Of a stretch of DNA of 64,000 nt, positions 1 through 64,000 are shown piece after piece. Under the pieces are notes generated by a model. It searched no databases and was not told where the DNA came from. It saw only the letters and a program-made list of their open reading frames with translations. Positions within the stretch are counted from its first letter, which is position 1, and each line of letters starts with the position of its first letter. Both the position numbers and the translations under genes were made by a program. The stretch lies in the NCBI RefSeq assembly GCF_000250985.1, contig NW_013524646.1, positions 1 to 64,000 on the forward strand. The letters are read 5' to 3'. The stretch comes from Nematocida parisii ERTm1 (taxonomy: Eukaryota > Microsporidia).

Positions 1-204
1 CAAATTAGGCATACACTCTTATTGTTCTCTGCCGTACTCTTCTTTTATACTACAGCCGGTGGCCTTATTGTTTCTTTAATGTTAAATGGCTCAAACTTAC
101 TTGCACTACTATTGGTTTCATTTAATGCTAGCGCGCTCTTATTATAATAATGCATAGTACTACTCTGCGATTACTGCTTTCTTAAGAGTGGCAAAGAACA
201 AAAA

Positions 205-318
205 GTGCAGCACTCTGTGTTCCCACGCGGTCTCCCATCGCAGTACTATCAAAGCTGTCACGCGCTTAACTTCAGAGATCGAACGGGTTCTGGTGTGTAC
301 GCAGGCATATGGCCGCAC
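205..318 (-). rRNA. 5S ribosomal RNA
   Basis: Read on the minus strand the segment has the 5S layout. The 5' end GTGCGGC pairs with the 3' end GCTGCAC to form helix I. The loop A/B signature CCCGTTCGATCTCTGAAGTTAAGC follows in pieces, then the AGTACTGCGATGGGAGACC block typical of the 3' half. A run of T follows directly (AAAA on the plus strand at 201-204), as expected for a Pol III terminator. The length of about 114 nt is slightly short for 5S (about 118-121), so each end may be off by a few bases. No other rRNA gene is nearby, so this is a dispersed 5S gene. Confidence 0.88.
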
Positions 319-1004
319 ATGCATATCCCATGCCCATGGGCTTTCTTTCTGTGCATATTCTATTCTGCAATAATAAATTATTTTATTATTATTGTAGGCA
401 AAGGATAAATTATTTTATTATAATGTGTACACTTTATATAAATAAAAAGAAAATAATTTAGAATAGTAGAAGCAATAAAAAGTAGAGAGAAGCAAAAAGA
501 AACAGAACACATTCATAGATAACAAAAAGTTAAATCAAGTGATTATACTTAAAATCAATTATGTTTAAGCATTGAGTCAAATTGAGGCATATTACTGAAC
601 ACTATGCATATTATGCTCTGTAATTTATATATTATAGAAATAGTTGTATTCAATTCTAATATTATTGTTGCCAAGGGGCTATATATTAATAATTAGTTTA
701 ATAAAATTTTATCTTGGTTTTAATTTGTTGGCAACAATTATTACAAAGTATTAAGATACTAAAAGACTGAATTATAAATAAAGCTATCTTATCTATTTGT
801 TTATTAAAGCTAGAATTTAGAATATTTTGAGCCAGATTGGCGTGTATGTAATAAATGCTTTTTATAATAAACTTCTATGGATAAATTTGGAATTGTCTAC
901 TATAAAATAGAACTCAATAGAAATTAGTCGAGTTAAGTAGAAACAGTTCCACAACGTATAGCGGGTGTTTTGTCTTTTTAAATATTTTAGAATATGCTTA
1001 AAAT
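319..1004. other. Gene-free AT-rich spacer with one MITE-like element
   Basis: This spacer lies upstream of the 5S gene and downstream of the first family gene, both on the minus strand. Apart from the 69-bp inverted-repeat element at 667-735 I see only A/T-rich sequence, including an AATAATAAATTATTTTATTATT-like self-complementary stretch near 370-395. No coding signal is seen. Confidence 0.6.
667..735 (+). mobile_element. 69-bp MITE-like element, copy 1
   Basis: The element starts GTTGCCAAGGGGC and ends TTGTTGGCAAC, giving 8-bp terminal inverted repeats (GTTGCCAA/TTGGCAAC) around an A/T-rich core. It is nearly identical in length and sequence to the copy at 29238-29306. The flanking 7-mers tattatt and aattatt match at 6 of 7 positions, consistent with an aged target duplication. 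It has no coding capacity. Confidence 0.8.
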
Positions 1005-3989
1005 TTAATTTTCTAAGCAGCTTGGGTTAGAGGATTCCTTTTCCTTGTCTAATGTGTATTTAATTTGTTTTATAGGATTAAACCATTTGAAATATAACTT
1101 ATTAGCATAGACATTTATAGTTTTGCTGCTTTTAATAATATTAGAATCAATCATGATGACTTTCTGGGCGTACATAAGATCATCCAAATCAGCATAGTTG
1201 TTTGTATTATATTCTAATAACGTTTTTATACCTTTTTTTAGCCCAGATAGAATTTTATGTATTTTATCACGCCTAAATGAAACTGATTTTGGCAACAAAA
1301 ATTCTGAAATATACGACCATGCGTATATATTAAACCCAAAAAAGTCATTAACTATTGTGTTTGCTTCATCTGAAATTCTTGCCAATGCATGCGCCCTATC
1401 CAAAATATTATTTAGTCTTCCTATATTTTGAATTTCCATTATTTCTTTCTTTAGTACTTTAAAATCCTGGCTGGTTGTATTGAATAAGGAACAAATTGAA
1501 CTTGCCCGGTCTATTAAAGAATTAATCCGAATGCAGGAAGATGTGCCTTTTTTAGCATCATTCTTTTTTGGTAAATACTCAATTATCTTATAAATTTTAG
1601 CAACAATATTGTTATATAAACGGTCTGCTGAGCTAAACAGATAGAGATATTTTAATGAGCCATCATACAAATCATTACAGATATCTGGCGGTCCAAGCAT
1701 TTTGTATATGTATTTTGGACAGATCGTATCAATAGGCTTATCTTCTAAATTTTTCAGAAAGTCGATTAAATCATAAATTAGCCCTTTTGCCCTATTTTCA
1801 TTTACCTGCCATATCACGTGGGTTATTATTGAAATGATCTCATCTTGGGTTTTTTCTAAAATTATATTTTCTATTGTATTCTTATATGCCGGAAGCAGGC
1901 CTTTTAGTTTGTTGAAGCATGCTGGATTCTCCTGACTGCCAAAAAGACTCTCCTTTTGATTCAAAACCTTTTGTATAGAGATAAGCAAAGAAAGGTCACT
2001 AATTTTGCATGCATCCACACCACATTTGATATATTTTGTTTCTAGCAGAACAAAGCACTCCTGCATAATATTATCGAAAGCATTGTCCGTGGTATAAGAC
2101 AGGCCAATTATTGTCATTAATAGGTTTTGTACTACTTTTTCTATCTGAGAAGCATCATCAGTCAAATTTTCAATGCCTTCTATTGTGCGCATAATATACT
2201 CCATGGTTTTTCCATCTTTTGTTAGGACTTTGACAAAATCTATTCTATTTTCGTCTTTTACACCAGTAATAAGGATATCTATAGGAGAAAAGGATGGGGC
2301 AACATGTTCTGCACAGTGGCAAATAAATAAGCAGAGTAAATCAGGATTTTTTTTCTTCAAAAGATATTCAAATACCGTGCATATGTCTTCCAGAGTCATT
2401 TTGTCTATTTTGCAACACGAAAAGGGCTGCTCTAGGCTAGCGTGCTGCTTAGCTTCTATTTTCTCAAATAGCAGCAGAAGAGAAAAAACTGGATGGTCTT
2501 TTTTCATGTTGCTAGACAACCCATACTGTAGCAAAAAACGGACAAGCCGAACACTAACACTCTCAATAGGCAGATTCTCTTTCATAGCATATAGAAGTAT
2601 TTCATACGCCTGGTTTAAGATATTTTCGGGTGATGTAAATAATGTGCTAAAGAAAAAGCTAGACAGATTGTTTTTTATGCTATCCTCTGAATACAGCATA
2701 TCGTGGTTGTATATCAAAGGAACACGCTGCTTAAAAAATGGATTGTCTACCATTGAGTCTATGCTACGGCACAATAAAAAGAAAGGCATGGTATTCTTTG
2801 TTTTTTGAATAAATGTGCTGATTTTAGAAAGAGCATCTGCTTTCTCAGTAGATAGCTTTTTCACGCCGTCCACGATAAAATAGCTATCTATATAATACAC
2901 TATACTTAAAAGTGAGTAATTACAGTTCAGTGGCTTAGAAGATGGCAGCTCCTTTTCCTTATCTGTCAGATTTCTAAAGTACCTATTATATACTCTTGTA
3001 TACCTGCAGTTTGGTGTGTTTCTTTTATTAAGAGCTAAAATCGTATGCACTATGTTATTAAAGATAGATACATCATTTGGAGACACGTATTCTAATATAT
3101 ATGTGTGTATAAGAAAATGCGGCGTGTGCATAAACCTTCCGGTTTTATATTCTTTATATAGACATGGGTCTAAGAATAGACTGTGTAGATTGTCTTTGTT
3201 TTTTTGATTATCTATGAAAAATTCAACTATCTTTATAACATCGTGCGGCTGGTTATTTAGCTGTGATGTATTTAAAGTAATTTTAAAAATATCTGTAGAG
3301 TGTTTTGGGGACTTTAGAGATATGACTGTGTCGCTAGGGTTCTTTTGAATATACAAAGGAATGGGCAGCCCCTCTGAAAGAAGTAGTAACGAGGCAAGGA
3401 ACATATAGTCGTTTTTTTCCTTTGAGTTTTTCACAAGCACGCTATAAAAGGAATTTTTATCAGAGCTTTTTATGCATTCTGTGTCTTTCATGGAAGGAAA
3501 CATTAGAGACCATGTCTTTAGAAGCTCATTTACATACCAGCCAAGTAGTGAATCATTTTTATAAGAACATGTAAAAGTGTTTTTATAATTAGACTTTTTT
3601 TGAGTACTCGGCGGAGTAGGCATACTCTCCACAGTAGAATTTGCACTAATATATAGATTGTGCATATCCTTATTCTGCTCTAAAAACAATAGAAGCATCC
3701 TCATATTTGTTATAAGAGGAGTCTTTCTGTTTAGATTCCACAGAATTGGATTTAGAGGCCCATATAAGTTTATTGTCACGCTATTCTTAGCTAATTCTAG
3801 TTCAGAAGTATCTTTAGAGCTGCATGCATCTTTGGGCACATCTGGGTCAGATTCTGCAAATACACAGCACATAACAAGTAATAAGAGTGTAGGAAATAGA
3901 TAAGTATAGGTAGAGTATTGTCTATTTTGAAATGTTTCTCTATATCGAGATACTAGTATTCTTCTAGTTGATATTTTGTAATTCTTCAT
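1005..3989 (-). CDS. Large-family secreted-type protein A (994 aa)
   Basis: This is a member of a seven-member paralogous family in the window. The ATG is in a good position. A basic stretch is followed by a hydrophobic segment at about residues 30-46, ending in small residues (CCVFAES), which fits a signal peptide or signal anchor. A family segment INLYGPLNP lies at about 73-81, the leucine-rich block FLASLLLLSEG at about 197-207, and YKTGRFMHTPHFLIHTYILE at about 281-300. The remainder is divergent, helical and without recognisable enzymatic motifs. It is the first of three consecutive minus-strand family genes. Its function is unknown. Export and host contact are inferred from the signal-like N-terminus and from what is known of large secreted families in Nematocida. 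Confidence 0.88.
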   Translation of the reverse strand: MKNYKISTRRILVSRYRETFQNRQYSTYTYLFPTLLLLVMCCVFAESDPDVPKDACSSKDTSELELAKNSVTINLYGPLNPILWNLNRKTPLITNMRMLLLFLEQNKDMHNLYISANSTVESMPTPPSTQKKSNYKNTFTCSYKNDSLLGWYVNELLKTWSLMFPSMKDTECIKSSDKNSFYSVLVKNSKEKNDYMFLASLLLLSEGLPIPLYIQKNPSDTVISLKSPKHSTDIFKITLNTSQLNNQPHDVIKIVEFFIDNQKNKDNLHSLFLDPCLYKEYKTGRFMHTPHFLIHTYILEYVSPNDVSIFNNIVHTILALNKRNTPNCRYTRVYNRYFRNLTDKEKELPSSKPLNCNYSLLSIVYYIDSYFIVDGVKKLSTEKADALSKISTFIQKTKNTMPFFLLCRSIDSMVDNPFFKQRVPLIYNHDMLYSEDSIKNNLSSFFFSTLFTSPENILNQAYEILLYAMKENLPIESVSVRLVRFLLQYGLSSNMKKDHPVFSLLLLFEKIEAKQHASLEQPFSCCKIDKMTLEDICTVFEYLLKKKNPDLLCLFICHCAEHVAPSFSPIDILITGVKDENRIDFVKVLTKDGKTMEYIMRTIEGIENLTDDASQIEKVVQNLLMTIIGLSYTTDNAFDNIMQECFVLLETKYIKCGVDACKISDLSLLISIQKVLNQKESLFGSQENPACFNKLKGLLPAYKNTIENIILEKTQDEIISIITHVIWQVNENRAKGLIYDLIDFLKNLEDKPIDTICPKYIYKMLGPPDICNDLYDGSLKYLYLFSSADRLYNNIVAKIYKIIEYLPKKNDAKKGTSSCIRINSLIDRASSICSLFNTTSQDFKVLKKEIMEIQNIGRLNNILDRAHALARISDEANTIVNDFFGFNIYAWSYISEFLLPKSVSFRRDKIHKILSGLKKGIKTLLEYNTNNYADLDDLMYAQKVIMIDSNIIKSSKTINVYANKLYFKWFNPIKQIKYTLDKEKESSNPSCLEN

Positions 3990-4051
3990 TTTTATAATTT
4001 TTTAAATTTTAACTTATATTTATAGTTTTATTTGACAGTTTAAATATATTC

Positions 4052-4098
4052 TGTAAGCCATAAATAGTATTTTTTTTATAAATTATGCATAGTTCACT
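4052..4098 (+). mobile_element. Solo copy of the 49-bp LTR
   Basis: This 47-bp segment, TGTAAGCCATAAATAG to GCATAGTTCACT, aligns along its full length with the 49-bp LTRs at 37411 and 40923, with a few substitutions and a short deletion. It is flanked on both sides by TATTC (4047-4051 and 4099-4103), a perfect 5-bp duplication matching the size seen at the full-length element. It is read as a solo LTR left by recombination, older than the complete copy. Confidence 0.85.
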
Positions 4099-4299
4099 TA
4101 TTCTAATATAACCCGAACTTGTGCAAGAAAGAAATAATTTTAATTTAATCCCTAGTGCTTATATTAAAATTTATACAGACATGTTTATAAATAAGCACCA
4201 CTTAAACGATTAATCTATTTCTTTATGCGTGTTACTTATAGTATATCATAATTTGATTTTATATGGCCCAGGGAACTTCTTTATTTTTAAGCTTGTTAT

Positions 4300-4494
4300 A
4301 TATTGTGAACTCTGCGTTGTATACTAAGACTAATATTAGTATCGTAATATATGAGTCATCTGAATATTTGCATAAACATGACAGTATAAATTAAATTAAT
4401 CATACGATATATAAATACATATTCAAAATTCAACAAACATTAAAGTATCATAATGACTTTCTCTAAGAAATCACCTTTCTGCATGAGTTTTTAA
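4300..4494 (+). pseudogene. Relic of a family-gene promoter and 5' end
   Basis: The segment aligns piecewise with the upstream region of the family gene at 56018. Shared words include TTGTATACTAAGACT, ATGAGT-ATC-GAAT-TTT and TATAAATTAAATT, followed by a TATAAATAC box. An ATG at 4453 opens a 13-codon frame, MTFSKKSPFCMSF, resembling the MPFPKKTAH start at 56018, and then stops. Only the promoter and first codons remain. Other relics with the same TATAAATTAAATT...TATAAATACGT arrangement lie at 4658-4741 and 49485-49540. Confidence 0.6.
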
Positions 4495-4546
4495 AATTAA
4501 AAATATTTGCTTATTTTGTAAAATTTCTAAGTATTTTTGTATTTTT

Positions 4547-4600
4547 AGCAACAAATTAACTCAAGACAATGTTTATTAGACTAATTACTCTATACTGCAC
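4547..4600 (-). mobile_element. Decayed MITE-like copy
   Basis: The GCAACAAATTAACTCAAGA and ATTAGACTAATTACT words match the reverse orientation of the 69-bp element, but with many changes and without the far inverted repeat. It is probably an old copy. Confidence 0.45.
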
Positions 4601-4657
4601 TCGGATTAATATAAAAATAGATGACATATTAAAATTTCATATAACCTGAAAATCTAG

Positions 4658-4741
4658 TATAAATTAAATTGGAATTGCAGTCTATAAATACGTACTATGA
4701 ATTATAAAAGTTAAAATTTACGAATGGCCTGTAATTCTTAG
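4658..4741 (+). pseudogene. Second decayed promoter/5' end
   Basis: TATAAATTAAATTG is followed about 25 bp later by TCTATAAATACGTA, the same spacing as in the promoter before 56018. An ATG at 4724 reads five codons and stops. It is interpreted as the stub of a lost family gene. The rest of the spacer from 4742 to 4945 shows nothing. Confidence 0.45.
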
Positions 4742-4945
4742 AAATTACTTTTTATTATTAATGCATATTCCACTAGTAACATTCTGTAAATACATTCTGC
4801 TTCTTTCATTGTATAAAACTAAAAATCTTGTCTAATTTCTGAAATTTGGGTTATATGTAAGTAGAAGTTATAAAAACAATGTATTGTAAGATATAAGTAA
4901 TTTCAATTTTTAATAAATTATGACTAATTAGCACTTAGACAGAAA

Positions 4946-7612
4946 TTACTCTATATCATGAAAATGGTTAAACACCACTTTTTTAAGGAGCTCTGGATTA
5001 CTTCTAATCTCTTTAATTTCTTTGTTCTCTTCAGAATTTTCACTTTGTTCACTATTTTTACTATTTTCAGAATTTTCACTATCTTTACTATTTTCAGAAT
5101 TTTTACTGTCTTCACTCTGTTCACTATTTTCAGAATTTTCACTCTGTTCACTATTTTCAGAATTTTCACTGTCTTTACTATTTTCAGAATTTTCACTGTC
5201 TTCACATTGTTCATTCCACTTGATGCGATCCTCGTCATTTTTTGGGGACTCGCCATAAATAACTAGAATACACTCGTGCTTATTACAATCCTTTGGGTCT
5301 TCTTTTTGATTGAAAATATCTTTTTCATTTCTCTTTAGATAATCAATCGCCGGTTTACATGAATATCCATGTTTATTCCATTTAACCAGATTAAACTTTA
5401 TACCTTTCTGAACAAATATTTCCTTATAGCATTTTTTTATAATTGAACCAAATTTTTTTTCATCATGATTGCAGGCCAGCATGATTATAACAAGATTCAT
5501 GTTATTTATATCCGAAAAAGTTGCATGCCCTCTATAAGCAAAAGTATTTGTTAGCCTCATATATCTTATAATTCGATCAATATACTCAAATTTATCGTCA
5601 CTCTTGGTTAGCTGATCAAGAATTGCATAATTTAAGTTCCAGCTGTCTGTCGTTAATATGTCATCTAGCGTATATACTGCACTTTTATCTTTTTTTATAG
5701 TTAAAATTGTTGAAAGAATGCTAGTTAAAGGACATGTTGCATTTCTCTGTATAAAATACAAAATAAGCCAGTGTATAACTGATGGTTTTATATAATATTC
5801 AATGCACATATTGTTTTCAAATTCAATGATCCCCTTGAAGTATTCCAATTTTTTCTCAATAATAACTAAAATGCAGAAAAAGTCAATATTTAGCTTTTCT
5901 GGGTGCAAATGCATACTACCCAGTATGTTCTTCATCATCCAAACAACCCCACTCTCTTTTCGTAGATTTAATTCAAGAGAATGCACCAGTAGAAATACAA
6001 ATACATTCATTAAATATCTATAAGACTTAAGGCGGGGATCTAAAATAATCCTTGTTAGCTCTATGCTATTTTCCGGGTTATCTATAGACGTCTTTTTTTT
6101 ATACAATTCCATCTCCATTTCAATATCGCTAAAAGAAAACAATAGAAATTTTTCGTATCCTTTGAACATATGGAATAAATATGAGTTTTTGTCTAAACAT
6201 TCAATACTTTGATTAATGTTCTTGAATTTAATCAAGTTTCTTAGTGTTTCTGCTGAGGGTTCTTTTGGTTCCCCATTTTGCTTCTCGGCTTCTTTATTTT
6301 GGTTATTTGCTTCATCATTTGTATCTATGGATTTACTGGATGTATCATTTTGCTTTACAGTCTCCTTTTTTTCTTTTTCTAAATCCAAATTATTTTGTAT
6401 AGAAGTAAATGCTTCTTTCACTTTTGCTATTTCACTGTATTCAGGGGACTCCAAGCTAACAAAATAACTGTTAAAAATAGACAATGCATCTACCTGGTCT
6501 TTGGTTGGAGTAGTGTCTTTCTTATGTGAACTTCGCTCCCAAAGAAGATCATGCAATATCTGAATGAAATATTCCATATCCTCTACTTTGCATATGTATT
6601 TGTATATATATGACTGAATAAGGAAGCTTGGCGTTTCTAAAAACATCCCAGTGTTGTATTTCTCGCCAATGGTCATCTTTTTAATGTCAACCAACGCAAA
6701 GTGCGAAAGATCCTGAGCATAAATAAAAAAGTCGAGCACAATAAGCGGCTCTTTTTTCCCAAAATCTTCATCAATGGCAGTGATATTGTTTGATTCATCT
6801 TCTTCTGCATTAATAGCAGTAGAAGCACCTCTTGGCATATTTTCACCTTCATAATTTTGTTTGCTGGTGCCTGTAGTAGTATCTTGGGTGCTGTTCTTTG
6901 GTCCTGAAGCAATTGGCCCTTTGCTCGGCTTCTCTAGTATTTTTTTAAACTTTTCAATAGACTCTAAAGTATTTACTCCCTCTGAAAGCAGTAATAAAGA
7001 TGCAAGTAGTGTATGGGCATCTTCCTTACTAAGCTTTTTAGTTATAAAATTATAGAATGAATCAGATTTTTCTGTTTTTATCGATAATACACCATCCATA
7101 GAATGAAACATCTTAAGAAGCACCTTATAGAATTTTAGTAAATACGCTTTATCCCAAAGATTCTCTTCTTTCTGTGTATAATCTGAGCATTCCCTTACAT
7201 TTTGATTTGCAATATCCTCGTCGTATTTTCGATCTTTATATTCAAAAATAGCAGTTTTATCAACTTGTTTGGCGGAAACACTAAATTTCGTCTTAACCCG
7301 CATAGAAAGCATCCGCAGCCTAAACATATATTCTAGTAAGTCCTGTAAGTGCTGCTTTGTTGGGCCTATAGAGCTATACGGATTAATTACTAACTTTCCC
7401 AACTTTGGATTGTCAATGTTCATATTCTCTATGTTGTTCACAGCGTTCCAAGTTAGTTCTGCCCGTGCAATGCATAAAAATACACTCATAAATATCCAGG
7501 CTGTTTTATAATTAAATAAAAATAGTCTGTGCACAGTTCTTTTACCACTTTTTATTTCATGTCTTCTCATATAACTGTTACTAAAAATACTAGCTCTCTT
7601 ATATAAATGCAT
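4946..7612 (-). CDS. Large-family secreted-type protein B (about 888 aa)
   Basis: The open frame extends to 7633, but the first ATG is at 7612, just clear of the MITE at 7626, so that start is preferred. A later Met (MRRHEIK) would put the hydrophobic segment TAWIFMSVFLCIARA closer to the N-terminus. Family marks are VINPYSSIGP, LLASLLLLSEGV and YNTGMFLETPSFLIQSYIYKY, in the usual order. The middle (around residues 255-460) is rich in S, T, N, K and E. The C-terminus (5030-5210) is a degenerate run of SEN/SEQ/SKD triplets and then KE-rich sequence, a replication-slippage type tail that the other members lack. Function is unknown. Confidence 0.87.
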   Translation of the reverse strand: MHLYKRASIFSNSYMRRHEIKSGKRTVHRLFLFNYKTAWIFMSVFLCIARAELTWNAVNNIENMNIDNPKLGKLVINPYSSIGPTKQHLQDLLEYMFRLRMLSMRVKTKFSVSAKQVDKTAIFEYKDRKYDEDIANQNVRECSDYTQKEENLWDKAYLLKFYKVLLKMFHSMDGVLSIKTEKSDSFYNFITKKLSKEDAHTLLASLLLLSEGVNTLESIEKFKKILEKPSKGPIASGPKNSTQDTTTGTSKQNYEGENMPRGASTAINAEEDESNNITAIDEDFGKKEPLIVLDFFIYAQDLSHFALVDIKKMTIGEKYNTGMFLETPSFLIQSYIYKYICKVEDMEYFIQILHDLLWERSSHKKDTTPTKDQVDALSIFNSYFVSLESPEYSEIAKVKEAFTSIQNNLDLEKEKKETVKQNDTSSKSIDTNDEANNQNKEAEKQNGEPKEPSAETLRNLIKFKNINQSIECLDKNSYLFHMFKGYEKFLLFSFSDIEMEMELYKKKTSIDNPENSIELTRIILDPRLKSYRYLMNVFVFLLVHSLELNLRKESGVVWMMKNILGSMHLHPEKLNIDFFCILVIIEKKLEYFKGIIEFENNMCIEYYIKPSVIHWLILYFIQRNATCPLTSILSTILTIKKDKSAVYTLDDILTTDSWNLNYAILDQLTKSDDKFEYIDRIIRYMRLTNTFAYRGHATFSDINNMNLVIIMLACNHDEKKFGSIIKKCYKEIFVQKGIKFNLVKWNKHGYSCKPAIDYLKRNEKDIFNQKEDPKDCNKHECILVIYGESPKNDEDRIKWNEQCEDSENSENSKDSENSENSEQSENSENSEQSEDSKNSENSKDSENSENSKNSEQSENSEENKEIKEIRSNPELLKKVVFNHFHDIE
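5031..5210 (-). repeat. Acidic SEN/SEQ/SKD tandem repeat in gene B
   Basis: The coding strand repeats 9-12-bp words of the type GAAAATAGTGAA or AACAGAGTGAA, giving alternating Ser-Glu-Asn, Ser-Glu-Gln and Ser-Lys-Asp. All six frames stay open here, which explains several spurious overlapping frames. The tract is probably length-polymorphic. Confidence 0.85.
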
Positions 7613-7625
7613 ATATTTAAAATTT

Positions 7626-7689
7626 GTTGCCAAGGGGCTATTAATAATTAGTTTAATAAAATTCTATCTTGGTTTAATTTGTTGGCAAC
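7626..7689 (+). mobile_element. MITE-like element, copy 2 (64 bp)
   Basis: It has the same termini, GTTGCCAAGGGGC and TTGTTGGCAAC, as copy 1 but is 5 bp shorter. Flanking 7-mers aaaattt and aaaatta match at 6 of 7. It lies 13 bp upstream of the ATG of gene B, so it sits inside that gene's promoter or leader. Confidence 0.78.
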
Positions 7690-8220
7690 AAAATTAATAA
7701 TTTGGGAATATATTAAACCCCCTTATATAGGGGCAAATACAGAGAAAGACTTATCTAAAACTGTTTATGGCACATCATGACAAAGAAACATGCAAATATT
7801 AATTGCTATTGCTACTACACTAGAATTTCCATTCCACCCATTAGAATATTAAGACAAAATAATAGAGTAGATTTAAATATCTGCAAAATGCGTTCTTTAT
7901 GCACCCATAACCTCTTTGGAATTTATAAGGAAGTAGAGAAATTCAAATGCATCGTAGTTTCCCATTTAAATTATTTATAAACTATGTAAGACATAAATAT
8001 TTATTTTTTCACCAACATTATATGGATTAAGCTCTTACTCAATCTTATAGTTAATTTAAACCCGAAAACAGAAGGGTCTGTGTAGATACGATCATTCTAT
8101 GTAAGAAGAATTTGATACAATTCAGAATATTTCGTATATAAACCTCTTCAATATAATGCCGGCTTGCTTATTTTCTAATAAGTAGTAGAAGATTGGTTCA
8201 TCTCCAATAAATACTTAGAT
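7690..8220. other. Gene-free spacer
   Basis: A/T-rich spacer between the start of gene B and the stop of gene C. Only a 67-codon frame (7777-7980) occurs, without family resemblance or a convincing composition. Nothing else is recognised. Confidence 0.5.
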
Positions 8221-11145
8221 TTAATAAGTATACGCATTGATAATGAAATTATATATTTTTATATAATCTTCGTGGCTTAAGAGGAATTCAAAGCGATTAA
8301 GCTCTTTAAGCTGCATTATTATATTTTTTATATAATCTCTTTCCTTTAGCCCCTTAAATTCCTGATCTATACGAATAGGCACATTAATATCTATTTTTTT
8401 AATAAAAGCAGGAATTAAAAAAGTGTACTTATTGTTATTTTGGCATAGTGCGCCAATAATAAATACCAAAAAGGTATTAGTATTTAATTTTTTTGAATGA
8501 TTTTTGTGGTATATGTGCGAATTGTTCATGATAGACAATATTAGATTTATCTGGTCCATAAAATCTTCTGTGCACATAATCTTTGATATTATTTTAATGG
8601 TTTCCCCTGTCGATAAATGGAATAGTATCGAATTTAAAAAACATGAACCACCCTCTTTACATAGGGAAGCACACTTTATTATAACATTGAATAAAGGCAA
8701 TAGACTTGGCATATTGGCCAGCCGTTCCAGCAAGTATTTTGTTTCTTTTATATATTTTTTTGTACCATCATATGTGTTAACATACATAGATATATCAATA
8801 TACCTATTCAAGAAAGGCAGAGTGTCATTTAAAGCTATAAAATATGGAAATAACTCATAATATTGCAATGTGTTCCCATTAGTTATAAAAAGTGTTTCTA
8901 ATACATTACACAAAAAATATTTGGTTATTTCAACATGTATACTATATTTCATCAAATTCAATAATATTTCCTTGACTACCACAATTTGGTGTTGTACGCT
9001 TAGAAAATTTCGGCTCATAATATACATATTTATATGTTCTAGAAGATTGTCGCATCTACCGCAGAACCTCTCTATATTGTTTGATACTTCAATTGATATT
9101 CTCTGCGGAGTGGCCATCAAGCAGTGCTTGTAGTGAGCAATCAAACACCCCATAAACATGTTTTCTTCTAAATTCAGTAGTTTTTTCGAGTTATAAATAG
9201 AAGGCCGACCAACCCGATTTTTATTCAAAAGGGTCGAGTTGTTGTTTTCCGTGGCAATCGTCGCATAATTGGTGTTTATTTTTATTGTTATATTTCCTTG
9301 CATACAAGAAAATAAATTTGACCCATACGAAACAGAACCCAGTCGCTGAATGATTAACTCCCCAGTTATATCTTCTACACCATGTATTATTTCTTTCTTA
9401 ATATTCTTAAAGTCCAAAACTTTAAAATTATGACTTCCTGATATTTTAAAGAGCAAATGTTTTATATACTGTATGATTTGGATTTTCATATAAAATGTAA
9501 CTTTACCACCAGGTTTATTACTGCTTATAATATTTTTAAGGTCTTTAATATGGAGTTTTTCTTCATTATATATGCCTGCTATCACACTAATTGCTCTTAA
9601 TATGTTCAGTAGCCCAGAACATAGCTGCCCAGACTCTTTTATATATAAGGTACGTCCGCTCCTTTTCACATCCATTATCACTCTATTCCAGTCATAGTAC
9701 ACTTTCTCATTTTCCACCATAAACCGCCCCTTGTATCGGAAAAAGAAGTCTTTGCAGCTTTGAAGCACATTCGTGTGACATATGTCCATATACTCTGTCT
9801 TATTAGAATCATACCAACAACAGCAAAAAAATCCCAGTATGGTAGACTCGATGTAACTAACAAAATGAGGCCTGCTATCTAAGCCGCCAGAAGCACCCTG
9901 CTCGTTATTACTAGTAGTGGCATCTATATTAACATTTGATTTCTCTGGCTGCATATAAAATACAGCAGCCTTTATTTGATATTTGTTATGGAAAGGCATC
10001 AGTTTGCGCGCATCTTCTAAATCGAAAATCTCTTTAACCAATTCTAAACATAGCTTCTCTTCTATTGCACTCTCATCCGCATTATTAAAAAGACGATTTT
10101 TTACGGACAACAAGGCATTCACATCATCCTGCTTTCTATTTTCTATAGCCATATTTATATAATTGTTGAGAAGAAAGTATACTTTTTTAACAAATCGACT
10201 CCTGTTTTCTTGAAATATCAGGAGCTTATAAACATACGCCTGTATAAGAAATTCTGGAGTATAAAGAAACCCGCCCTTTTCAAACTCCTGGTATGTTTCT
10301 GCCATTTGCAGTTCTGCACTTGCTCTATCTTCTCTATACCTCTTAGTGTCCATGAAAAACATAATAACTTCCTTAGCTGCTTTATAGCATACACGCGCCT
10401 TCTTTCTATGCGGCTCCTCTTCGTAGTTACGCACTGATGTTCCATCTTCCACACTAAGATTAAACTCTTTAAGCGGGCTGTCCTTTTCGCAAGTATTTAA
10501 AATAAAAACATCCCCATTCATATTACTATTAATTCTCATGTCCAGATCAACCCCCTCTGCTAGAAGAAAAAGTGCTGCCAAAATAGTCTCTCCTTCTTCC
10601 ATTGTATATTGTTTTATTATAAATGCATAGAATGAGTCTAATTTTTCTGTAATTATAGGCAAGTAATTTTTTTCAAAAGGAAATAGCTCTTCAAGTACTT
10701 TATAGAATTTTTCTAAATATGTCCTCTGTACATTATTGTACCCCGTGCATTCTGTTTTTATGTGTGCAGTATACTTATATCCTTCTGCCTGCTGCAATGG
10801 CCCACATAGATTTGATGGATTTTTTATTATATTATATGGGAAAAGGTGTCTTAGATTCTCTATGTAATTGCCAATGCTAACCAATCTGCCCCGAAGACCA
10901 CACAGCGGACCTCCTGGCTTTACTGCCATTTCACCATCCTCTGTTATAATCTTTATGTTAGTTAATTTGAAATCTTTTATATTTTTTATGCTTGGGCATA
11001 CATGCTCCACTTTACTCGCCGTAACTAACTTTATTAATAGGAAAAAATAAAAAACAAACATTTGGAATTTCTGTCTAGCAGCTTGGTGTGCCTGCCTGTC
11101 TGCTACAATAACCGTTTTACTGCTCTTTTCTACCTTAGCATTCAT
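8221..11145 (-). CDS. Large-family secreted-type protein C (974 aa)
   Basis: A clear ATG is preceded by TTTAAAAAAATG-type leader sequence. A basic N-terminus is followed by the hydrophobic stretch FQMFVFYFFLLIKLVTAS at about residues 28-45, a good signal peptide or anchor candidate. Family marks are VKPGGPLCGLRG, ILAALFLLAEGVD and FEKGGFLYTPEFLIQAYVYK. The region around residues 410-440 is G/S/N-rich, and Cys-rich spots occur later (ERFCGRCDN). It is the upstream-most of the three intact tandem minus-strand paralogues. Sequence identity with A and B looks low outside the two blocks, indicating old duplication or fast change. No catalytic motif is seen and the function is unknown. Confidence 0.88.
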   Translation of the reverse strand: MNAKVEKSSKTVIVADRQAHQAARQKFQMFVFYFFLLIKLVTASKVEHVCPSIKNIKDFKLTNIKIITEDGEMAVKPGGPLCGLRGRLVSIGNYIENLRHLFPYNIIKNPSNLCGPLQQAEGYKYTAHIKTECTGYNNVQRTYLEKFYKVLEELFPFEKNYLPIITEKLDSFYAFIIKQYTMEEGETILAALFLLAEGVDLDMRINSNMNGDVFILNTCEKDSPLKEFNLSVEDGTSVRNYEEEPHRKKARVCYKAAKEVIMFFMDTKRYREDRASAELQMAETYQEFEKGGFLYTPEFLIQAYVYKLLIFQENRSRFVKKVYFLLNNYINMAIENRKQDDVNALLSVKNRLFNNADESAIEEKLCLELVKEIFDLEDARKLMPFHNKYQIKAAVFYMQPEKSNVNIDATTSNNEQGASGGLDSRPHFVSYIESTILGFFCCCWYDSNKTEYMDICHTNVLQSCKDFFFRYKGRFMVENEKVYYDWNRVIMDVKRSGRTLYIKESGQLCSGLLNILRAISVIAGIYNEEKLHIKDLKNIISSNKPGGKVTFYMKIQIIQYIKHLLFKISGSHNFKVLDFKNIKKEIIHGVEDITGELIIQRLGSVSYGSNLFSCMQGNITIKINTNYATIATENNNSTLLNKNRVGRPSIYNSKKLLNLEENMFMGCLIAHYKHCLMATPQRISIEVSNNIERFCGRCDNLLEHINMYIMSRNFLSVQHQIVVVKEILLNLMKYSIHVEITKYFLCNVLETLFITNGNTLQYYELFPYFIALNDTLPFLNRYIDISMYVNTYDGTKKYIKETKYLLERLANMPSLLPLFNVIIKCASLCKEGGSCFLNSILFHLSTGETIKIISKIMCTEDFMDQINLILSIMNNSHIYHKNHSKKLNTNTFLVFIIGALCQNNNKYTFLIPAFIKKIDINVPIRIDQEFKGLKERDYIKNIIMQLKELNRFEFLLSHEDYIKIYNFIINAYTY

Positions 11146-11758
11146 TTTTTTAAATTAAAATTTATTCTGCATATAGATAAAGAAGTATTACTCTAAATCA
11201 AAATTATACTTCTCAATAATTTCTGTTGAATAAATTTGATCTCTACTATAAATTAATACCGAAATTCAATAAATTTTAAAATTTGCTAATATACAATTCT
11301 AAAAGCCAACTTGATCCCTTTATTATAAGAAATTATTAATTTACCATAGAGATGAACAGATCTATTTGAATTATTTGACATCATGTAAAATTAAATTTTA
11401 ATTTTAGTGTGCTTTAGTCGGTTTACATTTTATAAAATGTACACTTTAAACTCTTTCTGGCAAAGAACATCTATTAAAAATAAAAATGTATGGCTACCCA
11501 CATAAAAACAATAGAGGCAGTTAAATAAGCAGACACAACAATACCGAGTAAAAAGAAAGCACACCAAAGCTAACCATCAAATTTTCAAGTATACTAGGCC
11601 TTATAAGTAGAAAGCATACTATTCAATAAAGTATTAATAAAAATAGAAAATCATGTATAAATATATATCTTGAATATGCTATATAATAATGTTTTTAGAA
11701 ATGAGCATTTTGTGGTGTTTCTGTCTGGAAATCAGTATGTTCTTTTGTGTTATTTCAA
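11146..11758. other. Gene-free spacer
   Basis: A/T-rich. It includes the leader of gene C and the region downstream of the 11759 gene. No RNA gene, repeat copy or coding frame with credible composition was found. Confidence 0.5.
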
Positions 11759-12361
11759 TTATTTATCTTCTTTGCTGCTTTTTATGTCAGTTAAAAGTTC
11801 AGTCGCTGTTTTTATATACCCACCACTTAACTCCAAGGATTTAGTAGAGTCGTCTAGCTTTTTACGAATAACAGATAGCTCTGGCACATCAAAATCCATA
11901 TTATCATCCAATAAATTAAAGCACTCTAAATCATCAAATACTATCTGTTCACTCAAAAAATTTTCCGTGTTTCCTGAGGCATTGCTTATTTGCTCTGGGG
12001 AATCCATTTTTGTTGGAACCGGGATATCTTTTAAATTACTATCAGAAGTGCTTTTGCCTGGCCGATTCTCTATAACATTAGTAGTGTTCTGGTCTGTGGT
12101 CTCTAATGTACTGGTGCAGGGAGAATTCTTTATATTTAATCCATCTGTGCCATCATTAGAAAGACATAAGGAGTTCTGCTTTTCCAAATCAGTTCTTTGT
12201 AAGTTGTTTATAGTGCTAGAGTCTAAATTAAATTTTGGTGAATTTTTTTGTCTATACCTCGAAACAACCTTCCATGATAATATGCACAGAAAAACAGTTG
12301 CTACCATAACTAGTCCCATTTTAGCATATACTTTAGATTTCTTTGTAAAAATAAGCTGCAT
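11759..12361 (-). CDS. One-pass acidic membrane protein (about 200 aa)
   Basis: The frame is open to 12406, but the first ATG is at 12361. The protein starts with basic residues, then a single hydrophobic helix (MGLVMVATVFLCILSW, about residues 15-30), then a long S/T/N/D/E-rich tail without cysteines. The same plan (short basic cytosolic end, one helix, polar tail) is seen at 13430, 20212 and 27593, so these may form a loose class of signal-anchored proteins. No sequence family is recognised. An antisense frame of similar length (11670-12389) is rejected because its composition is that of a complement. Confidence 0.65.
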   Translation of the reverse strand: MQLIFTKKSKVYAKMGLVMVATVFLCILSWKVVSRYRQKNSPKFNLDSSTINNLQRTDLEKQNSLCLSNDGTDGLNIKNSPCTSTLETTDQNTTNVIENRPGKSTSDSNLKDIPVPTKMDSPEQISNASGNTENFLSEQIVFDDLECFNLLDDNMDFDVPELSVIRKKLDDSTKSLELSGGYIKTATELLTDIKSSKEDK

Positions 12362-12406
12362 GCCCTTAAAACGTTTTAGAATTAAATAATAAAGGAGAAA
12401 AATCAA

Positions 12407-12734
12407 ATGATTAACCGCCCAACCCAGGAGAACGCAATATTCCAGCTAAATATCCTAAACCTTCCAGAAGTTCTGGTTATAATATAAGCACAAAATGAAT
12501 ACTTCTGAGTCCTGTACAAAAAGACTAGAAGCAGATCAAGTGTGCTAGGCCAGAAATTCAAGCATTGTTTAAACATGCAACTATAAATTAAAACTGAGGC
12601 TTGAAACTGGAATTACATACAAAGTAAATTAAATGAACAAATACGTATATATAAGCACAGCTGTATGCTTGTTCAATAAAACCAATGCATATAACCCGAA
12701 ATTACTTTAAAGAAAACATTTGATGCTTAGTACA
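12407..12734. other. Spacer with decayed family-type leader words
   Basis: It contains TATAAATTAAAAC near 12585, AAATACGTATATATAAGCAC near 12640 and an exact ATAACCCGAA at 12691. This resembles the promoter words before family genes, but no gene follows before the solo LTR at 12735. Confidence 0.4.
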
Positions 12735-13063
12735 TGTGGTGACACCACCACTCAAGCGCGCATGCCCAAGACCAATCCTTCAATGCGCCTACTTGCATGA
12801 TGATCCTACCGTGACAAAAGCCGGGATCTAAGAATCACGGATCAACTTTGGACTACATAAGTAGCACGCACCCAAACAAATGATGGGAGAACCACGGGAA
12901 ACATTTACCAAAAGGCTCAGCGCCAGTAGCGCCACAAGGACTCCGCGTCTGCGCACATCCCAATATTCTAATAATCATAATAAAGAGCATCTCTCAATAC
13001 TATCTCTATCTATCTTGGGCTATGCTATCCGGGCCGCAACGATGCCTCCCCGTGAGCACGTCA
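12735..13063 (+). mobile_element. Solo LTR, family 2, copy 1 (about 329 bp)
   Basis: It begins TGTGGTGACACCACCACTC and ends GTGAGCACGTCA, giving TG...CA ends. It is much richer in G+C than its surroundings, with a TATA-like ACTACATAAGTAGC and an AATAAAGAGC poly(A) signal in LTR-like order. The flanks gtaca and gcaca are a 4-of-5 target duplication. It is homologous over its whole length to the inverted copy at 28887-29227, and less closely to 58905-59242. No internal gag-pol of this family is in the window. Confidence 0.8.
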
Positions 13064-13429
13064 GCACATATAAAGAAGCAAAATTACTATATGTATATTT
13101 TTGGTATAAATTTGTTTGGCAGTGGATTTCTATAATAATGCATACTCAAAAACTCCTAAGGATTTATTAATATTATATATAACCCGATATAACCGGAAAT
13201 AAAGATGCAATCAGAATTTAATCTGACACTCTGACAAATGTAAGAAGAAAAAAGTAATGTCATAATAATTTATTATATTAAAAGCCAGTAAATTGGTTTT
13301 AAAGCTCTGCAGTATTTCTATACTTATCATTTTTTTCTGTTTTATACTACTTATCCCCATGCTTTTATTCTTTATGCATATAAAAAGCTTAAGAATTAAC
13401 TTTCTATAAACATTATAATGTGCAATCTT

Positions 13430-13921
13430 CTAATAGCCGATAATGGCTTTTTGAATCATCCAAAACGTTCTTTTACAATAGAATATAACTTGCGCTATTA
13501 TAGTTTCGGGTTCAATAGCCTTATTAGAAATAATGTCAACTGGGATATCCATCTTTTCACACTCCAACTCTTCCATACCCTGAATAGTTGTAAGAACATC
13601 CTGGACATGTTCTAGAGCAGGTCTTTCCGCGCTAGAAAAAGAATGCCTGTTTTTGTCCAGTTTTTCTGAAGATTCTGCACCGGAATCTTTATCTGGCTCG
13701 TCTATACAGCCTAGTTTATTCTGGCCTTCTTCTTTATTATTAATATTTGAGATAGAGTAGGAGTTTTTCGGGTCAGGAATGGGAACATGTGTATGACTAT
13801 TTATAGTTCTGTCTAGGTATATCAATATAAGACTTATAAATATTACTCCAGCGATACAGAACACAGCCACCTCTATTTTGTGATTTTTATATTTTCTTCT
13901 TATGTTTTGTTCTTCTGCCAT
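13430..13921 (-). CDS. One-pass membrane protein with polar tail (163 aa)
   Basis: A clear ATG. The N-terminus is basic (RRKYKNHK), then a hydrophobic helix VAVFCIAGVIFISLILIYL at about residues 19-37, and a lumenal or external tail rich in S, N, D, E. The C-terminal 50 residues are more ordered and end in a hydrophobic/aromatic patch. The plan matches the 11759 gene and suggests a related pair on either side of the solo LTR. No known domain was recognised and the function is unknown. Confidence 0.65.
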   Translation of the reverse strand: MAEEQNIRRKYKNHKIEVAVFCIAGVIFISLILIYLDRTINSHTHVPIPDPKNSYSISNINNKEEGQNKLGCIDEPDKDSGAESSEKLDKNRHSFSSAERPALEHVQDVLTTIQGMEELECEKMDIPVDIISNKAIEPETIIAQVIFYCKRTFWMIQKAIIGY

Positions 13922-14244
13922 TGCTATCTAAAAATAATTTTTTAATATATCCATGATTAGATATACCTAGATAGAAATGCTTGTATGCAATTAGCTTATA
14001 TGTCAGAGTATACACATCTATAATGGATAAGAACAATGGCACTGGTAGAGATTCATTTCAAGAATTACAGATAGCATATAAATTATCGATTTTTAGATTG
14101 AATTTCGGATTATATCTTTGTATATGCACAATTAAATAAAAATATCTGAAAGTTTTAAATATTAAAAAAAGAGAAGAACATTTCAAATCTACCATAAAGT
14201 AATAGAATAAAGGCATTTTATTATTCAATTCAAACATATTTAAA

Positions 14245-16261
14245 TTAATTAAGAAATATTTCCCCGTATATAAGTAATGCATCTAAAGATTCATGCTGGT
14301 TCGGCATGCACTGATATATATCATTCCAAGTAGTTCTATATCGTTGGGTGCTGTTCTGAAGTCGATCTCGTTCTATTGTGATATAGTGCGCAATCATACT
14401 CCCTGGAAAAGTATTCAGACTACCTACACTTTTCTTGATTGTATTGAGGCATTGAATGCCTAGCATAGATGGTGTATTTCCAATTATGCTCGTGCTAACA
14501 TCAAGATTTCCTGGTTTTAGGGTGATTGCAATGCGGGTTTGCCTATTTCTAGATTCGCTATAAGTTAAAATCAAATTGCAAAACAGATCTTTTATAGGAG
14601 AGGATGGCGAAATATATCCTATAACCGGCTGCTCAATCTTAACCAATAAACATTTGTTAATAGAATATTTAAGAAGAATATTCAGAATGCAGTTCTCCGC
14701 ATATTCTATAAATTTGTCAGTAATCTCACCCTTATAGTCATTAAGCCCCTTAGAAAATCTCTGAATAGTTTCATCATTATTTTTATCATTTACTTTAGTG
14801 AGCATTTGCACCGACTCCATAAGCTGAAAAAGACCAAATTTACATTCTGCTGCTAGTAGATCGCCATTTTTGAAGATTAAAGCAATTCTATCGTGCACAG
14901 ACTCTATATATTCACCCAATATCGCATCTGAACTATAACTAAAACTAGTTTGGGAATTAATATCAACGCTTTTTAAAAAAACATTCAGACGTGGAATGTG
15001 TGTGGTGTTATACACTCGATTTTTTGGATCGTACAAAAAGCATGCAGATAAAGTGCTAAAAAGAAGCTTTATCTTTTTAATAAAGGCATTGTAATAGAAA
15101 TTTCTATATTGAAATAGCGGTGTATTCACATAAAAATAATCAACTGTGGGTGCCAGTTCCATTACGCCCTCAGCTAGAAGTCCCTTGTACTTAGAAATTA
15201 TATTGTCTACTTGGAATAAAGCATTCATGTATACGTCAAAGTCACTGTCCTTCGGGTTATTATGAAATAAATAATTGTAGACTACATTTGCATGGTTCTT
15301 TTCCTCTTTCTGGTTTATAGAAAAACTGTGAATATAGACAGACACACTCCTATACACTTGCGCAATAAAATCCTTCAGATCAGAAAGAGTCTCCAAGTAC
15401 TCATAGATATAGCTTTTTATAAGCCAGCTGGGTGTGCGAATAAAATCTCCTGTTCTGATTTCACTCATGGTAAAAGGGCCACTAAATGGTCTTGTTTCTT
15501 TAACATCCTTGCTTTTTTGAGCAGCTATAAAAAACTTAATGATTTGGACGGCTTCTCTATTATTTATGGTTATTTTCACCTGCATACCGCTCACTTCCCC
15601 AGAATACTTGCTTTGATACACCATGTTAATAAAATAGCTTGAATTATTGAACATGGAATCACTGGGTACAGCAAGCACTAAGTTGTTATCTTGTTCAAGA
15701 AAGTGTACAGGTATTTTCAACCCTTCTGCTAGAAGTAGAAGAACAGCCAGAATTCTGAGTGAGTATTTCTTCACTTCGGGTTATGATTAAGAAACTCAGT
15801 AAATGAACTTTCCTGGTTTGTACGGATTGAGAGATAATTTTCCTTAGATGGGAACATATATGCAAGGGCAGTGTTAAATTCTCTGATATACGAAATTGCA
15901 TTGTATGGGGCGCGCGTGTTTGTATATATGCTATCCACACAATTTTCATCTAATTTTGGTGTATGTATATTATCCTCTTTTTGTACCAGCCCCTTATGCA
16001 GTGGGAAGAGTCTTTTGTTGTTCATTATACTGCACCGCTTAGACACAAGCACAGCCAAAAAGTTTAGTGGCCCCCAGGATTTATTTTCAGAATGCCCTCT
16101 TCATTTTCTAGAATAGAGAAGTTCTTTATGCATTCCAGTGGATCTAAATATAGCTCGCATAATAGTTTGTGTGTTGTTAGTAGAAATATAAATATAAGTG
16201 TTTTCTTATTTGAATGCATGCGCAATGGCTTGATTATACTCCTATTATTGCATGCTTTCAT
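14245..16261 (-). pseudogene. Broken member of the large secreted-type family
   Basis: Three frames together retain the family plan. At 16064-16261 there is a signal-like N-terminus (KTLIFIFLLTTHKLLCEL) and the INPGG segment. At 15771-16058 the following N-terminal part runs up to the SF-EFL block. At 14245-15774 there are ILAVLLLLAEGLKIP and IRTGDFIRTPSWLIKSYIYEY. The joins need two 1-nt shifts, one in a G/C run near 16070 and one near 15775, where an exact TTCGGGTTAT word sits. The last frame opens with GTG, not ATG. It also ends early: about the last third of the family length is missing. It is read as a pseudogene; assembly errors could explain the shifts but not easily the missing end. 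Confidence 0.82.
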
Positions 16262-16708
16262 TTAAATTCTTTATCTTTATTGATTTTTTAAATATTGCCA
16301 TAGAAAACACTTCTATTAAGAAAGATTCGCATGCATATAATATTGAATTATATAAAATTTAATAGATCAAATTAAACACTGCATTGACTATGCCCATCTT
16401 TATAATTATAGTGGCAGCATGCTGTATTTTAGAATTGTTGGCTATTTGAGATTGTATGCCACTACACTCTGCATGGAATAAATACAGCAAAGTGCTGCAT
16501 TATCAACTAATGAATTAATCTAGAGAGGAAATTTGTTTATTTTCTTAATATATGCGCTGGAAGGCACTGCATGGGTTATGCTGTAATTTCATATAATTTT
16601 GCATAAATATTAAGAAATATGTATTAATTGAGAGAAAACATATAATCTTCATGTTTATTTATAAATATCTTTAGTTTTTACCAGAGTATTATGAATTAAA
16701 CCTTACCA
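16262..16708. other. Gene-free spacer
   Basis: A/T-rich spacer between the broken family gene and the transporter stop codon. No gene, RNA or repeat copy was recognised. Confidence 0.5.
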
Positions 16709-17983
16709 TTATCCGTCCGTTAATAGATTTTTCGTACCGATGAAAGAAAATAAAATACTTCCTACTAAAATACCATAGGAAATCAAAGTAAATGGCAATT
16801 TCTTCTTATTTGATAGAATATATGAAATGCTTGGGAGGGAAAACATAATGTAGCAACTAGCAGTGTTTGCAATTAAGTTCATTACAAAGGTGTATTTAAA
16901 CTTTTTTAGAGAAAGAAGGAATATTACAGCAGAAATAAGGCATGAAATAGCCAGTTCAGTAACTCTTTTGTTTTTATCCACCTTCTCTTTAAACCCTATG
17001 TTAATAAAGGATATTATAGAATCCCTTGTTGGGTGCATCTGCAGTGGGTATGCCCCAAGCAAAACTATACTCATGGCAAGCTTTGCAAGGTTCACCAGAT
17101 GGAAGTACCACTTGCCCAAAGTTGGACCAAAGTTACTCATGATCGCTTTGTAGAAGTATCTTTCAGTGTCCACAAGTATGTCCAGAATAGACTTGTCCTG
17201 GTTGTTACCTCCTGCAAAGTATCCTCCATTTGCTACTAAGAAGTATGCAATAGATGCAACTAGAATAGCAATGCTTCCTACTTTGGCCCCATTGGCCTTT
17301 GTTGGCTTATCCAGAAGAGAAAACACCCTCACCATATTCTGCTGGCATCCCAGCCCGAATATATAGCAAGAAAGTGCATCAAAAATACTAGATGGGCTGC
17401 CTGTTGCCTTTTTAAGCACGTCCATTTTATGGCCATTTGACGGAAGGATGAGCGCAAGCACTCCCGAAATCATAACAATAATCGAAAGAAACAGAACTGA
17501 AATAGTTGATAGAATGGAGATAAATCCAAGCTTTTTCAAGTCCTTTTGCATTCCTAGGAATGTTGGCAAAAGAATAAGTCCTATGCTAAATAGCACATTG
17601 TATGCTAATGTATTTATTTTGCTCTCAATGCCAATCATTGTAGATATCCACTCTTTAAGAATCAGGAAGTATACAAACATTGCTCCAAAGCCCTGCGCAC
17701 CTATACTGCCCTCTGCCACATACCCAAGCACAGAAAATGCATTTTGGCACACTTTAAAATACGATGGGTCACTGCTTTCTAAATTTTTAGCGCAATGAAC
17801 CAGCTGGAAAAGAGTAAATGCACAGACTGATGAGATAAATGCAAGAATGGGCCCAGATATCATATACCCAGAAAACTCTACTGCTCTGGGCAGTGTTAAG
17901 ATACCCGACCCAAGAATTGATCCAACCATGGGGAATATGGCTTGTTGAACAGAGAGTCCTTTTTCTCTTGGTGTTCTTTCCAT
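16709..17983 (-). CDS. Amino-acid/auxin permease family transporter
   Basis: It is a 424-residue polytopic membrane protein with about 11 hydrophobic helices. The first helix carries IFPMVGSILGSGILTLPRA, the conserved unwound-helix signature of the AAAP (AVT-type) amino-acid transporters. By family knowledge it would move neutral amino acids across the plasma or vacuolar membrane by ion coupling. Microsporidia depend on imported host amino acids, so a role in uptake is plausible but inferred. The length is typical. The G+C content is higher than in the neighbouring family genes, as expected for a conserved core gene. The ATG at 17983 follows a short A/T-rich leader, and upstream is a long empty spacer. 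Confidence 0.88.
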   Translation of the reverse strand: MERTPREKGLSVQQAIFPMVGSILGSGILTLPRAVEFSGYMISGPILAFISSVCAFTLFQLVHCAKNLESSDPSYFKVCQNAFSVLGYVAEGSIGAQGFGAMFVYFLILKEWISTMIGIESKINTLAYNVLFSIGLILLPTFLGMQKDLKKLGFISILSTISVLFLSIIVMISGVLALILPSNGHKMDVLKKATGSPSSIFDALSCYIFGLGCQQNMVRVFSLLDKPTKANGAKVGSIAILVASIAYFLVANGGYFAGGNNQDKSILDILVDTERYFYKAIMSNFGPTLGKWYFHLVNLAKLAMSIVLLGAYPLQMHPTRDSIISFINIGFKEKVDKNKRVTELAISCLISAVIFLLSLKKFKYTFVMNLIANTASCYIMFSLPSISYILSNKKKLPFTLISYGILVGSILFSFIGTKNLLTDG

Positions 17984-19413
17984 ATTTAATTACTCGTGTA
18001 AAAAAAATAATTATTTATACTTTTAAAGTGAATTAATTTTTACAAAAACTACACCAATGATTTTTCCTCATGTGGCTTAATTAAAAAGAAGAATAATCTT
18101 ACTGATGAAAGTATACTTTAAAATAACTTAAATCCCGAAAAAATCGCATTATAGGCCCGAAGTATTGTGTTTTCATAAAATAAATATAAATGCCCTGCAC
18201 ACAGCTTGAAGTAGCCTATTTTTAAGCTTCTTTTAAATAAATCTATAAACTTATTACAAATAAAATTTAGCAAAATGAAAATATTTGACAGACACTTTCA
18301 GTTGTATAACCAATCATAAAACAACTAGAGACACACTTACTCTCCTGTTTTATCATATTTTTCTTCTAATTTACTCCCATGCCACTCTTGTGCCTAAATC
18401 TATTTAAAGGGTGCTTTACATTAAATATTGGCTTAATTTTTAATTAAAAATTAATTTTCGGATTATATAAATAAACTCTGCCTTTATTACAACAAAGCCT
18501 GCTCCAAATAAAAATTTAATATAAACATTGGTAATTAGTCTATATGCAGCATAATGACTACTAATGCAAATTCTTCTATTTATTAATGCAATGCACTTTA
18601 GTATCTTTGTTTTTCTTCTTTAAATAGATGAATTGTATAGTTCCATTGTTAATTATACTCTGTTCTAATATCAGAAATAGCTTGTGTTTATATAATTTGT
18701 TGTATGCTAAGGCTAGCATAATAGGATTATTACGAGTTAAGTAATTAATTTATATTCATGCATTACAATAGAATGTTCTAACATAGTTAAGTTATACCTT
18801 CTAAGAGAATAAATTAATTTATCTCGCATGTACGCATAACATTAGATGTCTTTAAAGTTAAATTTTATTCTAGCACATGTAATATAATTAAGTAGATTTT
18901 AAAAACATTCTTTCTAAATGCACCCACATAATTTTGTTACTCTATGTATATTCTTGTAGCTCATATTCTATACTGACTCTTTCCATATTATATAATTCAA
19001 AATTCTTATTAATATATTCTCTGAAAATATACAGAATATTTTGTGCGTATATTAGTCTAAATATACAATCTTTCATAAAAATTCTTCCTTTCTAAAAAAT
19101 CATCATTATATTTCCTATACGTAAGTGTGTCTAGGATATATTTTACATTTTTACTAATTTTCTCTTTTCCTTCTTGTATTTATACCTATTATTTATTTCA
19201 TATCCTTTAAAATAATTAAACCTAGCTGAATATATGTATGTGCCTGTATAGAAATGACCAATACTGCACTATTATAATATAAATTTCACGCTATACATAT
19301 AGATAATTTTTGTTTATTTCCATATAGTTATTTTTGCAAATTGTTTCTAGTGTATACGCATTCTCTCACATGTAATTTTTCATTGGATTGCATGAATTAT
19401 ATGCATTAAATGG
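17984..19413. other. Long gene-free AT-rich spacer
   Basis: About 1.4 kb. I found no credible coding frame, tRNA, or copy of the repeats seen elsewhere apart from isolated A/T words. It may hold undetected non-coding RNA or decayed sequence. Confidence 0.5.
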
Positions 19414-19766
19414 GCCGAATTTTTTTTTAACTTAAAACAGTTTATTGATATAAGTTTCGAGGGGCCTCGAACGGATGGCCGTCGAGCGCCACACACTCTC
19501 TTCCTATTCTCTCTAAGCCGTTCCTTGTGCCCCTAGGGCGGCCGTAATAAGTTAATGTCTTTGACTGCTAGGGGTGGAGGAACGTGGCTTATAAAGTAGG
19601 ACTTTATACGGTCACTCCTCAATGGGATGATGGCACTGAGATAACGTGCCACCGCGCGAGTAGTACTCACGCTACGGTCTACGCACTGGGCCTTAGTCTC
19701 GGGATAGCCCCGGAACAGAGTCCTCCATGCGTGTTTAGGTAACTTCCCCCCAAGAAGCCGAATTTT
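19414..19766 (-). mobile_element. Poly(A)-ended retroposon with target duplication
   Basis: A G+C-rich insert lies in an A/T-rich spacer. On the minus strand it starts TTCTTGGGGGGAAG and ends AATAAACTGTTTTAAGTT followed by an A run. GCCGAATTTT occurs at both edges (19414-19423 and 19757-19766), a 10-bp target duplication. The 5' part carries an 81-codon frame (19533-19778, C-terminus LAVKDINLLRPP), followed by about 100 bp containing the self-complementary TTCGAGGCCCCTCGAA. This fits a 5'-truncated non-LTR element with an ORF end and 3' UTR, or a SINE. A relative truncated further lies at 47423-47563. Confidence 0.72.
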
Positions 19767-19873
19767 AAAATATGACAAATGCAGAATACTCTGTGTTTGC
19801 GTTTTATAGCAGTATTTTCAACGAGGCACTAATTAATTTGACTTGTCCGAGACATTTAAACTAGAATATATTT

Positions 19874-20225
19874 TTATTGAATTTCTTTTAAATTGCTATT
19901 GTTTGAGTTGTCGTCTAAGTTCTCTGATTTTTTAATTTCTTCTGTAGTATTACCTAAGTTCTCTGATTTTTTAATTTCTTCTGTAGTATTACCTAAGTTC
20001 TCTGATTTTTTAATTTCTTCTGTAGTATTACCTAAGTTCTCTTGTTCTTTAATTTCTTCTGTAGTATTATCTGATTTTTCTGGTTTTTTAGGTTTCTTTT
20101 TCTCAAAGTAAAATTTATAATACTCTTCATTCATAGGTGTCAAGCTCTTTTTTAGCAAACATTCTAAAGTCTCGCTACTTAAATCATCTGTATCACTATT
20201 GCTTAGGCTGCTTAATCTTTTTTTT
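19874..20225 (-). CDS. C-terminal repeat segment in a shifted frame
   Basis: Directly after the A8 run at 20218-20225, the +1-base frame relative to the upstream gene stays open through 20158 down to 19874. It encodes an acidic S/L/D-rich stretch, then KKKPKKPEK, then a 13-residue tandem repeat of the type NTTEEIKKSENLG (about four copies, 39 bp each). There is no ATG near the shift and the composition continues that of the upstream protein. It is most likely the end of the 20212 gene, separated by one missing A. A separate gene starting at the internal ATG near 20134 is possible but less likely. Confidence 0.6.
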
Positions 20226-21738
20226 CTGATAATTCACATTGTTCATAATCTGCCTCTGTTTCTGAATAAAATATGTCATTATTATTATTCATATCTATTA
20301 AATTCTGGCTTTGTGTGTTTTGGCTTAAATTAAGTATTTTTTTCTGTGTAGTAGAATTATATCCATTCGCCAAATCAAAATCTTCTATATTAAAATTGTA
20401 ATCGTTTTCCTCGTAAAGTGGCCAATACTCATCCCATCCATAATTTGAACCCATTAGATCTTTATCCAAAGTATTTTCCTGTGATCTAGAATCTGTTTGT
20501 ACGCCATATCTATTAGAAATCAATTCATTAACTTCTTGAATATATTTAAATTTTCTTTCTTCACTATTACTTATAGGTAGGATTGATGACGATGCGCTCG
20601 AATTCTCACTGTCTTCACTATTTGAATAATCATTTTTGCAATTATTCGGGTTATTCGAGTTATTTATAAAATCTTTTTTTATTTTATTTTTATGATGAAT
20701 TTCAAATCTATTCTCTTGGTTTTTATCACTATACAAATCATTGGTACTACTTTCGTGTTTATTTTTTGACTCTTCCTCTACAGCAAAGCAGTCTTTTACA
20801 CTAGAATTTAAATGGTGGTTATGTAATGGATTTATTGCAGTTGATTGTTTAAATTTTGCATACTTAATAATAAAATTAAACCATTTTAAAACATTATAAC
20901 CACGCAACTTTAAGCCCCAATCAGTCTTAACTTTTTCTCTAATCTCAGAATCTACTTGATTCTCTGTCTCTAGTTGAACGTCCTCTTTGGCTCTTTCTTG
21001 TTTGCTTTCGTGGCTTTTTTCAGAAGATGATTGCTTGCTGCTGTACTCTTCATTTGAATCAAGCTCTTCTACCTTTTTTACATCAGTATCCTTTTCATTA
21101 TTCCTTAAAATAAGAGGATTTGCAATTGTTGTACTATTATTATTTGTTTTATTTAACTTATGACTTTTCTTTACTGCAGAAGCTTTTCTGAAATTTTTAT
21201 TACGCGTTTTTATTTTTTTCAACCGATTTAGTTTTCTTATTTTTTTTCTAAGAAGCATCTCGGCTGCTCGTTTGTTTGTTCTTTTTTCATTTTGGAAGAT
21301 ATTCTCTAGTGCGCCCTTATCTATTATAAATCCCAATTGTTTATTTTTCGAGTTATTATACACTTCTTGGTCTAAATTAAATATATATGGTTCTACAAGA
21401 TATTTCGGACATTTCTCTGTTGCCCTTGCACCGTCAAATGTTCTGTCACCACTGCCTGAATAGTATCCTACATTTTCCTCTTCTGTGCTAACCATCCACG
21501 ATTCATTACTAGCCGACTCCCTCGATTCAATCGGCTGCTTTTCTTCTGCATGATTTGAGGGCAATAAAGTGGCGCTATCATTTGTCTTTACTGCAGGCTT
21601 TGAAGGGGCCACATATTTTTTCTCTGACTTTTTTTCTTTGCTAAACATCCCTATTTTTGAGCCTATTGTTATAGCACCAATACCTCCTGCAGCCACTAAA
21701 CCAGCCACTGTGAGCATCTTTTTCTTTGACCATGCCAT
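20212..21738 (-). CDS. Signal-anchored acidic low-complexity protein (508 aa or longer)
   Basis: A clear ATG, then MAWSKKKM and the glycine/alanine-rich helix LTVAGLVAAGGIGAITIG (about residues 9-26), then KEKKSEKK and a long tail rich in S, N, K, E, D. A basic patch lies at about residues 160-200 (KKIRKLNRLKKIKTRNKN). No domain is recognised. The plan is that of the 11759, 13430 and 27593 proteins but longer. The frame ends at a stop immediately after an A8 homopolymer, and adding one A would join it to the repeat segment at 19874. So the gene is either broken, mis-assembled, or read by slippage. Confidence 0.72.
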   Translation of the reverse strand: MAWSKKKMLTVAGLVAAGGIGAITIGSKIGMFSKEKKSEKKYVAPSKPAVKTNDSATLLPSNHAEEKQPIESRESASNESWMVSTEEENVGYYSGSGDRTFDGARATEKCPKYLVEPYIFNLDQEVYNNSKNKQLGFIIDKGALENIFQNEKRTNKRAAEMLLRKKIRKLNRLKKIKTRNKNFRKASAVKKSHKLNKTNNNSTTIANPLILRNNEKDTDVKKVEELDSNEEYSSKQSSSEKSHESKQERAKEDVQLETENQVDSEIREKVKTDWGLKLRGYNVLKWFNFIIKYAKFKQSTAINPLHNHHLNSSVKDCFAVEEESKNKHESSTNDLYSDKNQENRFEIHHKNKIKKDFINNSNNPNNCKNDYSNSEDSENSSASSSILPISNSEERKFKYIQEVNELISNRYGVQTDSRSQENTLDKDLMGSNYGWDEYWPLYEENDYNFNIEDFDLANGYNSTTQKKILNLSQNTQSQNLIDMNNNNDIFYSETEADYEQCELSEKKD

Positions 21739-22710
21739 ATGTTTACTCTTTTTAGAACACCTGTTCTTTAAATGTGGTAAATTGTGATATATTATGTCTT
21801 ACAATAAGTAAATACAAATAAGAATATATTCTAGTTTAAAAATCAGTTAAATATAAGAGATTATTTGTGTGTGTATTCAAGTGTAGATAACACTTTACTA
21901 GCTTCTCTAAACTCCATATTGTTTGAATAGACGCGGCTTATAGTATCTCAACAAGTTATCTAGTAGGCTTATCTATACTGAGTGTGCATTAAATAGCCAG
22001 AGGTACATACTTTATGTGAAAATAGGTTGTTTGTTGTTGTTTTGCACAATTTATACAAATTGGTGTATATAATTTAATACATCTTAATTGAAAATAAATT
22101 CTGCTATAAACAAATAAATTAAAAATTGGCTTTAAAATATTTTCTAGTTAAATTCGGGTTATATCTGCTCATCTGCTGCAATTTAGTTTTCATTTGATTT
22201 ACACTTAAATTCTGGTATATCTAGTAATTTTAGACTATTTGTTGCTTAAACTCTGCATAATGCGTATATAGAGAAACTTGTGGATTATACAAAATAAAGA
22301 CTACTTTTTTGTAAATTACTTATTACTCTGGCTTAAATAATACTGTGCGTTCTGAAATAATTGTATATATACGCATACGTTTTGGGCATATTCGCTGTAT
22401 CTTTTTTCTTCTATTTAAACTACTAATTAGTAATAAAATGCCACCTATCTAATATTATTTGCTACCAAACACTTTTATGCCTTCTATACTCTGAAATAGT
22501 ATAGCTCAAAATTACTATACAAAGAAATGAGCATGGCCAACTAAAACTAGCTATAGTAATATACTGCCAGTCTATATTTGCTATCTCTGTTTCTACATAT
22601 TATCTTCACTTAACTTACACTCTTGTGTTTTTCTGTGCTTAAAGGGCAACATATGCCCATTTACACTGCCCCTCTACTATATTGGCTGTATTCTAAACCA
22701 TATCTTATTG
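21739..22710. other. Gene-free spacer between divergent genes
   Basis: An A/T-rich spacer of about 970 bp between two divergently transcribed genes, so it must hold both promoters. An exact ATAACCCGAA copy (reverse) lies at 22153-22162. Nothing else is recognised. Confidence 0.5.
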
Positions 22711-23424
22711 ATGTACACTACATTTTATTTATATTTCATTCATTTAATACGCATGCATGCCTTTGGATCTCTTTTTAGCCATGTAATTTCAATTCCCATT
22801 CGATCTCTGTTTCTAGAAATCAGCATTGTGTCTGAGACTGGCACAAAAAGATTCACTGCAGTTTATTCTGAGGATATATCCACCTGGATAGTAAACGAAG
22901 AGCTTCTAGACCAACAGAACATGCGAGTGCTGTTAGACTTTGACTTTGTTCTTTATCTCTCAGCGCCTTCTTCTGTATACACGCACCAAGTACAGGACCT
23001 GGCTAAGGTTATTTTAAATGAAAAGGAGCCTGTGCCCTTTAGTCTTCTCTATAGTGCACTTAAGAAAAAGTACGGAAAAAAACTTGAGAAAAAAAAACAC
23101 TATTATATACTTTTAAGAAGCAGCCCATATTTCATAAGTATGACCTTTTTTGATGTAGATGGGAACAGAAAGAGGGTCTGGACAGTAAACAGAGAAAGGC
23201 TGGATGCTTTGGAGAAAACCAAGCATTTAGTACAGTCTATTTCCATCGACATGACAGAAGTTAATGAAAAAATAATTGTCACATATAATAAGAGAAACAA
23301 CGCAGATACCTTGCCGCCAAGTGAAAAGAAGCCTTCTCTTTTAACTATCTCTAGGGAGGAAGACATCTCTGAAAGTGCAACCGAAAATTCGTCCAATAGT
23401 GAATATACACATTCTCCTATGTGA
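22711..23424 (+). CDS. Unknown protein with a possible winged-helix-like centre
   Basis: The ATG at 22711 gives 237 aa; the ATG at 22753 (MHAFGSLFSH) would give 223 aa and remove a very hydrophobic leader. Codon use is better balanced than in the spacers. Residues around 105-160 (EPVPFSLLYSALKKKYGKKLEKKKHYYILL, quoted in part) loosely recall a winged-helix or LOTUS/OST-HTH arrangement, but this is a weak visual resemblance only. The C-terminus is S/E-rich and probably disordered. It is flanked by accessory genes on the opposite strand, and its function is unknown. Confidence 0.65.
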   Translation: MYTTFYLYFIHLIRMHAFGSLFSHVISIPIRSLFLEISIVSETGTKRFTAVYSEDISTWIVNEELLDQQNMRVLLDFDFVLYLSAPSSVYTHQVQDLAKVILNEKEPVPFSLLYSALKKKYGKKLEKKKHYYILLRSSPYFISMTFFDVDGNRKRVWTVNRERLDALEKTKHLVQSISIDMTEVNEKIIVTYNKRNNADTLPPSEKKPSLLTISREEDISESATENSSNSEYTHSPM

Positions 23425-23846
23425 ATTATTATTGTATTTGTTCTAAATATAGAGAAGTCCTGCTGTGTCTAAGACACCGTAGAGTATGACTGCACATTTA
23501 AAGTGCGCAACAGAAAAATAAATCTGTTGCATGTGTGTCTTTGTATTTATCAATCTATAATCTCTATATATAGCACAGTGTTTATATATTTTGTTTAGTT
23601 TGATGTTAATCTTTTTCTGTTGTTTTTGTGTGTTTTCTAGTATTTTTAAAGTGTTTTTATAAGAAAGCCTACTAAAAATAAATTTATTGAAATTCTCTGA
23701 GTAGGCCTTATATAAAAGGCACTTTAAAATAAAAATAGAATTCTACTAAGTTATACAGGATGTATCTATATAACCCGAAATACGCATAAATTTTGTTTGA
23801 TTCATTAGATTGGTACATTTTTATTAGATTTCTATGTATTGTGTAA
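23425..23846. other. Spacer between convergent genes
   Basis: A/T- and T-rich sequence between two convergent stop codons. An exact ATAACCCGAA lies at 23770-23779. No gene is seen. Confidence 0.5.
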
Positions 23847-26648
23847 CTATTCAGTAGAATTGCTTCTACGCGATCTGTTTTCTACTGCAACTTCTACCAT
23901 ACTCTTAATTCTTTCATACTTTTTAATACTTTGTGGGTTATTCTCATTACAGAAGTTGTTCTTTTTCTCATTTAAGAAAGTGAGAATTCTAGAATAAGAG
24001 TTTCCCGAGTTAATGCACAATTTATAATTGGGCATAAAATTATTATAATCTATTCTGTCATAGATCTTCATAATAATATTTAAATCTACTCTATGCTCGT
24101 CAAAACTATAAATAAACCAATGGATGTAGATATCATTAACATGCTTTTTTTCATGGTTTTCTAAAGATGCTTTTTCTACAGAGTCCATAATCCAGGCCAT
24201 CCGAGCTAATAAATCCTTTTCTGTTTTTACAAATTCCAGTATAATTTTATATATCTGATATCTTTTAAGAAACGAGGAGAATCTATTAGCATAGGAAATA
24301 GAGTTGAGCATGTTCACAAAGCACTCAATCAGAACGTCTTCACTATATTTCGCCCATGTGAATATGCCCTTTAATAGATATAAGACTATTTCAGAGTCAA
24401 AGTCATGCTTAATATAGTCCTGTGTCGTATATTCAATCGTGGGGTAATATTCTTCTGCTCTAGGATTAAATACACTTGCACTAAAGATCGCCTGTCTTGT
24501 AGCTGCATCATCTAGCGAAGTGCTTCCTATAATATTTTTTGTGAATCGAACCATTGGGTTGGTTAGAGGCATGATGTGGCCAGTAGTCGAGGAAAAGAAC
24601 GACCAGATGATAAACGCCTTGCACTCCAATGAATATATCCTTCCAAGTAGAAATAGCTTCTGCACATTGGAAATTTCACCGATCAGAGACTTTCTAATCT
24701 GTTTCTTGGGAATATATCCAAATTCATCCTCTATATGATCTATTTTAGCTAATTCAATACTGGCATACTGTTTTATGATGTATCCCATGTAGTTTGGTAG
24801 GGTGCTGTATACTTGCTCAATTTTCTTAAGCTTGCTTCGGATTAACTCTGTGTTGAAACCATTCTCTGCCACTATCCTAAGTACCGCGTGCCCTGGGCGA
24901 ATGTCCACAAACATTCCATTTTCTGTGTTTTTGTAGCTGTAATATACTGTTATCTTACCAAATATATCTGTTTGCTTGGTTGATCTTTTGTCGATCTTAA
25001 GTGAATCGCAAATAATCCATACTTCTGGGTTCTTAGATAGAAGCTTGAACATTTCAGATATCTTCTCTTGTATTGCACTAACATTGTCTAAGCATTCATT
25101 GGCGCACATACTTTCTATGAACTGTACTATTTCTACTACTTTTGGAATATTTCCTGTTATCTCAGACAAAACATAGAGAATGTTTACGAGCCCACTTACA
25201 ATTTCATTGTTTTCTGTCTTATACACAATACAGTCTTTTCCAAGATCAGCTACAACCCTACACCACTCTTGGTGTATCTTCTGGTCTGTTGTTTCTGAAG
25301 GAGTGTTATAACTTTTAAAGAATTCTTGTAGGTCGGCAGATGCAGTTGGTATATGGTCTGTAGTGTAAATGTTTTCTACTGGATTATATGCTAAAGCACA
25401 CAGTATACCCAGTAAAGCCGTCTCCACACAGTTAGAGTACTTTTTAGTTTCTTCTTTTTCAAACTCATTGTCTTTTCTTTTATATATATGTACTCTGGTG
25501 TACGCAGGCAGCTGTGTTGAGTCATTAAAAGGGAATGTTCTAAATCTGTCAATCCATTCTTTCAGTTTGTATATAGGAGCGTTCAGTTCCAATCGGGCCA
25601 TTCCCACTGGCTTCTCTACGAAGCACCGATCAAACGCCTTTTTAAGCACTTTCTTGCTAGTTTTCACTTTATAAAGAGTTAAGTTCTTGTTTGTTGGCAT
25701 TTCACAGATTGAAGGGCTGTCTGGGTGTTTGTCTGTGCTCAATTCTGCATGCTCAATCTGGTCGGTCAAGAGAGTGTATACAGCCTCTACAAACTCAATG
25801 TACTTCTTTGGGGTGTCAATAAACTCGAATATATACGACTGGATAAGGAACTGAGGAGTATTCAAAAATTCTCCCGTCATAAACTGTTCATAGTTAGTTG
25901 GCTCTATGAATGCATTCTTCGTGCTAGGGTGCATAAGTCGATCCCCTATATAGCTTCTTAAGAAAGAAATAACTCCCACTGTCTCAGTGTGATAGTTCTT
26001 CTCTTCATCTTTTAACTGTTTACTGTCTTCATATAAAACTAAGCTCTGGTCAACATATGTGTGATTCTTATCCATACTCTTTAGAACCAGTCTCTCCTGT
26101 CCTTCTTCTTTCACCTCCGCTATAATTGGGATGTCGACCTGCTCTGACATAAGAAAAAGAGCAGCCAGTATGTACATACTCTCTGGCAGAACTTCTTTCT
26201 TTGTTAAAAACGATGTAATAGCATCCGGCCGTCCTGCTATAATAGAGAGTGACCCGTCTGCACAAGGAAACATTTTGATTAACTGCGTATGAAACCTAAC
26301 AAGATAGTTGTTTCTTGCTTTGTCTATAGATATGTCTGCGTATGCTATGTCATTTGCTGGTTTTTTAATATATTCATAGATGGGATCTTTATAATCTGTT
26401 AGTTTGCTTGTTTTTTTTAAAGTACATATTGTGTCTATTTCAGGCGCATATAGTCGCTTGTTGTACATATACCCGCCCTTATACAGAATATATCCCCTCA
26501 GTGGACTTATTGGCCCGTGGGGGTTAATCATCGGGTCTTTTTCTTTGTCAAACACTATCTCTTCTATTGCCTTTATCTCATCCAGTTCAATCCTTGCACT
26601 CATTGTATCGATCATAAATAACATCTTTACTGCATAGAGAAGCTTCAT
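23847..26648 (-). CDS. Large-family secreted-type protein D (about 933 aa)
   Basis: The open frame reaches 26657, but the first ATG is at 26648. The N-terminal MKLLYAVKMLFMIDTMSARIEL is a short hydrophobic signal-like leader ending at small residues. Family marks are MINPHGPISPLRG, ILAALFLMSEQVDIP and FMTGEFLNTPQFLIQSYIFEF. Further matches to the 52322 and 56018 paralogues are visible: LLGILCALAYNP-ENIYTT, DLQEFFKSYNTP, EWCRVVADL and GLVNILYVLSEITG. D, E and F therefore form a closer subgroup than A-C. No enzymatic motif is seen. Secretion and a host-facing role are inferred. Confidence 0.9.
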   Translation of the reverse strand: MKLLYAVKMLFMIDTMSARIELDEIKAIEEIVFDKEKDPMINPHGPISPLRGYILYKGGYMYNKRLYAPEIDTICTLKKTSKLTDYKDPIYEYIKKPANDIAYADISIDKARNNYLVRFHTQLIKMFPCADGSLSIIAGRPDAITSFLTKKEVLPESMYILAALFLMSEQVDIPIIAEVKEEGQERLVLKSMDKNHTYVDQSLVLYEDSKQLKDEEKNYHTETVGVISFLRSYIGDRLMHPSTKNAFIEPTNYEQFMTGEFLNTPQFLIQSYIFEFIDTPKKYIEFVEAVYTLLTDQIEHAELSTDKHPDSPSICEMPTNKNLTLYKVKTSKKVLKKAFDRCFVEKPVGMARLELNAPIYKLKEWIDRFRTFPFNDSTQLPAYTRVHIYKRKDNEFEKEETKKYSNCVETALLGILCALAYNPVENIYTTDHIPTASADLQEFFKSYNTPSETTDQKIHQEWCRVVADLGKDCIVYKTENNEIVSGLVNILYVLSEITGNIPKVVEIVQFIESMCANECLDNVSAIQEKISEMFKLLSKNPEVWIICDSLKIDKRSTKQTDIFGKITVYYSYKNTENGMFVDIRPGHAVLRIVAENGFNTELIRSKLKKIEQVYSTLPNYMGYIIKQYASIELAKIDHIEDEFGYIPKKQIRKSLIGEISNVQKLFLLGRIYSLECKAFIIWSFFSSTTGHIMPLTNPMVRFTKNIIGSTSLDDAATRQAIFSASVFNPRAEEYYPTIEYTTQDYIKHDFDSEIVLYLLKGIFTWAKYSEDVLIECFVNMLNSISYANRFSSFLKRYQIYKIILEFVKTEKDLLARMAWIMDSVEKASLENHEKKHVNDIYIHWFIYSFDEHRVDLNIIMKIYDRIDYNNFMPNYKLCINSGNSYSRILTFLNEKKNNFCNENNPQSIKKYERIKSMVEVAVENRSRRSNSTE

Positions 26649-27112
26649 CAGCAACAAAATATTTTTTTAAGATTTTTCAGGTATTTATTCATTTTTAGGC
26701 ACTGGAAGTGCGCATGCTCATATAATAACCGTGTGCTATTTTCAAATACTCATAAAGTTTCAGGACATTTCAAGGTTATGTACTGTTAATCATGTACAAT
26801 GAAAGAAAATTATTAAAGATAGAATGAAAATATAACCCAAATTTCAACTTTTATTCTGTAAACAAACCACTTAGTGCAATCAGTGTTTATGGCGGCATTA
26901 GAAACCATTGAGAAATTTCATCAAAATCACTTTATAGCAGTGTAGAAAAAGAGATCAGATTCAGATGGTATGTTTTTCTTGCGTTTACTGTTCTTATTAG
27001 TTTATTTTAAAGTTTTTTATGAACTGCAGAGAAAGAGAATCTCGGGTTATTAATTTCTATTAATAAAACTAGTACAAAAGAACTGTATTGAAATTCGAGT
27101 TATATTCGGGAT

Positions 27113-27232
27113 ATGAAAGAATTGAGTACTTTATATTTGGAGAACTTGCGTGATTCTTTAGAGTTATTAGACAGTGAAGAAGCAGCGAGTATTTCTGTAG
27201 TCTTATTAACTAATTCTGATTTTGTTTTTTAA
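27113..27232 (+). CDS. Possible 39-aa small ORF
   Basis: An ATG preceded by ATTCGGGAT opens a 39-codon frame with a regular helical, acidic composition (LENLRDSLELLDSEEAAS) and a TAA stop. Its composition differs from the surrounding A/T-rich spacer, but there is no homologue to support it. It could equally be a remnant of a larger gene. Confidence 0.22.
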   Translation: MKELSTLYLENLRDSLELLDSEEAASISVVLLTNSDFVF

Positions 27233-27375
27233 TAAAGTAGTTAAAATTACTTTAAATTCTGAATTAATTTATTTTACTTTAGATTTTTTTGCTTTTATTG
27301 CAGTTAGTTTGTTCAGTCATCATATCATTTATTATTTTAAATTTTTCGTTGTATAATTATTAGTATTATCAGTTC

Positions 27376-27452
27376 TGTCGTATCCGAACAAATTAGGATA
27401 AATTAATTTATTTTTTTATACGGGGTCGGATTAAAAAAAACATGTCAGGAAG
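27376..27452 (+). repeat. 77-bp dispersed repeat ending in an ORF start (copy 1)
   Basis: It begins TGTCGTATCCGAACAAATTA and ends with ATGTCAGGAAG. It is nearly identical to 49371-49447 and the match stops just after the first codons (MSGS). Here the frame continues for about 50 residues (SIPIKKQSININYKLCRS, then CTETLQSPPTGYDKYHCRAW) with coding-like composition before running into the end of the opposite gene. It is read as the 5' terminus of a mobile element or gene family whose remainder is lost. The protein is not recognised. Confidence 0.55.
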
Positions 27453-27592
27453 CATACCAATAAAGAAGCAATCAATTAATATCAATTACAAGCTTTGCCG
27501 TTCCAGGAACATAGTGGAGTATTGCACAGAAACTTTGCAGTCACCACCCACGGGATACGACAAGTACCATTGCCGAGCTTGGATTATTCATT

Positions 27593-28630
27593 TTAATTGT
27601 TTTTTCGGGTTATTATATTCGATATTTTATCTATAAATTTACGTATACTGCCTCCTGTATTGGTAGTGTCNNNNNNNNNNNNNNNNNNNNNNNNNNNNNN
27701 NNNNNNNNNNNNNNNNNNNNNNNNNNNNNNNNNNNNNNNNNNNNNNNNNNNNNNNNNNNNNNNNNNNNNNNNNNNNNNNNNNNNNNNNNNNNNNNNNNNN
27801 NNNNNNNNNNNNNNNNNNNNNNNNNNNNNNNNNNNNNNNNNNNNNNNNNNNNNNNNNNNNNNNNNNNNNNNNNNNNNNNNNNNNNNNNNNNNNNTTTCAT
27901 CGTTTAAAGTAGAGCCCAAAGTGGGGTTATTTTCGAGTTCATTTATATTGCTATCCTGTGAAACAGGGTCAGTTTCTATATCTTGATCCATTTCAACTTT
28001 TTCTTTTTCAATATTAGTATTGAGACTTGATATTATTTGTTTAATTACTTTGAAGAATTTTTTATTTTCATGATTGTTACAAATTTCATTTAATATTTCT
28101 TCTTTTTCATGATCAGATAATAGAAATAGATAGTCCATCTTGCCATTAATAGAAAAGACATTTAAAAGTTCTTCTTCTTTACAGTCTATCATATAAGATA
28201 GACTATATTTCGGGGTAGAATCGATTAGACTTTTGAACACATCTACTCTATCGGAATACGATAGAGTGTTTAATAGTTCTACTCTCTGATTTAAATTCAA
28301 AGATTGAAAGTTCACTTTTACCTTTTCATTAACTATGCCACTACATATTTTCTTATTTTCTTCCATATATTGATTGTCTGATGAAGTGTCTGATTGTTCT
28401 ATTTTATCTAGTATGGTTTCCCCATTTTCTGTATATTCATTCTTTAGTAATTCTTTCTTCTCTTTATTGGTTAGTTCATTTGATACAATACCATTTTGTT
28501 TTGAATGTGTAGCATTTTTTGTCTGTGGATTATTCTCGATTGTTTTTATCATAACCAGAATTGCTCCTGTTAGGATGACTGCCAAAGCACCCAGCCCAAC
28601 CAATATTTTTGTTTTATTTTTAAGTAGCAT
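27593..28630 (-). CDS. Signal-anchored polar protein, interrupted by an assembly gap
   Basis: A clear ATG, then KNKTKIL and the helix VGLGALAVILTGAILVMI (about residues 11-28), then a tail rich in N, K, E, S, D. Repeated LLN/ILNE words with SYSDRVDVFKSLID and SDHEKEEILNEI (about 120-190) suggest helical repeats. 224 unknown bases (27671-27894) fall inside the gene. The frame is the same on both sides, but the gap size is not reliable, so the true length is unknown. The C-terminus IRKFIDKISNIITRKNN is basic. It shares its plan with the 20212 protein and its function is unknown. Confidence 0.68.
   Translation of the reverse strand: MLLKNKTKILVGLGALAVILTGAILVMIKTIENNPQTKNATHSKQNGIVSNELTNKEKKELLKNEYTENGETILDKIEQSDTSSDNQYMEENKKICSGIVNEKVKVNFQSLNLNQRVELLNTLSYSDRVDVFKSLIDSTPKYSLSYMIDCKEEELLNVFSINGKMDYLFLLSDHEKEEILNEICNNHENKKFFKVIKQIISSLNTNIEKEKVEMDQDIETDPVSQDSNINELENNPTLGSTLNDEXXXXXXXXXXXXXXXXXXXXXXXXXXXXXXXXXXXXXXXXXXXXXXXXXXXXXXXXXXXXXXXXXXXXXXXXXXXDTTNTGGSIRKFIDKISNIITRKNN
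27671..27894. other. Assembly gap (224 N)
   Basis: A run of undetermined bases inside the 27593 gene. A tandem repeat that collapsed during assembly is a likely cause, given the repeat content of sister proteins. Confidence 0.95.
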
Positions 28631-28886
28631 TGGTATTTTTTAAATTTGGGTTATATTTATAGTTTTTGGTTTAATTAAGTTTTTCAATTTCTTTGACAGT
28701 GTATGGGTAGTATTTTAATATATCCACCCCAAGTCATAGGAATTTATATTAAATACCAAAACAATGAATAAAGCTCTATCTAATTTTATTATAACAGGGG
28801 CATTAATTGGCATTAGTAATAATCCAAGCTATTGAATACAAATTGATATTTTATTTTCAAATTTAATGACGGGTTATATTAAATAG

Positions 28887-29227
28887 TGACGTGCTCACGA
28901 GGAGGCACCGTCGCCGCCCGGATAACATAGTCCAAGATAGATAGAGATAGTGTTGAGAGATGCTCTTTATTATGATTATTAGAATATTGGGATGTGCGCG
29001 GACGCGGAGTCCTTGTGGCGCTATTGGCGCTGAGCCTTTTAGTAAATATGTTTCTTTGTTGTCCCGTGGGTTCTCTCATATTTGCTTGGGTGCGTGCTAC
29101 TTATATAGTCCAAAGTTGATCCGTGATTCTTAGATCCCGGCCTTTTGTCATGGCGGGATCACCGCGCGCGGAGGCGCATTGGCGGATCGGTCTCGGGCCC
29201 GCGCGCTTGAGTGGTGGTGTCACCACA
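28887..29227 (-). mobile_element. Solo LTR, family 2, copy 2 (341 bp)
   Basis: In minus orientation it runs TGTGGTGACACC to GAGCACGTCA, with a TATA box (ACTATATAAGTAGC) and an AATAAAGAGC signal. A perfect 5-bp duplication, aatag, flanks it (28882-28886 and 29228-29232). This copy is the most G+C-rich of the three (for example the GCGCGCGG runs near 29165) and probably the youngest. A MITE-like copy sits 10 bp away. Confidence 0.88.
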
Positions 29228-29237
29228 AATAGTATAT

Positions 29238-29306
29238 GTTGCCAAGGGGCTATATATTAATAATTAGTTTAATAAAATTTTATCTTGGTTTTAATTTGTT
29301 GGCAAC
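29238..29306 (+). mobile_element. 69-bp MITE-like element, copy 3, with perfect 7-bp duplication
   Basis: It runs GTTGCCAAGGGGC to TTGTTGGCAAC. AGTATAT flanks it on both sides (29231-29237 and 29307-29313), the clearest evidence that this family inserts with a 7-bp target duplication. The duplication overlaps the edge of the solo LTR's own duplication, so this element came after the LTR insertion. Confidence 0.9.
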
Positions 29307-29841
29307 AGTATATTAAAAACACGTAATATATTACAATTTATGAGCGTATTGCATAAGAACTGTCAAAATTACATTTAGACCAATTGTAAAACACTCCGAA
29401 ATAACCCAATATAACCCGAACTAACTATTTTATACTAAACAGTATATTACATCAGAAATCAGCTTTATATACGTATTTTATAATCAAAAGTTAGACTTAT
29501 AATAATAATTAATCCAATCACAATTCAATAATTTCAGTTTACATGTATATTATTGGTTTTGGATAGTGTGATCCAGAACAGTAAACAAATAAATATTTAT
29601 ATTGGGGATCAAAATGTAAACCATACACAAACAATGCCTGATCAATGATTGGAAGTCGTCTATATAAGAAAGACGTGGATTCAATAAAGAACAAGTTTTC
29701 GGATGTCTAAGTCTTTAAGGAAAAACAGCTTATATATTCAGTGTACATGTATATGTTCTTATTATAATTCTAATTCTATTGTATAATCTAGTTTCTGGAT
29801 ATAAAATTCTAATAGAAACTCTTCTAAAATAATTTTACAGG

Positions 29842-30468
29842 ATGAGCAGAGCCAAGCCGCTTTCAATGGAAGAGAAAACCAAAAGGATCCTTGACCTACT
29901 CCAAACAAAAGACACAGTATTCAATCTAAAAGAACTAGAAAAGTTAGGACAGAAAGAGAAAGGAGTCGTTCCACAGAGCATGAAAGAGGTAATTGACATT
30001 CTTGTGTCAGAGAATAAAGTGAAAGAGAAGAAAGTGGGAATAACAAAATATTATTGGAGTTTTCGGTCTGATATAAAGCTGTACAAAGAAGTAGAGACAA
30101 GGAAGTTAATCAAGGAGATGGAAGGGTTAAACAAAGCAAAGGATCTTCTAAACGAAGAGATATCTGTTATGAAACAAAACAGATCCACTCTACCGGATAG
30201 AGAAGCAAAGATATCACAACTGAATGAGATGAAGAAGGATTTAGAAGAATCAACTAAAAAAGTGGCAATTCTTGATGAGAACAATCCTATAAGGATTACC
30301 AGGCTAAAGGAAGAACTATCTGTAGCCAAACAAGATTTATCCGACTGGGGAGATGCTTTTAATATTATTCAGAACCACATAAAAGACAAATTTAACATAA
30401 CACAGCAAGATTTTGTAAAATCATTTGGGATAACAGCATCTGATATGGAGAAGATAGAAGAAATATAA
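29842..30468 (+). CDS. MND1: Meiotic recombination protein MND1
   Basis: The 208-residue protein has the usual family length. The start SMEEKTKRILDLLQTK, FNLKELEKLGQKEKGVVPQS and the KVGITKYYWSF strand match the MND1 winged-helix N-terminus. A long coiled coil follows at about residues 80-160 (KEMEGLNKAKDLLNEEI), then a C-terminal region. MND1 pairs with HOP2 to promote Dmc1/Rad51 strand invasion in meiosis. Its presence is evidence of a retained meiotic toolkit. The ATG at 29842 follows TTTACAGG. It opens the core-gene block on the plus strand. Confidence 0.92.
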   Translation: MSRAKPLSMEEKTKRILDLLQTKDTVFNLKELEKLGQKEKGVVPQSMKEVIDILVSENKVKEKKVGITKYYWSFRSDIKLYKEVETRKLIKEMEGLNKAKDLLNEEISVMKQNRSTLPDREAKISQLNEMKKDLEESTKKVAILDENNPIRITRLKEELSVAKQDLSDWGDAFNIIQNHIKDKFNITQQDFVKSFGITASDMEKIEEI

Positions 30469-30537
30469 GTAAATACAGTCTGGTTTACATTTACTATTTT
30501 TTAGTCATTAAGTATAACGTAAAAAAAGACTCAAATA

Positions 30538-30558
30538 ATTTTATTTTTTACCCATGCA
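30538..30558 (+). promoter_or_regulatory. T/A-rich leader with CCC motif before uL30, with minimal uORF
   Basis: The stretch ATTTTATTTTTTACCC ends 5 bases before the ribosomal-protein ATG. The same TTTATTTTTTA-CCC arrangement precedes the eL8 (36538) and H2A (43532) start codons. CCC-type motifs directly before start codons are known in microsporidia. Here ATG-CAA-TGA (30554-30562) forms a one-codon upstream frame whose TGA overlaps the main ATG. Confidence 0.55.
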
Positions 30559-31188
30559 ATGAACAAAGTACAGCTGACTACAAATGAAATAGAAAGCAAA
30601 ACAATCTCAACCATTAAAAGAATGAAGGCATTCTTAAAAGAGGAGGAAGAGAAGAAGGAAGAAGCAGAAAAAAACAACTCTATATATGTTCCAGCTGAAG
30701 CACCATTCTTCTTTGCTGTAAGAATCAGAAGTTCAAACAAGGCAGCCCCAGATGTCATGTGTGCACTTGACACACTTAGATTAAGAAACGTGAACACTGG
30801 CACATTCGTGATAAACAACAAGTCATCAAAGTCTCTTCTCCAGAAGGTACGGGCTTATGTTACATACGGCACACTTTCACTTGAAACCATAAGAAAGCTT
30901 ATTTACACCAGAGGATTTGGAAGGTACAATGGAATGCCAGTAAACATCACACCAAGACTTCTTGCAGAGCAGTTTGGAGGTGCTGTAGAGACTGTTGAAG
31001 ACATCGTAGAGGCCATTTTCATGGGAAAGAGATCCGATGCATCAGCAATTAACAAGTGGCTCAGACCATTCAAGCTTAGCTGCCCAAGAAAGGGCTTCGG
31101 AGGAAGAAAGATCAAGGGATTCACAGAGGGAGGAGCAACAGGAGACCGTGGCCGGTACTTGGACGAGCTTATTCAAAGGATGATATAA
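30559..31188 (+). CDS. RPL7: 60S ribosomal protein L7 (uL30)
   Basis: The 209-residue protein is shorter than yeast L7 (about 244) because the N-terminal extension is reduced. FFFAVRIRSSNKAAPDVMCALDTLRLRNVNTGTFV (quoted in blocks) is the L30-type fold, followed by VRAYVTYGTLSLETIRKLIYTRGFGRYNG, the eukaryotic L7 signature. The C-terminal GGATGDRGRYLDELIQRM is well conserved. It works in the large subunit near the 5S RNP. It is separated by only 22 bp from the next gene, typical of microsporidian packing. Codon use is G+C-richer than in the spacers. Confidence 0.96.
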   Translation: MNKVQLTTNEIESKTISTIKRMKAFLKEEEEKKEEAEKNNSIYVPAEAPFFFAVRIRSSNKAAPDVMCALDTLRLRNVNTGTFVINNKSSKSLLQKVRAYVTYGTLSLETIRKLIYTRGFGRYNGMPVNITPRLLAEQFGGAVETVEDIVEAIFMGKRSDASAINKWLRPFKLSCPRKGFGGRKIKGFTEGGATGDRGRYLDELIQRMI

Positions 31189-31210
31189 TAAATGAATTTC
31201 CGGTTTTTTT

Positions 31211-32495
<1,285 letters not shown>

Positions 32496-32551
32496 TAGTG
32501 CGACCGGGAATGGTCCCATTCGGAAATAAAAGACAGTTTTCTTATTTTTTT

Positions 32552-32707
32552 ATGCGTGTGTGTGAGTTATTTTCTGAGTTAGAGGGGAGTATGCGGGATA
32601 CTGCACTGGATAAGTATAACATACATTATTATACTGTAGATGACTTATTAAAGGACCCAGTGATCGGCAGAGGTGTACAGGCACTGTATAAGAAGAATTA
32701 CATGTGA
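32552..32707 (+). CDS. Small hypothetical protein (51 aa)
   Basis: An ATG after a T6 run, like the neighbouring genes, opens MRVCELFSELEGSMRDTALD and ends QALYKKNYM. The composition is balanced and amphipathic, and the gene sits 56 bp after ubiquitin on the same strand. An earlier in-frame ATG at 32510 is possible. I do not recognise it; its size would fit a small subunit of a complex. The TGA/TAG-rich repeat zone begins right after its stop. Confidence 0.5.
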   Translation: MRVCELFSELEGSMRDTALDKYNIHYYTVDDLLKDPVIGRGVQALYKKNYM

Positions 32708-33160
32708 GTAGTATATATTATATAATGTGTAATAAGTAATGTTAATGTGTAATAAGTAATATTAATGTGAGTAGTATATATTGTATAATGTGTAATAAGT
32801 AGTGACATCTATTATATATAACACAGTGTGTGATAAGTAGTGGTTAGTTTATGATAATCTTAAATTATTCAATATGCAATAACACGCCTATTATATATTG
32901 CACAGTGTGTAATAAGTAGTGAAGTGTATTATAATATATTGTACAGTGTGTAATAAGTAATGGCTAGTTTATTATAACTTATTGTACAATGTGTAATAAG
33001 TCTTTATTGTTTAATAGGTTATAACTTGTTGTACTAAGCGTAATAAATAGTATTATATATTCTTTTATTATACAATGTGTGATAACTCTTATTTATTATG
33101 CTATGTTTAATAAGTATTAGAGCAATAATTAAAAATATCTAATTTAAGCTTTTAATAATA
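32708..33160. repeat. Dispersed GTGTAATAAGTAAT-type words
   Basis: The spacer is built from imperfect repeats of TGTGTAATAAGTAAT, GTATATATTATATAATG and TTATTATATATTGCACAG. They are copies of the word family found between and inside genes up to 47.4 kb. They are not in a strict tandem order. Confidence 0.8.
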
Positions 33161-33166
33161 AAAAAT

Positions 33167-33239
33167 CACCCGATACGGGACTCGAACCCGCGACCCTTGG
33201 ATTAAAAGTCCAATGCTCTACCGACTGAGCTAACCGGGT
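33167..33239 (-). tRNA. tRNA-Lys (anticodon UUU)
   Basis: The minus strand folds as a 73-nt cloverleaf. The acceptor ACCCGGT pairs with ATCGGGT (one G-U). The D stem is GCTC/GAGC and the anticodon stem TTGGA/TCCAA around CTTTTAA, giving anticodon TTT. The variable loop is GGGTC and the T arm GCGGG-TTCGAGT-CCCGT. The discriminator is G. There is no intron, and CCA is not encoded. A T6 run follows as a Pol III terminator. Confidence 0.97.
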
Positions 33240-33269
33240 ACGTATATTATGCCAATACACAGTAGAATA

Positions 33270-33407
33270 TAATAGTATAATAGTATAAGGGTATAAGGGT
33301 ATAATAGTATAAGGGTATAATAGTATAAGGGTATAATAGTATAAGGGTATAAGGGTAGTAATAAGGGTAGTATAAGGGTATAAGGGTATAATAGTATAAG
33401 GGTATAA
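33270..33407. repeat. GTATAAGGGTATAATA microsatellite-like array
   Basis: Tandem 8-16-bp units alternating TATAATAG and TATAAGGG, running immediately upstream of the tRNA gene. The pattern is irregular (GTATAAGGGTATAAGGGTAG near 33340-33380). It is not a CRISPR array: there are no spacers. Confidence 0.85.
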
Positions 33408-33562
33408 CCTAACTAATACCTATTTAATATACTATATTACTTATTTAATATACTACTAACTATTACTTTATACATACTACTAACTATTACTGTCTATTTA
33501 TATACTATTATACTATTACTTATCTATATACTACTGTTGTATTGCTTATATCTTGGTTATCT

Positions 33563-34738
33563 TTATTTTATCTCTTTTTTTATTTTATTTTTATTTTTTA
33601 TTGTTTTTATTTTTTTATATATGATGTAATACGTAATAAGTGTTGAATTTGTCATTATTATACTGGATATGCCTGGTGTCACTTTTATATTTAATTTATA
33701 ATTTATTATTATTACTGTTATAATTATTAAATTATAAAAATATCCCCATAAATAAATCGATCTAATTAAATTATTCCCTTCTGTTTCCGTTATAATATTA
33801 TTATTAATAAATTCATTAATTAAAGTATTACCAATAATAAATGGACATAAACAGATTATACTATAAATACTTATTATATTAATAATAATATCATAATATA
33901 ATATAATAATAATAAATATAATAATATAATATATAATATATACAGTAGAAGTATAACTTAGTCTATTAGTATATACATATACAGTATTATATACAGTATC
34001 AGTTAGTCTATTAGTATATACAGGATCAGTTAGTCTATTAGTATATACAGGATCAGTTAGTCTATTAGTATATACAGGATCAGTTAGTCTATTAGTATCA
34101 CATGGTATATCTATTATACTATTACTCAGTCTATCTGTACTACTTAGTCTATTTATATCTGTACTACTTAGTCTATTACTCATATTATTTGGTCTATCTG
34201 TATCACATATACTACATATACTACTATTAATACGTATATTACTATATATAATACTTAGTCTATTAAATACAGTATTATATATACTAATTATACCACTATC
34301 ACTACTACATATACTCCTGTTACTACTGCATATACTACTATTATTGCATATACTCCTATCCCTTATACTCCTGTTACTACTGCATATACTTGTACTATCT
34401 CTTATACTATTATCATATATTAGTCTATTTATTATTATATTACTGTTATTCTTTATTATTTTATTAATTATTATGCTAATTAAGTATAAATTATTATGTA
34501 TATTATTATCACTGTATATATTATACACTAATAATATAACAGTAATAATGTTATTATAGAACTTATTACACATATAGTAATAAATATAGTAAATATTAAT
34601 AATAGATATAATAGTAATATAATAAATATTAATATTAAAAAAAGATAAAAATAATAAAATAAAAATAAAAAAAATATCAGAAAAATAAATCATAAAAATA
34701 AAAAAATAAAATATATATATAGTAAATAAAATTGCCAT
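33563..34738 (-). CDS. Repeat-invaded multi-pass membrane protein (391 aa)
   Basis: The ORF is extremely A/T-rich, with hydrophobic helices at residues 1-75 and roughly 255-375. Between them lies a polar, Ser/Asn/Arg-rich segment built from DNA repeats: ICSSNRSIRD-type units, NRLSSTDI units, and four near-identical TNRLTDPVY units (34000-34110). The C-terminal membrane part, with CLCPFIIGNTLINEF and SIYLWGYFYN, looks more like a real conserved domain. It was not recognised. The ORF may be a genuine gene whose loop has been expanded by the local repeat words. Confidence 0.55.
   Translation of the reverse strand: MAILFTIYIFYFFIFMIYFSDIFFIFILLFLSFFNINIYYITIISIINIYYIYYYMCNKFYNNIITVILLVYNIYSDNNIHNNLYLISIIINKIIKNNSNIIINRLIYDNSIRDSTSICSSNRSIRDRSICNNSSICSSNRSICSSDSGIISIYNTVFNRLSIIYSNIRINSSICSICDTDRPNNMSNRLSSTDINRLSSTDRLSNSIIDIPCDTNRLTDPVYTNRLTDPVYTNRLTDPVYTNRLTDTVYNTVYVYTNRLSYTSTVYIIYYIIIFIIIILYYDIIINIISIYSIICLCPFIIGNTLINEFINNNIITETEGNNLIRSIYLWGYFYNLIIITVIIINYKLNIKVTPGISSIIMTNSTLITYYIIYKKIKTIKNKNKIKKEIK
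33990..34320 (-). repeat. AATAGACTAACTGAT-type word array (NRLT repeat)
   Basis: Units such as ACTAATAGACTAACTGATCC recur here in 27-bp steps and translate as TNRLTDPVY. The same word, ATAAATAGACTAACT, appears in the divergently transcribed 34891 gene (TDINRLT), in the Rpn9-like gene (YINRLNN) and in reverse in the spacer at 43915-43975. Confidence 0.75.
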
Positions 34739-34890
34739 ATATGGTAATATATATATAAATGATAAAATATATTATAAAATAGGAAAATACCATATATGGT
34801 AATAATGTTATTACTATATATGGTAATATAATAAAATAAGGATTAATTTAAAAGTATAAATATCAGGATGATTTATAAAATATTTTATAT

Positions 34891-36432
34891 ATGAAAAGTA
34901 AAGAAGTGGACTGGTCTATCATAACAAATAAATTAAGTGAATATAATACACATAGTGTAATAAGTAATAGTAGTATAAGGGATATTGTTGTATATAATAG
35001 TAGTACAGATATAAATAGACTAACTAGTACTAATAATACAGATAATAAGAGTAATAGTGTAATAAGTAATACTCCTGTATATAATAGTAGTATAATATGT
35101 GATACAGATATAAATAGACTAACTGATAATACTTATAATCATGATACAGATATAAATAGACTAACTAGTGTATATAATAGTACCAATACAAGTACTTCTG
35201 TATATAATAGTAAGTGTATTATGTTATATAATAATATAATAAGGTCATTATTATATAATATATGTGTATTAAGTAATGCACAGTTAATAAATAAATATAA
35301 AAAAATAATAAAAATAATAAATAAAATAAAATATAAAAATAAAATACATAATACAGAATATATTACTAATAGTATAATAAATAATAGTAATTATGATGAA
35401 TATATTACTAATAATACAGATATAAATAGACTAAACAGTATAGAATATAATACTAATAGTGTAATAAGTAATAGTACTATAGAATATAATACTAATAGTG
35501 TAATAAGTAATAGTAATTATGGATTATATAATAATATTCGTATGTGGATGGACTCAGAGAAAGAATCAGTCAGGGAAGAAATAAGGAATAGGAGGGAAGT
35601 ACTTAAAAAACCTGAAAATAAAAATAAATTATTTAATGAATTTAATGAAAAAATAATTAAAAATAACCCAAAAAGTAAATCAGATATAAAAAATTTAAAA
35701 AACATTGTAAAAAACAGAAAAAGAACAATTTTTACCTTATTAAAAGTAATTAAAGAATTAAATATTTTTAATAAAACAAAAATAACCGATTTTCCATATA
35801 AGGAAATTGTCTATTTATTTGATTTAATTAATAAGTCGTTAGAAAATGAATTGGAAGTAATTTTAAATAAGAAAGAAAGGAAACAGAAGCGGCTGTATAT
35901 TATACCCGTAATTAATATATTTAATATTTATGAGTCATTTGCTTATATACTACCAGAGAGAACTGGCTCATTACTTTTTACGCTATACGTAAATAATTCT
36001 ATTAGAAAAATAGACAAAACCCTTCCATTTCTGTCTTTTTCAATAAAAAATTTGGAGACTTTTAAATTTAAAAGAATAAAGAATAAAATAACTGTGCGAG
36101 CACAGAAAATAGACCAATTACACTGTAAAATAAGAAATAGTCAGAGACTGCTTAACCTATCCAAGATATTACAGAGAAGAATAAAAACAGAAATAGTGCA
36201 GTACTTTATACACAAACCACCAAAAGTCTTATTAAATAAGGTATTTAAGCAAATAAAATTAGCACAGAATATAATTAAAAACCAGAACAAATTACTTAAA
36301 GAAGTAAATTATAATGAATTACTTAAAGAAATAAGAATATTAAAGGAAATACTTAAATATACAACAAATAACAAACCATTTATACTATATGAAAAATTAA
36401 AAATATTTATAATTAAAAATACTACTAAATAA
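34891..36432 (+). CDS. Unknown basic protein with repeat-built N-terminal part (513 aa)
   Basis: The first about 215 residues are N/S/T/Y-rich and composed of the local DNA words (THSVISN, TDINRLTS, EYNTNSVISN). From about residue 215 (MWMDSEKESVREEI) the sequence changes to a lysine-rich, helical, globular-looking domain with IYESFAYILPERTGSLLFTL and several coiled-coil-like stretches to the end. The C-terminal part is presumably the ancestral protein. I do not recognise it. It faces the 33563 gene divergently across about 150 bp of almost pure A/T containing ACCATATATGGTAAT palindromes (34735-34830). Confidence 0.65.
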   Translation: MKSKEVDWSIITNKLSEYNTHSVISNSSIRDIVVYNSSTDINRLTSTNNTDNKSNSVISNTPVYNSSIICDTDINRLTDNTYNHDTDINRLTSVYNSTNTSTSVYNSKCIMLYNNIIRSLLYNICVLSNAQLINKYKKIIKIINKIKYKNKIHNTEYITNSIINNSNYDEYITNNTDINRLNSIEYNTNSVISNSTIEYNTNSVISNSNYGLYNNIRMWMDSEKESVREEIRNRREVLKKPENKNKLFNEFNEKIIKNNPKSKSDIKNLKNIVKNRKRTIFTLLKVIKELNIFNKTKITDFPYKEIVYLFDLINKSLENELEVILNKKERKQKRLYIIPVINIFNIYESFAYILPERTGSLLFTLYVNNSIRKIDKTLPFLSFSIKNLETFKFKRIKNKITVRAQKIDQLHCKIRNSQRLLNLSKILQRRIKTEIVQYFIHKPPKVLLNKVFKQIKLAQNIIKNQNKLLKEVNYNELLKEIRILKEILKYTTNNKPFILYEKLKIFIIKNTTK

Positions 36433-36537
36433 GGAAATACCAGTAAATATATTAATTATAAAATATTTTATATTAGTAGTTATTTTTATTTTTTATTTCT
36501 GTTGAATATAAATTTATTTTTATTTTTTTACCCCAGC

Positions 36538-37143
36538 ATGAATTTAGAATACAAACAGAAGAATCCAAAGAACAAAAGAGGAACTGGTCTTAAACACACA
36601 GCAGATATTGCTAAAAGAGAAGTAGAAGCACAAAACAGGTTAATAAGCAAGAAGAAGGTTGCATTAGAAAATGCTTTAAAGTGTCCACCAGCACTAAACC
36701 AGTTCAGACAGAAGATGCCAGAAGACATAAAAGAGAAGATCAAAGAGATCTTCTTAAGGTATAAGCCAGAGAATGAGGAAGAGAAGAAAGAGAGAATATC
36801 TTCAGATAGTAATAAGACCAGTAAGAAGTCAGTTATATTCGGTATAAGACAGATAGTCAAGTCAATTGAAAGGAAGAAGGCTAAGCTGGTCTTAATAGCG
36901 AATGATGTTGATCCTATTGTAGTTGTACTATTCTTACCATCACTCTGCAAGAAGATGGGAGTTAGTTATGCCATATACGGGAGCAAGAGTGAATTAGGTG
37001 CTTTTGTTGGTAGGAAGAATGCTGCCTGTGTGGCAATTGAGGATGTCCCTGGGGTAGAAGAGGTGTGCACTGACGTAAATGAAATATTCTCTGATAATTA
37101 TGCTGAGAACATGAAGAAGTGGGGCAAGCCAGTGAGTAAGTAA
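36538..37143 (+). CDS. RPL8: 60S ribosomal protein L7a/L8 (eL8)
   Basis: The protein has 201 aa. The open frame starts earlier, but the ATG at 36538 follows TTTTTTTACCCCAGC, the CCC arrangement seen before other ribosomal genes. NRLISKKKVALENALKCPPALNQF is the eL8 N-terminal signature. AKLVLIANDVDPIVVVLFLPSLCKKMGVSYAIYG and LGAFVGRKNAACVAIEDV (quoted in blocks) form the L7Ae kink-turn-binding fold. It is shorter than yeast L8 (256 aa), as usual in microsporidia. The Ty3-type element is inserted about 270 bp downstream. Confidence 0.95.
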   Translation: MNLEYKQKNPKNKRGTGLKHTADIAKREVEAQNRLISKKKVALENALKCPPALNQFRQKMPEDIKEKIKEIFLRYKPENEEEKKERISSDSNKTSKKSVIFGIRQIVKSIERKKAKLVLIANDVDPIVVVLFLPSLCKKMGVSYAIYGSKSELGAFVGRKNAACVAIEDVPGVEEVCTDVNEIFSDNYAENMKKWGKPVSK

Positions 37144-37405
37144 ATCTATTCTATTTTATTTTGGTTGTTTACTGTGAGGTACCACGGGAAGAGAATTTTA
37201 GTGGGTTACTGTATACGGTAATAGTTTAATTTTTATTTTATCTGAGCATACTATGTGGTGATGAGTAACGGAAATTACTTAAATAGGAAAAGTTTAATTA
37301 CTTAAAAACCTGAAAATATAAAAATATAGCAGTAAATACTTATTACGCAATGTACAGTAAATTACAGAATATATTACACAATGTACAATAAGTTATATCG
37401 GGTTA
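37144..37405. other. Gene-free spacer upstream of the retrotransposon
   Basis: A/T-rich sequence with two CTTATTACGCAATGTACA-type words, and a TATCGGGTTAT variant of the ATAACCCGAA word at 37396-37406, next to the element's insertion site. No gene is seen. Confidence 0.55.
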
Positions 37406-37410
37406 TTTAT

Positions 37411-37459
37411 TGTAAGGCATAAATAATATTTTATTTTAATAAATCATGCATAGTTCACA
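37411..37459 (+). repeat. 5' LTR (49 bp)
   Basis: It runs TGTAAGGCATAAATAATA to CATGCATAGTTCACA. It is far shorter than usual LTRs (100 bp or more). It contains the ATG (37446) that opens the gag-pol frame, so U5-like sequence would be coding. Confidence 0.92.
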
Positions 37460-40400
37460 TGGGGGCAACTCCGGAGAGGCCAAATGGGCAAGAGCCATAA
37501 AAATATGGGAAAGGATGATAAAGATATGCGCAACTGAGTGGAGATACAAAAAAATAGTAGAGGAGGAAGATAAGATATGCCAGTTGTATGAGAAAGTAAA
37601 AGAGAATGAAGAGCTAACAGATATATGGATGGAAGTAATAGAAGGACAAGAGGGAGCAGAAGAAACTGCAGGAGTGATAAGCGGGATAGGCCAAAAGTTA
37701 AGAGAAAGGAGAGAAGAAGAAGAGGTGAACAGAAGAGACAGGGAAAAGGAAGAAAACCAGGAAATGGTAAAAACACTAATGACAATGGTAGAAGAGATGA
37801 AGAGAGAAAATGAGAGAAGAAGCGTAAAAGTGATGAAATGCTACACATGTGGTAGGTATGGACATACAAAGAATAACTGCAGAGAGAGAAGGAAGAATAG
37901 TGACTATAAGACAGGACCGGAAACGGAAAATAACAATAATAATAAAAGAAACTATTACGTGTCTAAATTTGAGGAGACTAAAGAGATCATAAATAAAAGT
38001 AGTGAAAAGGAAGATGAGACAGGATGGACAGAAGTAGGGAAAAAGGAAAAGGTGAAGAAGGATAAAGTAAGGAAGACAAAAGTAGAACACATAAAGAAGA
38101 CAAAGATACAACTAAAGGAAACAAACTCAGTACCCAAAACACATGAACTAGGCAAGGTAATGAGTGACAAGGAAGAACCAATGAGAAGGAAGATAATGCA
38201 AGGGAAGAGTCACGCGGATCTGGAAATGGAACAAATGATAGACAAATTAAACAAGGAATGGAAAGAAAAGAGAGAGGAGCTACTAATGGATGACAGTGAG
38301 GATGAAAGAGAAAGGGAAGAGCTAGAGAAAATGGAAGGAGAGATGCAATTTAGGGCAAAGGAAGAAGAAAAAGAAATAGGTGAAAGAAGTCCAGATGAAC
38401 AGGAAAAATTAAGACAAATACAGGAAGAATACCCAGAAGAGATAAAGACATTAGAAGAGATAGACAAGATAGAATACACACAAGCGACGATAGCAACAAT
38501 AGAGACAAAAGAGGGTGAAATGACAGAAGGTGGAGCAAGCAATGTGGCAATACCGCTACAGGAAAGGGCAAAGGAATTATTGAATCTATATGAAAGAACA
38601 CAAGTGATAAGGGAGAGTGATTCGAAGTGGAGAAACAGAGTATTTATGAAATTGGAGAAAACACCAGATGGGAAAGACAAGCTAAGGCTATTATCAGACA
38701 TGACACTATTGAATGAGATTACAAAGAGACAAGAATATGAGATACCAGATATGAAAGAGATGATAGAGAAGATGCAAGGAGCGAGATACTTTACGATAAT
38801 AGATTTGAAGGACGGATATTTCCAAATACAGACAAGAGAGGAAGATAGACATAAGACGGCATTTAGGATAATGGGAAAGACATATGAATACTGCAGCATG
38901 CCGATGGGTTATAAGAACGCACCGATGATATTCCAAGAGATGATGGACAGACTATTAAAGAAACTAATATGGAAGAACAAAGTAGCAGTATACATGGATG
39001 ACATAGTAGTATATACAAAAACAGAAGAAGAGCATATGGGCGTAGTAAGACAGGTGATGGATATATTGAAGGAAAACAGACTAAGGATTAATATTAAGAA
39101 GACAAGAGTATGTAGAAGAGAAGTAAAAATATTAGGACAGAGGATAAATGGAATGACACGAAAGCCGATAGAAATGAAGAGAAATGAAGCACTAAGATTC
39201 CCGAAACCAGTTACAGCGAAAGATATGAGAGGATTCCTAGGAAAGATGGGATATTATAGAGAATTTATACAACAATTTGCGATGTTGGAGATACCGCTGA
39301 GACAATTAATAACAGAAGCAGGAGATAGGAACGATAAGATTGTATGGGATGACTTAGCAGAGAAAGCATATGAGATAATGAGACAACAACTGAGAGATGC
39401 AAGAGAATTATTATTACCAGACCACAAGAAAGAATTTATAGTAACAACAGATGCAAGCGATTATGGAATAAGTGCAGTGATAGAACAAATAGGACCGAAT
39501 GGAGAAGAAGTACCAATAGCATGGAAGAGCAGAGCACTGTCACAGGCAGAGAAGAATTATGGGATTACAGAGAAAGAGATGCTAGCAGTAGTGTGGGGGA
39601 CAGAGAAGTTCCAGTACTACTTGAAAGGAAGAAAGTTCCACGTGAGAACAGATCATAAGGCACTAACAGAGATGAGAGTAAAGAGAGACTTTGGGAAAGG
39701 AAAGGCAAGGATAAGCAGGTGGTTAGAAAGACTAGGAGAATTTGACTTTACAATAGAATACAGACCAGGAATACAATTATTAACAGCAGACCTATTGAGC
39801 AGAATATACGAGAGAAGATTAACGGGATTCATTGACAAAAAGAACAGAACGGACAGCGCACGGAAGAGAGAAGAAACACTGATAAGAAAACACACAAGAG
39901 AAGAGGATGGAAAACTATACTGGTTATTAGAACATGGAGAACGGAAGGAAATACCGAAAGAAGAGGACAGAAGACAAATGATATGGAGAGCACACGACGC
40001 AACAGTACACAAGGGAACAAGGACAACAGTGGAACAGATTAAGGAAGATGGATACTATTGGAGAGGAATATGGGACGAAACAGAGAAAGTAATAAAAGAA
40101 TGCTTAACGTGCATACAGAATAACAGGAAAACAGCAGCAGGACACAGATTCATCGAAACAACAAGGAAATTAGAATTAGTAGCAATGGATATAATGAAAG
40201 AAGAGATTGAGGATAGATATATACTGGTAATGATAGACATGTATACAAGAGTAGGAAAAATAGTGCTACTAAACAATAAAAAGACAGAAGAAGTAATAAG
40301 AGGCTTAGAACGATTCATAAGGGAAAGAGGAAGACCAGAAGCAATAATGTGTGATAATGCGAAAGAATTTACAAGTGAAGAGATGGAGAAATACTTAGTT

Positions 40401-40883
40401 AACAAAGGAACCGGCCAGAGAAAGATAAGTATAGAAGCACATAACAGTAACGGAAGAGTAGAAAGGTTCATAAGGACAATAAGAGATGACTTAGCAAAGT
40501 TAGACAGGAAAAGAGAATTAAAGGATAGGCTAAGAGAAATTGAATTAAGTTATAACAACAGATACCACTCAGGGATACGGATGACACCAGAAAAAGCAAC
40601 AATGAACCAAGAAGCGATAAGTGAGAGAAATAGAGCAGATGGAGAATACGCAAAAACATTTAAGTTCAGAGAAAGGGAAAAATTCTATGAAGGTGAACAA
40701 GTACTAACAGCAAGAAAGGAGAATATGGGAAACAAGCAGAAGAGCGAACAAGGGAGATTCCTAAACAGAGGAGTAATAATAAAGAACTGTGGAAATGACT
40801 CATACATAGTGAGAGGAGAAGATGGAAAAGCGACGAAGCGATCATACAAAGAGATAAAGGGCATACCCCTGGCATATAAGTAA
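37446..40883 (+). CDS. Gag-Pol polyprotein (1145 aa, single frame)
   Basis: Gag ends in a CCHC zinc knuckle, CYTCGRYGHTKNNC (residues 132-145). A long K/E-rich linker follows with no visible D-S/T-G protease motif. Reverse transcriptase has FTIIDLKDGYFQI, SMPMGYKNAP and the YMDD box at about 516-519. RNase H has TTDASDYGI and TDHKALT. Integrase has an HH-CC zinc domain (about 845-890) and the D,D,E core (AMDIMKE, MCDNAKEF, NGRVERF). The order RT-RNase H-integrase is that of Ty3/gypsy. There is no frameshift between gag and pol, as in Tf1-type elements. The ATG lies inside the LTR; a downstream Met could be used instead. Confidence 0.93.
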   Translation: MHSSHGGNSGEAKWARAIKIWERMIKICATEWRYKKIVEEEDKICQLYEKVKENEELTDIWMEVIEGQEGAEETAGVISGIGQKLRERREEEEVNRRDREKEENQEMVKTLMTMVEEMKRENERRSVKVMKCYTCGRYGHTKNNCRERRKNSDYKTGPETENNNNNKRNYYVSKFEETKEIINKSSEKEDETGWTEVGKKEKVKKDKVRKTKVEHIKKTKIQLKETNSVPKTHELGKVMSDKEEPMRRKIMQGKSHADLEMEQMIDKLNKEWKEKREELLMDDSEDEREREELEKMEGEMQFRAKEEEKEIGERSPDEQEKLRQIQEEYPEEIKTLEEIDKIEYTQATIATIETKEGEMTEGGASNVAIPLQERAKELLNLYERTQVIRESDSKWRNRVFMKLEKTPDGKDKLRLLSDMTLLNEITKRQEYEIPDMKEMIEKMQGARYFTIIDLKDGYFQIQTREEDRHKTAFRIMGKTYEYCSMPMGYKNAPMIFQEMMDRLLKKLIWKNKVAVYMDDIVVYTKTEEEHMGVVRQVMDILKENRLRINIKKTRVCRREVKILGQRINGMTRKPIEMKRNEALRFPKPVTAKDMRGFLGKMGYYREFIQQFAMLEIPLRQLITEAGDRNDKIVWDDLAEKAYEIMRQQLRDARELLLPDHKKEFIVTTDASDYGISAVIEQIGPNGEEVPIAWKSRALSQAEKNYGITEKEMLAVVWGTEKFQYYLKGRKFHVRTDHKALTEMRVKRDFGKGKARISRWLERLGEFDFTIEYRPGIQLLTADLLSRIYERRLTGFIDKKNRTDSARKREETLIRKHTREEDGKLYWLLEHGERKEIPKEEDRRQMIWRAHDATVHKGTRTTVEQIKEDGYYWRGIWDETEKVIKECLTCIQNNRKTAAGHRFIETTRKLELVAMDIMKEEIEDRYILVMIDMYTRVGKIVLLNNKKTEEVIRGLERFIRERGRPEAIMCDNAKEFTSEEMEKYLVNKGTGQRKISIEAHNSNGRVERFIRTIRDDLAKLDRKRELKDRLREIELSYNNRYHSGIRMTPEKATMNQEAISERNRADGEYAKTFKFREREKFYEGEQVLTARKENMGNKQKSEQGRFLNRGVIIKNCGNDSYIVRGEDGKATKRSYKEIKGIPLAYK
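37460..37474 (+). other. Candidate primer-binding site
   Basis: TGGGGGCAACTCCGG starts immediately after the LTR's CA. TGG complements a tRNA 3' CCA, and the rest predicts a tRNA beginning GGCAACT, the acceptor start found in yeast-type serine tRNAs. No such tRNA is in the window, so the primer identity is inference. Confidence 0.65.
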
Positions 40884-40910
40884 GGAATGTCAGCTGAACC
40901 GAGAGCTGCC

Positions 40911-40922
40911 ATTGGGGGGGCA
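40911..40922 (+). other. Polypurine tract
   Basis: ATTGGGGGGGCA lies directly before the 3' LTR. The G7 run is the expected plus-strand primer, and the two bases CA between it and the LTR fit removal of two terminal nucleotides by integrase. Confidence 0.75.
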
Positions 40923-40971
40923 TGTAAGGCATAAATAATATTTTATTTTAATAAATCATGCATAGTTCACA
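40923..40971 (+). repeat. 3' LTR (49 bp)
   Basis: Base-for-base identical to the 5' LTR, followed by the TTTAT duplication. Confidence 0.92.
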
Positions 40972-40976
40972 TTTAT

Positions 40977-41467
40977 TAAACACTTAAACAACTACTTATT
41001 ACGCAATGTACAATAAATTATAGAATATATTGCACTATGTACACTATATAACTTACTTATTGCACTATGTATACTATTTATTACTTATTACGCAATGTAC
41101 AATAAGTTATAGAATATATTGCACTATGTACACTATATAACTTACTTATTACGCTATGTACAATAAGTTATAGAATATATTGCACTATGTACACTATATA
41201 ACTTACTTATTACACTATGTATACTATGTAACTTACTTATTACACTATGTATACTATGTAATAAGTCGTGTTCTATGTATGTACATTACTTATTACACTA
41301 TGTATACTATGTATTATATTGTGTATTACATTCTGTTGTATTTATACAATAATGCCTCTTATGACTTATTACTTATTATACATTGTATATTATATTTTAA
41401 TTAATTTTATTTTATTACTTATTACTTATTATACATTGTATATAAATATTTACTTTATTTTTATTTT
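40977..41467. repeat. Tandem copies of a composite ACTTATTACGC...ACTATGTACA unit
   Basis: Units of about 60-120 bp recur, containing CTTATTACGCAATGTACAAT, AAGTTATAGAATATATTGCA and CTATGTACACTATATAAC, at about 40995, 41085 and 41150. They then break down into shorter CTTATTACACTATGTATA words up to the start of the Rpn9-like gene. Confidence 0.82.
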
Positions 41468-42703
41468 ATGTTTAATACACTGCAAAGTCTAGCAGAAAAG
41501 GGCCTCTTTCATCAGCTCTCTATTACTTTATTAAGTAATATTAATACTATAACTAATGACACATTGTGTAATATATACGATGATATTATTTTACCTAATT
41601 ATTATAATATTAATACGGATACTTTTATAAATATAAGTATATTAGTAAGTAAAAAACTAAATACACAAAGTAGTATAAATATATTATATAATACACTAAA
41701 CATACTAAATAATGAATATAATACACATAGTAGTATAAGTAATAGTAAATATAGTACACATAGTATAATAAGTAATAACAATAGTACAGAACATAATGAT
41801 AATAGTGCAACAAATGATAGTACAGAGATGGTGAATAATCCAATTCTGTATATAAATAGACTAAATAATAGTAATTCTGTTATATTTAATGGTAATATAC
41901 GTATATTATTGGAAATTAGTCTAAATTATATACAGATAGACCAATTACAACAGGCACGTATAATTCTGTACGAGTGTAAAGAGATGGAGATAGAGAGTAA
42001 GGAATCTTTAAGGATTCTTCATTTAGGGCTGGGGTTACTTAATTATAAAAGTAAAAATTTTACAATTTCATATAAAAATTTAGTAGAGTACCTGAAATTA
42101 CTAAATATGGAAAAGAAAAAAGAAATAGAAAATGAAAAAATAACTGAAATAATAGAAACTGTGGTTAGGGCAGGGATTTATTCAGATGAAATATATTCAT
42201 TTACAGAACTAATAAAAATATGCAGTACAATTACAGAAAGTAACTCAGATGATAAAAATTTGAGTGAAATCAAAAACAATGAAAAATTTGATAAAACAAA
42301 AAATATTGAAAATATTTCAATAAAATTAATAACGGCACTGGAGAATGACGATCCAATGGAGTCAGAACGTATTTCAAAGGCATTTGATGAAGAAATAGTG
42401 GAATTAGTCAAGAGAAAGGCAGTTATAATAAGATTGCTTAATTATTTCTTTAAAAATCAAGAAAGAACCGTTATTCTTAAGAAAATATCTGATGATTTGT
42501 CATTGCCGTTAGAATTGGTACAAGAATGTATATTACAGATACTTGGCACTGGTCTAATGAAGGGGAATATTAACGGTATTTCAGGTGAATTTAGTTATAC
42601 ATGGATTGGGTATAAATATTTAACAGAGGAAGAGATAAAAAGCATTAGAATGGTTGTAAGAGAGATGAGGGCACGTGTGGACAGTGTAAGGCAGGAAATA
42701 TAG
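41468..42703 (+). CDS. RPN9: 26S proteasome lid subunit Rpn9-like (PCI domain)
   Basis: The protein has 411 aa against 393 in yeast. The C-terminal half has the PCI winged helix: RTVILKKISDDLSLPLELVQ, ILQILGTGLMKGNINGI, then FSYTWIGYKYLTEEEIKSI and a final helix REMRARVDSVRQ. This matches Rpn9, whose wing is followed by a V-T-W-V-like strand and a terminal helix. Helical repeats precede it (QLQQARIILYECKEMEIE). An N-terminal stretch at about 75-140 (EYNTHSSISNSKYSTHSIISNN, quoted in part) is a translated copy of the local repeat words inserted between the first helices. Rpn9 scaffolds the proteasome lid. The subunit assignment is by pattern, so another PCI subunit is possible. Confidence 0.65.
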   Translation: MFNTLQSLAEKGLFHQLSITLLSNINTITNDTLCNIYDDIILPNYYNINTDTFINISILVSKKLNTQSSINILYNTLNILNNEYNTHSSISNSKYSTHSIISNNNSTEHNDNSATNDSTEMVNNPILYINRLNNSNSVIFNGNIRILLEISLNYIQIDQLQQARIILYECKEMEIESKESLRILHLGLGLLNYKSKNFTISYKNLVEYLKLLNMEKKKEIENEKITEIIETVVRAGIYSDEIYSFTELIKICSTITESNSDDKNLSEIKNNEKFDKTKNIENISIKLITALENDDPMESERISKAFDEEIVELVKRKAVIIRLLNYFFKNQERTVILKKISDDLSLPLELVQECILQILGTGLMKGNINGISGEFSYTWIGYKYLTEEEIKSIRMVVREMRARVDSVRQEI

Positions 42704-42829
42704 ACTAAAATAGTACAATGTGATAAAACCCGAATTAACCCGAATTATAACTTTTACTACATTGTGCAATATATTCTAGTGCAGAAAATAAATAACCAAA
42801 GTATTTTAAAGAACTCTTAAAACATATTA

Positions 42830-43180
42830 TACAATATATAATAAGTAATATATAATAGTAATAGTGTAATAAGTAATATATAATGTGTAATAAGTAATAT
42901 ATAATAGTAATAGTGTAATAAGTAATGTATAATATAAGAAGAATAGTGTAATAAGTAATGTATAATAAGTAATAATTGATATATTACTTAGTATACAGTA
43001 TGTAATAAGTAACACAATTTATCACTCTTTGTCTAATATATATTATTTATTATACTATGCCTAATATATATTATTTATTGCTCTTTGTCTAATATATATT
43101 ATTTATTGCTCTTTGTCTAATATATATTATTTATTGCTCTTTGTCTAATATATATTATTTATTGCTCTTTGCCTATTATG
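42830..43180. repeat. GTAATAAGTAAT words and a CTCTTTGTCTAATATATATT tandem array
   Basis: 42830-43015 carries repeated ATAATAGTAATAGTGTAATA-type words. 43025-43170 is a tandem array of about 31-bp units reading TTGCTCTTTGTCTAATATAT plus TATTATTTA, with about four good copies. Further loosely related A/T words continue to 43450. Confidence 0.85.
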
Positions 43181-43531
43181 TATTGTTTGTTTATTACTTT
43201 ATATATTCTATACCTAATTATTAATTACTGCATAATGTGTACTATATATTATTTATTACTCATTGTATAATATATATTACTGCATTGCTCTATTACTTAT
43301 TATACTACGCCTATTATATTGTATACCTAATTAAATATTTTATTTATAATTTATTCCTATTACTTATTACTCCTCGTGTACTATATATTACTTATCATAT
43401 ATTATGTACTATATCTTGCTCTTATTTTATGTATACTTATTATTTATACTACATACTCTTATAAGTCCTGTTTCCCGCCCTTTTATTTTCCCGCCAAATA
43501 AAACTATAAATTCTCTTTATTTTTTATTCCC

Positions 43532-43888
43532 ATGGTAGTAGGAAAGGGAAAGAAAGACCCAGCATCAGCAAAAAAAGTAAATCAGACAAAGCCAGTCTTT
43601 AAGACAGCACAGTTACACAGAATGGTAAGAGATAAAAGTAAAATGAGAGTGTCACACAAAGCAATCATAGCCATAGGGTCAGTCACTGAGTACACCTTAG
43701 GAGAAATAATCGAGGCATCCAAGCTCATCTGTGATGAAGAGAACAAGAGGAAGATCGTCTCAAGGCACTTAGCCATAGCCATAAGGAAGGATGAGGAATT
43801 ATACTCACTCGGTCGTAACTGGTTAATAAAGGAGGGTGGTGTATGTCCAAACATGGAGAAGAAGGAGAAGAAGAAGGAGGAAGTATAA
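43532..43888 (+). CDS. HTA1: Histone H2A (divergent)
   Basis: The 118-residue protein has the H2A histone fold: KTAQLHRMVRDKSKMRVSHK, VTEYTLGEIIEASKLICDEE, IVSRHLAIAIRKDEELYSL and GGVCPN align with the canonical L-x-FPVGR, AEILELA, IPRHLQLAIRNDEEL and GGVLPN blocks without gaps in the last two helices. The N-tail is short, and the C-tail is a K/E run. The DEEL acidic-patch residues are kept. Divergence from typical H2A is marked, as is known for microsporidian histones; an H2A.Z-like role cannot be excluded. The start follows TTATTTTTTATTCCC. Confidence 0.88.
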   Translation: MVVGKGKKDPASAKKVNQTKPVFKTAQLHRMVRDKSKMRVSHKAIIAIGSVTEYTLGEIIEASKLICDEENKRKIVSRHLAIAIRKDEELYSLGRNWLIKEGGVCPNMEKKEKKKEEV

Positions 43889-44110
43889 GTACAGCATAAA
43901 ATAAGAATTAGTCTATTTTACACTGTAATATTTACTTAGTCTATTTGTATACGGTGCTTAGTCTATTTGTATACCGTGGTACGAATGGTCTTCTTATAAC
44001 AGTTAGTAAATTACCTCACAGATTTATTTTATTATTTATTACACAGTGTGTTGTTTATTATGGGTGGTAGGACTTATTACACATTGGTTATTTAATTGTG
44101 TACAGTGCAT
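43889..44110. other. Spacer with TTAGTCTATTTGTATACGGT words
   Basis: At 43915-43975 TTAGTCTATTT occurs three times, twice followed by GTATAC-GTG. This is the reverse form of the AATAGACTAA word that encodes the NRL repeats at 34 kb. Confidence 0.65.
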
Positions 44111-44965
44111 TTATGGGTGTGTGAACTTGAACTCCTTATAAATGCCTTTCTTCTTCAGGGCCGACCGGATTTCAGTTAAGTGGGTGAGTGGCTTAGGGAA
44201 CCTTCTCCGGATGGGCGTAAAATGGATCCACTCAGAGACTCGGCAACCCTCCCGCCTGGCCAGCTTAATAAACTGACTGTCCCGGCTGAGCACTTGCCGT
44301 ACAGATGTAATGACACTAGAAGGACACTCTGATAAAATTATATCATCATAACTTATTACACTATGCGTACTATATTCACTATTACTTATTACACCATGAT
44401 TATTATATTCTGTGTTATGATTATTACTTATTACACCTTGCATATTATATTCTGTGTTATGATTATTATTTATTACACTATGCGGATTATTATTATTACT
44501 TATTACACCATGATTATTATATTCTGTGTTATTATTATTACTTCTATTATTTATTCTGTTATCATTACTTATTGCACTATGTGGATTATTATTTATTCTG
44601 TTATCATTACTTATTACACTATGTGGATTATTATTTATTCTGTTATCATTACTTATTACACTATGCGTATTATTATTTATTCTGTTATTTTTGCATAACT
44701 TATTACTTATTACACTATGTGTATTATTATTTATTCTGTTGTTTTTGCATAACTTATTACTTATTGTGTTATTATCATTACTTATTGCACTATGTGTATT
44801 ATATCTTGTGTTATTATTTGGTCTGCTTGTGCCTGTGGTGCTGTTTGGTCTGTTTATATACGTAATGTACTTTAATATATCTGTAATAGTGCACATGCCG
44901 TGGGGTGATGATCTGATTGCTGCTGTGATTAGCGTGGAATACGTCACTCGGTTTTTGTCTCTCAT
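44111..44965 (-). CDS. Forkhead-like DNA-binding protein with repeat insertion (284 aa)
   Basis: The N-terminus TYSTLITAAIRSSPHGMCTI plus TDILKYI matches helices 1-2 of a forkhead domain (Y-x-LI-x-AI-SSP-x-LTL-x-I). After about 160 residues of repeats, SSVITSVRQVLSRDSQFIKL plus AR matches the recognition helix and wing strand (SIRHNLS...F-K-V-R). Both halves together are about the size of one forkhead domain. The insert is built from NNNTHSVISNDNRIN-type units encoded by the local palindromic words. The C-terminus HLTEIRSALKKKGIYKEFKF is basic. It is presumably a transcription factor. Whether the split domain still folds is open: the insert falls in the helix 2-3 loop, a tolerant position. 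Confidence 0.65.
   Translation of the reverse strand: MRDKNRVTYSTLITAAIRSSPHGMCTITDILKYITYINRPNSTTGTSRPNNNTRYNTHSAISNDNNTISNKLCKNNRINNNTHSVISNKLCKNNRINNNTHSVISNDNRINNNPHSVISNDNRINNNPHSAISNDNRINNRSNNNNTEYNNHGVISNNNNPHSVINNNHNTEYNMQGVISNNHNTEYNNHGVISNSEYSTHSVISYDDIILSECPSSVITSVRQVLSRDSQFIKLARREGCRVSEWIHFTPIRRRFPKPLTHLTEIRSALKKKGIYKEFKFTHP
44330..44800 (-). repeat. Palindromic-word array inside the forkhead-like gene
   Basis: On the coding strand, CATAGTGTAATAAGTAATGA alternates with AACAGAATAAATAATAAT, in about ten units of 30-57 bp. The CACATAGTGTAATAAGT part is the same word as in the spacers. It is read here as H-S-V-I-S, the frame that avoids its TAA-TAA. Confidence 0.85.
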
Positions 44966-45434
44966 AAATAAATAAAGAAATAAAAGTATAATAAGTCTTG
45001 GTTATATTTAAGGTTATTATTTATGGCACAGTGTGTAATAAATAATGCATACAGAAATATTCTGTATTACTTATACTGCACTGTATAATAAATACTATTT
45101 ATTATATAATAAATATTATTATGTGAATATTTATTGTACTATACGTAATAAGTCATATATTATTTATTGTACTATACGTAATAAGTCATATAGTATTTAT
45201 TACACAGTGTAGTATAAATAATATTTATGATACTGTGCGTTATTTATGCTTTAAGTATTATTATTTATTACACACTGTATAAATATAAATAATTTTATTA
45301 TTCGCTATAACTTATTACACACTCACTAATAAGTAATTTATATATTTGCTATAAATTTACTGCATAATATAATGATAATTACATAATAAATTATAATTAT
45401 ACCATTACTTATTACATAATTACCATTATATTCT
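44966..45434. repeat. Spacer of TTATTACACAGTGTA-type words
   Basis: It contains repeated CTGTATAATAAATA, ATTGTACTATACGTAATAAG (twice near 45130-45185) and TTATTACACACT words. No coding frame is credible here. Confidence 0.7.
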
Positions 45435-45488
45435 ATGCATATTTATTGCCTTTTACTATTTATTATTTGCAAATTCTGCAAATTTTTT

Positions 45489-47069
45489 ATGGTAGCAGAG
45501 AGAAGACTCACCAAGAAAATCCTTCATAAGAAATTCCAAACGGATGAAGACTTAAACGAGTTCATATCAGCAGAAGGGACATTCAAAGACAAAGTCACCT
45601 TAATGACACTAAAAATCATTAAAGAGAGAAATTCAAAGGAAATGAAAAAATTACTAAATATGGCAAATGTAACGGAAAATGACAAAACTTATTTAATAAT
45701 TCAAAATATTATGAAAATAATAGAATATTACCAAATAAGTAAAAAATTAATTAATTCTAACGGAAATTTAGAAATAAAAAATGAAAAAGAGAATTCAGAA
45801 GAAGAAATATTATTAGAAGAAGAAATAACCCGAGATAACCCTAAAAATAGAAAAAGAGCTAAAATTAATAGCACAGTGTGTAATAAGTCTACAGTACCAC
45901 AGGATACTTCTATAACAGAAGATGAATCAAAAGAATTACAAAATGAAGCAGTTTTATTTTGTAAATTTATTGAATTATCAAAATTTTTCACTGAATTTTA
46001 CAATATTTTATCAAAACATTGTTCTAACGGTTTTTTAAAAACAAAAATTTTCAAATTATTCAGTGCACCTGAAATATTAAGCATAATTAATGGGAAAGTA
46101 TTAGATATATTAATGGGCAATGTGGATATAACCGTGGATAGAGAAGTAAAACTTATTCTACATTATATAAAAAGAAATAGGCAGGATCTCTTGGATATAA
46201 TAAAGGATAAGATAATCCAGTTACTTAATAATAACAGAAGAGTGAAATATGCACTGTCATTAACATTATTATTAGATAAGAATCAGTGGTTATACAGCAC
46301 AAACAGGGAGAAGAAAGAAAAGGGGGATGAAAAAGAAGATGAAAAAGAGATAAAACTTATTACACATAGTGCAGTAAATAATAGTGATGCAAAAGAAACA
46401 AAAATTATTACACATAGTGTAATAAATGATGATAAACTTATTACACATAATGTAATATATGATGAAACATACTTAAGAGTGCTCGTAAAATTATTCTGTA
46501 AATTACTTGTTACACATAGTGTAATAAATAATAACACAATCACCATTATGCTGCTAAAAGGATTACTGAGGTTTATTAAATGGACAAAGTGTTATAATTA
46601 TTACTTATTACACAATGTAGGATATATTATATACAACCTGTCCTACAGTAACAATACAAAACTTTCTATGCCATCATTGAATATTCTTGAATTATTACAC
46701 ATAACGGAAAAAGTAAACTACGTTAAAGTGCTCTCAGATACAATCCGTAAATATATCTACTTAAACGACTTAAGTAAGTGTGAAATACTGAATAAGGCAG
46801 TAAATACAACAGAAGACAAGGTAAAGACGGAAATTATATGCAGTGCATACCACACACCAATTAATAGCAAATATTCAATTGGCTGTACAATGGTATCACA
46901 GGAAATAGGACTAAGAGTGACTGACAGGGTGGGATATGCACTACTTATTACACATTATAGTAAAAGTATTAGTGATAATATTAAAGACGTACTTATAGGG
47001 AATAAAGTAAAGGTGTATAACTTATGGGATGAGTATACAGATAGGAGATATACAGAGTATAAGAAATAA
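45489..47069 (+). CDS. Mak21/Noc1-like 60S biogenesis factor (CBF family)
   Basis: The open frame begins at an ATG at 45435, but the ATG at 45489 after a T5 run starts the conserved part: RRLTKKILHKKFQTDEDLNE, then GTFKDKVTLMTLKIIKERN, which recalls the GTLSDKISALTLLIQ region of Mak21. The end, GYALLITHYSKSISDNIKDV plus LIG, fits the LL-HYHPSV--FA--IL-G motif of the CBF/Mak21 domain, followed by a degenerate DPL/FLDRF-like YNLWDEYTDRRY. Noc1 guides pre-60S particles in the nucleolus. At about 300-370, ITHSAVNN, ITHSVIND, ITHNVIYD and VTHSVINN are translated palindromic words. At about 527 aa it is much shorter than the yeast protein. The assignment is moderate. Confidence 0.58.
   Translation: MVAERRLTKKILHKKFQTDEDLNEFISAEGTFKDKVTLMTLKIIKERNSKEMKKLLNMANVTENDKTYLIIQNIMKIIEYYQISKKLINSNGNLEIKNEKENSEEEILLEEEITRDNPKNRKRAKINSTVCNKSTVPQDTSITEDESKELQNEAVLFCKFIELSKFFTEFYNILSKHCSNGFLKTKIFKLFSAPEILSIINGKVLDILMGNVDITVDREVKLILHYIKRNRQDLLDIIKDKIIQLLNNNRRVKYALSLTLLLDKNQWLYSTNREKKEKGDEKEDEKEIKLITHSAVNNSDAKETKIITHSVINDDKLITHNVIYDETYLRVLVKLFCKLLVTHSVINNNTITIMLLKGLLRFIKWTKCYNYYLLHNVGYIIYNLSYSNNTKLSMPSLNILELLHITEKVNYVKVLSDTIRKYIYLNDLSKCEILNKAVNTTEDKVKTEIICSAYHTPINSKYSIGCTMVSQEIGLRVTDRVGYALLITHYSKSISDNIKDVLIGNKVKVYNLWDEYTDRRYTEYKK
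46355..46535 (+). repeat. TTATTACAC-ATA-GTGTAATAA palindromes inside the Mak21-like gene
   Basis: Four related copies occur at about 46361, 46407, 46439 and 46510. The second is a perfect 9-bp-arm palindrome. All are read in the same frame as I/V-T-H-S/N-V/A-I/V. Confidence 0.85.
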
Positions 47070-47422
47070 GGGAGAGATAAGTAGAGGGAGAAAGAAAAAA
47101 AGAAATAAAAGTAGAAAAAAATAAAAAACAAGATAAATTATTAGAACTTATTACACAATATATAGAACTTATTACGTATAGTACAGTAAATAACACTTAA
47201 TATACATGACTTATTATATTATGATATATTGCATATAACACATGTACACAACTTATTACACATAACATAATAAATAATGATTATATTATAAAACATAACT
47301 TATTACGCATAGTACATTAAGTATTACTTATTACGCATAGTGCACAACTTATTACGCATAGTACACTAAGTATTACTTATTACGCATAGTGCATTAATAA
47401 TTATTTACTTCATATTTTTTAT
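47070..47422. repeat. Spacer of ACTTATTACGCATAGT words
   Basis: CTTATTACGCATAGTGCA or -TACA words recur at about 47290, 47325, 47350 and 47380. This is the right-hand limit of the word-rich zone. Confidence 0.75.
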
Positions 47423-47563
47423 CTTAAAACAGTTTATTGATATAATGTTCGAGGGGTCTCAAATGAATGGCTGTCGAGTGCCACACACTCTCTTCCTATT
47501 CTCTCTAAGCCATTCCTCGTACCCCTAGGGCGGCCGTACCAAATTAATATTTTTAACTGCTAG
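47423..47563 (-). mobile_element. Truncated relative of the poly(A) retroposon
   Basis: It matches 19431-19570 from AGTTTATTGATATAA through the CACACACTCTCTTCC block and CCCTAGGGCGGCCGTA to ACTGCTAG, with scattered C-to-T type changes, then stops. The shared end is the poly(A)-proximal end on the minus strand, so the copy is 5'-truncated. No clear target duplication is seen. Confidence 0.7.
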
Positions 47564-47654
47564 AAAATTAAACATAAACCAACTAAAACTTATTAAAATA
47601 GGAAAATAATGAATTTCGCCTGTTTATTGTCTTAGAATAACTCTTGAAATTATT

Positions 47655-49301
47655 TCATCTTATTTGGAATATGCCAGCTGCAAATGAACTTCTGATAATA
47701 TTTAAAAATAATTTTAAACCCTCCAAAATCATTATTATAGCTAATATTGACATGAATGAAGTTTTTATAATTACCCCCCAGTTAACATCATTATACCATA
47801 GAGCATTCAATCGCATTAAAACCATTTCCATGATATTTGTTGGTAATACTTGCTCTGAAGTGCTGCTATTGCCTAACACGCTTTCTTCTGGTAAATCTGC
47901 ATTAAGAATTTCTTTTGGCAGTAAAGTATGCTGCTGTATTTCATTTGAAGTAGAGGCCAGTGAATTGTCACTCCTTTCTGTATCTACTTCATCTGTTATC
48001 AGTGGATTGCATTTAATATTCATTAAAATGAATAAATTCTTTAGATATTCTAAAGTGCTAATTGTTTCTAGAGAAAAAGCCAATTGAGTTCCTTTTCCTT
48101 TTTCGTTTTTATAATTTGATATAATTTCATCTTCTATATGGTTCAGCACATCAGATATAAAATTATCAGTTGCTGTTTTTATATAATTCGGTTTAGAAAC
48201 TGCTGTAGAATGTGATAATTTTAGTTTGATAATGCTATTTAACATTTTACCAAATTTAACCATATCACTATCTAAACTATGACCGCTGTTATTTAATAGC
48301 ATTCTCAATCCTTCTATTTCTGTGCATATTTCATCTTTGGTCAAGACCGATTCATAGTTATTTGATTGACTTTGGTATTTCTTGTTGGAATCTATGTGGT
48401 TTAATGGCATAGACAACTCTAGTTTGACTGGGTCCTCCAGTTCTGTGCCTATATCAGATTCGAAAAAATATCTATCTGTTTCATACTCACTAGACAATAA
48501 AGCATTATGTTCATCATGGCTAGTAACATGTTCTTCAGTTCTACTAGGTTCTGTGTGTATTAATAAAGTATTATGTTCATCATGGCTAGTATCATGTTCT
48601 TCAGTTCTACTAGGTTCTGTGTGCATTAATAAAGCATTATGTTCATCATGGCTAGTAACATGTTCTTCAGTTCTACTAGGTTCTGTGTGTATTAATAAAG
48701 TATTATGTTCATCATGGCTAGTAACATGTTCTTCATTTGTATTTAAATCCATCTGAGATCTAGTTTCTTCGATGTTATACAGTAGTTTTATTAGTTCTAC
48801 GCCTACATACTCATTATACATCATCCTTTCCTTTTTATTTGCAATAACCCGAATTGTATTAATTACTTTTAATGACATATTGTCAAAAGATAATAAATTT
48901 GTCTTGTTCTCATAATGTTTTAGCAATTTTGTAAGTAACATTCTGTTTAATTCTGAATTTGCATGGTCATTTTCTATAATAAAATTGCTTATTATAGATG
49001 TTATAGTATGTTCCTTGTTCTTATTACTCTTTATCATGTGAGTTAAAAGATTAGCCATATGATGCAGTTGATTAACAACATTTCCTACATCTTGCCTACT
49101 AGTACTGGGTAGATTCTCATTATATGATATATCTTGCCTACTAGTACTGGGTAGATTCTCATTATATGATATATCTTGCCTACTAGTACTGGGTAGATTC
49201 TCATTATATGATATATCTTGCCTACTAGTACTGGGTAGATTCTCATTGTATGACTCTTCTTTTTGCTTTGTTTCTTCTGCTTTTTCTTTTTGTGTATTCA
49301 T
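47655..49301 (-). CDS. Tail-anchored protein with two tandem-repeat arrays (548 aa)
   Basis: A clear ATG. Residues about 17-73 are four copies of a 14-residue unit, SYNENLPSTSRQDI (42 bp). Residues about 195-285 are four copies of a 22-residue unit containing EEHVTSHDEHNTLLIHTEPS. The repeat copies are almost identical in DNA, so the arrays expanded recently. The rest is helical and polar. The last 45 residues hold the only strong hydrophobic helix (IIKTSFMSILAIIMILEG), followed by a short basic end, so tail anchoring is likely. No domain is recognised. It could be a surface or membrane protein facing the host, but that is inference. Confidence 0.75.
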   Translation of the reverse strand: MNTQKEKAEETKQKEESYNENLPSTSRQDISYNENLPSTSRQDISYNENLPSTSRQDISYNENLPSTSRQDVGNVVNQLHHMANLLTHMIKSNKNKEHTITSIISNFIIENDHANSELNRMLLTKLLKHYENKTNLLSFDNMSLKVINTIRVIANKKERMMYNEYVGVELIKLLYNIEETRSQMDLNTNEEHVTSHDEHNTLLIHTEPSRTEEHVTSHDEHNALLMHTEPSRTEEHDTSHDEHNTLLIHTEPSRTEEHVTSHDEHNALLSSEYETDRYFFESDIGTELEDPVKLELSMPLNHIDSNKKYQSQSNNYESVLTKDEICTEIEGLRMLLNNSGHSLDSDMVKFGKMLNSIIKLKLSHSTAVSKPNYIKTATDNFISDVLNHIEDEIISNYKNEKGKGTQLAFSLETISTLEYLKNLFILMNIKCNPLITDEVDTERSDNSLASTSNEIQQHTLLPKEILNADLPEESVLGNSSTSEQVLPTNIMEMVLMRLNALWYNDVNWGVIIKTSFMSILAIIMILEGLKLFLNIIRSSFAAGIFQIR

Positions 49302-49370
49302 TTTATTTTAATATTTCTTTGGATTATATCTATTTATATAAATATAATTTTGATATTTCATATTACTTTA

Positions 49371-49447
49371 TGTCGTATCCGAACAAATTAGGATAAATTA
49401 ATTAATTTTTTTTATACAGGTCGGATTAAAACAAACATGTCAGGAAG
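49371..49447 (+). repeat. 77-bp dispersed repeat (copy 2)
   Basis: TGTCGTATCCGAACAAATTA to ATGTCAGGAAG as at 27376. The frame after ATG ends in nine codons, so only the terminus and start codon region is conserved. Confidence 0.6.
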
Positions 49448-49484
49448 TAATGCAGGAGTTATTTAACTATTACATGTGCATACC

Positions 49485-49540
49485 ATTATAAATTAAATTA
49501 ATCTTACAATCTATAAATACGTGTTCATAATTCATTAATT
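49485..49540 (+). pseudogene. Orphan family-type promoter
   Basis: TATAAATTAAATTAATC, then TCTATAAATACGTG, with the same spacing as before the 56018 gene, but no gene follows. A reverse MITE-like copy begins at 49541. Confidence 0.42.
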
Positions 49541-49608
49541 GTTGCTAACAAAGTAAACCAAGATAAAATTTTATTAAACTAATTATTAATATATAACCCC
49601 TTGGTAAT
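49541..49608 (-). mobile_element. Diverged MITE-like copy
   Basis: It is the reverse orientation of the 69-bp element: GTTGCTAACA, then CCAAGATAAAATTTTATT, AACTAATTATTAATATAT and CCCCTTGGTAAT. The core is almost unchanged but the inverted repeats have decayed. Confidence 0.75.
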
Positions 49609-49788
49609 AGAAAACATTACAGTATCTTAATAAGTAATTGTATGGAATTGCCTTATTCTATACTCTGCTTCTGTACAAATTTATAAATTTTCTTTGGATA
49701 ATTTCAACTGTTTTTAGTATTTTGGAAGTTTCTGTGTTTTCTGTTTTTTTCTGTTTTTTTCTATTTTTTTCTCATTTTTTTTATTTTT

Positions 49789-51042
49789 ATGCAAGAACGG
49801 TTTCTATTTACGTCTGAGTCTGTAGGAAAAGGCCATCCAGATAAACTATGCGATCAAATAAGTGACGCAATAGTGGATGCATGTTTAAAACAAGATAATT
49901 TCTCTAGAGTGGCAGTTGATGCTGTAATAAAGTCTGGATTGGTTCTTTTGGTTGGAGAGCTTACCACTAAAGCAGACATAAACTTTGATGAAATCACACG
50001 AAATGTTCTGAGGAACGCAGGATACACTGCAGATTGGGGGCTCGATCCAGATGCATGCACTGTGCTGACAAACATCACACAGCAAAGCATGGACATATCA
50101 AATGGAATAGAGCAGACAAACGAGGACAAATGGGACCTGGGAGCTGGTGACCAAGGAATTATGTTTGGATACGCCACTGATGAAACAGAAGAAAAAATGC
50201 CGATGACCACACACCTCGCACATAAACTAGCATACCATCTGAATATACTCAGAACTGAAGTAGATTGGCTGGGACCAGACAATAAAACACAAGTCACAAT
50301 GGAGTACATAGAAGGATACGAAACAGTAGGCAGCGAAGTAGAAAACCAGAATAACTCTGATGAGTCTGGTGTACATGCATCTGAAAAAAGTATTAAAGTT
50401 CTGCGGCCTGTTAGAGTGGACAGTATTGTTATATCCGCTCAGCACAAAGAAAGTGTTACTACTGAATACATCCGGGAGTACTTAAAAACCAACCTTATTG
50501 AAAAAGTAATTGATTCAGAGCTATTAAAGGACACTAAATACATTCTGCAGCCAAGTGGTAAGTTTGTAGTGGGTGGACCTAAGGCAGACTCTGGTCTTAC
50601 TGGAAGAAAGCTAGTAGTAGACTCTTACGGTGGATGGGGTGCCAATGGAGGAGGTGCATACTCTGGAAAAGACTGGAGCAAAGTCGATAGAAGTGGTGCA
50701 TACATGGCCAGGTGGATTGCTAAGTCATTAGTATCCAGTGGTCTCGCTAAGCGTATTTTAGTGCAGATTTCTTATGCTATTGGTGTAAAAGATCCAATTT
50801 CTCTATATGTGAACAGCTATGACAGTTCAGAATACGACAATGCAGACATTCTAAAGATAGTTCAGAATAACTTTAACTTACGTCTAGGAAACATCGTTAA
50901 AGAGTTAAGCTTGGACAGACCAATATACAAGAACACTGCAGTATTTGGCCATTTCGGTAGAGAAGAGTTCCCATGGGAGAAAGTAAAAGTGCTGGATATT
51001 CCAAGTGATCTGCAAAAAGTAAAAAGAGTTAATAGGGGATAA
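49789..51042 (+). CDS. SAM2: S-adenosylmethionine synthetase
   Basis: 417 aa against about 380-395 usually. FTSESVGKGHPDKLCDQISD contains the ATP/methionine-binding start, GAGDQGIMFGYATDE the GAGDQG hexapeptide region, and FVVGGPKADSGLTGRKLV plus YGGWGANGGGAYSGKDWSKV the P-loop-like glycine-rich motif and catalytic segment. The extra length is a linker near residues 175-205 (ENQNNSDESGVHASEKS). It makes SAM from ATP and methionine in the cytosol. The ATG follows a long T-rich run. It is a core gene between accessory regions. Confidence 0.97.
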   Translation: MQERFLFTSESVGKGHPDKLCDQISDAIVDACLKQDNFSRVAVDAVIKSGLVLLVGELTTKADINFDEITRNVLRNAGYTADWGLDPDACTVLTNITQQSMDISNGIEQTNEDKWDLGAGDQGIMFGYATDETEEKMPMTTHLAHKLAYHLNILRTEVDWLGPDNKTQVTMEYIEGYETVGSEVENQNNSDESGVHASEKSIKVLRPVRVDSIVISAQHKESVTTEYIREYLKTNLIEKVIDSELLKDTKYILQPSGKFVVGGPKADSGLTGRKLVVDSYGGWGANGGGAYSGKDWSKVDRSGAYMARWIAKSLVSSGLAKRILVQISYAIGVKDPISLYVNSYDSSEYDNADILKIVQNNFNLRLGNIVKELSLDRPIYKNTAVFGHFGREEFPWEKVKVLDIPSDLQKVKRVNRG

Positions 51043-52321
51043 AACATTCTAAATACACAAATGCAAGCATATTAAGGTGTTAGAAAGTTTCTAGGATAGA
51101 TTTTTCTGTATATTATTAAATTATAGATTAATTGCACTAGAAGCCCTTTCAAGGTATCAGTGAATTCACTTCATTTACAAACTACCTGAAGTAAGTTATA
51201 ATAATAAACTATTATTAACAAATAAAAAGAATTTCTCTTTTTCTATGCCACTTCTTATTTTTATTTTCTTATATTTATTTAAAAGTATACACATTTTTAT
51301 ATTTTATGCACTGTTCTATTACATTTTTATTTAATAGCCAGAAATGCATAAAAGTACTCAAAATGTTCCAGAAGTAAACTTAAATTTACTATTAAAAGAG
51401 TACAATAAACTATTATCAATAAAAACACAATATACTAAAATGGCTATTTAAGACGTATAACAGCGTATGTTGGTTTATCTTATGAAAATCAAAATGCCAA
51501 TGAAACCTATATATTAGTAATTATGAAATCAACAGAAGCAATAATATACTAATAGTTAAATTAACATAAAAGAAAGAGCTAATAAAAGCTCTGCTAAGTT
51601 TATTAACATTAAAAAAGAAACTTTAATTTAAGCTAGCAAGAGCACTAGTAAGAATATAAAGAAAAAACAATTTATTAAATAGATCTAACAGAATGGATAT
51701 ACACTTATAATTATCTAGAAGAGACAGCAAGCCACAAAAAATAATATATGAGAAGTGCTTTATATTGTGATTAATCAAATTACAGTGTAATCTTGATGAT
51801 TTAGACAGTCAGAATCATAATATAAAGCACCGGCACTGGACATAGCCTCTGCATATGGGAAGATGTGTAGTGTTATAATAATAATTGAGAGTGGATTTAA
51901 AAATATAAATTATTTTTATCTGGACATGAATAGAGAAGCAATAGAATTTCTGAAATAACCCGAATATAAAAAGAAGTCAAATATAATTTCATTGAAAAAT
52001 CAGAATGTCATTTATTTATTATAAATATATTATTAGTTCTCCATAGACACACAATTACTATATAAAGTTCAGAAGTGACATTAACTCATATAATGACAAT
52101 AAAATAATGAATTTGAGAGGAAAATTTTACAAACCAGTCAGTAGACAATTAAACATCATTTATGATAATGTCATACTTATTGGAGTAATAAATTCTGTCA
52201 AATAAATTATAAAAGTCTCTAAAATTTAATAAAGAACAAATTTTAATTATAACAAATAGCAGTCCATAATCAAGAAAATAAAAAATCAGCTTATATCTTT
52301 TTTTTAGTTAATAGTAAAGAT
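51043..52321. other. Gene-free AT-rich spacer
   Basis: About 1.3 kb. One exact ATAACCCGAA occurs at 51955-51964. No credible frame, RNA gene or mobile-element copy was found. Confidence 0.5.
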
Positions 52322-55177
52322 ATGCTTATAAGAAAAGAATTCATTATTGGAGCAATTATATTATGCCGGATATACTGTAGAGTAGGATTGAATGTTTATG
52401 TGCCATTGCATAATGAAAACATTGATGATAAAGGCTTGAAAATTCGACTGGGTGGATCTATATCTCCAATGGGTACACTTTTTTCTGAATGGCTTAAGCT
52501 AATGCGTGCAAAGCGGCTTTTCTCGTCAGAAGTGGATATAGAGTATAGTTTAAATAACTTTGTTACCCCCAATAATAGTGAAAGAGTATTAATGTGGTTT
52601 AAAAGAAAATTTGATAATGACAAGGCCCATGGAATAGAAATAATTGCTAGAGAAGGGGAAGACCCGATTTATATTAGAGACTACCACCAAACATTAGTAT
52701 ACTTGTTTCCTTATTCACATCAGAATTTTTCAATATACACAAATAGAAATAACTCATTCATGAGATTCATTCAAAGTAGACATGTGTTTGAGCACAGAAT
52801 TAATATTTTAGCCTCTCTGTTTTTATTGGCAGAAGGAGTGGACGTGCCACTAAAAATAGAAGGCACTGGGCCAGAGCAAGTGTTAGTTCTAAAGAAGATT
52901 AGCACTAAAGAAAACATATTCTCTCTAAGCATGAGTGCTATGTGCAATATAAAGCAGCCTAGTGATATAGTAAAACCTACTAAAGTAAAACAAGAAGAGG
53001 CTGTTAGTGTTATAAACTTCTTTATAGAGAACAAAACAAATTTTGATATACGAAATGGAGGCAGATACCAAGAACCCAAAGCATATGAAGACTTTAAAAC
53101 TGGCAAGTTTTTAAAGAATGCAAGGTGGCTAATACAGCACTATATATTTGAATACTTGAATACTAAAGATGATATAGTTGAGTTAGCAAAGGCTGTGCAC
53201 TCTATGCTTAAGGAAAGTATAAAACAAAAAGAGAAGGAAGAGTACGGGGATAACGCGGTGGAATATCTTGGAAAGATTCTAGATAGATGCTTTGTGAATT
53301 CTAGTGCTGATATAGCTAATGATTGTAGAATGTCTGCATTGAATGTGTTATATGGCAAGGCATTTTTAGAAGATGTATTTCCATTTATCTTTAATGAGGA
53401 TTTTTCTCGTTATCAACGGGTTCTATCTTACAATAGAATAGAAAATTCCTTTGATAGTAGCAACCTATACAGCAATTCTACTGAAATGGGATTACTTGGT
53501 TTGTTTTGCTATTTGGCATACGATCCAGAGAAGAAAGAGTATACTACAGAGCAGATGGGAGAAGTATCGCCAGACTTGAAAAGGTTCTTTTCTACGTATA
53601 ACAAACCATTTGATATAACTAAACCCGAAATTCATAATGAGTGGAATAAAGTGGTGGCTGATTTAGAAAATGAGAATATTAAATATCTGAAAGAGAATAG
53701 AAATAAACTTGCTCCAGGTATAATAAACATGTTATATGTTATTGCTGAAATAACTGGAAGATATTCTAAAGAAAAATGGGCTCTTAAAGAATTTAGTAAT
53801 CTTCTGATAGCAAATGGAAATTCTCATGAATTAGTTGAAAAAGTGGAAATATATGCAGAAAAGTTATTTATATCACTCATAGAAAAATCAAGGCAGTTAA
53901 GAAAAACTTCTCTTTTCCCAAACCATGATATAGGCTTTAGTGACGAAGACAAAAACAGCTCAGTGGTCGAAGCGCCAATAAGCAGATATATAAAAGTAAA
54001 CATACATAGTACACTAAAAAAAGAAAGAGTCCATAAAAGTTTGGACTTGGTTGGAGTAATATTTATAAACCATAGCTATCACGAGTATGTAATAGAGATA
54101 AGATTGTGCCATACAAACGATTATGTTTCTACTAAATACCTATCTTACATAAATGGCAGCTTAACTAATTCTAAGAGAACTGATACGATTAATATAATTA
54201 GTTCTATTGAAAAAGAAAAGAATGCAAGTCTAACAGATTATATGATTAAGCACTGCTTAGAACAAACACTGTTTAATAACTCTATTGAAAAAAAAAATGG
54301 AGACCCATTCCCAGAAAATATGAACATAAAAACAGAAAACAATAGACTTTACTCAATTGACAAGTTTTTCTTGTACAATCCAATTGAATTGGAGGGCGAA
54401 ACACTAAAATTGATATATTATGTTAGAGAGTGCCTCTTGGGATATCCTCTAGAAGAGACTGATCCTTGGGCACGAACTATTTCCAATATGATAGGAAGTC
54501 TTAACCTGCATAATTCGGATATAATTCAAAATATGTTTTTTACTCCAATGTATACTGGGGGATTATACAGAAATTGTTCTAAAAAAATAACTATATCCCA
54601 AAAGATACTTAATGATCAAGACCATTTGATTGGAGAGATATGCAAATATGCTTCTTATTTAGGGCACAGCAATTCGGTTCAAGGCAATTTGGAGCTTATA
54701 AAGGCATATTTAACAGCAGGGCATTATATGGGGAAGCTATTTTCTTTTTTACTGGAAAATTGCACAGTAAATGAACATATAAGATTTCTTAAGGTATTAT
54801 CACATAATGGCACAATTACAGACTATCTAACTGAAATTGCAAGATTTATAGATGGTTTAGACAAAAAAAACCCAAAATATAAAAAAGTTGTTCCTTCCAA
54901 TGATGTGTGGATTATTTGGCTTAGAATGGCCTTTAACTCTGATGATTTTGTTTTTATTATAAAATTGATCTTTGATAAAATTGCTATTAATGATGATTTT
55001 CTGAGTAGAAATGAAGGAAAACTTAAATATCGTGAAAAGACTAATGAGGAACTATTGGATTTGTTTGAGCGGGCTAATAAACAGCAGCAAGAAGTAGTAA
55101 AATGTGTGAAAACTCTAATAGAGAACTCTCCTAAACATTCTGAAATATTTTATTATACAATGAGAATGTATTATTAA
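52322..55177 (+). CDS. Large-family secreted-type protein E (951 aa)
   Basis: A clear ATG after AAAGAT. The short hydrophobic leader IIGAIILCRIYCRVGL (about residues 8-23) is a signal-peptide candidate. Family marks are IRLGGSISPMG, ILASLFLLAEGVDVPLKI and FKTGKFLKNARWLIQHYIFEY. Residues about 135-300 are almost the same as in the 56018 paralogue, including long stretches of identical DNA, while both ends are much more diverged. The C-terminal quarter (DVWIIWLRMAFNSDDFVFII) is also shared. It forms a head-to-tail pair with F. No catalytic motif is seen and the function is unknown. Confidence 0.9.
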   Translation: MLIRKEFIIGAIILCRIYCRVGLNVYVPLHNENIDDKGLKIRLGGSISPMGTLFSEWLKLMRAKRLFSSEVDIEYSLNNFVTPNNSERVLMWFKRKFDNDKAHGIEIIAREGEDPIYIRDYHQTLVYLFPYSHQNFSIYTNRNNSFMRFIQSRHVFEHRINILASLFLLAEGVDVPLKIEGTGPEQVLVLKKISTKENIFSLSMSAMCNIKQPSDIVKPTKVKQEEAVSVINFFIENKTNFDIRNGGRYQEPKAYEDFKTGKFLKNARWLIQHYIFEYLNTKDDIVELAKAVHSMLKESIKQKEKEEYGDNAVEYLGKILDRCFVNSSADIANDCRMSALNVLYGKAFLEDVFPFIFNEDFSRYQRVLSYNRIENSFDSSNLYSNSTEMGLLGLFCYLAYDPEKKEYTTEQMGEVSPDLKRFFSTYNKPFDITKPEIHNEWNKVVADLENENIKYLKENRNKLAPGIINMLYVIAEITGRYSKEKWALKEFSNLLIANGNSHELVEKVEIYAEKLFISLIEKSRQLRKTSLFPNHDIGFSDEDKNSSVVEAPISRYIKVNIHSTLKKERVHKSLDLVGVIFINHSYHEYVIEIRLCHTNDYVSTKYLSYINGSLTNSKRTDTINIISSIEKEKNASLTDYMIKHCLEQTLFNNSIEKKNGDPFPENMNIKTENNRLYSIDKFFLYNPIELEGETLKLIYYVRECLLGYPLEETDPWARTISNMIGSLNLHNSDIIQNMFFTPMYTGGLYRNCSKKITISQKILNDQDHLIGEICKYASYLGHSNSVQGNLELIKAYLTAGHYMGKLFSFLLENCTVNEHIRFLKVLSHNGTITDYLTEIARFIDGLDKKNPKYKKVVPSNDVWIIWLRMAFNSDDFVFIIKLIFDKIAINDDFLSRNEGKLKYREKTNEELLDLFERANKQQQEVVKCVKTLIENSPKHSEIFYYTMRMYY

Positions 55178-55930
55178 TATGCCCAAAGTAAAGCAATACA
55201 CTATTCAAAACAAAGAGAAATATTAAAACAGAAGAAAGTATTATAAGAATTGCTCTTTGCTAGGGTTGGCCAATAAACCAACATTATCATGCTTAAACAT
55301 AGTGCTATATTATATTTTAGTCCTTGTACTAGATACTGCCTTTGCTTTCTATGGTATGTGCTATTATTTAAATAACTGGTGTTCGTTGTCTAGCACGGGT
55401 TGTAATACTCTTGATATAATTTGGTGTAATTAGAATATCTGCTGATACTTTAATAACTATCTTTATATTTATTCTATAAGTAATGCTATTACTATATTTC
55501 TAAGCGGTTTTTTCCTTAAAGACTTAGACATACAAAAACTTGTTATTTATTAAAAACCCAAAACTCTTACATAGTTTTGACACTCCAATCATTTATGATA
55601 GCAGCACGCCGATTGCTATCATAAATGATGAATACCCATATATTAATATCATACTTAACCATTGCTATTCTGGATCCCACTATCCAAAACCAATATTCTA
55701 CTTAATTATTTGAGTTATATATTAGATAAATCATCTAACTTTCATATTTTTGTTTGTATTGTATTTAAATTAATATCACATTTGATAACAGTTGTTTTTT
55801 ACACTTTATATTTTTTAAATTTTAATATTAAAGATATGCGTATTGTTGTATACTAAGACTGGCATTTGTGCAGCATGGTATGAGTTATCAGAATGTTTAA
55901 ACAGAACAGTACAAATTAAATCAGAAATTT
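55178..55930. other. Spacer belonging to the tandem duplication
   Basis: Blocks in this spacer (AATGCTCTTGATATAATTTG near 55400, TTTATTCTATAAGT near 55470, TTCTACTTAATTATTTGAG near 55695, TAGATAAATCATCT near 55725) recur in the same order at about 59795-59960 behind the second gene. A perfect 16-bp-arm hairpin lies at 55588-55629. Confidence 0.6.
55588..55629. repeat. Perfect 16-bp inverted repeat
   Basis: ATCATTTATGATAGCA and its exact reverse complement are separated by GCACGCCGAT. It could form a strong hairpin or cruciform. The corresponding place near 59385 keeps only one arm. Confidence 0.8.
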
Positions 55931-55932
55931 TT

Positions 55933-56017
55933 GTTGACACAACAAGTCAACATAAATTAAATTGATTATTCGGTCTATAAATACGTATACAAATTCAATA
56001 AAGGTCAAAGTTTAAGA
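55933..56017 (+). promoter_or_regulatory. Promoter-like module before family gene F
   Basis: TGTTGAC-acaacaa-GTCAACA (7-bp inverted repeat, 55933-55953), then ATAAATTAAATTG, and a TATAAATA box at 55976-55983, 35-42 bp before the ATG. The same TAAATTAAATT...TATAAATACGT order survives at three gene-less sites (4.4, 4.7 and 49.5 kb), which suggests that it defines a promoter module for this subgroup. Confidence 0.5.
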
Positions 56018-58831
56018 ATGCCTTTTCCTAAGAAAACAGCTCATATAAGAAAGGGGCTTATTATTGGAATAGTTATACTATGTAGGATGTACTGTAGAGT
56101 AGGATTGGATGTTTATAAAGATTTACATAACAAAGAAATCAGAGATGGTCTGTGTATACGCACAAATGGGCCACTATTTCCGGCACGTACATTTGCTTCT
56201 GAGAAGTGCGATTTAATGCATTCAATGCGATTTTTGTCGCCGGGAGCAGATATAAATTATAGTGCAAGAGCTTCTATTGATTCTAGTGGAGATTTAACAT
56301 CATATTTTAGTAGATACTTTAATAAGGATAAAACATACAAAATAAAACATCTTAGTAAAAAGAAGAAATATAGAACAAAACCACTTAGTGAAGAAGAGAA
56401 AGACCAACTTTATATTAGCGACTATCACCAAACATTAATATACTTATTCCCTTCCTCATTTGGTGATCTATCCATATACACAAATAGAAATAACTCATTC
56501 ATGAGATTCATTCAAAGTAAACATGTGCTTGAGCACAGAATTAATATTTTAGCCTCTCTGTTTTTATTGGCAGAAGGAGTGGACGTGCCACTAAAAATAG
56601 AAGGCATTGGGGCAGAGCAAGTGTTAGTTCTAAAGAAGATTGGCACTAAAGAAAACATGTTTTCTCTAAGCATGATTGCTATGTGCAATATAAAGCAGCC
56701 TAGTGGTATAGTAAAACCTATTGAAGTTAAGCAAAGAGAAGCAGTTAGTGTTATAAACTTCTTTATAGAGAACAAAACGAATCCAGATATAAGAGAAGGA
56801 GGCAAATATGCAGAGCCAAGAACACATGAAGACTTTAAAACTGGTAAGTTTTTAAAGAATGCAAGGTGGCTAATACAGCACTATATATTTGAATACTTAG
56901 ACAGTGAGAGTAGTATAATTGAGTTAGCAAAGGCTGTGCACTCTATGCTTAAGGAAAGTATAAAACAAAAAGAAAAGGAAAAACTAAATGCGGAAATAGA
57001 ATATCTGAAAAGTATTATTGGCAAGTGCTTTGTGAAGTCTAATGGAGATATAACTAATGATAAAGGAATGCATGCATTAAATGTGGTGTATGGAAAGACA
57101 TTTTTAGACAATGCATTTCCATTTTCTGGCAGCATAAGTATACCGAGTTATAGGTCTATTTCATCGTATAATAGGAAAAAAAATGAAAATAGTTTTATTG
57201 AAACATACAGCAATTGTGTTGAGGCTGGATTACTAGGTTTATTCTGTTGCTTAGCATATGATGCAGAGACTAAAGAATACACGACTGAACACATGGGAGA
57301 AGTATCGTCAGACTTGAAGAAGTTCTTTACCATATATAATAAACCATTTGAAACAGCTGATTATACTATATATAATGAGTGGAATAGAGTGGTGGCTGAC
57401 CTGAAGAATGAAAATATTAAATATCTGAAAGAGAATAGGAATGAGCTTGTATCAGGTATAATAAACATGTTATATGTTATTACTGAAATAACGGGGAGGT
57501 ATTCTAAAGACAAAGAGACTATTAAAGAATTCTACACTCGCCTAGAAGGGCATGAATGCAAAGATAATAATTTTGATGAAAATCAAAGTAAGCTATTCAA
57601 TGATATAAAATCATATATAACAGAGTTATTTATATCACTTTCTAAGAAATGCAATTCAAAAAAGGATTCGAAGGAAGTGGAAAGAACAATAAAAATAGAT
57701 ACTTCAAATATGTCTATAAAGAAAAATATTATTGAACATCCTGATATATTTGGAAAAATAAGTATAACATACAGTGTTTCTGAGTTGGAAGGAGGGATAA
57801 TATTAGAACACTCAAATATGCATTTATCCATTAAAGCAGTCTATAATGAAAGCGGCTTGGATTTAATTAGCCTAAACCAGGCACACATAAATAATACATC
57901 ATTATGTGTTGAAGGAGAGAAAAACAATACTTTAACAGATTATCTGATTGCGCGTTGCATAGAACATCCTCGAGACAATAAAGTAGCCGAAGCAAACTTC
58001 AAAGAATTGCATCCAGAAAATATAAATATATCAGAAGAAAATAATTATTTATACCCAATAGAGAAGCTTTTCTTGTACAATAAATTTAAAAAAACGGGGC
58101 ATGCGGCGTTTATGGCACATTATATTAGAGAGTGCCTCGTCGATTATCCACTTGAAGAAACCAATCCATGGGCACGACTTATTTCTAATCTATTAGGAAG
58201 CCTTCCGTTAAATGACTATAATGTGATGAATCATATTCTTTGCAATCCATTCTTTAAAGAAGAGTTATATAATCATCGCTATAAAAAAATAACTATACTC
58301 AGTGATATAGATAATATTTATTATAAGTATATAATGACGCATGGCATTCATGTTCATTTAATATATTGTGACTCTCTTAAAAGAATCCTACAAATTTTAA
58401 AGACATACATAAGTATGGGTGGTGAAATAGGAAATTATTTATTATTTTTAGAGACAGTTCTTTACAAAAATAATCAAATAAAATTACTCTCTTTATTGAC
58501 ATGTGGTGGTGAAAATATAACTTATCTATCAGAAATTGCAGAATTTATAGATAATTTGGATAGAAATGATCCTAGATATACAAATACTTTAACATCTAAT
58601 GATATGTGGACTATTTGGTTTAGAATGGCTTTTAAGTCGGATATATTCATTTCGATCATAGAATCAATCTTTGATAAAATTAATACTGAAGAAGAAAACG
58701 TACATAGTGAGTTTATAAAAGAATTTGATTTTTCGGATTTAAGGGATAGTAAAAAAATAGCAAATTTTCTGAGATATCTTATAAAGAAGTCACCCGAAAC
58801 CCGAAAAAAGTTTTATTATGCTGTACCATGA
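56018..58831 (+). CDS. Large-family secreted-type protein F (937 aa)
   Basis: ATG at 56018 with the promoter module just upstream. The leader MPFPKKTAHIRKGLIIGIVI plus LCRMYCRVGLDV is basic then hydrophobic, a signal-like start longer than in E. Family marks are IRTNGPLFPARTF, ILASLFLLAEGVDVPLKI and FKTGKFLKNARWLIQHYIFEY. A lysine-rich insert (about 105-130, HLSKKKKYRTKPLSEEEKD) is absent from E. Shared with D and E: GLLGLFCCLAYDAETKEYTT, FFTIYNKPFE, EWNRVVADL and GIINMLYVITEITGRYS. It is the second copy of the tandem pair, and its function is unknown. Confidence 0.9.
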   Translation: MPFPKKTAHIRKGLIIGIVILCRMYCRVGLDVYKDLHNKEIRDGLCIRTNGPLFPARTFASEKCDLMHSMRFLSPGADINYSARASIDSSGDLTSYFSRYFNKDKTYKIKHLSKKKKYRTKPLSEEEKDQLYISDYHQTLIYLFPSSFGDLSIYTNRNNSFMRFIQSKHVLEHRINILASLFLLAEGVDVPLKIEGIGAEQVLVLKKIGTKENMFSLSMIAMCNIKQPSGIVKPIEVKQREAVSVINFFIENKTNPDIREGGKYAEPRTHEDFKTGKFLKNARWLIQHYIFEYLDSESSIIELAKAVHSMLKESIKQKEKEKLNAEIEYLKSIIGKCFVKSNGDITNDKGMHALNVVYGKTFLDNAFPFSGSISIPSYRSISSYNRKKNENSFIETYSNCVEAGLLGLFCCLAYDAETKEYTTEHMGEVSSDLKKFFTIYNKPFETADYTIYNEWNRVVADLKNENIKYLKENRNELVSGIINMLYVITEITGRYSKDKETIKEFYTRLEGHECKDNNFDENQSKLFNDIKSYITELFISLSKKCNSKKDSKEVERTIKIDTSNMSIKKNIIEHPDIFGKISITYSVSELEGGIILEHSNMHLSIKAVYNESGLDLISLNQAHINNTSLCVEGEKNNTLTDYLIARCIEHPRDNKVAEANFKELHPENINISEENNYLYPIEKLFLYNKFKKTGHAAFMAHYIRECLVDYPLEETNPWARLISNLLGSLPLNDYNVMNHILCNPFFKEELYNHRYKKITILSDIDNIYYKYIMTHGIHVHLIYCDSLKRILQILKTYISMGGEIGNYLLFLETVLYKNNQIKLLSLLTCGGENITYLSEIAEFIDNLDRNDPRYTNTLTSNDMWTIWFRMAFKSDIFISIIESIFDKINTEEENVHSEFIKEFDFSDLRDSKKIANFLRYLIKKSPETRKKFYYAVP

Positions 58832-58904
58832 ACCATTATTAATATACTCTAATGAAATTTAGTACTCTAAATAATACAACCAAGGAAACTAGAAATAATA
58901 TCAG

Positions 58905-59242
58905 TGTGGTGACACCACCACTCAGGTATGGGCACCGATGGCGATACGCCTATGCGCCAGCTCGCGCGATGATCTCGCTAAAACAAAAGGCCGGGATCGC
59001 AATTCCGTAGATCCCCTTTCGATTATTTAACTTAAGCGGTTCCCCCAATTTAGGAAAGACTTAGGGATGCATTGATGGCTTATTTCAGCGCTTTGTCTAG
59101 CACAATCGCGCCCTTAGGACTCTGAGCCCGCACGGAATTAGACCGCTTTCTAAATATAATAAAGAGCTCTCTCTTTTCATTCTCTTTTCTATCTTGGCTA
59201 CGTAGCAGGGTAGCGTTAGCGTTATTCCTCGTGAGTATGTTA
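58905..59242 (+). mobile_element. Solo LTR, family 2, copy 3 (338 bp, diverged)
   Basis: It starts TGTGGTGACACCACCACTCA and ends GTGAGTATGTTA. Shared internal words are AAAGGCCGGGATC, AATAAAGAGCTCTCT and CTATCTTGG. The middle is considerably changed, and no convincing target duplication remains (atcag/aatat). It is the oldest of the three copies, inserted into the downstream part of the second duplication unit. Confidence 0.75.
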
Positions 59243-60051
59243 AATATTTTCTTTAATTGAAACAGTTGTTTTCTTTATATTTTTAAGTGTAAATTCTTGT
59301 ATGGTATAAGTGAAATCTGGTATTTGTTAAGACTCAATAACTATTACATAGTTTATTAAAAGCTCTAGCTCGGCCAATTTTAGAGCAGCATCACAAATGA
59401 TCCCTATACAAATATTAGCAAGCCCATAAAACATTATTAATTAGTTAACTGCTTTATTGTCTTAACAGAGCTAATTTCATTCTAGAGATGACTATGCATT
59501 GGATAGATGGTTAACAGAATTTCGGGTTATTTCTGGTTAGTATACATAATATAAGCACGATTTATTATAGATAAAATAATATTAAGCTAAGTATTAATAT
59601 ATAGCCCCTTGGCAACACATTCTGATGAAAGGGACACGCACCAATTCAAATAACAAACCGGGAGAGTAGAAATAATATTAGAATTACTATTATGATTGAT
59701 TAATTAATGTCTTGTGCTTAAATATAAATAGCTCAGGTTATATCTTAACTACTTATTTCTTGTTTCTACCTCTCCCTGGTTTATTGTGATATGTATTGTA
59801 ATGCTCTTAATATAATTTAGTATAATTAGAATATTTTATTCGTGTGCTTTAATAAGCTATATTCTATATTTATTCTATAAGTGAATTTTGAATCATTCTA
59901 CTTCTACTTAATTATTTTGAATTATATATCGGATAAATCATCTTGTGTTCTTATATTCTCTATAAATTCCTCACCTTTCTCTTTTCTCATTATAATGTAT
60001 AAATTATATAAAATACCTTTGCTACATTTAATTATACTGTAGTAGTATTGT
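59243..60051. other. Spacer, end of the second duplication unit
   Basis: It contains a decayed MITE-like copy (about 59567-59616, ending CCCCTTGGCAAC), an exact TTCGGGTTAT at 59521-59530 and the blocks homologous to 55400-55760. No gene is seen. Confidence 0.6.
59567..59616 (-). mobile_element. Decayed MITE-like copy
   Basis: TATTAATATATAGCCCCTTGGCAAC matches one half of the 69-bp element in reverse (quoted part only); the other end is degraded. Confidence 0.55.
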
Positions 60052-60792
60052 TTATTGATCACTTAGCATACCTGTCCTGTAATTCTCATAGAAGTGCGTG
60101 TGTGTTAAATCCAACAAATCTTCTCTTGCTTCATCTAACATATTCATAAATGAAATATAATCAGAATGTTTTTCATTTGTAGTGTCTGCTACCCCATGAG
60201 GAAGGATTCTTTCTTTATACGTACTATCTACTAGACTCCTCTCCCCACTGAACAGTGCAAATACGTACGCATCTTCATCCTTCTCTACACCGAATGTATT
60301 TATGTTATTTATCTTTAATAGATCGGATATTTTTCTTTTTTGTACTTGTATTTCTTCGGCTGTATAATAATCACACTTAGGAATAATTACTAATGTGTTC
60401 ACTTTATTAGACAGCAGTCTAAGTAGTACAATGTCATAGTCCTTTATACCCTTACTGGCTGGTGATGCAAATAGAATCATTAAATGTATACGAGAATCTT
60501 CTAAAAAAGGATCCCTTTGAATTTTTGTTTCTTCTAGTAAAAAACTCTTATACCGGTCTCTTATGAATATTTCTATTTGCTTGATTTTTGTGTCTGTGCT
60601 TCTGTCAGTGCCATACCCGCGAGTGTCAAATATTCTTATCCCCTTCTCATTTATAAATATTTGATGTTCTGTAACGTCTCCTTCTGAGAGCAATTCAGCA
60701 CTTGCCATGGACTTTATAAGTGAACTCTTTCCCGTGTTAGATGCACCCACAAAAAGAATATTTATGTTCTTATTCCTCTTCCTGTACTTCAT
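60052..60792 (-). CDS. Septin
   Basis: 246 aa. The Walker A motif GASNTGKSS is at residues 16-24, the G3 motif DTRG at 56-59 and the G4 position PKCD at 138-141 (AKAD in most septins). The helix SRIHLMILFASPASKGIKDY plus DIVLLRLLSNKVN matches the septin R-x-H-x-x-L-F--P-GHGL-x-x-D block. It is shorter than typical septins (300-450 aa): the N-terminal extension, polybasic stretch and C-terminal coiled coil are reduced. Septins form GTP-binding filaments at membranes and division sites. Microsporidia keep a few septins; which orthologue this is cannot be told. Confidence 0.85.
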   Translation of the reverse strand: MKYRKRNKNINILFVGASNTGKSSLIKSMASAELLSEGDVTEHQIFINEKGIRIFDTRGYGTDRSTDTKIKQIEIFIRDRYKSFLLEETKIQRDPFLEDSRIHLMILFASPASKGIKDYDIVLLRLLSNKVNTLVIIPKCDYYTAEEIQVQKRKISDLLKINNINTFGVEKDEDAYVFALFSGERSLVDSTYKERILPHGVADTTNEKHSDYISFMNMLDEAREDLLDLTHTHFYENYRTGMLSDQ

Positions 60793-61179
60793 TTGTTTAT
60801 GCTTATATTGTTATACATAATTTATCCTGCATTATTTATTACATATCATATTATGTTTATTTTCCTATGTTACTGTGGTATTATACAAGTAATATACTTG
60901 TTGTTTTATATACATATACTATTATATTCTACTGTGTTTTACAGATACTTTAATAATAAAATTAAATAAAGCTATTTTGTATATATTCATAAGTTATACT
61001 CAAATAATATTTATACTGTATAAGTATAAAATGTACAAATTAAAAATAAAATAAAATAAAATAAAAATATTTATACTGTAATTATAAATTTAATAATATA
61101 ACTCGAAATAACCTTAAATACTGAATAATTTGAAGTATTACGTACTTATGCGTGTATGGTTACATCTACTAGTACTAAT
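60793..61179. other. AT-rich spacer
   Basis: Includes ATAAAATAAAATAAAATAAA near 61050 and ATAACTCGAAATAACC near 61100, a variant of the scattered 10-mer. No gene is seen. Confidence 0.5.
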
Positions 61180-64000
61180 TCAATTATACGGCCTAAAAAA
61201 TACATCAAAAATATCATAATGTATTCCTAATTTAGACAGCATGTAATTAATATTCTTTACAGTTATAGTTACTTTAGAAATATTTGATATATCAGACATG
61301 TCTATAGGTGGTAAATTATTCAGTTCATGAATATTCTTCTTAAGCAAAGGACTAAGCCGCTCATACATAGGATTGTTATCTATACTTACCAGATTATTTA
61401 TACGATTTTTAAAGTCGGGACATAAAACAGATGCGAACTGGCATCTACTTGAGCCGAGTTTTGTATAAATGCATATTCCATACCTAAACATGTCCAGTGA
61501 TACGTGCTTTTTTTGAAGCATACTTAGAAAACATGAAAGTACTTTTTTTGTTCTTTTGCCTTGTATATTATTTTCTATAGTATTATTACACTTTGTGGTA
61601 TTCTGTACTAAGTCCCAGTGATAATTTGTATAATCCTCTATGCCGTGCTGTATTCTTGTACGCCAGGATATATTTGCACTATAATTATTAATATTGCTTT
61701 GTACAATATTCATGCTATAACAGTCACAGTCTTCATAGGGTGAATTTATGTCTAATACGCTAAAATCACTGTAGTAGTACGCCTTATTCTTATAATTATC
61801 TATTATTCCTAATGGTTTATACCTTCTGTTTGCGTGTGTAGGTACTTCCAGCCAATTAGAAAATTCAATGGGGACTAAATCTTTATATTCAGTAAGGATA
61901 TTAATATGATACTTCTCTGATTTTAAAACATAAGGACCTAAATACGTTGCAGATATCATTAACTTGGGTAGAAATAAAGGTATTCTTGGGAATAGACCGA
62001 TTTTACTCTCTTCCTTGCACAGTTGATTAATCTCCTTTTTCTGCAGGGAATGTATTGTATAATTATTTAATACATCTGCACCGAGTGGATTGAGCTGGGC
62101 AAATATAAATTCTGTGGTTTGGAGGTTTTCTTTTATATAATAGAAAACAACAGTAAAGCCAGAATTGGCCATTTCTTCAATGGTCTTCTCCATATCGTTA
62201 TCTTTCTTGGTTTTTTTGCATTTTTTATCGCTTGTAGTATCGGGCATAATCATTGACCATTTGTTTTCGCTTTTGCTGTATTTAAATGGATATACATTAT
62301 TACTGAATGAAGATTTCTTGCTCTGGCGTATATTAAAGGTCTTCTTTATATGTTCTACTATATCTGAAATAGTGTGTATATAGTGATACTTATACACATT
62401 GCGCGTATTTTTAAACACAAAAAACGGAAGATGTATAATGTATACACGGTGTGTATGATTGTCTATGAATTGGACATGGTAATGATGAGAGTGAGATAAT
62501 TCTACACTGTCGTAGAATATATTCTCATAATTTGCTGTCCTGCTTGTTATTTTGTCTAATAGTCTTTTATCATGGGATGCAAGCACAGAATACTCGAGTA
62601 AAAGAGTGCACACACTAAAATTCGCGTCTATAATAGAATCCTTTCCCTTTAGAACAAGTATATTATTTGCGGGAATTCCTGTATACTCTTTCATATATAA
62701 GTAGTTAAGCTTGTACATCGACCTGGCTCTAGATTTATACTGTACGTGCGGTCTGATTTCTTTTATTTTTTCATTAATGTATGTTTTATACGTATTCTTA
62801 GAATGTCTATAAAAAACAGTGAATATCTTATAAACAAGGTTATACATGTCAATGTCACTGTACGTATGCAAAGAATAATTACGATTGGCTATCTGTATTT
62901 TTCTGCTTGCTTCTATTTTTATAATAGTCGAATTATGGATCTTTCCATATAAATACTGTATAATACAAAACAATCTGTGCTGCGGCTCAATGTTCCCCAA
63001 TAGTAAGATCTGGGACTGAGTATCTTCTATCAAAGAGTACGGTATATAGAACAAATCTTCATATATTTCTGGTATGCTTAGAATCAATTGTATCTGCCTT
63101 TTTATGCGTGAAATATCTGGTACGCCAATACTGTCTAGGTTTAGCTTATTTTGCTCTATGATTATTACAAGCATACTCTCTGCATGCCACCATAGATTTA
63201 TGCCCTTTCTAATGTATATGTCACCAAGAGGTATTTTCATAATATTATTTCTAGAAAAGGCTCTATTATAATAAGAAGCAGAATTAATCTCCGTGCAATA
63301 ACAAGTAGGTATCTCATTTAACATGTACTTGTATAAATCCTTTATAAACCGATTGTAATAGAACATATTATAGTTCTTAAATATCTGTTTGGTTATTTCG
63401 GGATTCTCCACCAGATATTTAATAAGAAAAATTGCCCTGCGTGCATCTCTTTTCTTGGCTGTGTATATGCTTATCCAAATGTTCCTAATTTTCTTGAATT
63501 CACGAATCATGCCGATGCCAAACGAAAAATAAATCTCATCACGCCTACTCTTGTTCTTCGCATAGGAACACAATATTGCTTGGGTGGGCTTAAACCGATA
63601 AATGTCTTTCATCGAGAGAACTTTATACCTGTTAAATGTGTTTATAGAGTCAAAATACTCCATTGAGTCTTTAAATACATACTTTCTTGATATTTGACTG
63701 AATGACTCACTGGATGCATAACTGCTCTCAGAGGTATCACTCAGCTGTTCATTTTCTGAAGAGCTCTCAGATAATTTATCTACTGCCACAAAAGGACTGC
63801 TTTTTCTTCTACTTTTCTTTTTAGAAGTTTTTTCAAGTACCTTCTTCTTTTTATTTTTAATTGTACTCTCTGAGTCTATTAGTGGAGTGGTTTTTCTCTT
63901 TGAATTCCTAATTTTTTTTATAGTATTTTTCGCATAGCTAATAGCACTCTTTCTATCTTCTGATTCAGATACTTTCTCTTCACATGTGGATTTATTGAAA
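61180..64000 (-). CDS. Large unknown protein, 5' end outside the window
   Basis: The frame is open from the stop at 61180 to the window edge, about 940 codons. No ATG occurs in the first 70 codons inside the window, so the start lies beyond 64000. The N-terminal part seen is lysine/serine-rich with nuclear-localisation-like runs (KNKKKKVLEK, SKKKSRRKSS), then an acidic Ser-rich stretch (ELSESSSENEQLSDTSESS-like). From about 110 residues in, it becomes a large ordered domain rich in Y, I, N and K with a His-rich spot (ELSHSHHYHVQF). A nuclear protein with a disordered N-terminus is suggested. I do not recognise the family. Its length and composition resemble a conserved gene, not the secreted family. 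Confidence 0.8.
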   Translation of the reverse strand, partial: FNKSTCEEKVSESEDRKSAISYAKNTIKKIRNSKRKTTPLIDSESTIKNKKKKVLEKTSKKKSRRKSSPFVAVDKLSESSSENEQLSDTSESSYASSESFSQISRKYVFKDSMEYFDSINTFNRYKVLSMKDIYRFKPTQAILCSYAKNKSRRDEIYFSFGIGMIREFKKIRNIWISIYTAKKRDARRAIFLIKYLVENPEITKQIFKNYNMFYYNRFIKDLYKYMLNEIPTCYCTEINSASYYNRAFSRNNIMKIPLGDIYIRKGINLWWHAESMLVIIIEQNKLNLDSIGVPDISRIKRQIQLILSIPEIYEDLFYIPYSLIEDTQSQILLLGNIEPQHRLFCIIQYLYGKIHNSTIIKIEASRKIQIANRNYSLHTYSDIDMYNLVYKIFTVFYRHSKNTYKTYINEKIKEIRPHVQYKSRARSMYKLNYLYMKEYTGIPANNILVLKGKDSIIDANFSVCTLLLEYSVLASHDKRLLDKITSRTANYENIFYDSVELSHSHHYHVQFIDNHTHRVYIIHLPFFVFKNTRNVYKYHYIHTISDIVEHIKKTFNIRQSKKSSFSNNVYPFKYSKSENKWSMIMPDTTSDKKCKKTKKDNDMEKTIEEMANSGFTVVFYYIKENLQTTEFIFAQLNPLGADVLNNYTIHSLQKKEINQLCKEESKIGLFPRIPLFLPKLMISATYLGPYVLKSEKYHINILTEYKDLVPIEFSNWLEVPTHANRRYKPLGIIDNYKNKAYYYSDFSVLDINSPYEDCDCYSMNIVQSNINNYSANISWRTRIQHGIEDYTNYHWDLVQNTTKCNNTIENNIQGKRTKKVLSCFLSMLQKKHVSLDMFRYGICIYTKLGSSRCQFASVLCPDFKNRINNLVSIDNNPMYERLSPLLKKNIHELNNLPPIDMSDISNISKVTITVKNINYMLSKLGIHYDIFDVFFRPYN

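What the first reader, a model, noticed from the sequence alone, without database searches (positions are those of the whole stretch)
37406..40976. Intact Ty3/gypsy-type retrotransposon with LTRs of only 49 bp
Two identical 49-bp direct repeats with TG...CA ends, perfect TTTAT duplications outside, a TGG-starting candidate primer-binding site directly inside the 5' copy and a G7 tract two bases before the 3' copy all agree. LTRs are normally 100 bp to several kb and must carry promoter, polyadenylation and the R region. 49 bp leaves little room for R, so transcription or strand transfer may be unusual, for example with an external or internal promoter.
Basis: partly seen in the sequence, partly recalled or inferred. 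Interest (0 to 1): 0.85.

Follow-up and report, generated by a model that had tools for sequence, protein, structure and literature searches.

The report
Retrotransposon with LTRs of 49 bases
A small, likely microsporidian genome carries a full-length Ty3-type retrotransposon whose two terminal repeats are only 49 bases long, plus at least 46 lone copies of the same 49-50-base repeat, and this tiny repeat would likely hold a promoter, the protein's start codon and the transcript overlap needed for copying.

Summary
Two identical 49-bp TG...CA repeats flank a 3,561-bp element inside TTTAT duplications. One 1,145-aa frame holds a zinc knuckle, RT, RNase H and integrase in Ty3 order; the best solved-structure match is Ty3. 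The primer-binding site is a perfect 15-nt complement of a tRNA-Pro(UGG) of the same genome.

Of 44 analysed, 20 have perfect 5-bp target duplications, and nearly all share a palindromic A-N5-T target. The LTR is not truncated.

49 bp need not be strange here. The host is probably a microsporidian; some of its genes have ATAAATA 20-45 bases before the ATG, and the LTR has it 27 bases before its own ATG, which opens the gag-pol frame. R would then be about 10-20 nt, as published for MMTV and Sire. One solo LTR landed just behind a host start codon, and its own ATG restores a 423-codon frame.

Transcript ends, polyadenylation and activity are untested. AATAAA is not enriched behind host genes. 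No protease was detected. Searches for relatives outside this genome failed. New variant of a known kind.

The parts
37406..37410 (.). 5-bp target-site duplication TTTAT, left copy
   Evidence: read directly
37411..37459 (+). 5' LTR, 49 bp, TG...CA
37418..37425 (+). TATA-like box CATAAATA in the 5' LTR (LTR positions 8-15), predicted core promoter
   Evidence: ATAAATA at -27 of the ATG; host genes have it at -45..-20 in 14 of 77 versus 1 and 1 in two control stretches; each of the 8 positions equals this LTR in 44 of 44 solo copies
37438..37443 (+). AATAAA in the 5' LTR (LTR positions 28-33); the 3' LTR holds the same at 40950-40955; possible polyadenylation signal
   Evidence: read directly; role inferred; AATAAA is not enriched behind host stop codons
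37446..37448 (+). ATG inside the 5' LTR (positions 36-38) that opens the gag-pol frame; an in-frame TAA lies 6 nt before it
   Evidence: its use as start codon is inferred
37446..40883 (+). single Gag-Pol frame, 1145 aa
37460..37474 (+). primer-binding site, perfect 15-nt complement of the 3' end of tRNA-Pro(TGG)+CCA, no gap to the LTR
37839..37880 (+). CX2CX4HX4C zinc knuckle (aa 132-145)
   Evidence: motif; Pfam zf-CCHC 19.8 bits, just under its cut-off of 20.8
38673..39146 (+). reverse transcriptase (aa 410-567, YMDD at aa 516)
   Evidence: Pfam RVT_1 E 1.2e-34
39345..39743 (+). RNase H (aa 634-766)
   Evidence: Pfam RT_RNaseH and RT_RNaseH_2
39960..40127 (+). integrase zinc-binding domain (aa 839-894)
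   Evidence: Pfam Integrase_H2C2 E 1.5e-9
40164..40412 (+). integrase core (aa 907-989)
   Evidence: Pfam rve E 2.1e-9
40914..40920 (+). G7 tract, candidate plus-strand primer (polypurine tract), 2 nt before the 3' LTR
   Evidence: read directly; role inferred
40923..40971 (+). 3' LTR, 49 bp, identical to the 5' LTR
40972..40976 (.). 5-bp target-site duplication TTTAT, right copy
   Evidence: read directly

Best explanation
This is a full-length Ty3-type retrotransposon with genuine 49-bp LTRs and a tRNA-Pro-matching primer site, each LTR being predicted to act as a miniature host-style promoter with its own start codon and likely leaving an R region of only about 10-20 nt. Shown: the LTR ends, the PBS-tRNA match, the coding domains, the solo copies and their target sites. 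Inferred: transcription would start just before the LTR's ATG (LTR positions about 29-36), driven by the CATAAATA box at positions 8-15; AATAAA at positions 28-33 would then lie at or upstream of the RNA start, so that it could act mainly in the 3' copy; R would run from the start site to a cleavage site near the LTR end; tRNA-Pro(UGG) would prime the minus strand and the G7 tract the plus strand; the integrase would insert at palindromic TA-N5-TA-like sites; most insertions would later collapse to a solo LTR by recombination across the 49-50 bp.
For: Identical LTR pair, TSD, PBS and G7 tract in the canonical order. PBS: 15 nt to tRNA-Pro(TGG), next best 7, of 53 tRNAs. RT-RNaseH-IN order; best solved structure Ty3-G Gag-Pol, E 6.8e-61. 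44 solo copies of 48-50 bp with unrelated flanks; 20 of 44 perfect 5-bp TSD against a mean of 1.35 (maximum 8) in 5000 re-pairings. Target: A at -6 in 42 of 45 and T at +6 in 42 of 45 insertions, background 0.38. Promoter: ATAAATA at -45..-20 in 14 of 77 host genes against 1 and 1 further up; 8 of 25 against 0 and 0 for window genes, 0 of 2000 shuffles reaching 8; LTR at -27. Solo LTR in L131: insertion behind codon 2 of a host frame cuts the old start (MNM, stop) and the LTR's ATG restores a 423-codon frame with the same box-to-ATG spacing. Young: five solo copies identical to this LTR. Short R has precedents: MMTV 11, Sire 10, RSV 21 bp (PMC3601003, passage).
Against: No RNA data. AATAAA is not enriched behind host stop codons (4 to 6 per 10-nt bin near and far, 76 gene ends). 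Most host genes (63 of 77) lack an exact ATAAATA in that stretch. 5'UTRs average 180 bp in another microsporidian, Edhazardia aedis (PMC2474625, passage). No protease detected. 24 of 44 solo copies lack a perfect TSD. Only one full-length copy was found, so the internal structure cannot be compared between copies. No structure signal in the RNA at the LTR/PBS junction (z -0.48). Host assigned by inference only.
Confidence: 0.75

Rival explanations
1. The true LTR is longer and both ends here are truncated, so 49 bp is only a remaining core.
For: 49 bp is far below usual LTR lengths; another element of the same genome has 216-bp LTRs.
Against: TSD, PBS and G7 tract sit directly at the 49-bp borders; 44 solo copies share the borders while flanks are unrelated; the palindromic target abuts the same borders.
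Confidence: 0.02
2. The LTR has no promoter of its own: RNA is made from a neighbouring host promoter or an internal one, with unusual strand transfer.
For: 49 bp is very short; no transcript data here.
Against: Host-type ATAAATA box at host-like spacing before an ATG; a start inside the element would not copy the LTR's front part (established retroelement biology); the L131 solo LTR stands in for a host gene start.
Confidence: 0.15
3. The solo copies arose not by recombination of full insertions but by direct integration of LTR-only DNA; the 49-50-bp unit moves as a mini-element.
For: 44 solos analysed against one full copy and no other match to the first internal kilobase; the element with 216-bp LTRs has only one further partial LTR match, whereas longer LTRs are said to recombine more readily (PMC3281118, passage).
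Against: Solo LTRs with TSDs are the ordinary product of LTR-LTR recombination; no mechanism for LTR-only integration is shown; the two families may differ in age and number of insertions.
Confidence: 0.15
4. The copy is a decayed or dependent element: it lacks its own protease and would need one from elsewhere.
For: No protease family at E up to 10 in the first 405 aa and no D[ST]G motif in the whole protein; one full copy only.
Against: 1145-codon frame open, YMDD and zinc knuckle kept, LTR pair identical. No protease was detected in the first frame of L119 or in the L120 frame either, so the profiles may simply miss diverged ones.
Confidence: 0.2

Closest known systems
Ty3/gypsy (Metaviridae) elements of microsporidia (PMC4202319, passages and section 14 seen; PMC13174016, passages seen)
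   Same: Ty3 domain order; one joined Gag-Pol polyprotein, as stated for microsporidian Ty3 elements in PMC13174016
   Different: 49-bp LTRs; the passages I saw give no LTR lengths, and placement in their three groups was not tested
Saccharomyces Ty3
   Same: best match among solved structures (7q5b, E 6.8e-61); Pol order; 5-bp TSD (recalled for Ty3)
   Different: Ty3 has LTRs of about 340 bp and inserts at tRNA gene starts (both recalled); here 49 bp and AT-rich palindromic sites
SMART/FRetro129 and TRIM elements of plants (PMC3281118, passages seen)
   Same: very short LTRs (85 bp; solo averages 77-85 bp) and solo copies
   Different: those are non-coding, dependent elements; this one encodes RT, RNase H and integrase, and its LTR is shorter still
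Ty1 of yeast (recalled)
   Same: gag start codon inside the LTR
   Different: Ty1/copia domain order; LTR about 334 bp

Membership tests
Ty3/gypsy LTR retrotransposons | Pol order RT - RNase H - integrase | tested here: met
   aa 410-567, 634-766, 839-989
Ty3/gypsy LTR retrotransposons | RT closer to Ty3 than to retroviral RT | tested here: met
   Ty3-G Gag-Pol 209.5 bits; best retroviral Gag-Pol row 89.6 bits; by score only, no tree was built
Ty3/gypsy LTR retrotransposons | direct LTRs with TG...CA ends and a short target-site duplication | tested here: met
Ty3/gypsy LTR retrotransposons | PBS complementary to a tRNA 3' end | tested here: met
   15 nt to tRNA-Pro(TGG)
Ty3/gypsy LTR retrotransposons | Gag nucleocapsid zinc knuckle | tested here: met
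   CX2CX4HX4C at aa 132; Pfam score just under its cut-off
Ty3/gypsy LTR retrotransposons | aspartic protease | tested here: inconclusive
   none found by Pfam and no D[ST]G; none found either in the L119 first frame or the L120 frame
Ty3/gypsy LTR retrotransposons | placement in the Ty3 tree | not tested
   no outside relatives could be fetched (searches failed)
TRIM/SMART miniature LTR elements | no coding capacity | tested here: not met
   1145-aa frame
Tf1-type self-primed elements (recalled) | PBS complementary to the RNA's own 5' end instead of a tRNA | not tested
   not looked for directly; the 15-nt tRNA match makes it unnecessary

The most novel reading that the evidence does not exclude
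The 49-bp LTR is a complete portable gene start: TATA box, RNA start, start codon and a 10-20-nt R in 49 bases. It is the smallest LTR I have seen that serves a coding element, it suffices for strand transfer and for solo-LTR formation, and solo copies have taken over the promoter and start codon of host genes (L131).
Probability: 0.5. Interest if true: 0.75.

Novelty: new variant of a known kind. Interest (0 to 1): 0.62.

Why it matters
It would lower the bound for what an LTR must contain. In the passages I read the shortest LTRs were 77-85 bp, in non-coding elements (PMC3281118). Searches listed no title or abstract opening that reports a shorter LTR in a coding element; I saw listings only, apart from passages of the papers named here. 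Compact host promoters would allow compact LTRs, so genome reduction may shrink the genome's own parasites too. Pipelines that demand LTRs of 100 bp (a usual default, recalled) would miss such elements. If the solos arose by recombination, 49-50 bp of homology is enough for it here; PMC3281118 (passage) cites 50-100 bp for yeast. The L131 insertion is a natural test of the LTR as promoter plus start codon.

Tried and rejected
Truncated longer LTR: rejected by 44 solo copies with the same borders. Nearby solo pairs as tiny TRIM elements (L095, L103): rejected; neither the PBS string nor the G7 string occurs in any of the 44 fetched solo loci, and the second L095 copy has its own duplication (TATAC), read by eye. 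RNA fold at the LTR/PBS junction: no signal. Relatives in viral contigs: 3 pattern matches, none confirmed. Microsporidian SSU rRNA model: no match in this genome. PF17022 (polar tube protein 2): no match, but nothing rang in the control genomes either, so uninformative. AATAAA as a host-wide poly(A) signal: flat behind stop codons. Strand of neighbours of 23 solo copies: downstream neighbour antiparallel in 14 of 19, upstream parallel in 12 of 21; not significant, not used. PMC4202319 was searched for protease, solo and LTR details: no lengths in the passages seen.

Full report
1. The element. One search shows two identical 49-bp repeats (37411-37459, 40923-40971), TG...CA, inside TTTAT duplications; one search finds the pair independently. 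The whole is 3,561 bp. One frame runs from 37446 to 40883. Pfam gives RT, RNase H and integrase in that order; a CX2CX4HX4C knuckle is at aa 132 and YMDD at aa 516. Of 209 matched distinct PDB sequences the best is Ty3-G Gag-Pol (7q5b); the second, 4ol8, I recall as the Ty3 RT.

2. Priming. The Rfam tRNA model found 53 tRNA genes (63 of 160 candidates scored), and ARAGORN sees a tRNA in each of the 53 stretches. The 15 bases directly behind the 5' LTR are complementary to the 3' end of tRNA-Pro(TGG) with CCA; the next best tRNA matches 7. The G7 tract is two bases before the 3' LTR while the PBS has no gap, so end trimming by integrase is predicted at the U3 end only (inference).

3. Are the LTRs really 49 bp? 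The whole element as query finds one full copy and many LTR-sized matches (40 of 87 candidates scored, so counts are lower bounds). Pattern searches give 12 hits for the 49-bp form, 32 for a 50-bp form and 18 for an older copy, partly the same places; the reversed control gives 0 each time. I analysed 44 distinct solo copies: 32 are 50 bp, 11 are 49 and one is 48; 35 of 44 keep both TG and CA. 20 of 44 have a perfect 5-bp TSD, against a mean of 1.35 and a maximum of 8 in 5000 re-pairings of flanks; that is 10 of 13 copies with at most one change and 10 of 31 others. Flanks are otherwise unrelated. Two older complete solo copies and one half copy were then seen in the fetched flanks, which makes at least 46 solos. 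The first internal kilobase occurs once.

4. Target site. Around 45 insertions (44 solos and this element) A is at -6 in 42 and T at +6 in 42 (background 0.38 each), T at -7 in 32 and A at +7 in 38; both A and T in 39. The same holds in the 24 copies without a perfect TSD (22 and 22), so those too look like insertions. None of the 23 copies with 3-kb context lies inside an ORF of 120 aa or more.

5. Host. The genome is 3.98 Mb in 11 contigs; window G+C is 31%. For both ribosomal proteins tested the four best PDB matches are 7qep, 6zu5, 7qca and 6rm3, which I recall as microsporidian ribosomes; two TLC-type nucleotide transporters are present. The microsporidian SSU rRNA model and PF17022 gave no match. 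'Likely a microsporidian' is an inference.

6. How 49 bp could suffice. Of 25 window genes, 8 have ATAAATA starting at -45..-20 and none in two stretches further up; none of 2000 shuffles reached 8. In 77 genes from window and loci it is 14 against 1 and 1 (genes are ORFs of 200 aa or more from the first ATG, so starts are approximate, and 63 of 77 lack the exact motif there). The LTR has ATAAATA at -27 of its own ATG (positions 36-38); this ATG opens the gag-pol frame, with an in-frame TAA 6 nt before it. In E. cuniculi 5'UTRs are under 7 nt (PMC2803860, abstract passage; section 7 read), though Edhazardia aedis averages 180 bp (PMC2474625, passage). R would then be about 10-20 nt; R of 11 (MMTV), 10 (Sire) and 21 bp (RSV) is stated in PMC3601003 (passage). 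Against this, AATAAA shows no enrichment behind host stops, so the 3' end signal is a guess.

7. A natural test. At L131 a solo LTR lies within GAATA duplications. Without it the joined flanks read an ATG followed by MNINLEQ...; with it the old ATG meets a stop after three codons, and the LTR's ATG reads MHSSQ-NINLEQ... for 423 codons. The old start has TATAAA at -28 (one search prints -29 because its slice included the A of the ATG), and the LTR has ATAAATA at -28 in this 50-bp copy. The gene has no Pfam match and only weak PDB matches, best E 0.11. Over all 44 solos, 5 LTR ATGs open 60 codons or more (three of the five ran to the edge of the fetched stretch) against 190 of 6325 random intergenic A-N5-T sites, binomial P 0.010; for 120 codons or more at least 2 of 44 (L131, L026) against 47 of 6325, P 0.043. 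This is suggestive, not proof; expression is unknown.

8. Comparison inside the genome. The protein finds four other Ty3-like loci at 26-36% identity. One of them (L119) has 216-bp repeats, 98% alike, and the first ATG of its first frame also lies inside the LTR, 29 nt from its end. That LTR has only one further, partial match at 87%. In the other three stretches (L120-L122) no LTR-like pair was seen. So the very short LTR is a trait of this family, and the short-LTR family left many more solos than the 216-bp one.

9. Limits. No relatives outside the genome could be found because the protein searches failed. There are no RNA data. 'Full-length' covers frame, motifs and ends; a protease is undetected.

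Noticed in passing
L131:1506-1555 (G000:C6:113135-113184): A solo LTR with GAATA duplications lies behind the first codons of a host frame; its ATG restores a 423-codon frame with the same box-to-ATG spacing as the old start.
   Followed up: partly
L026, L103, L135: The ATG of three more solo LTRs opens frames of 365, at least 73 and 115 codons; the next in-frame Met is 14, 7 and 6 codons on.
   Followed up: partly
44 solo copies; window 37404-37410 and 40972-40978: Near-invariant palindromic insertion site, A at -6 and T at +6 in 42 of 45 each, around a 5-bp duplication.
   Followed up: yes
L119 (G000:C1:937433-941219): Second Ty3-like element with 216-bp repeats, 98% alike; its coding part is split over several frames. 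No TGG stands directly behind its 5' repeat.
   Followed up: partly
L120, L121, L122: Three further RT-RNase H loci at 26-30% identity to this element; no LTR-like pair seen. Part of L120 reads N.
   Followed up: no
37460-40922: The inner part of the element is A-rich on the coding strand (45.8% A, 11.4% C) against 34.4% A in the window.
   Followed up: no
37324-37424 and 40980-41260: The element sits in or beside an array of AT-rich repeats of about 60-90 bp that resemble each other on both sides.
   Followed up: no
37890-38660: The stretch between zinc knuckle and RT (aa 150-400 measured) is 46% K, E, R and D and shows no protease motif.
   Followed up: partly
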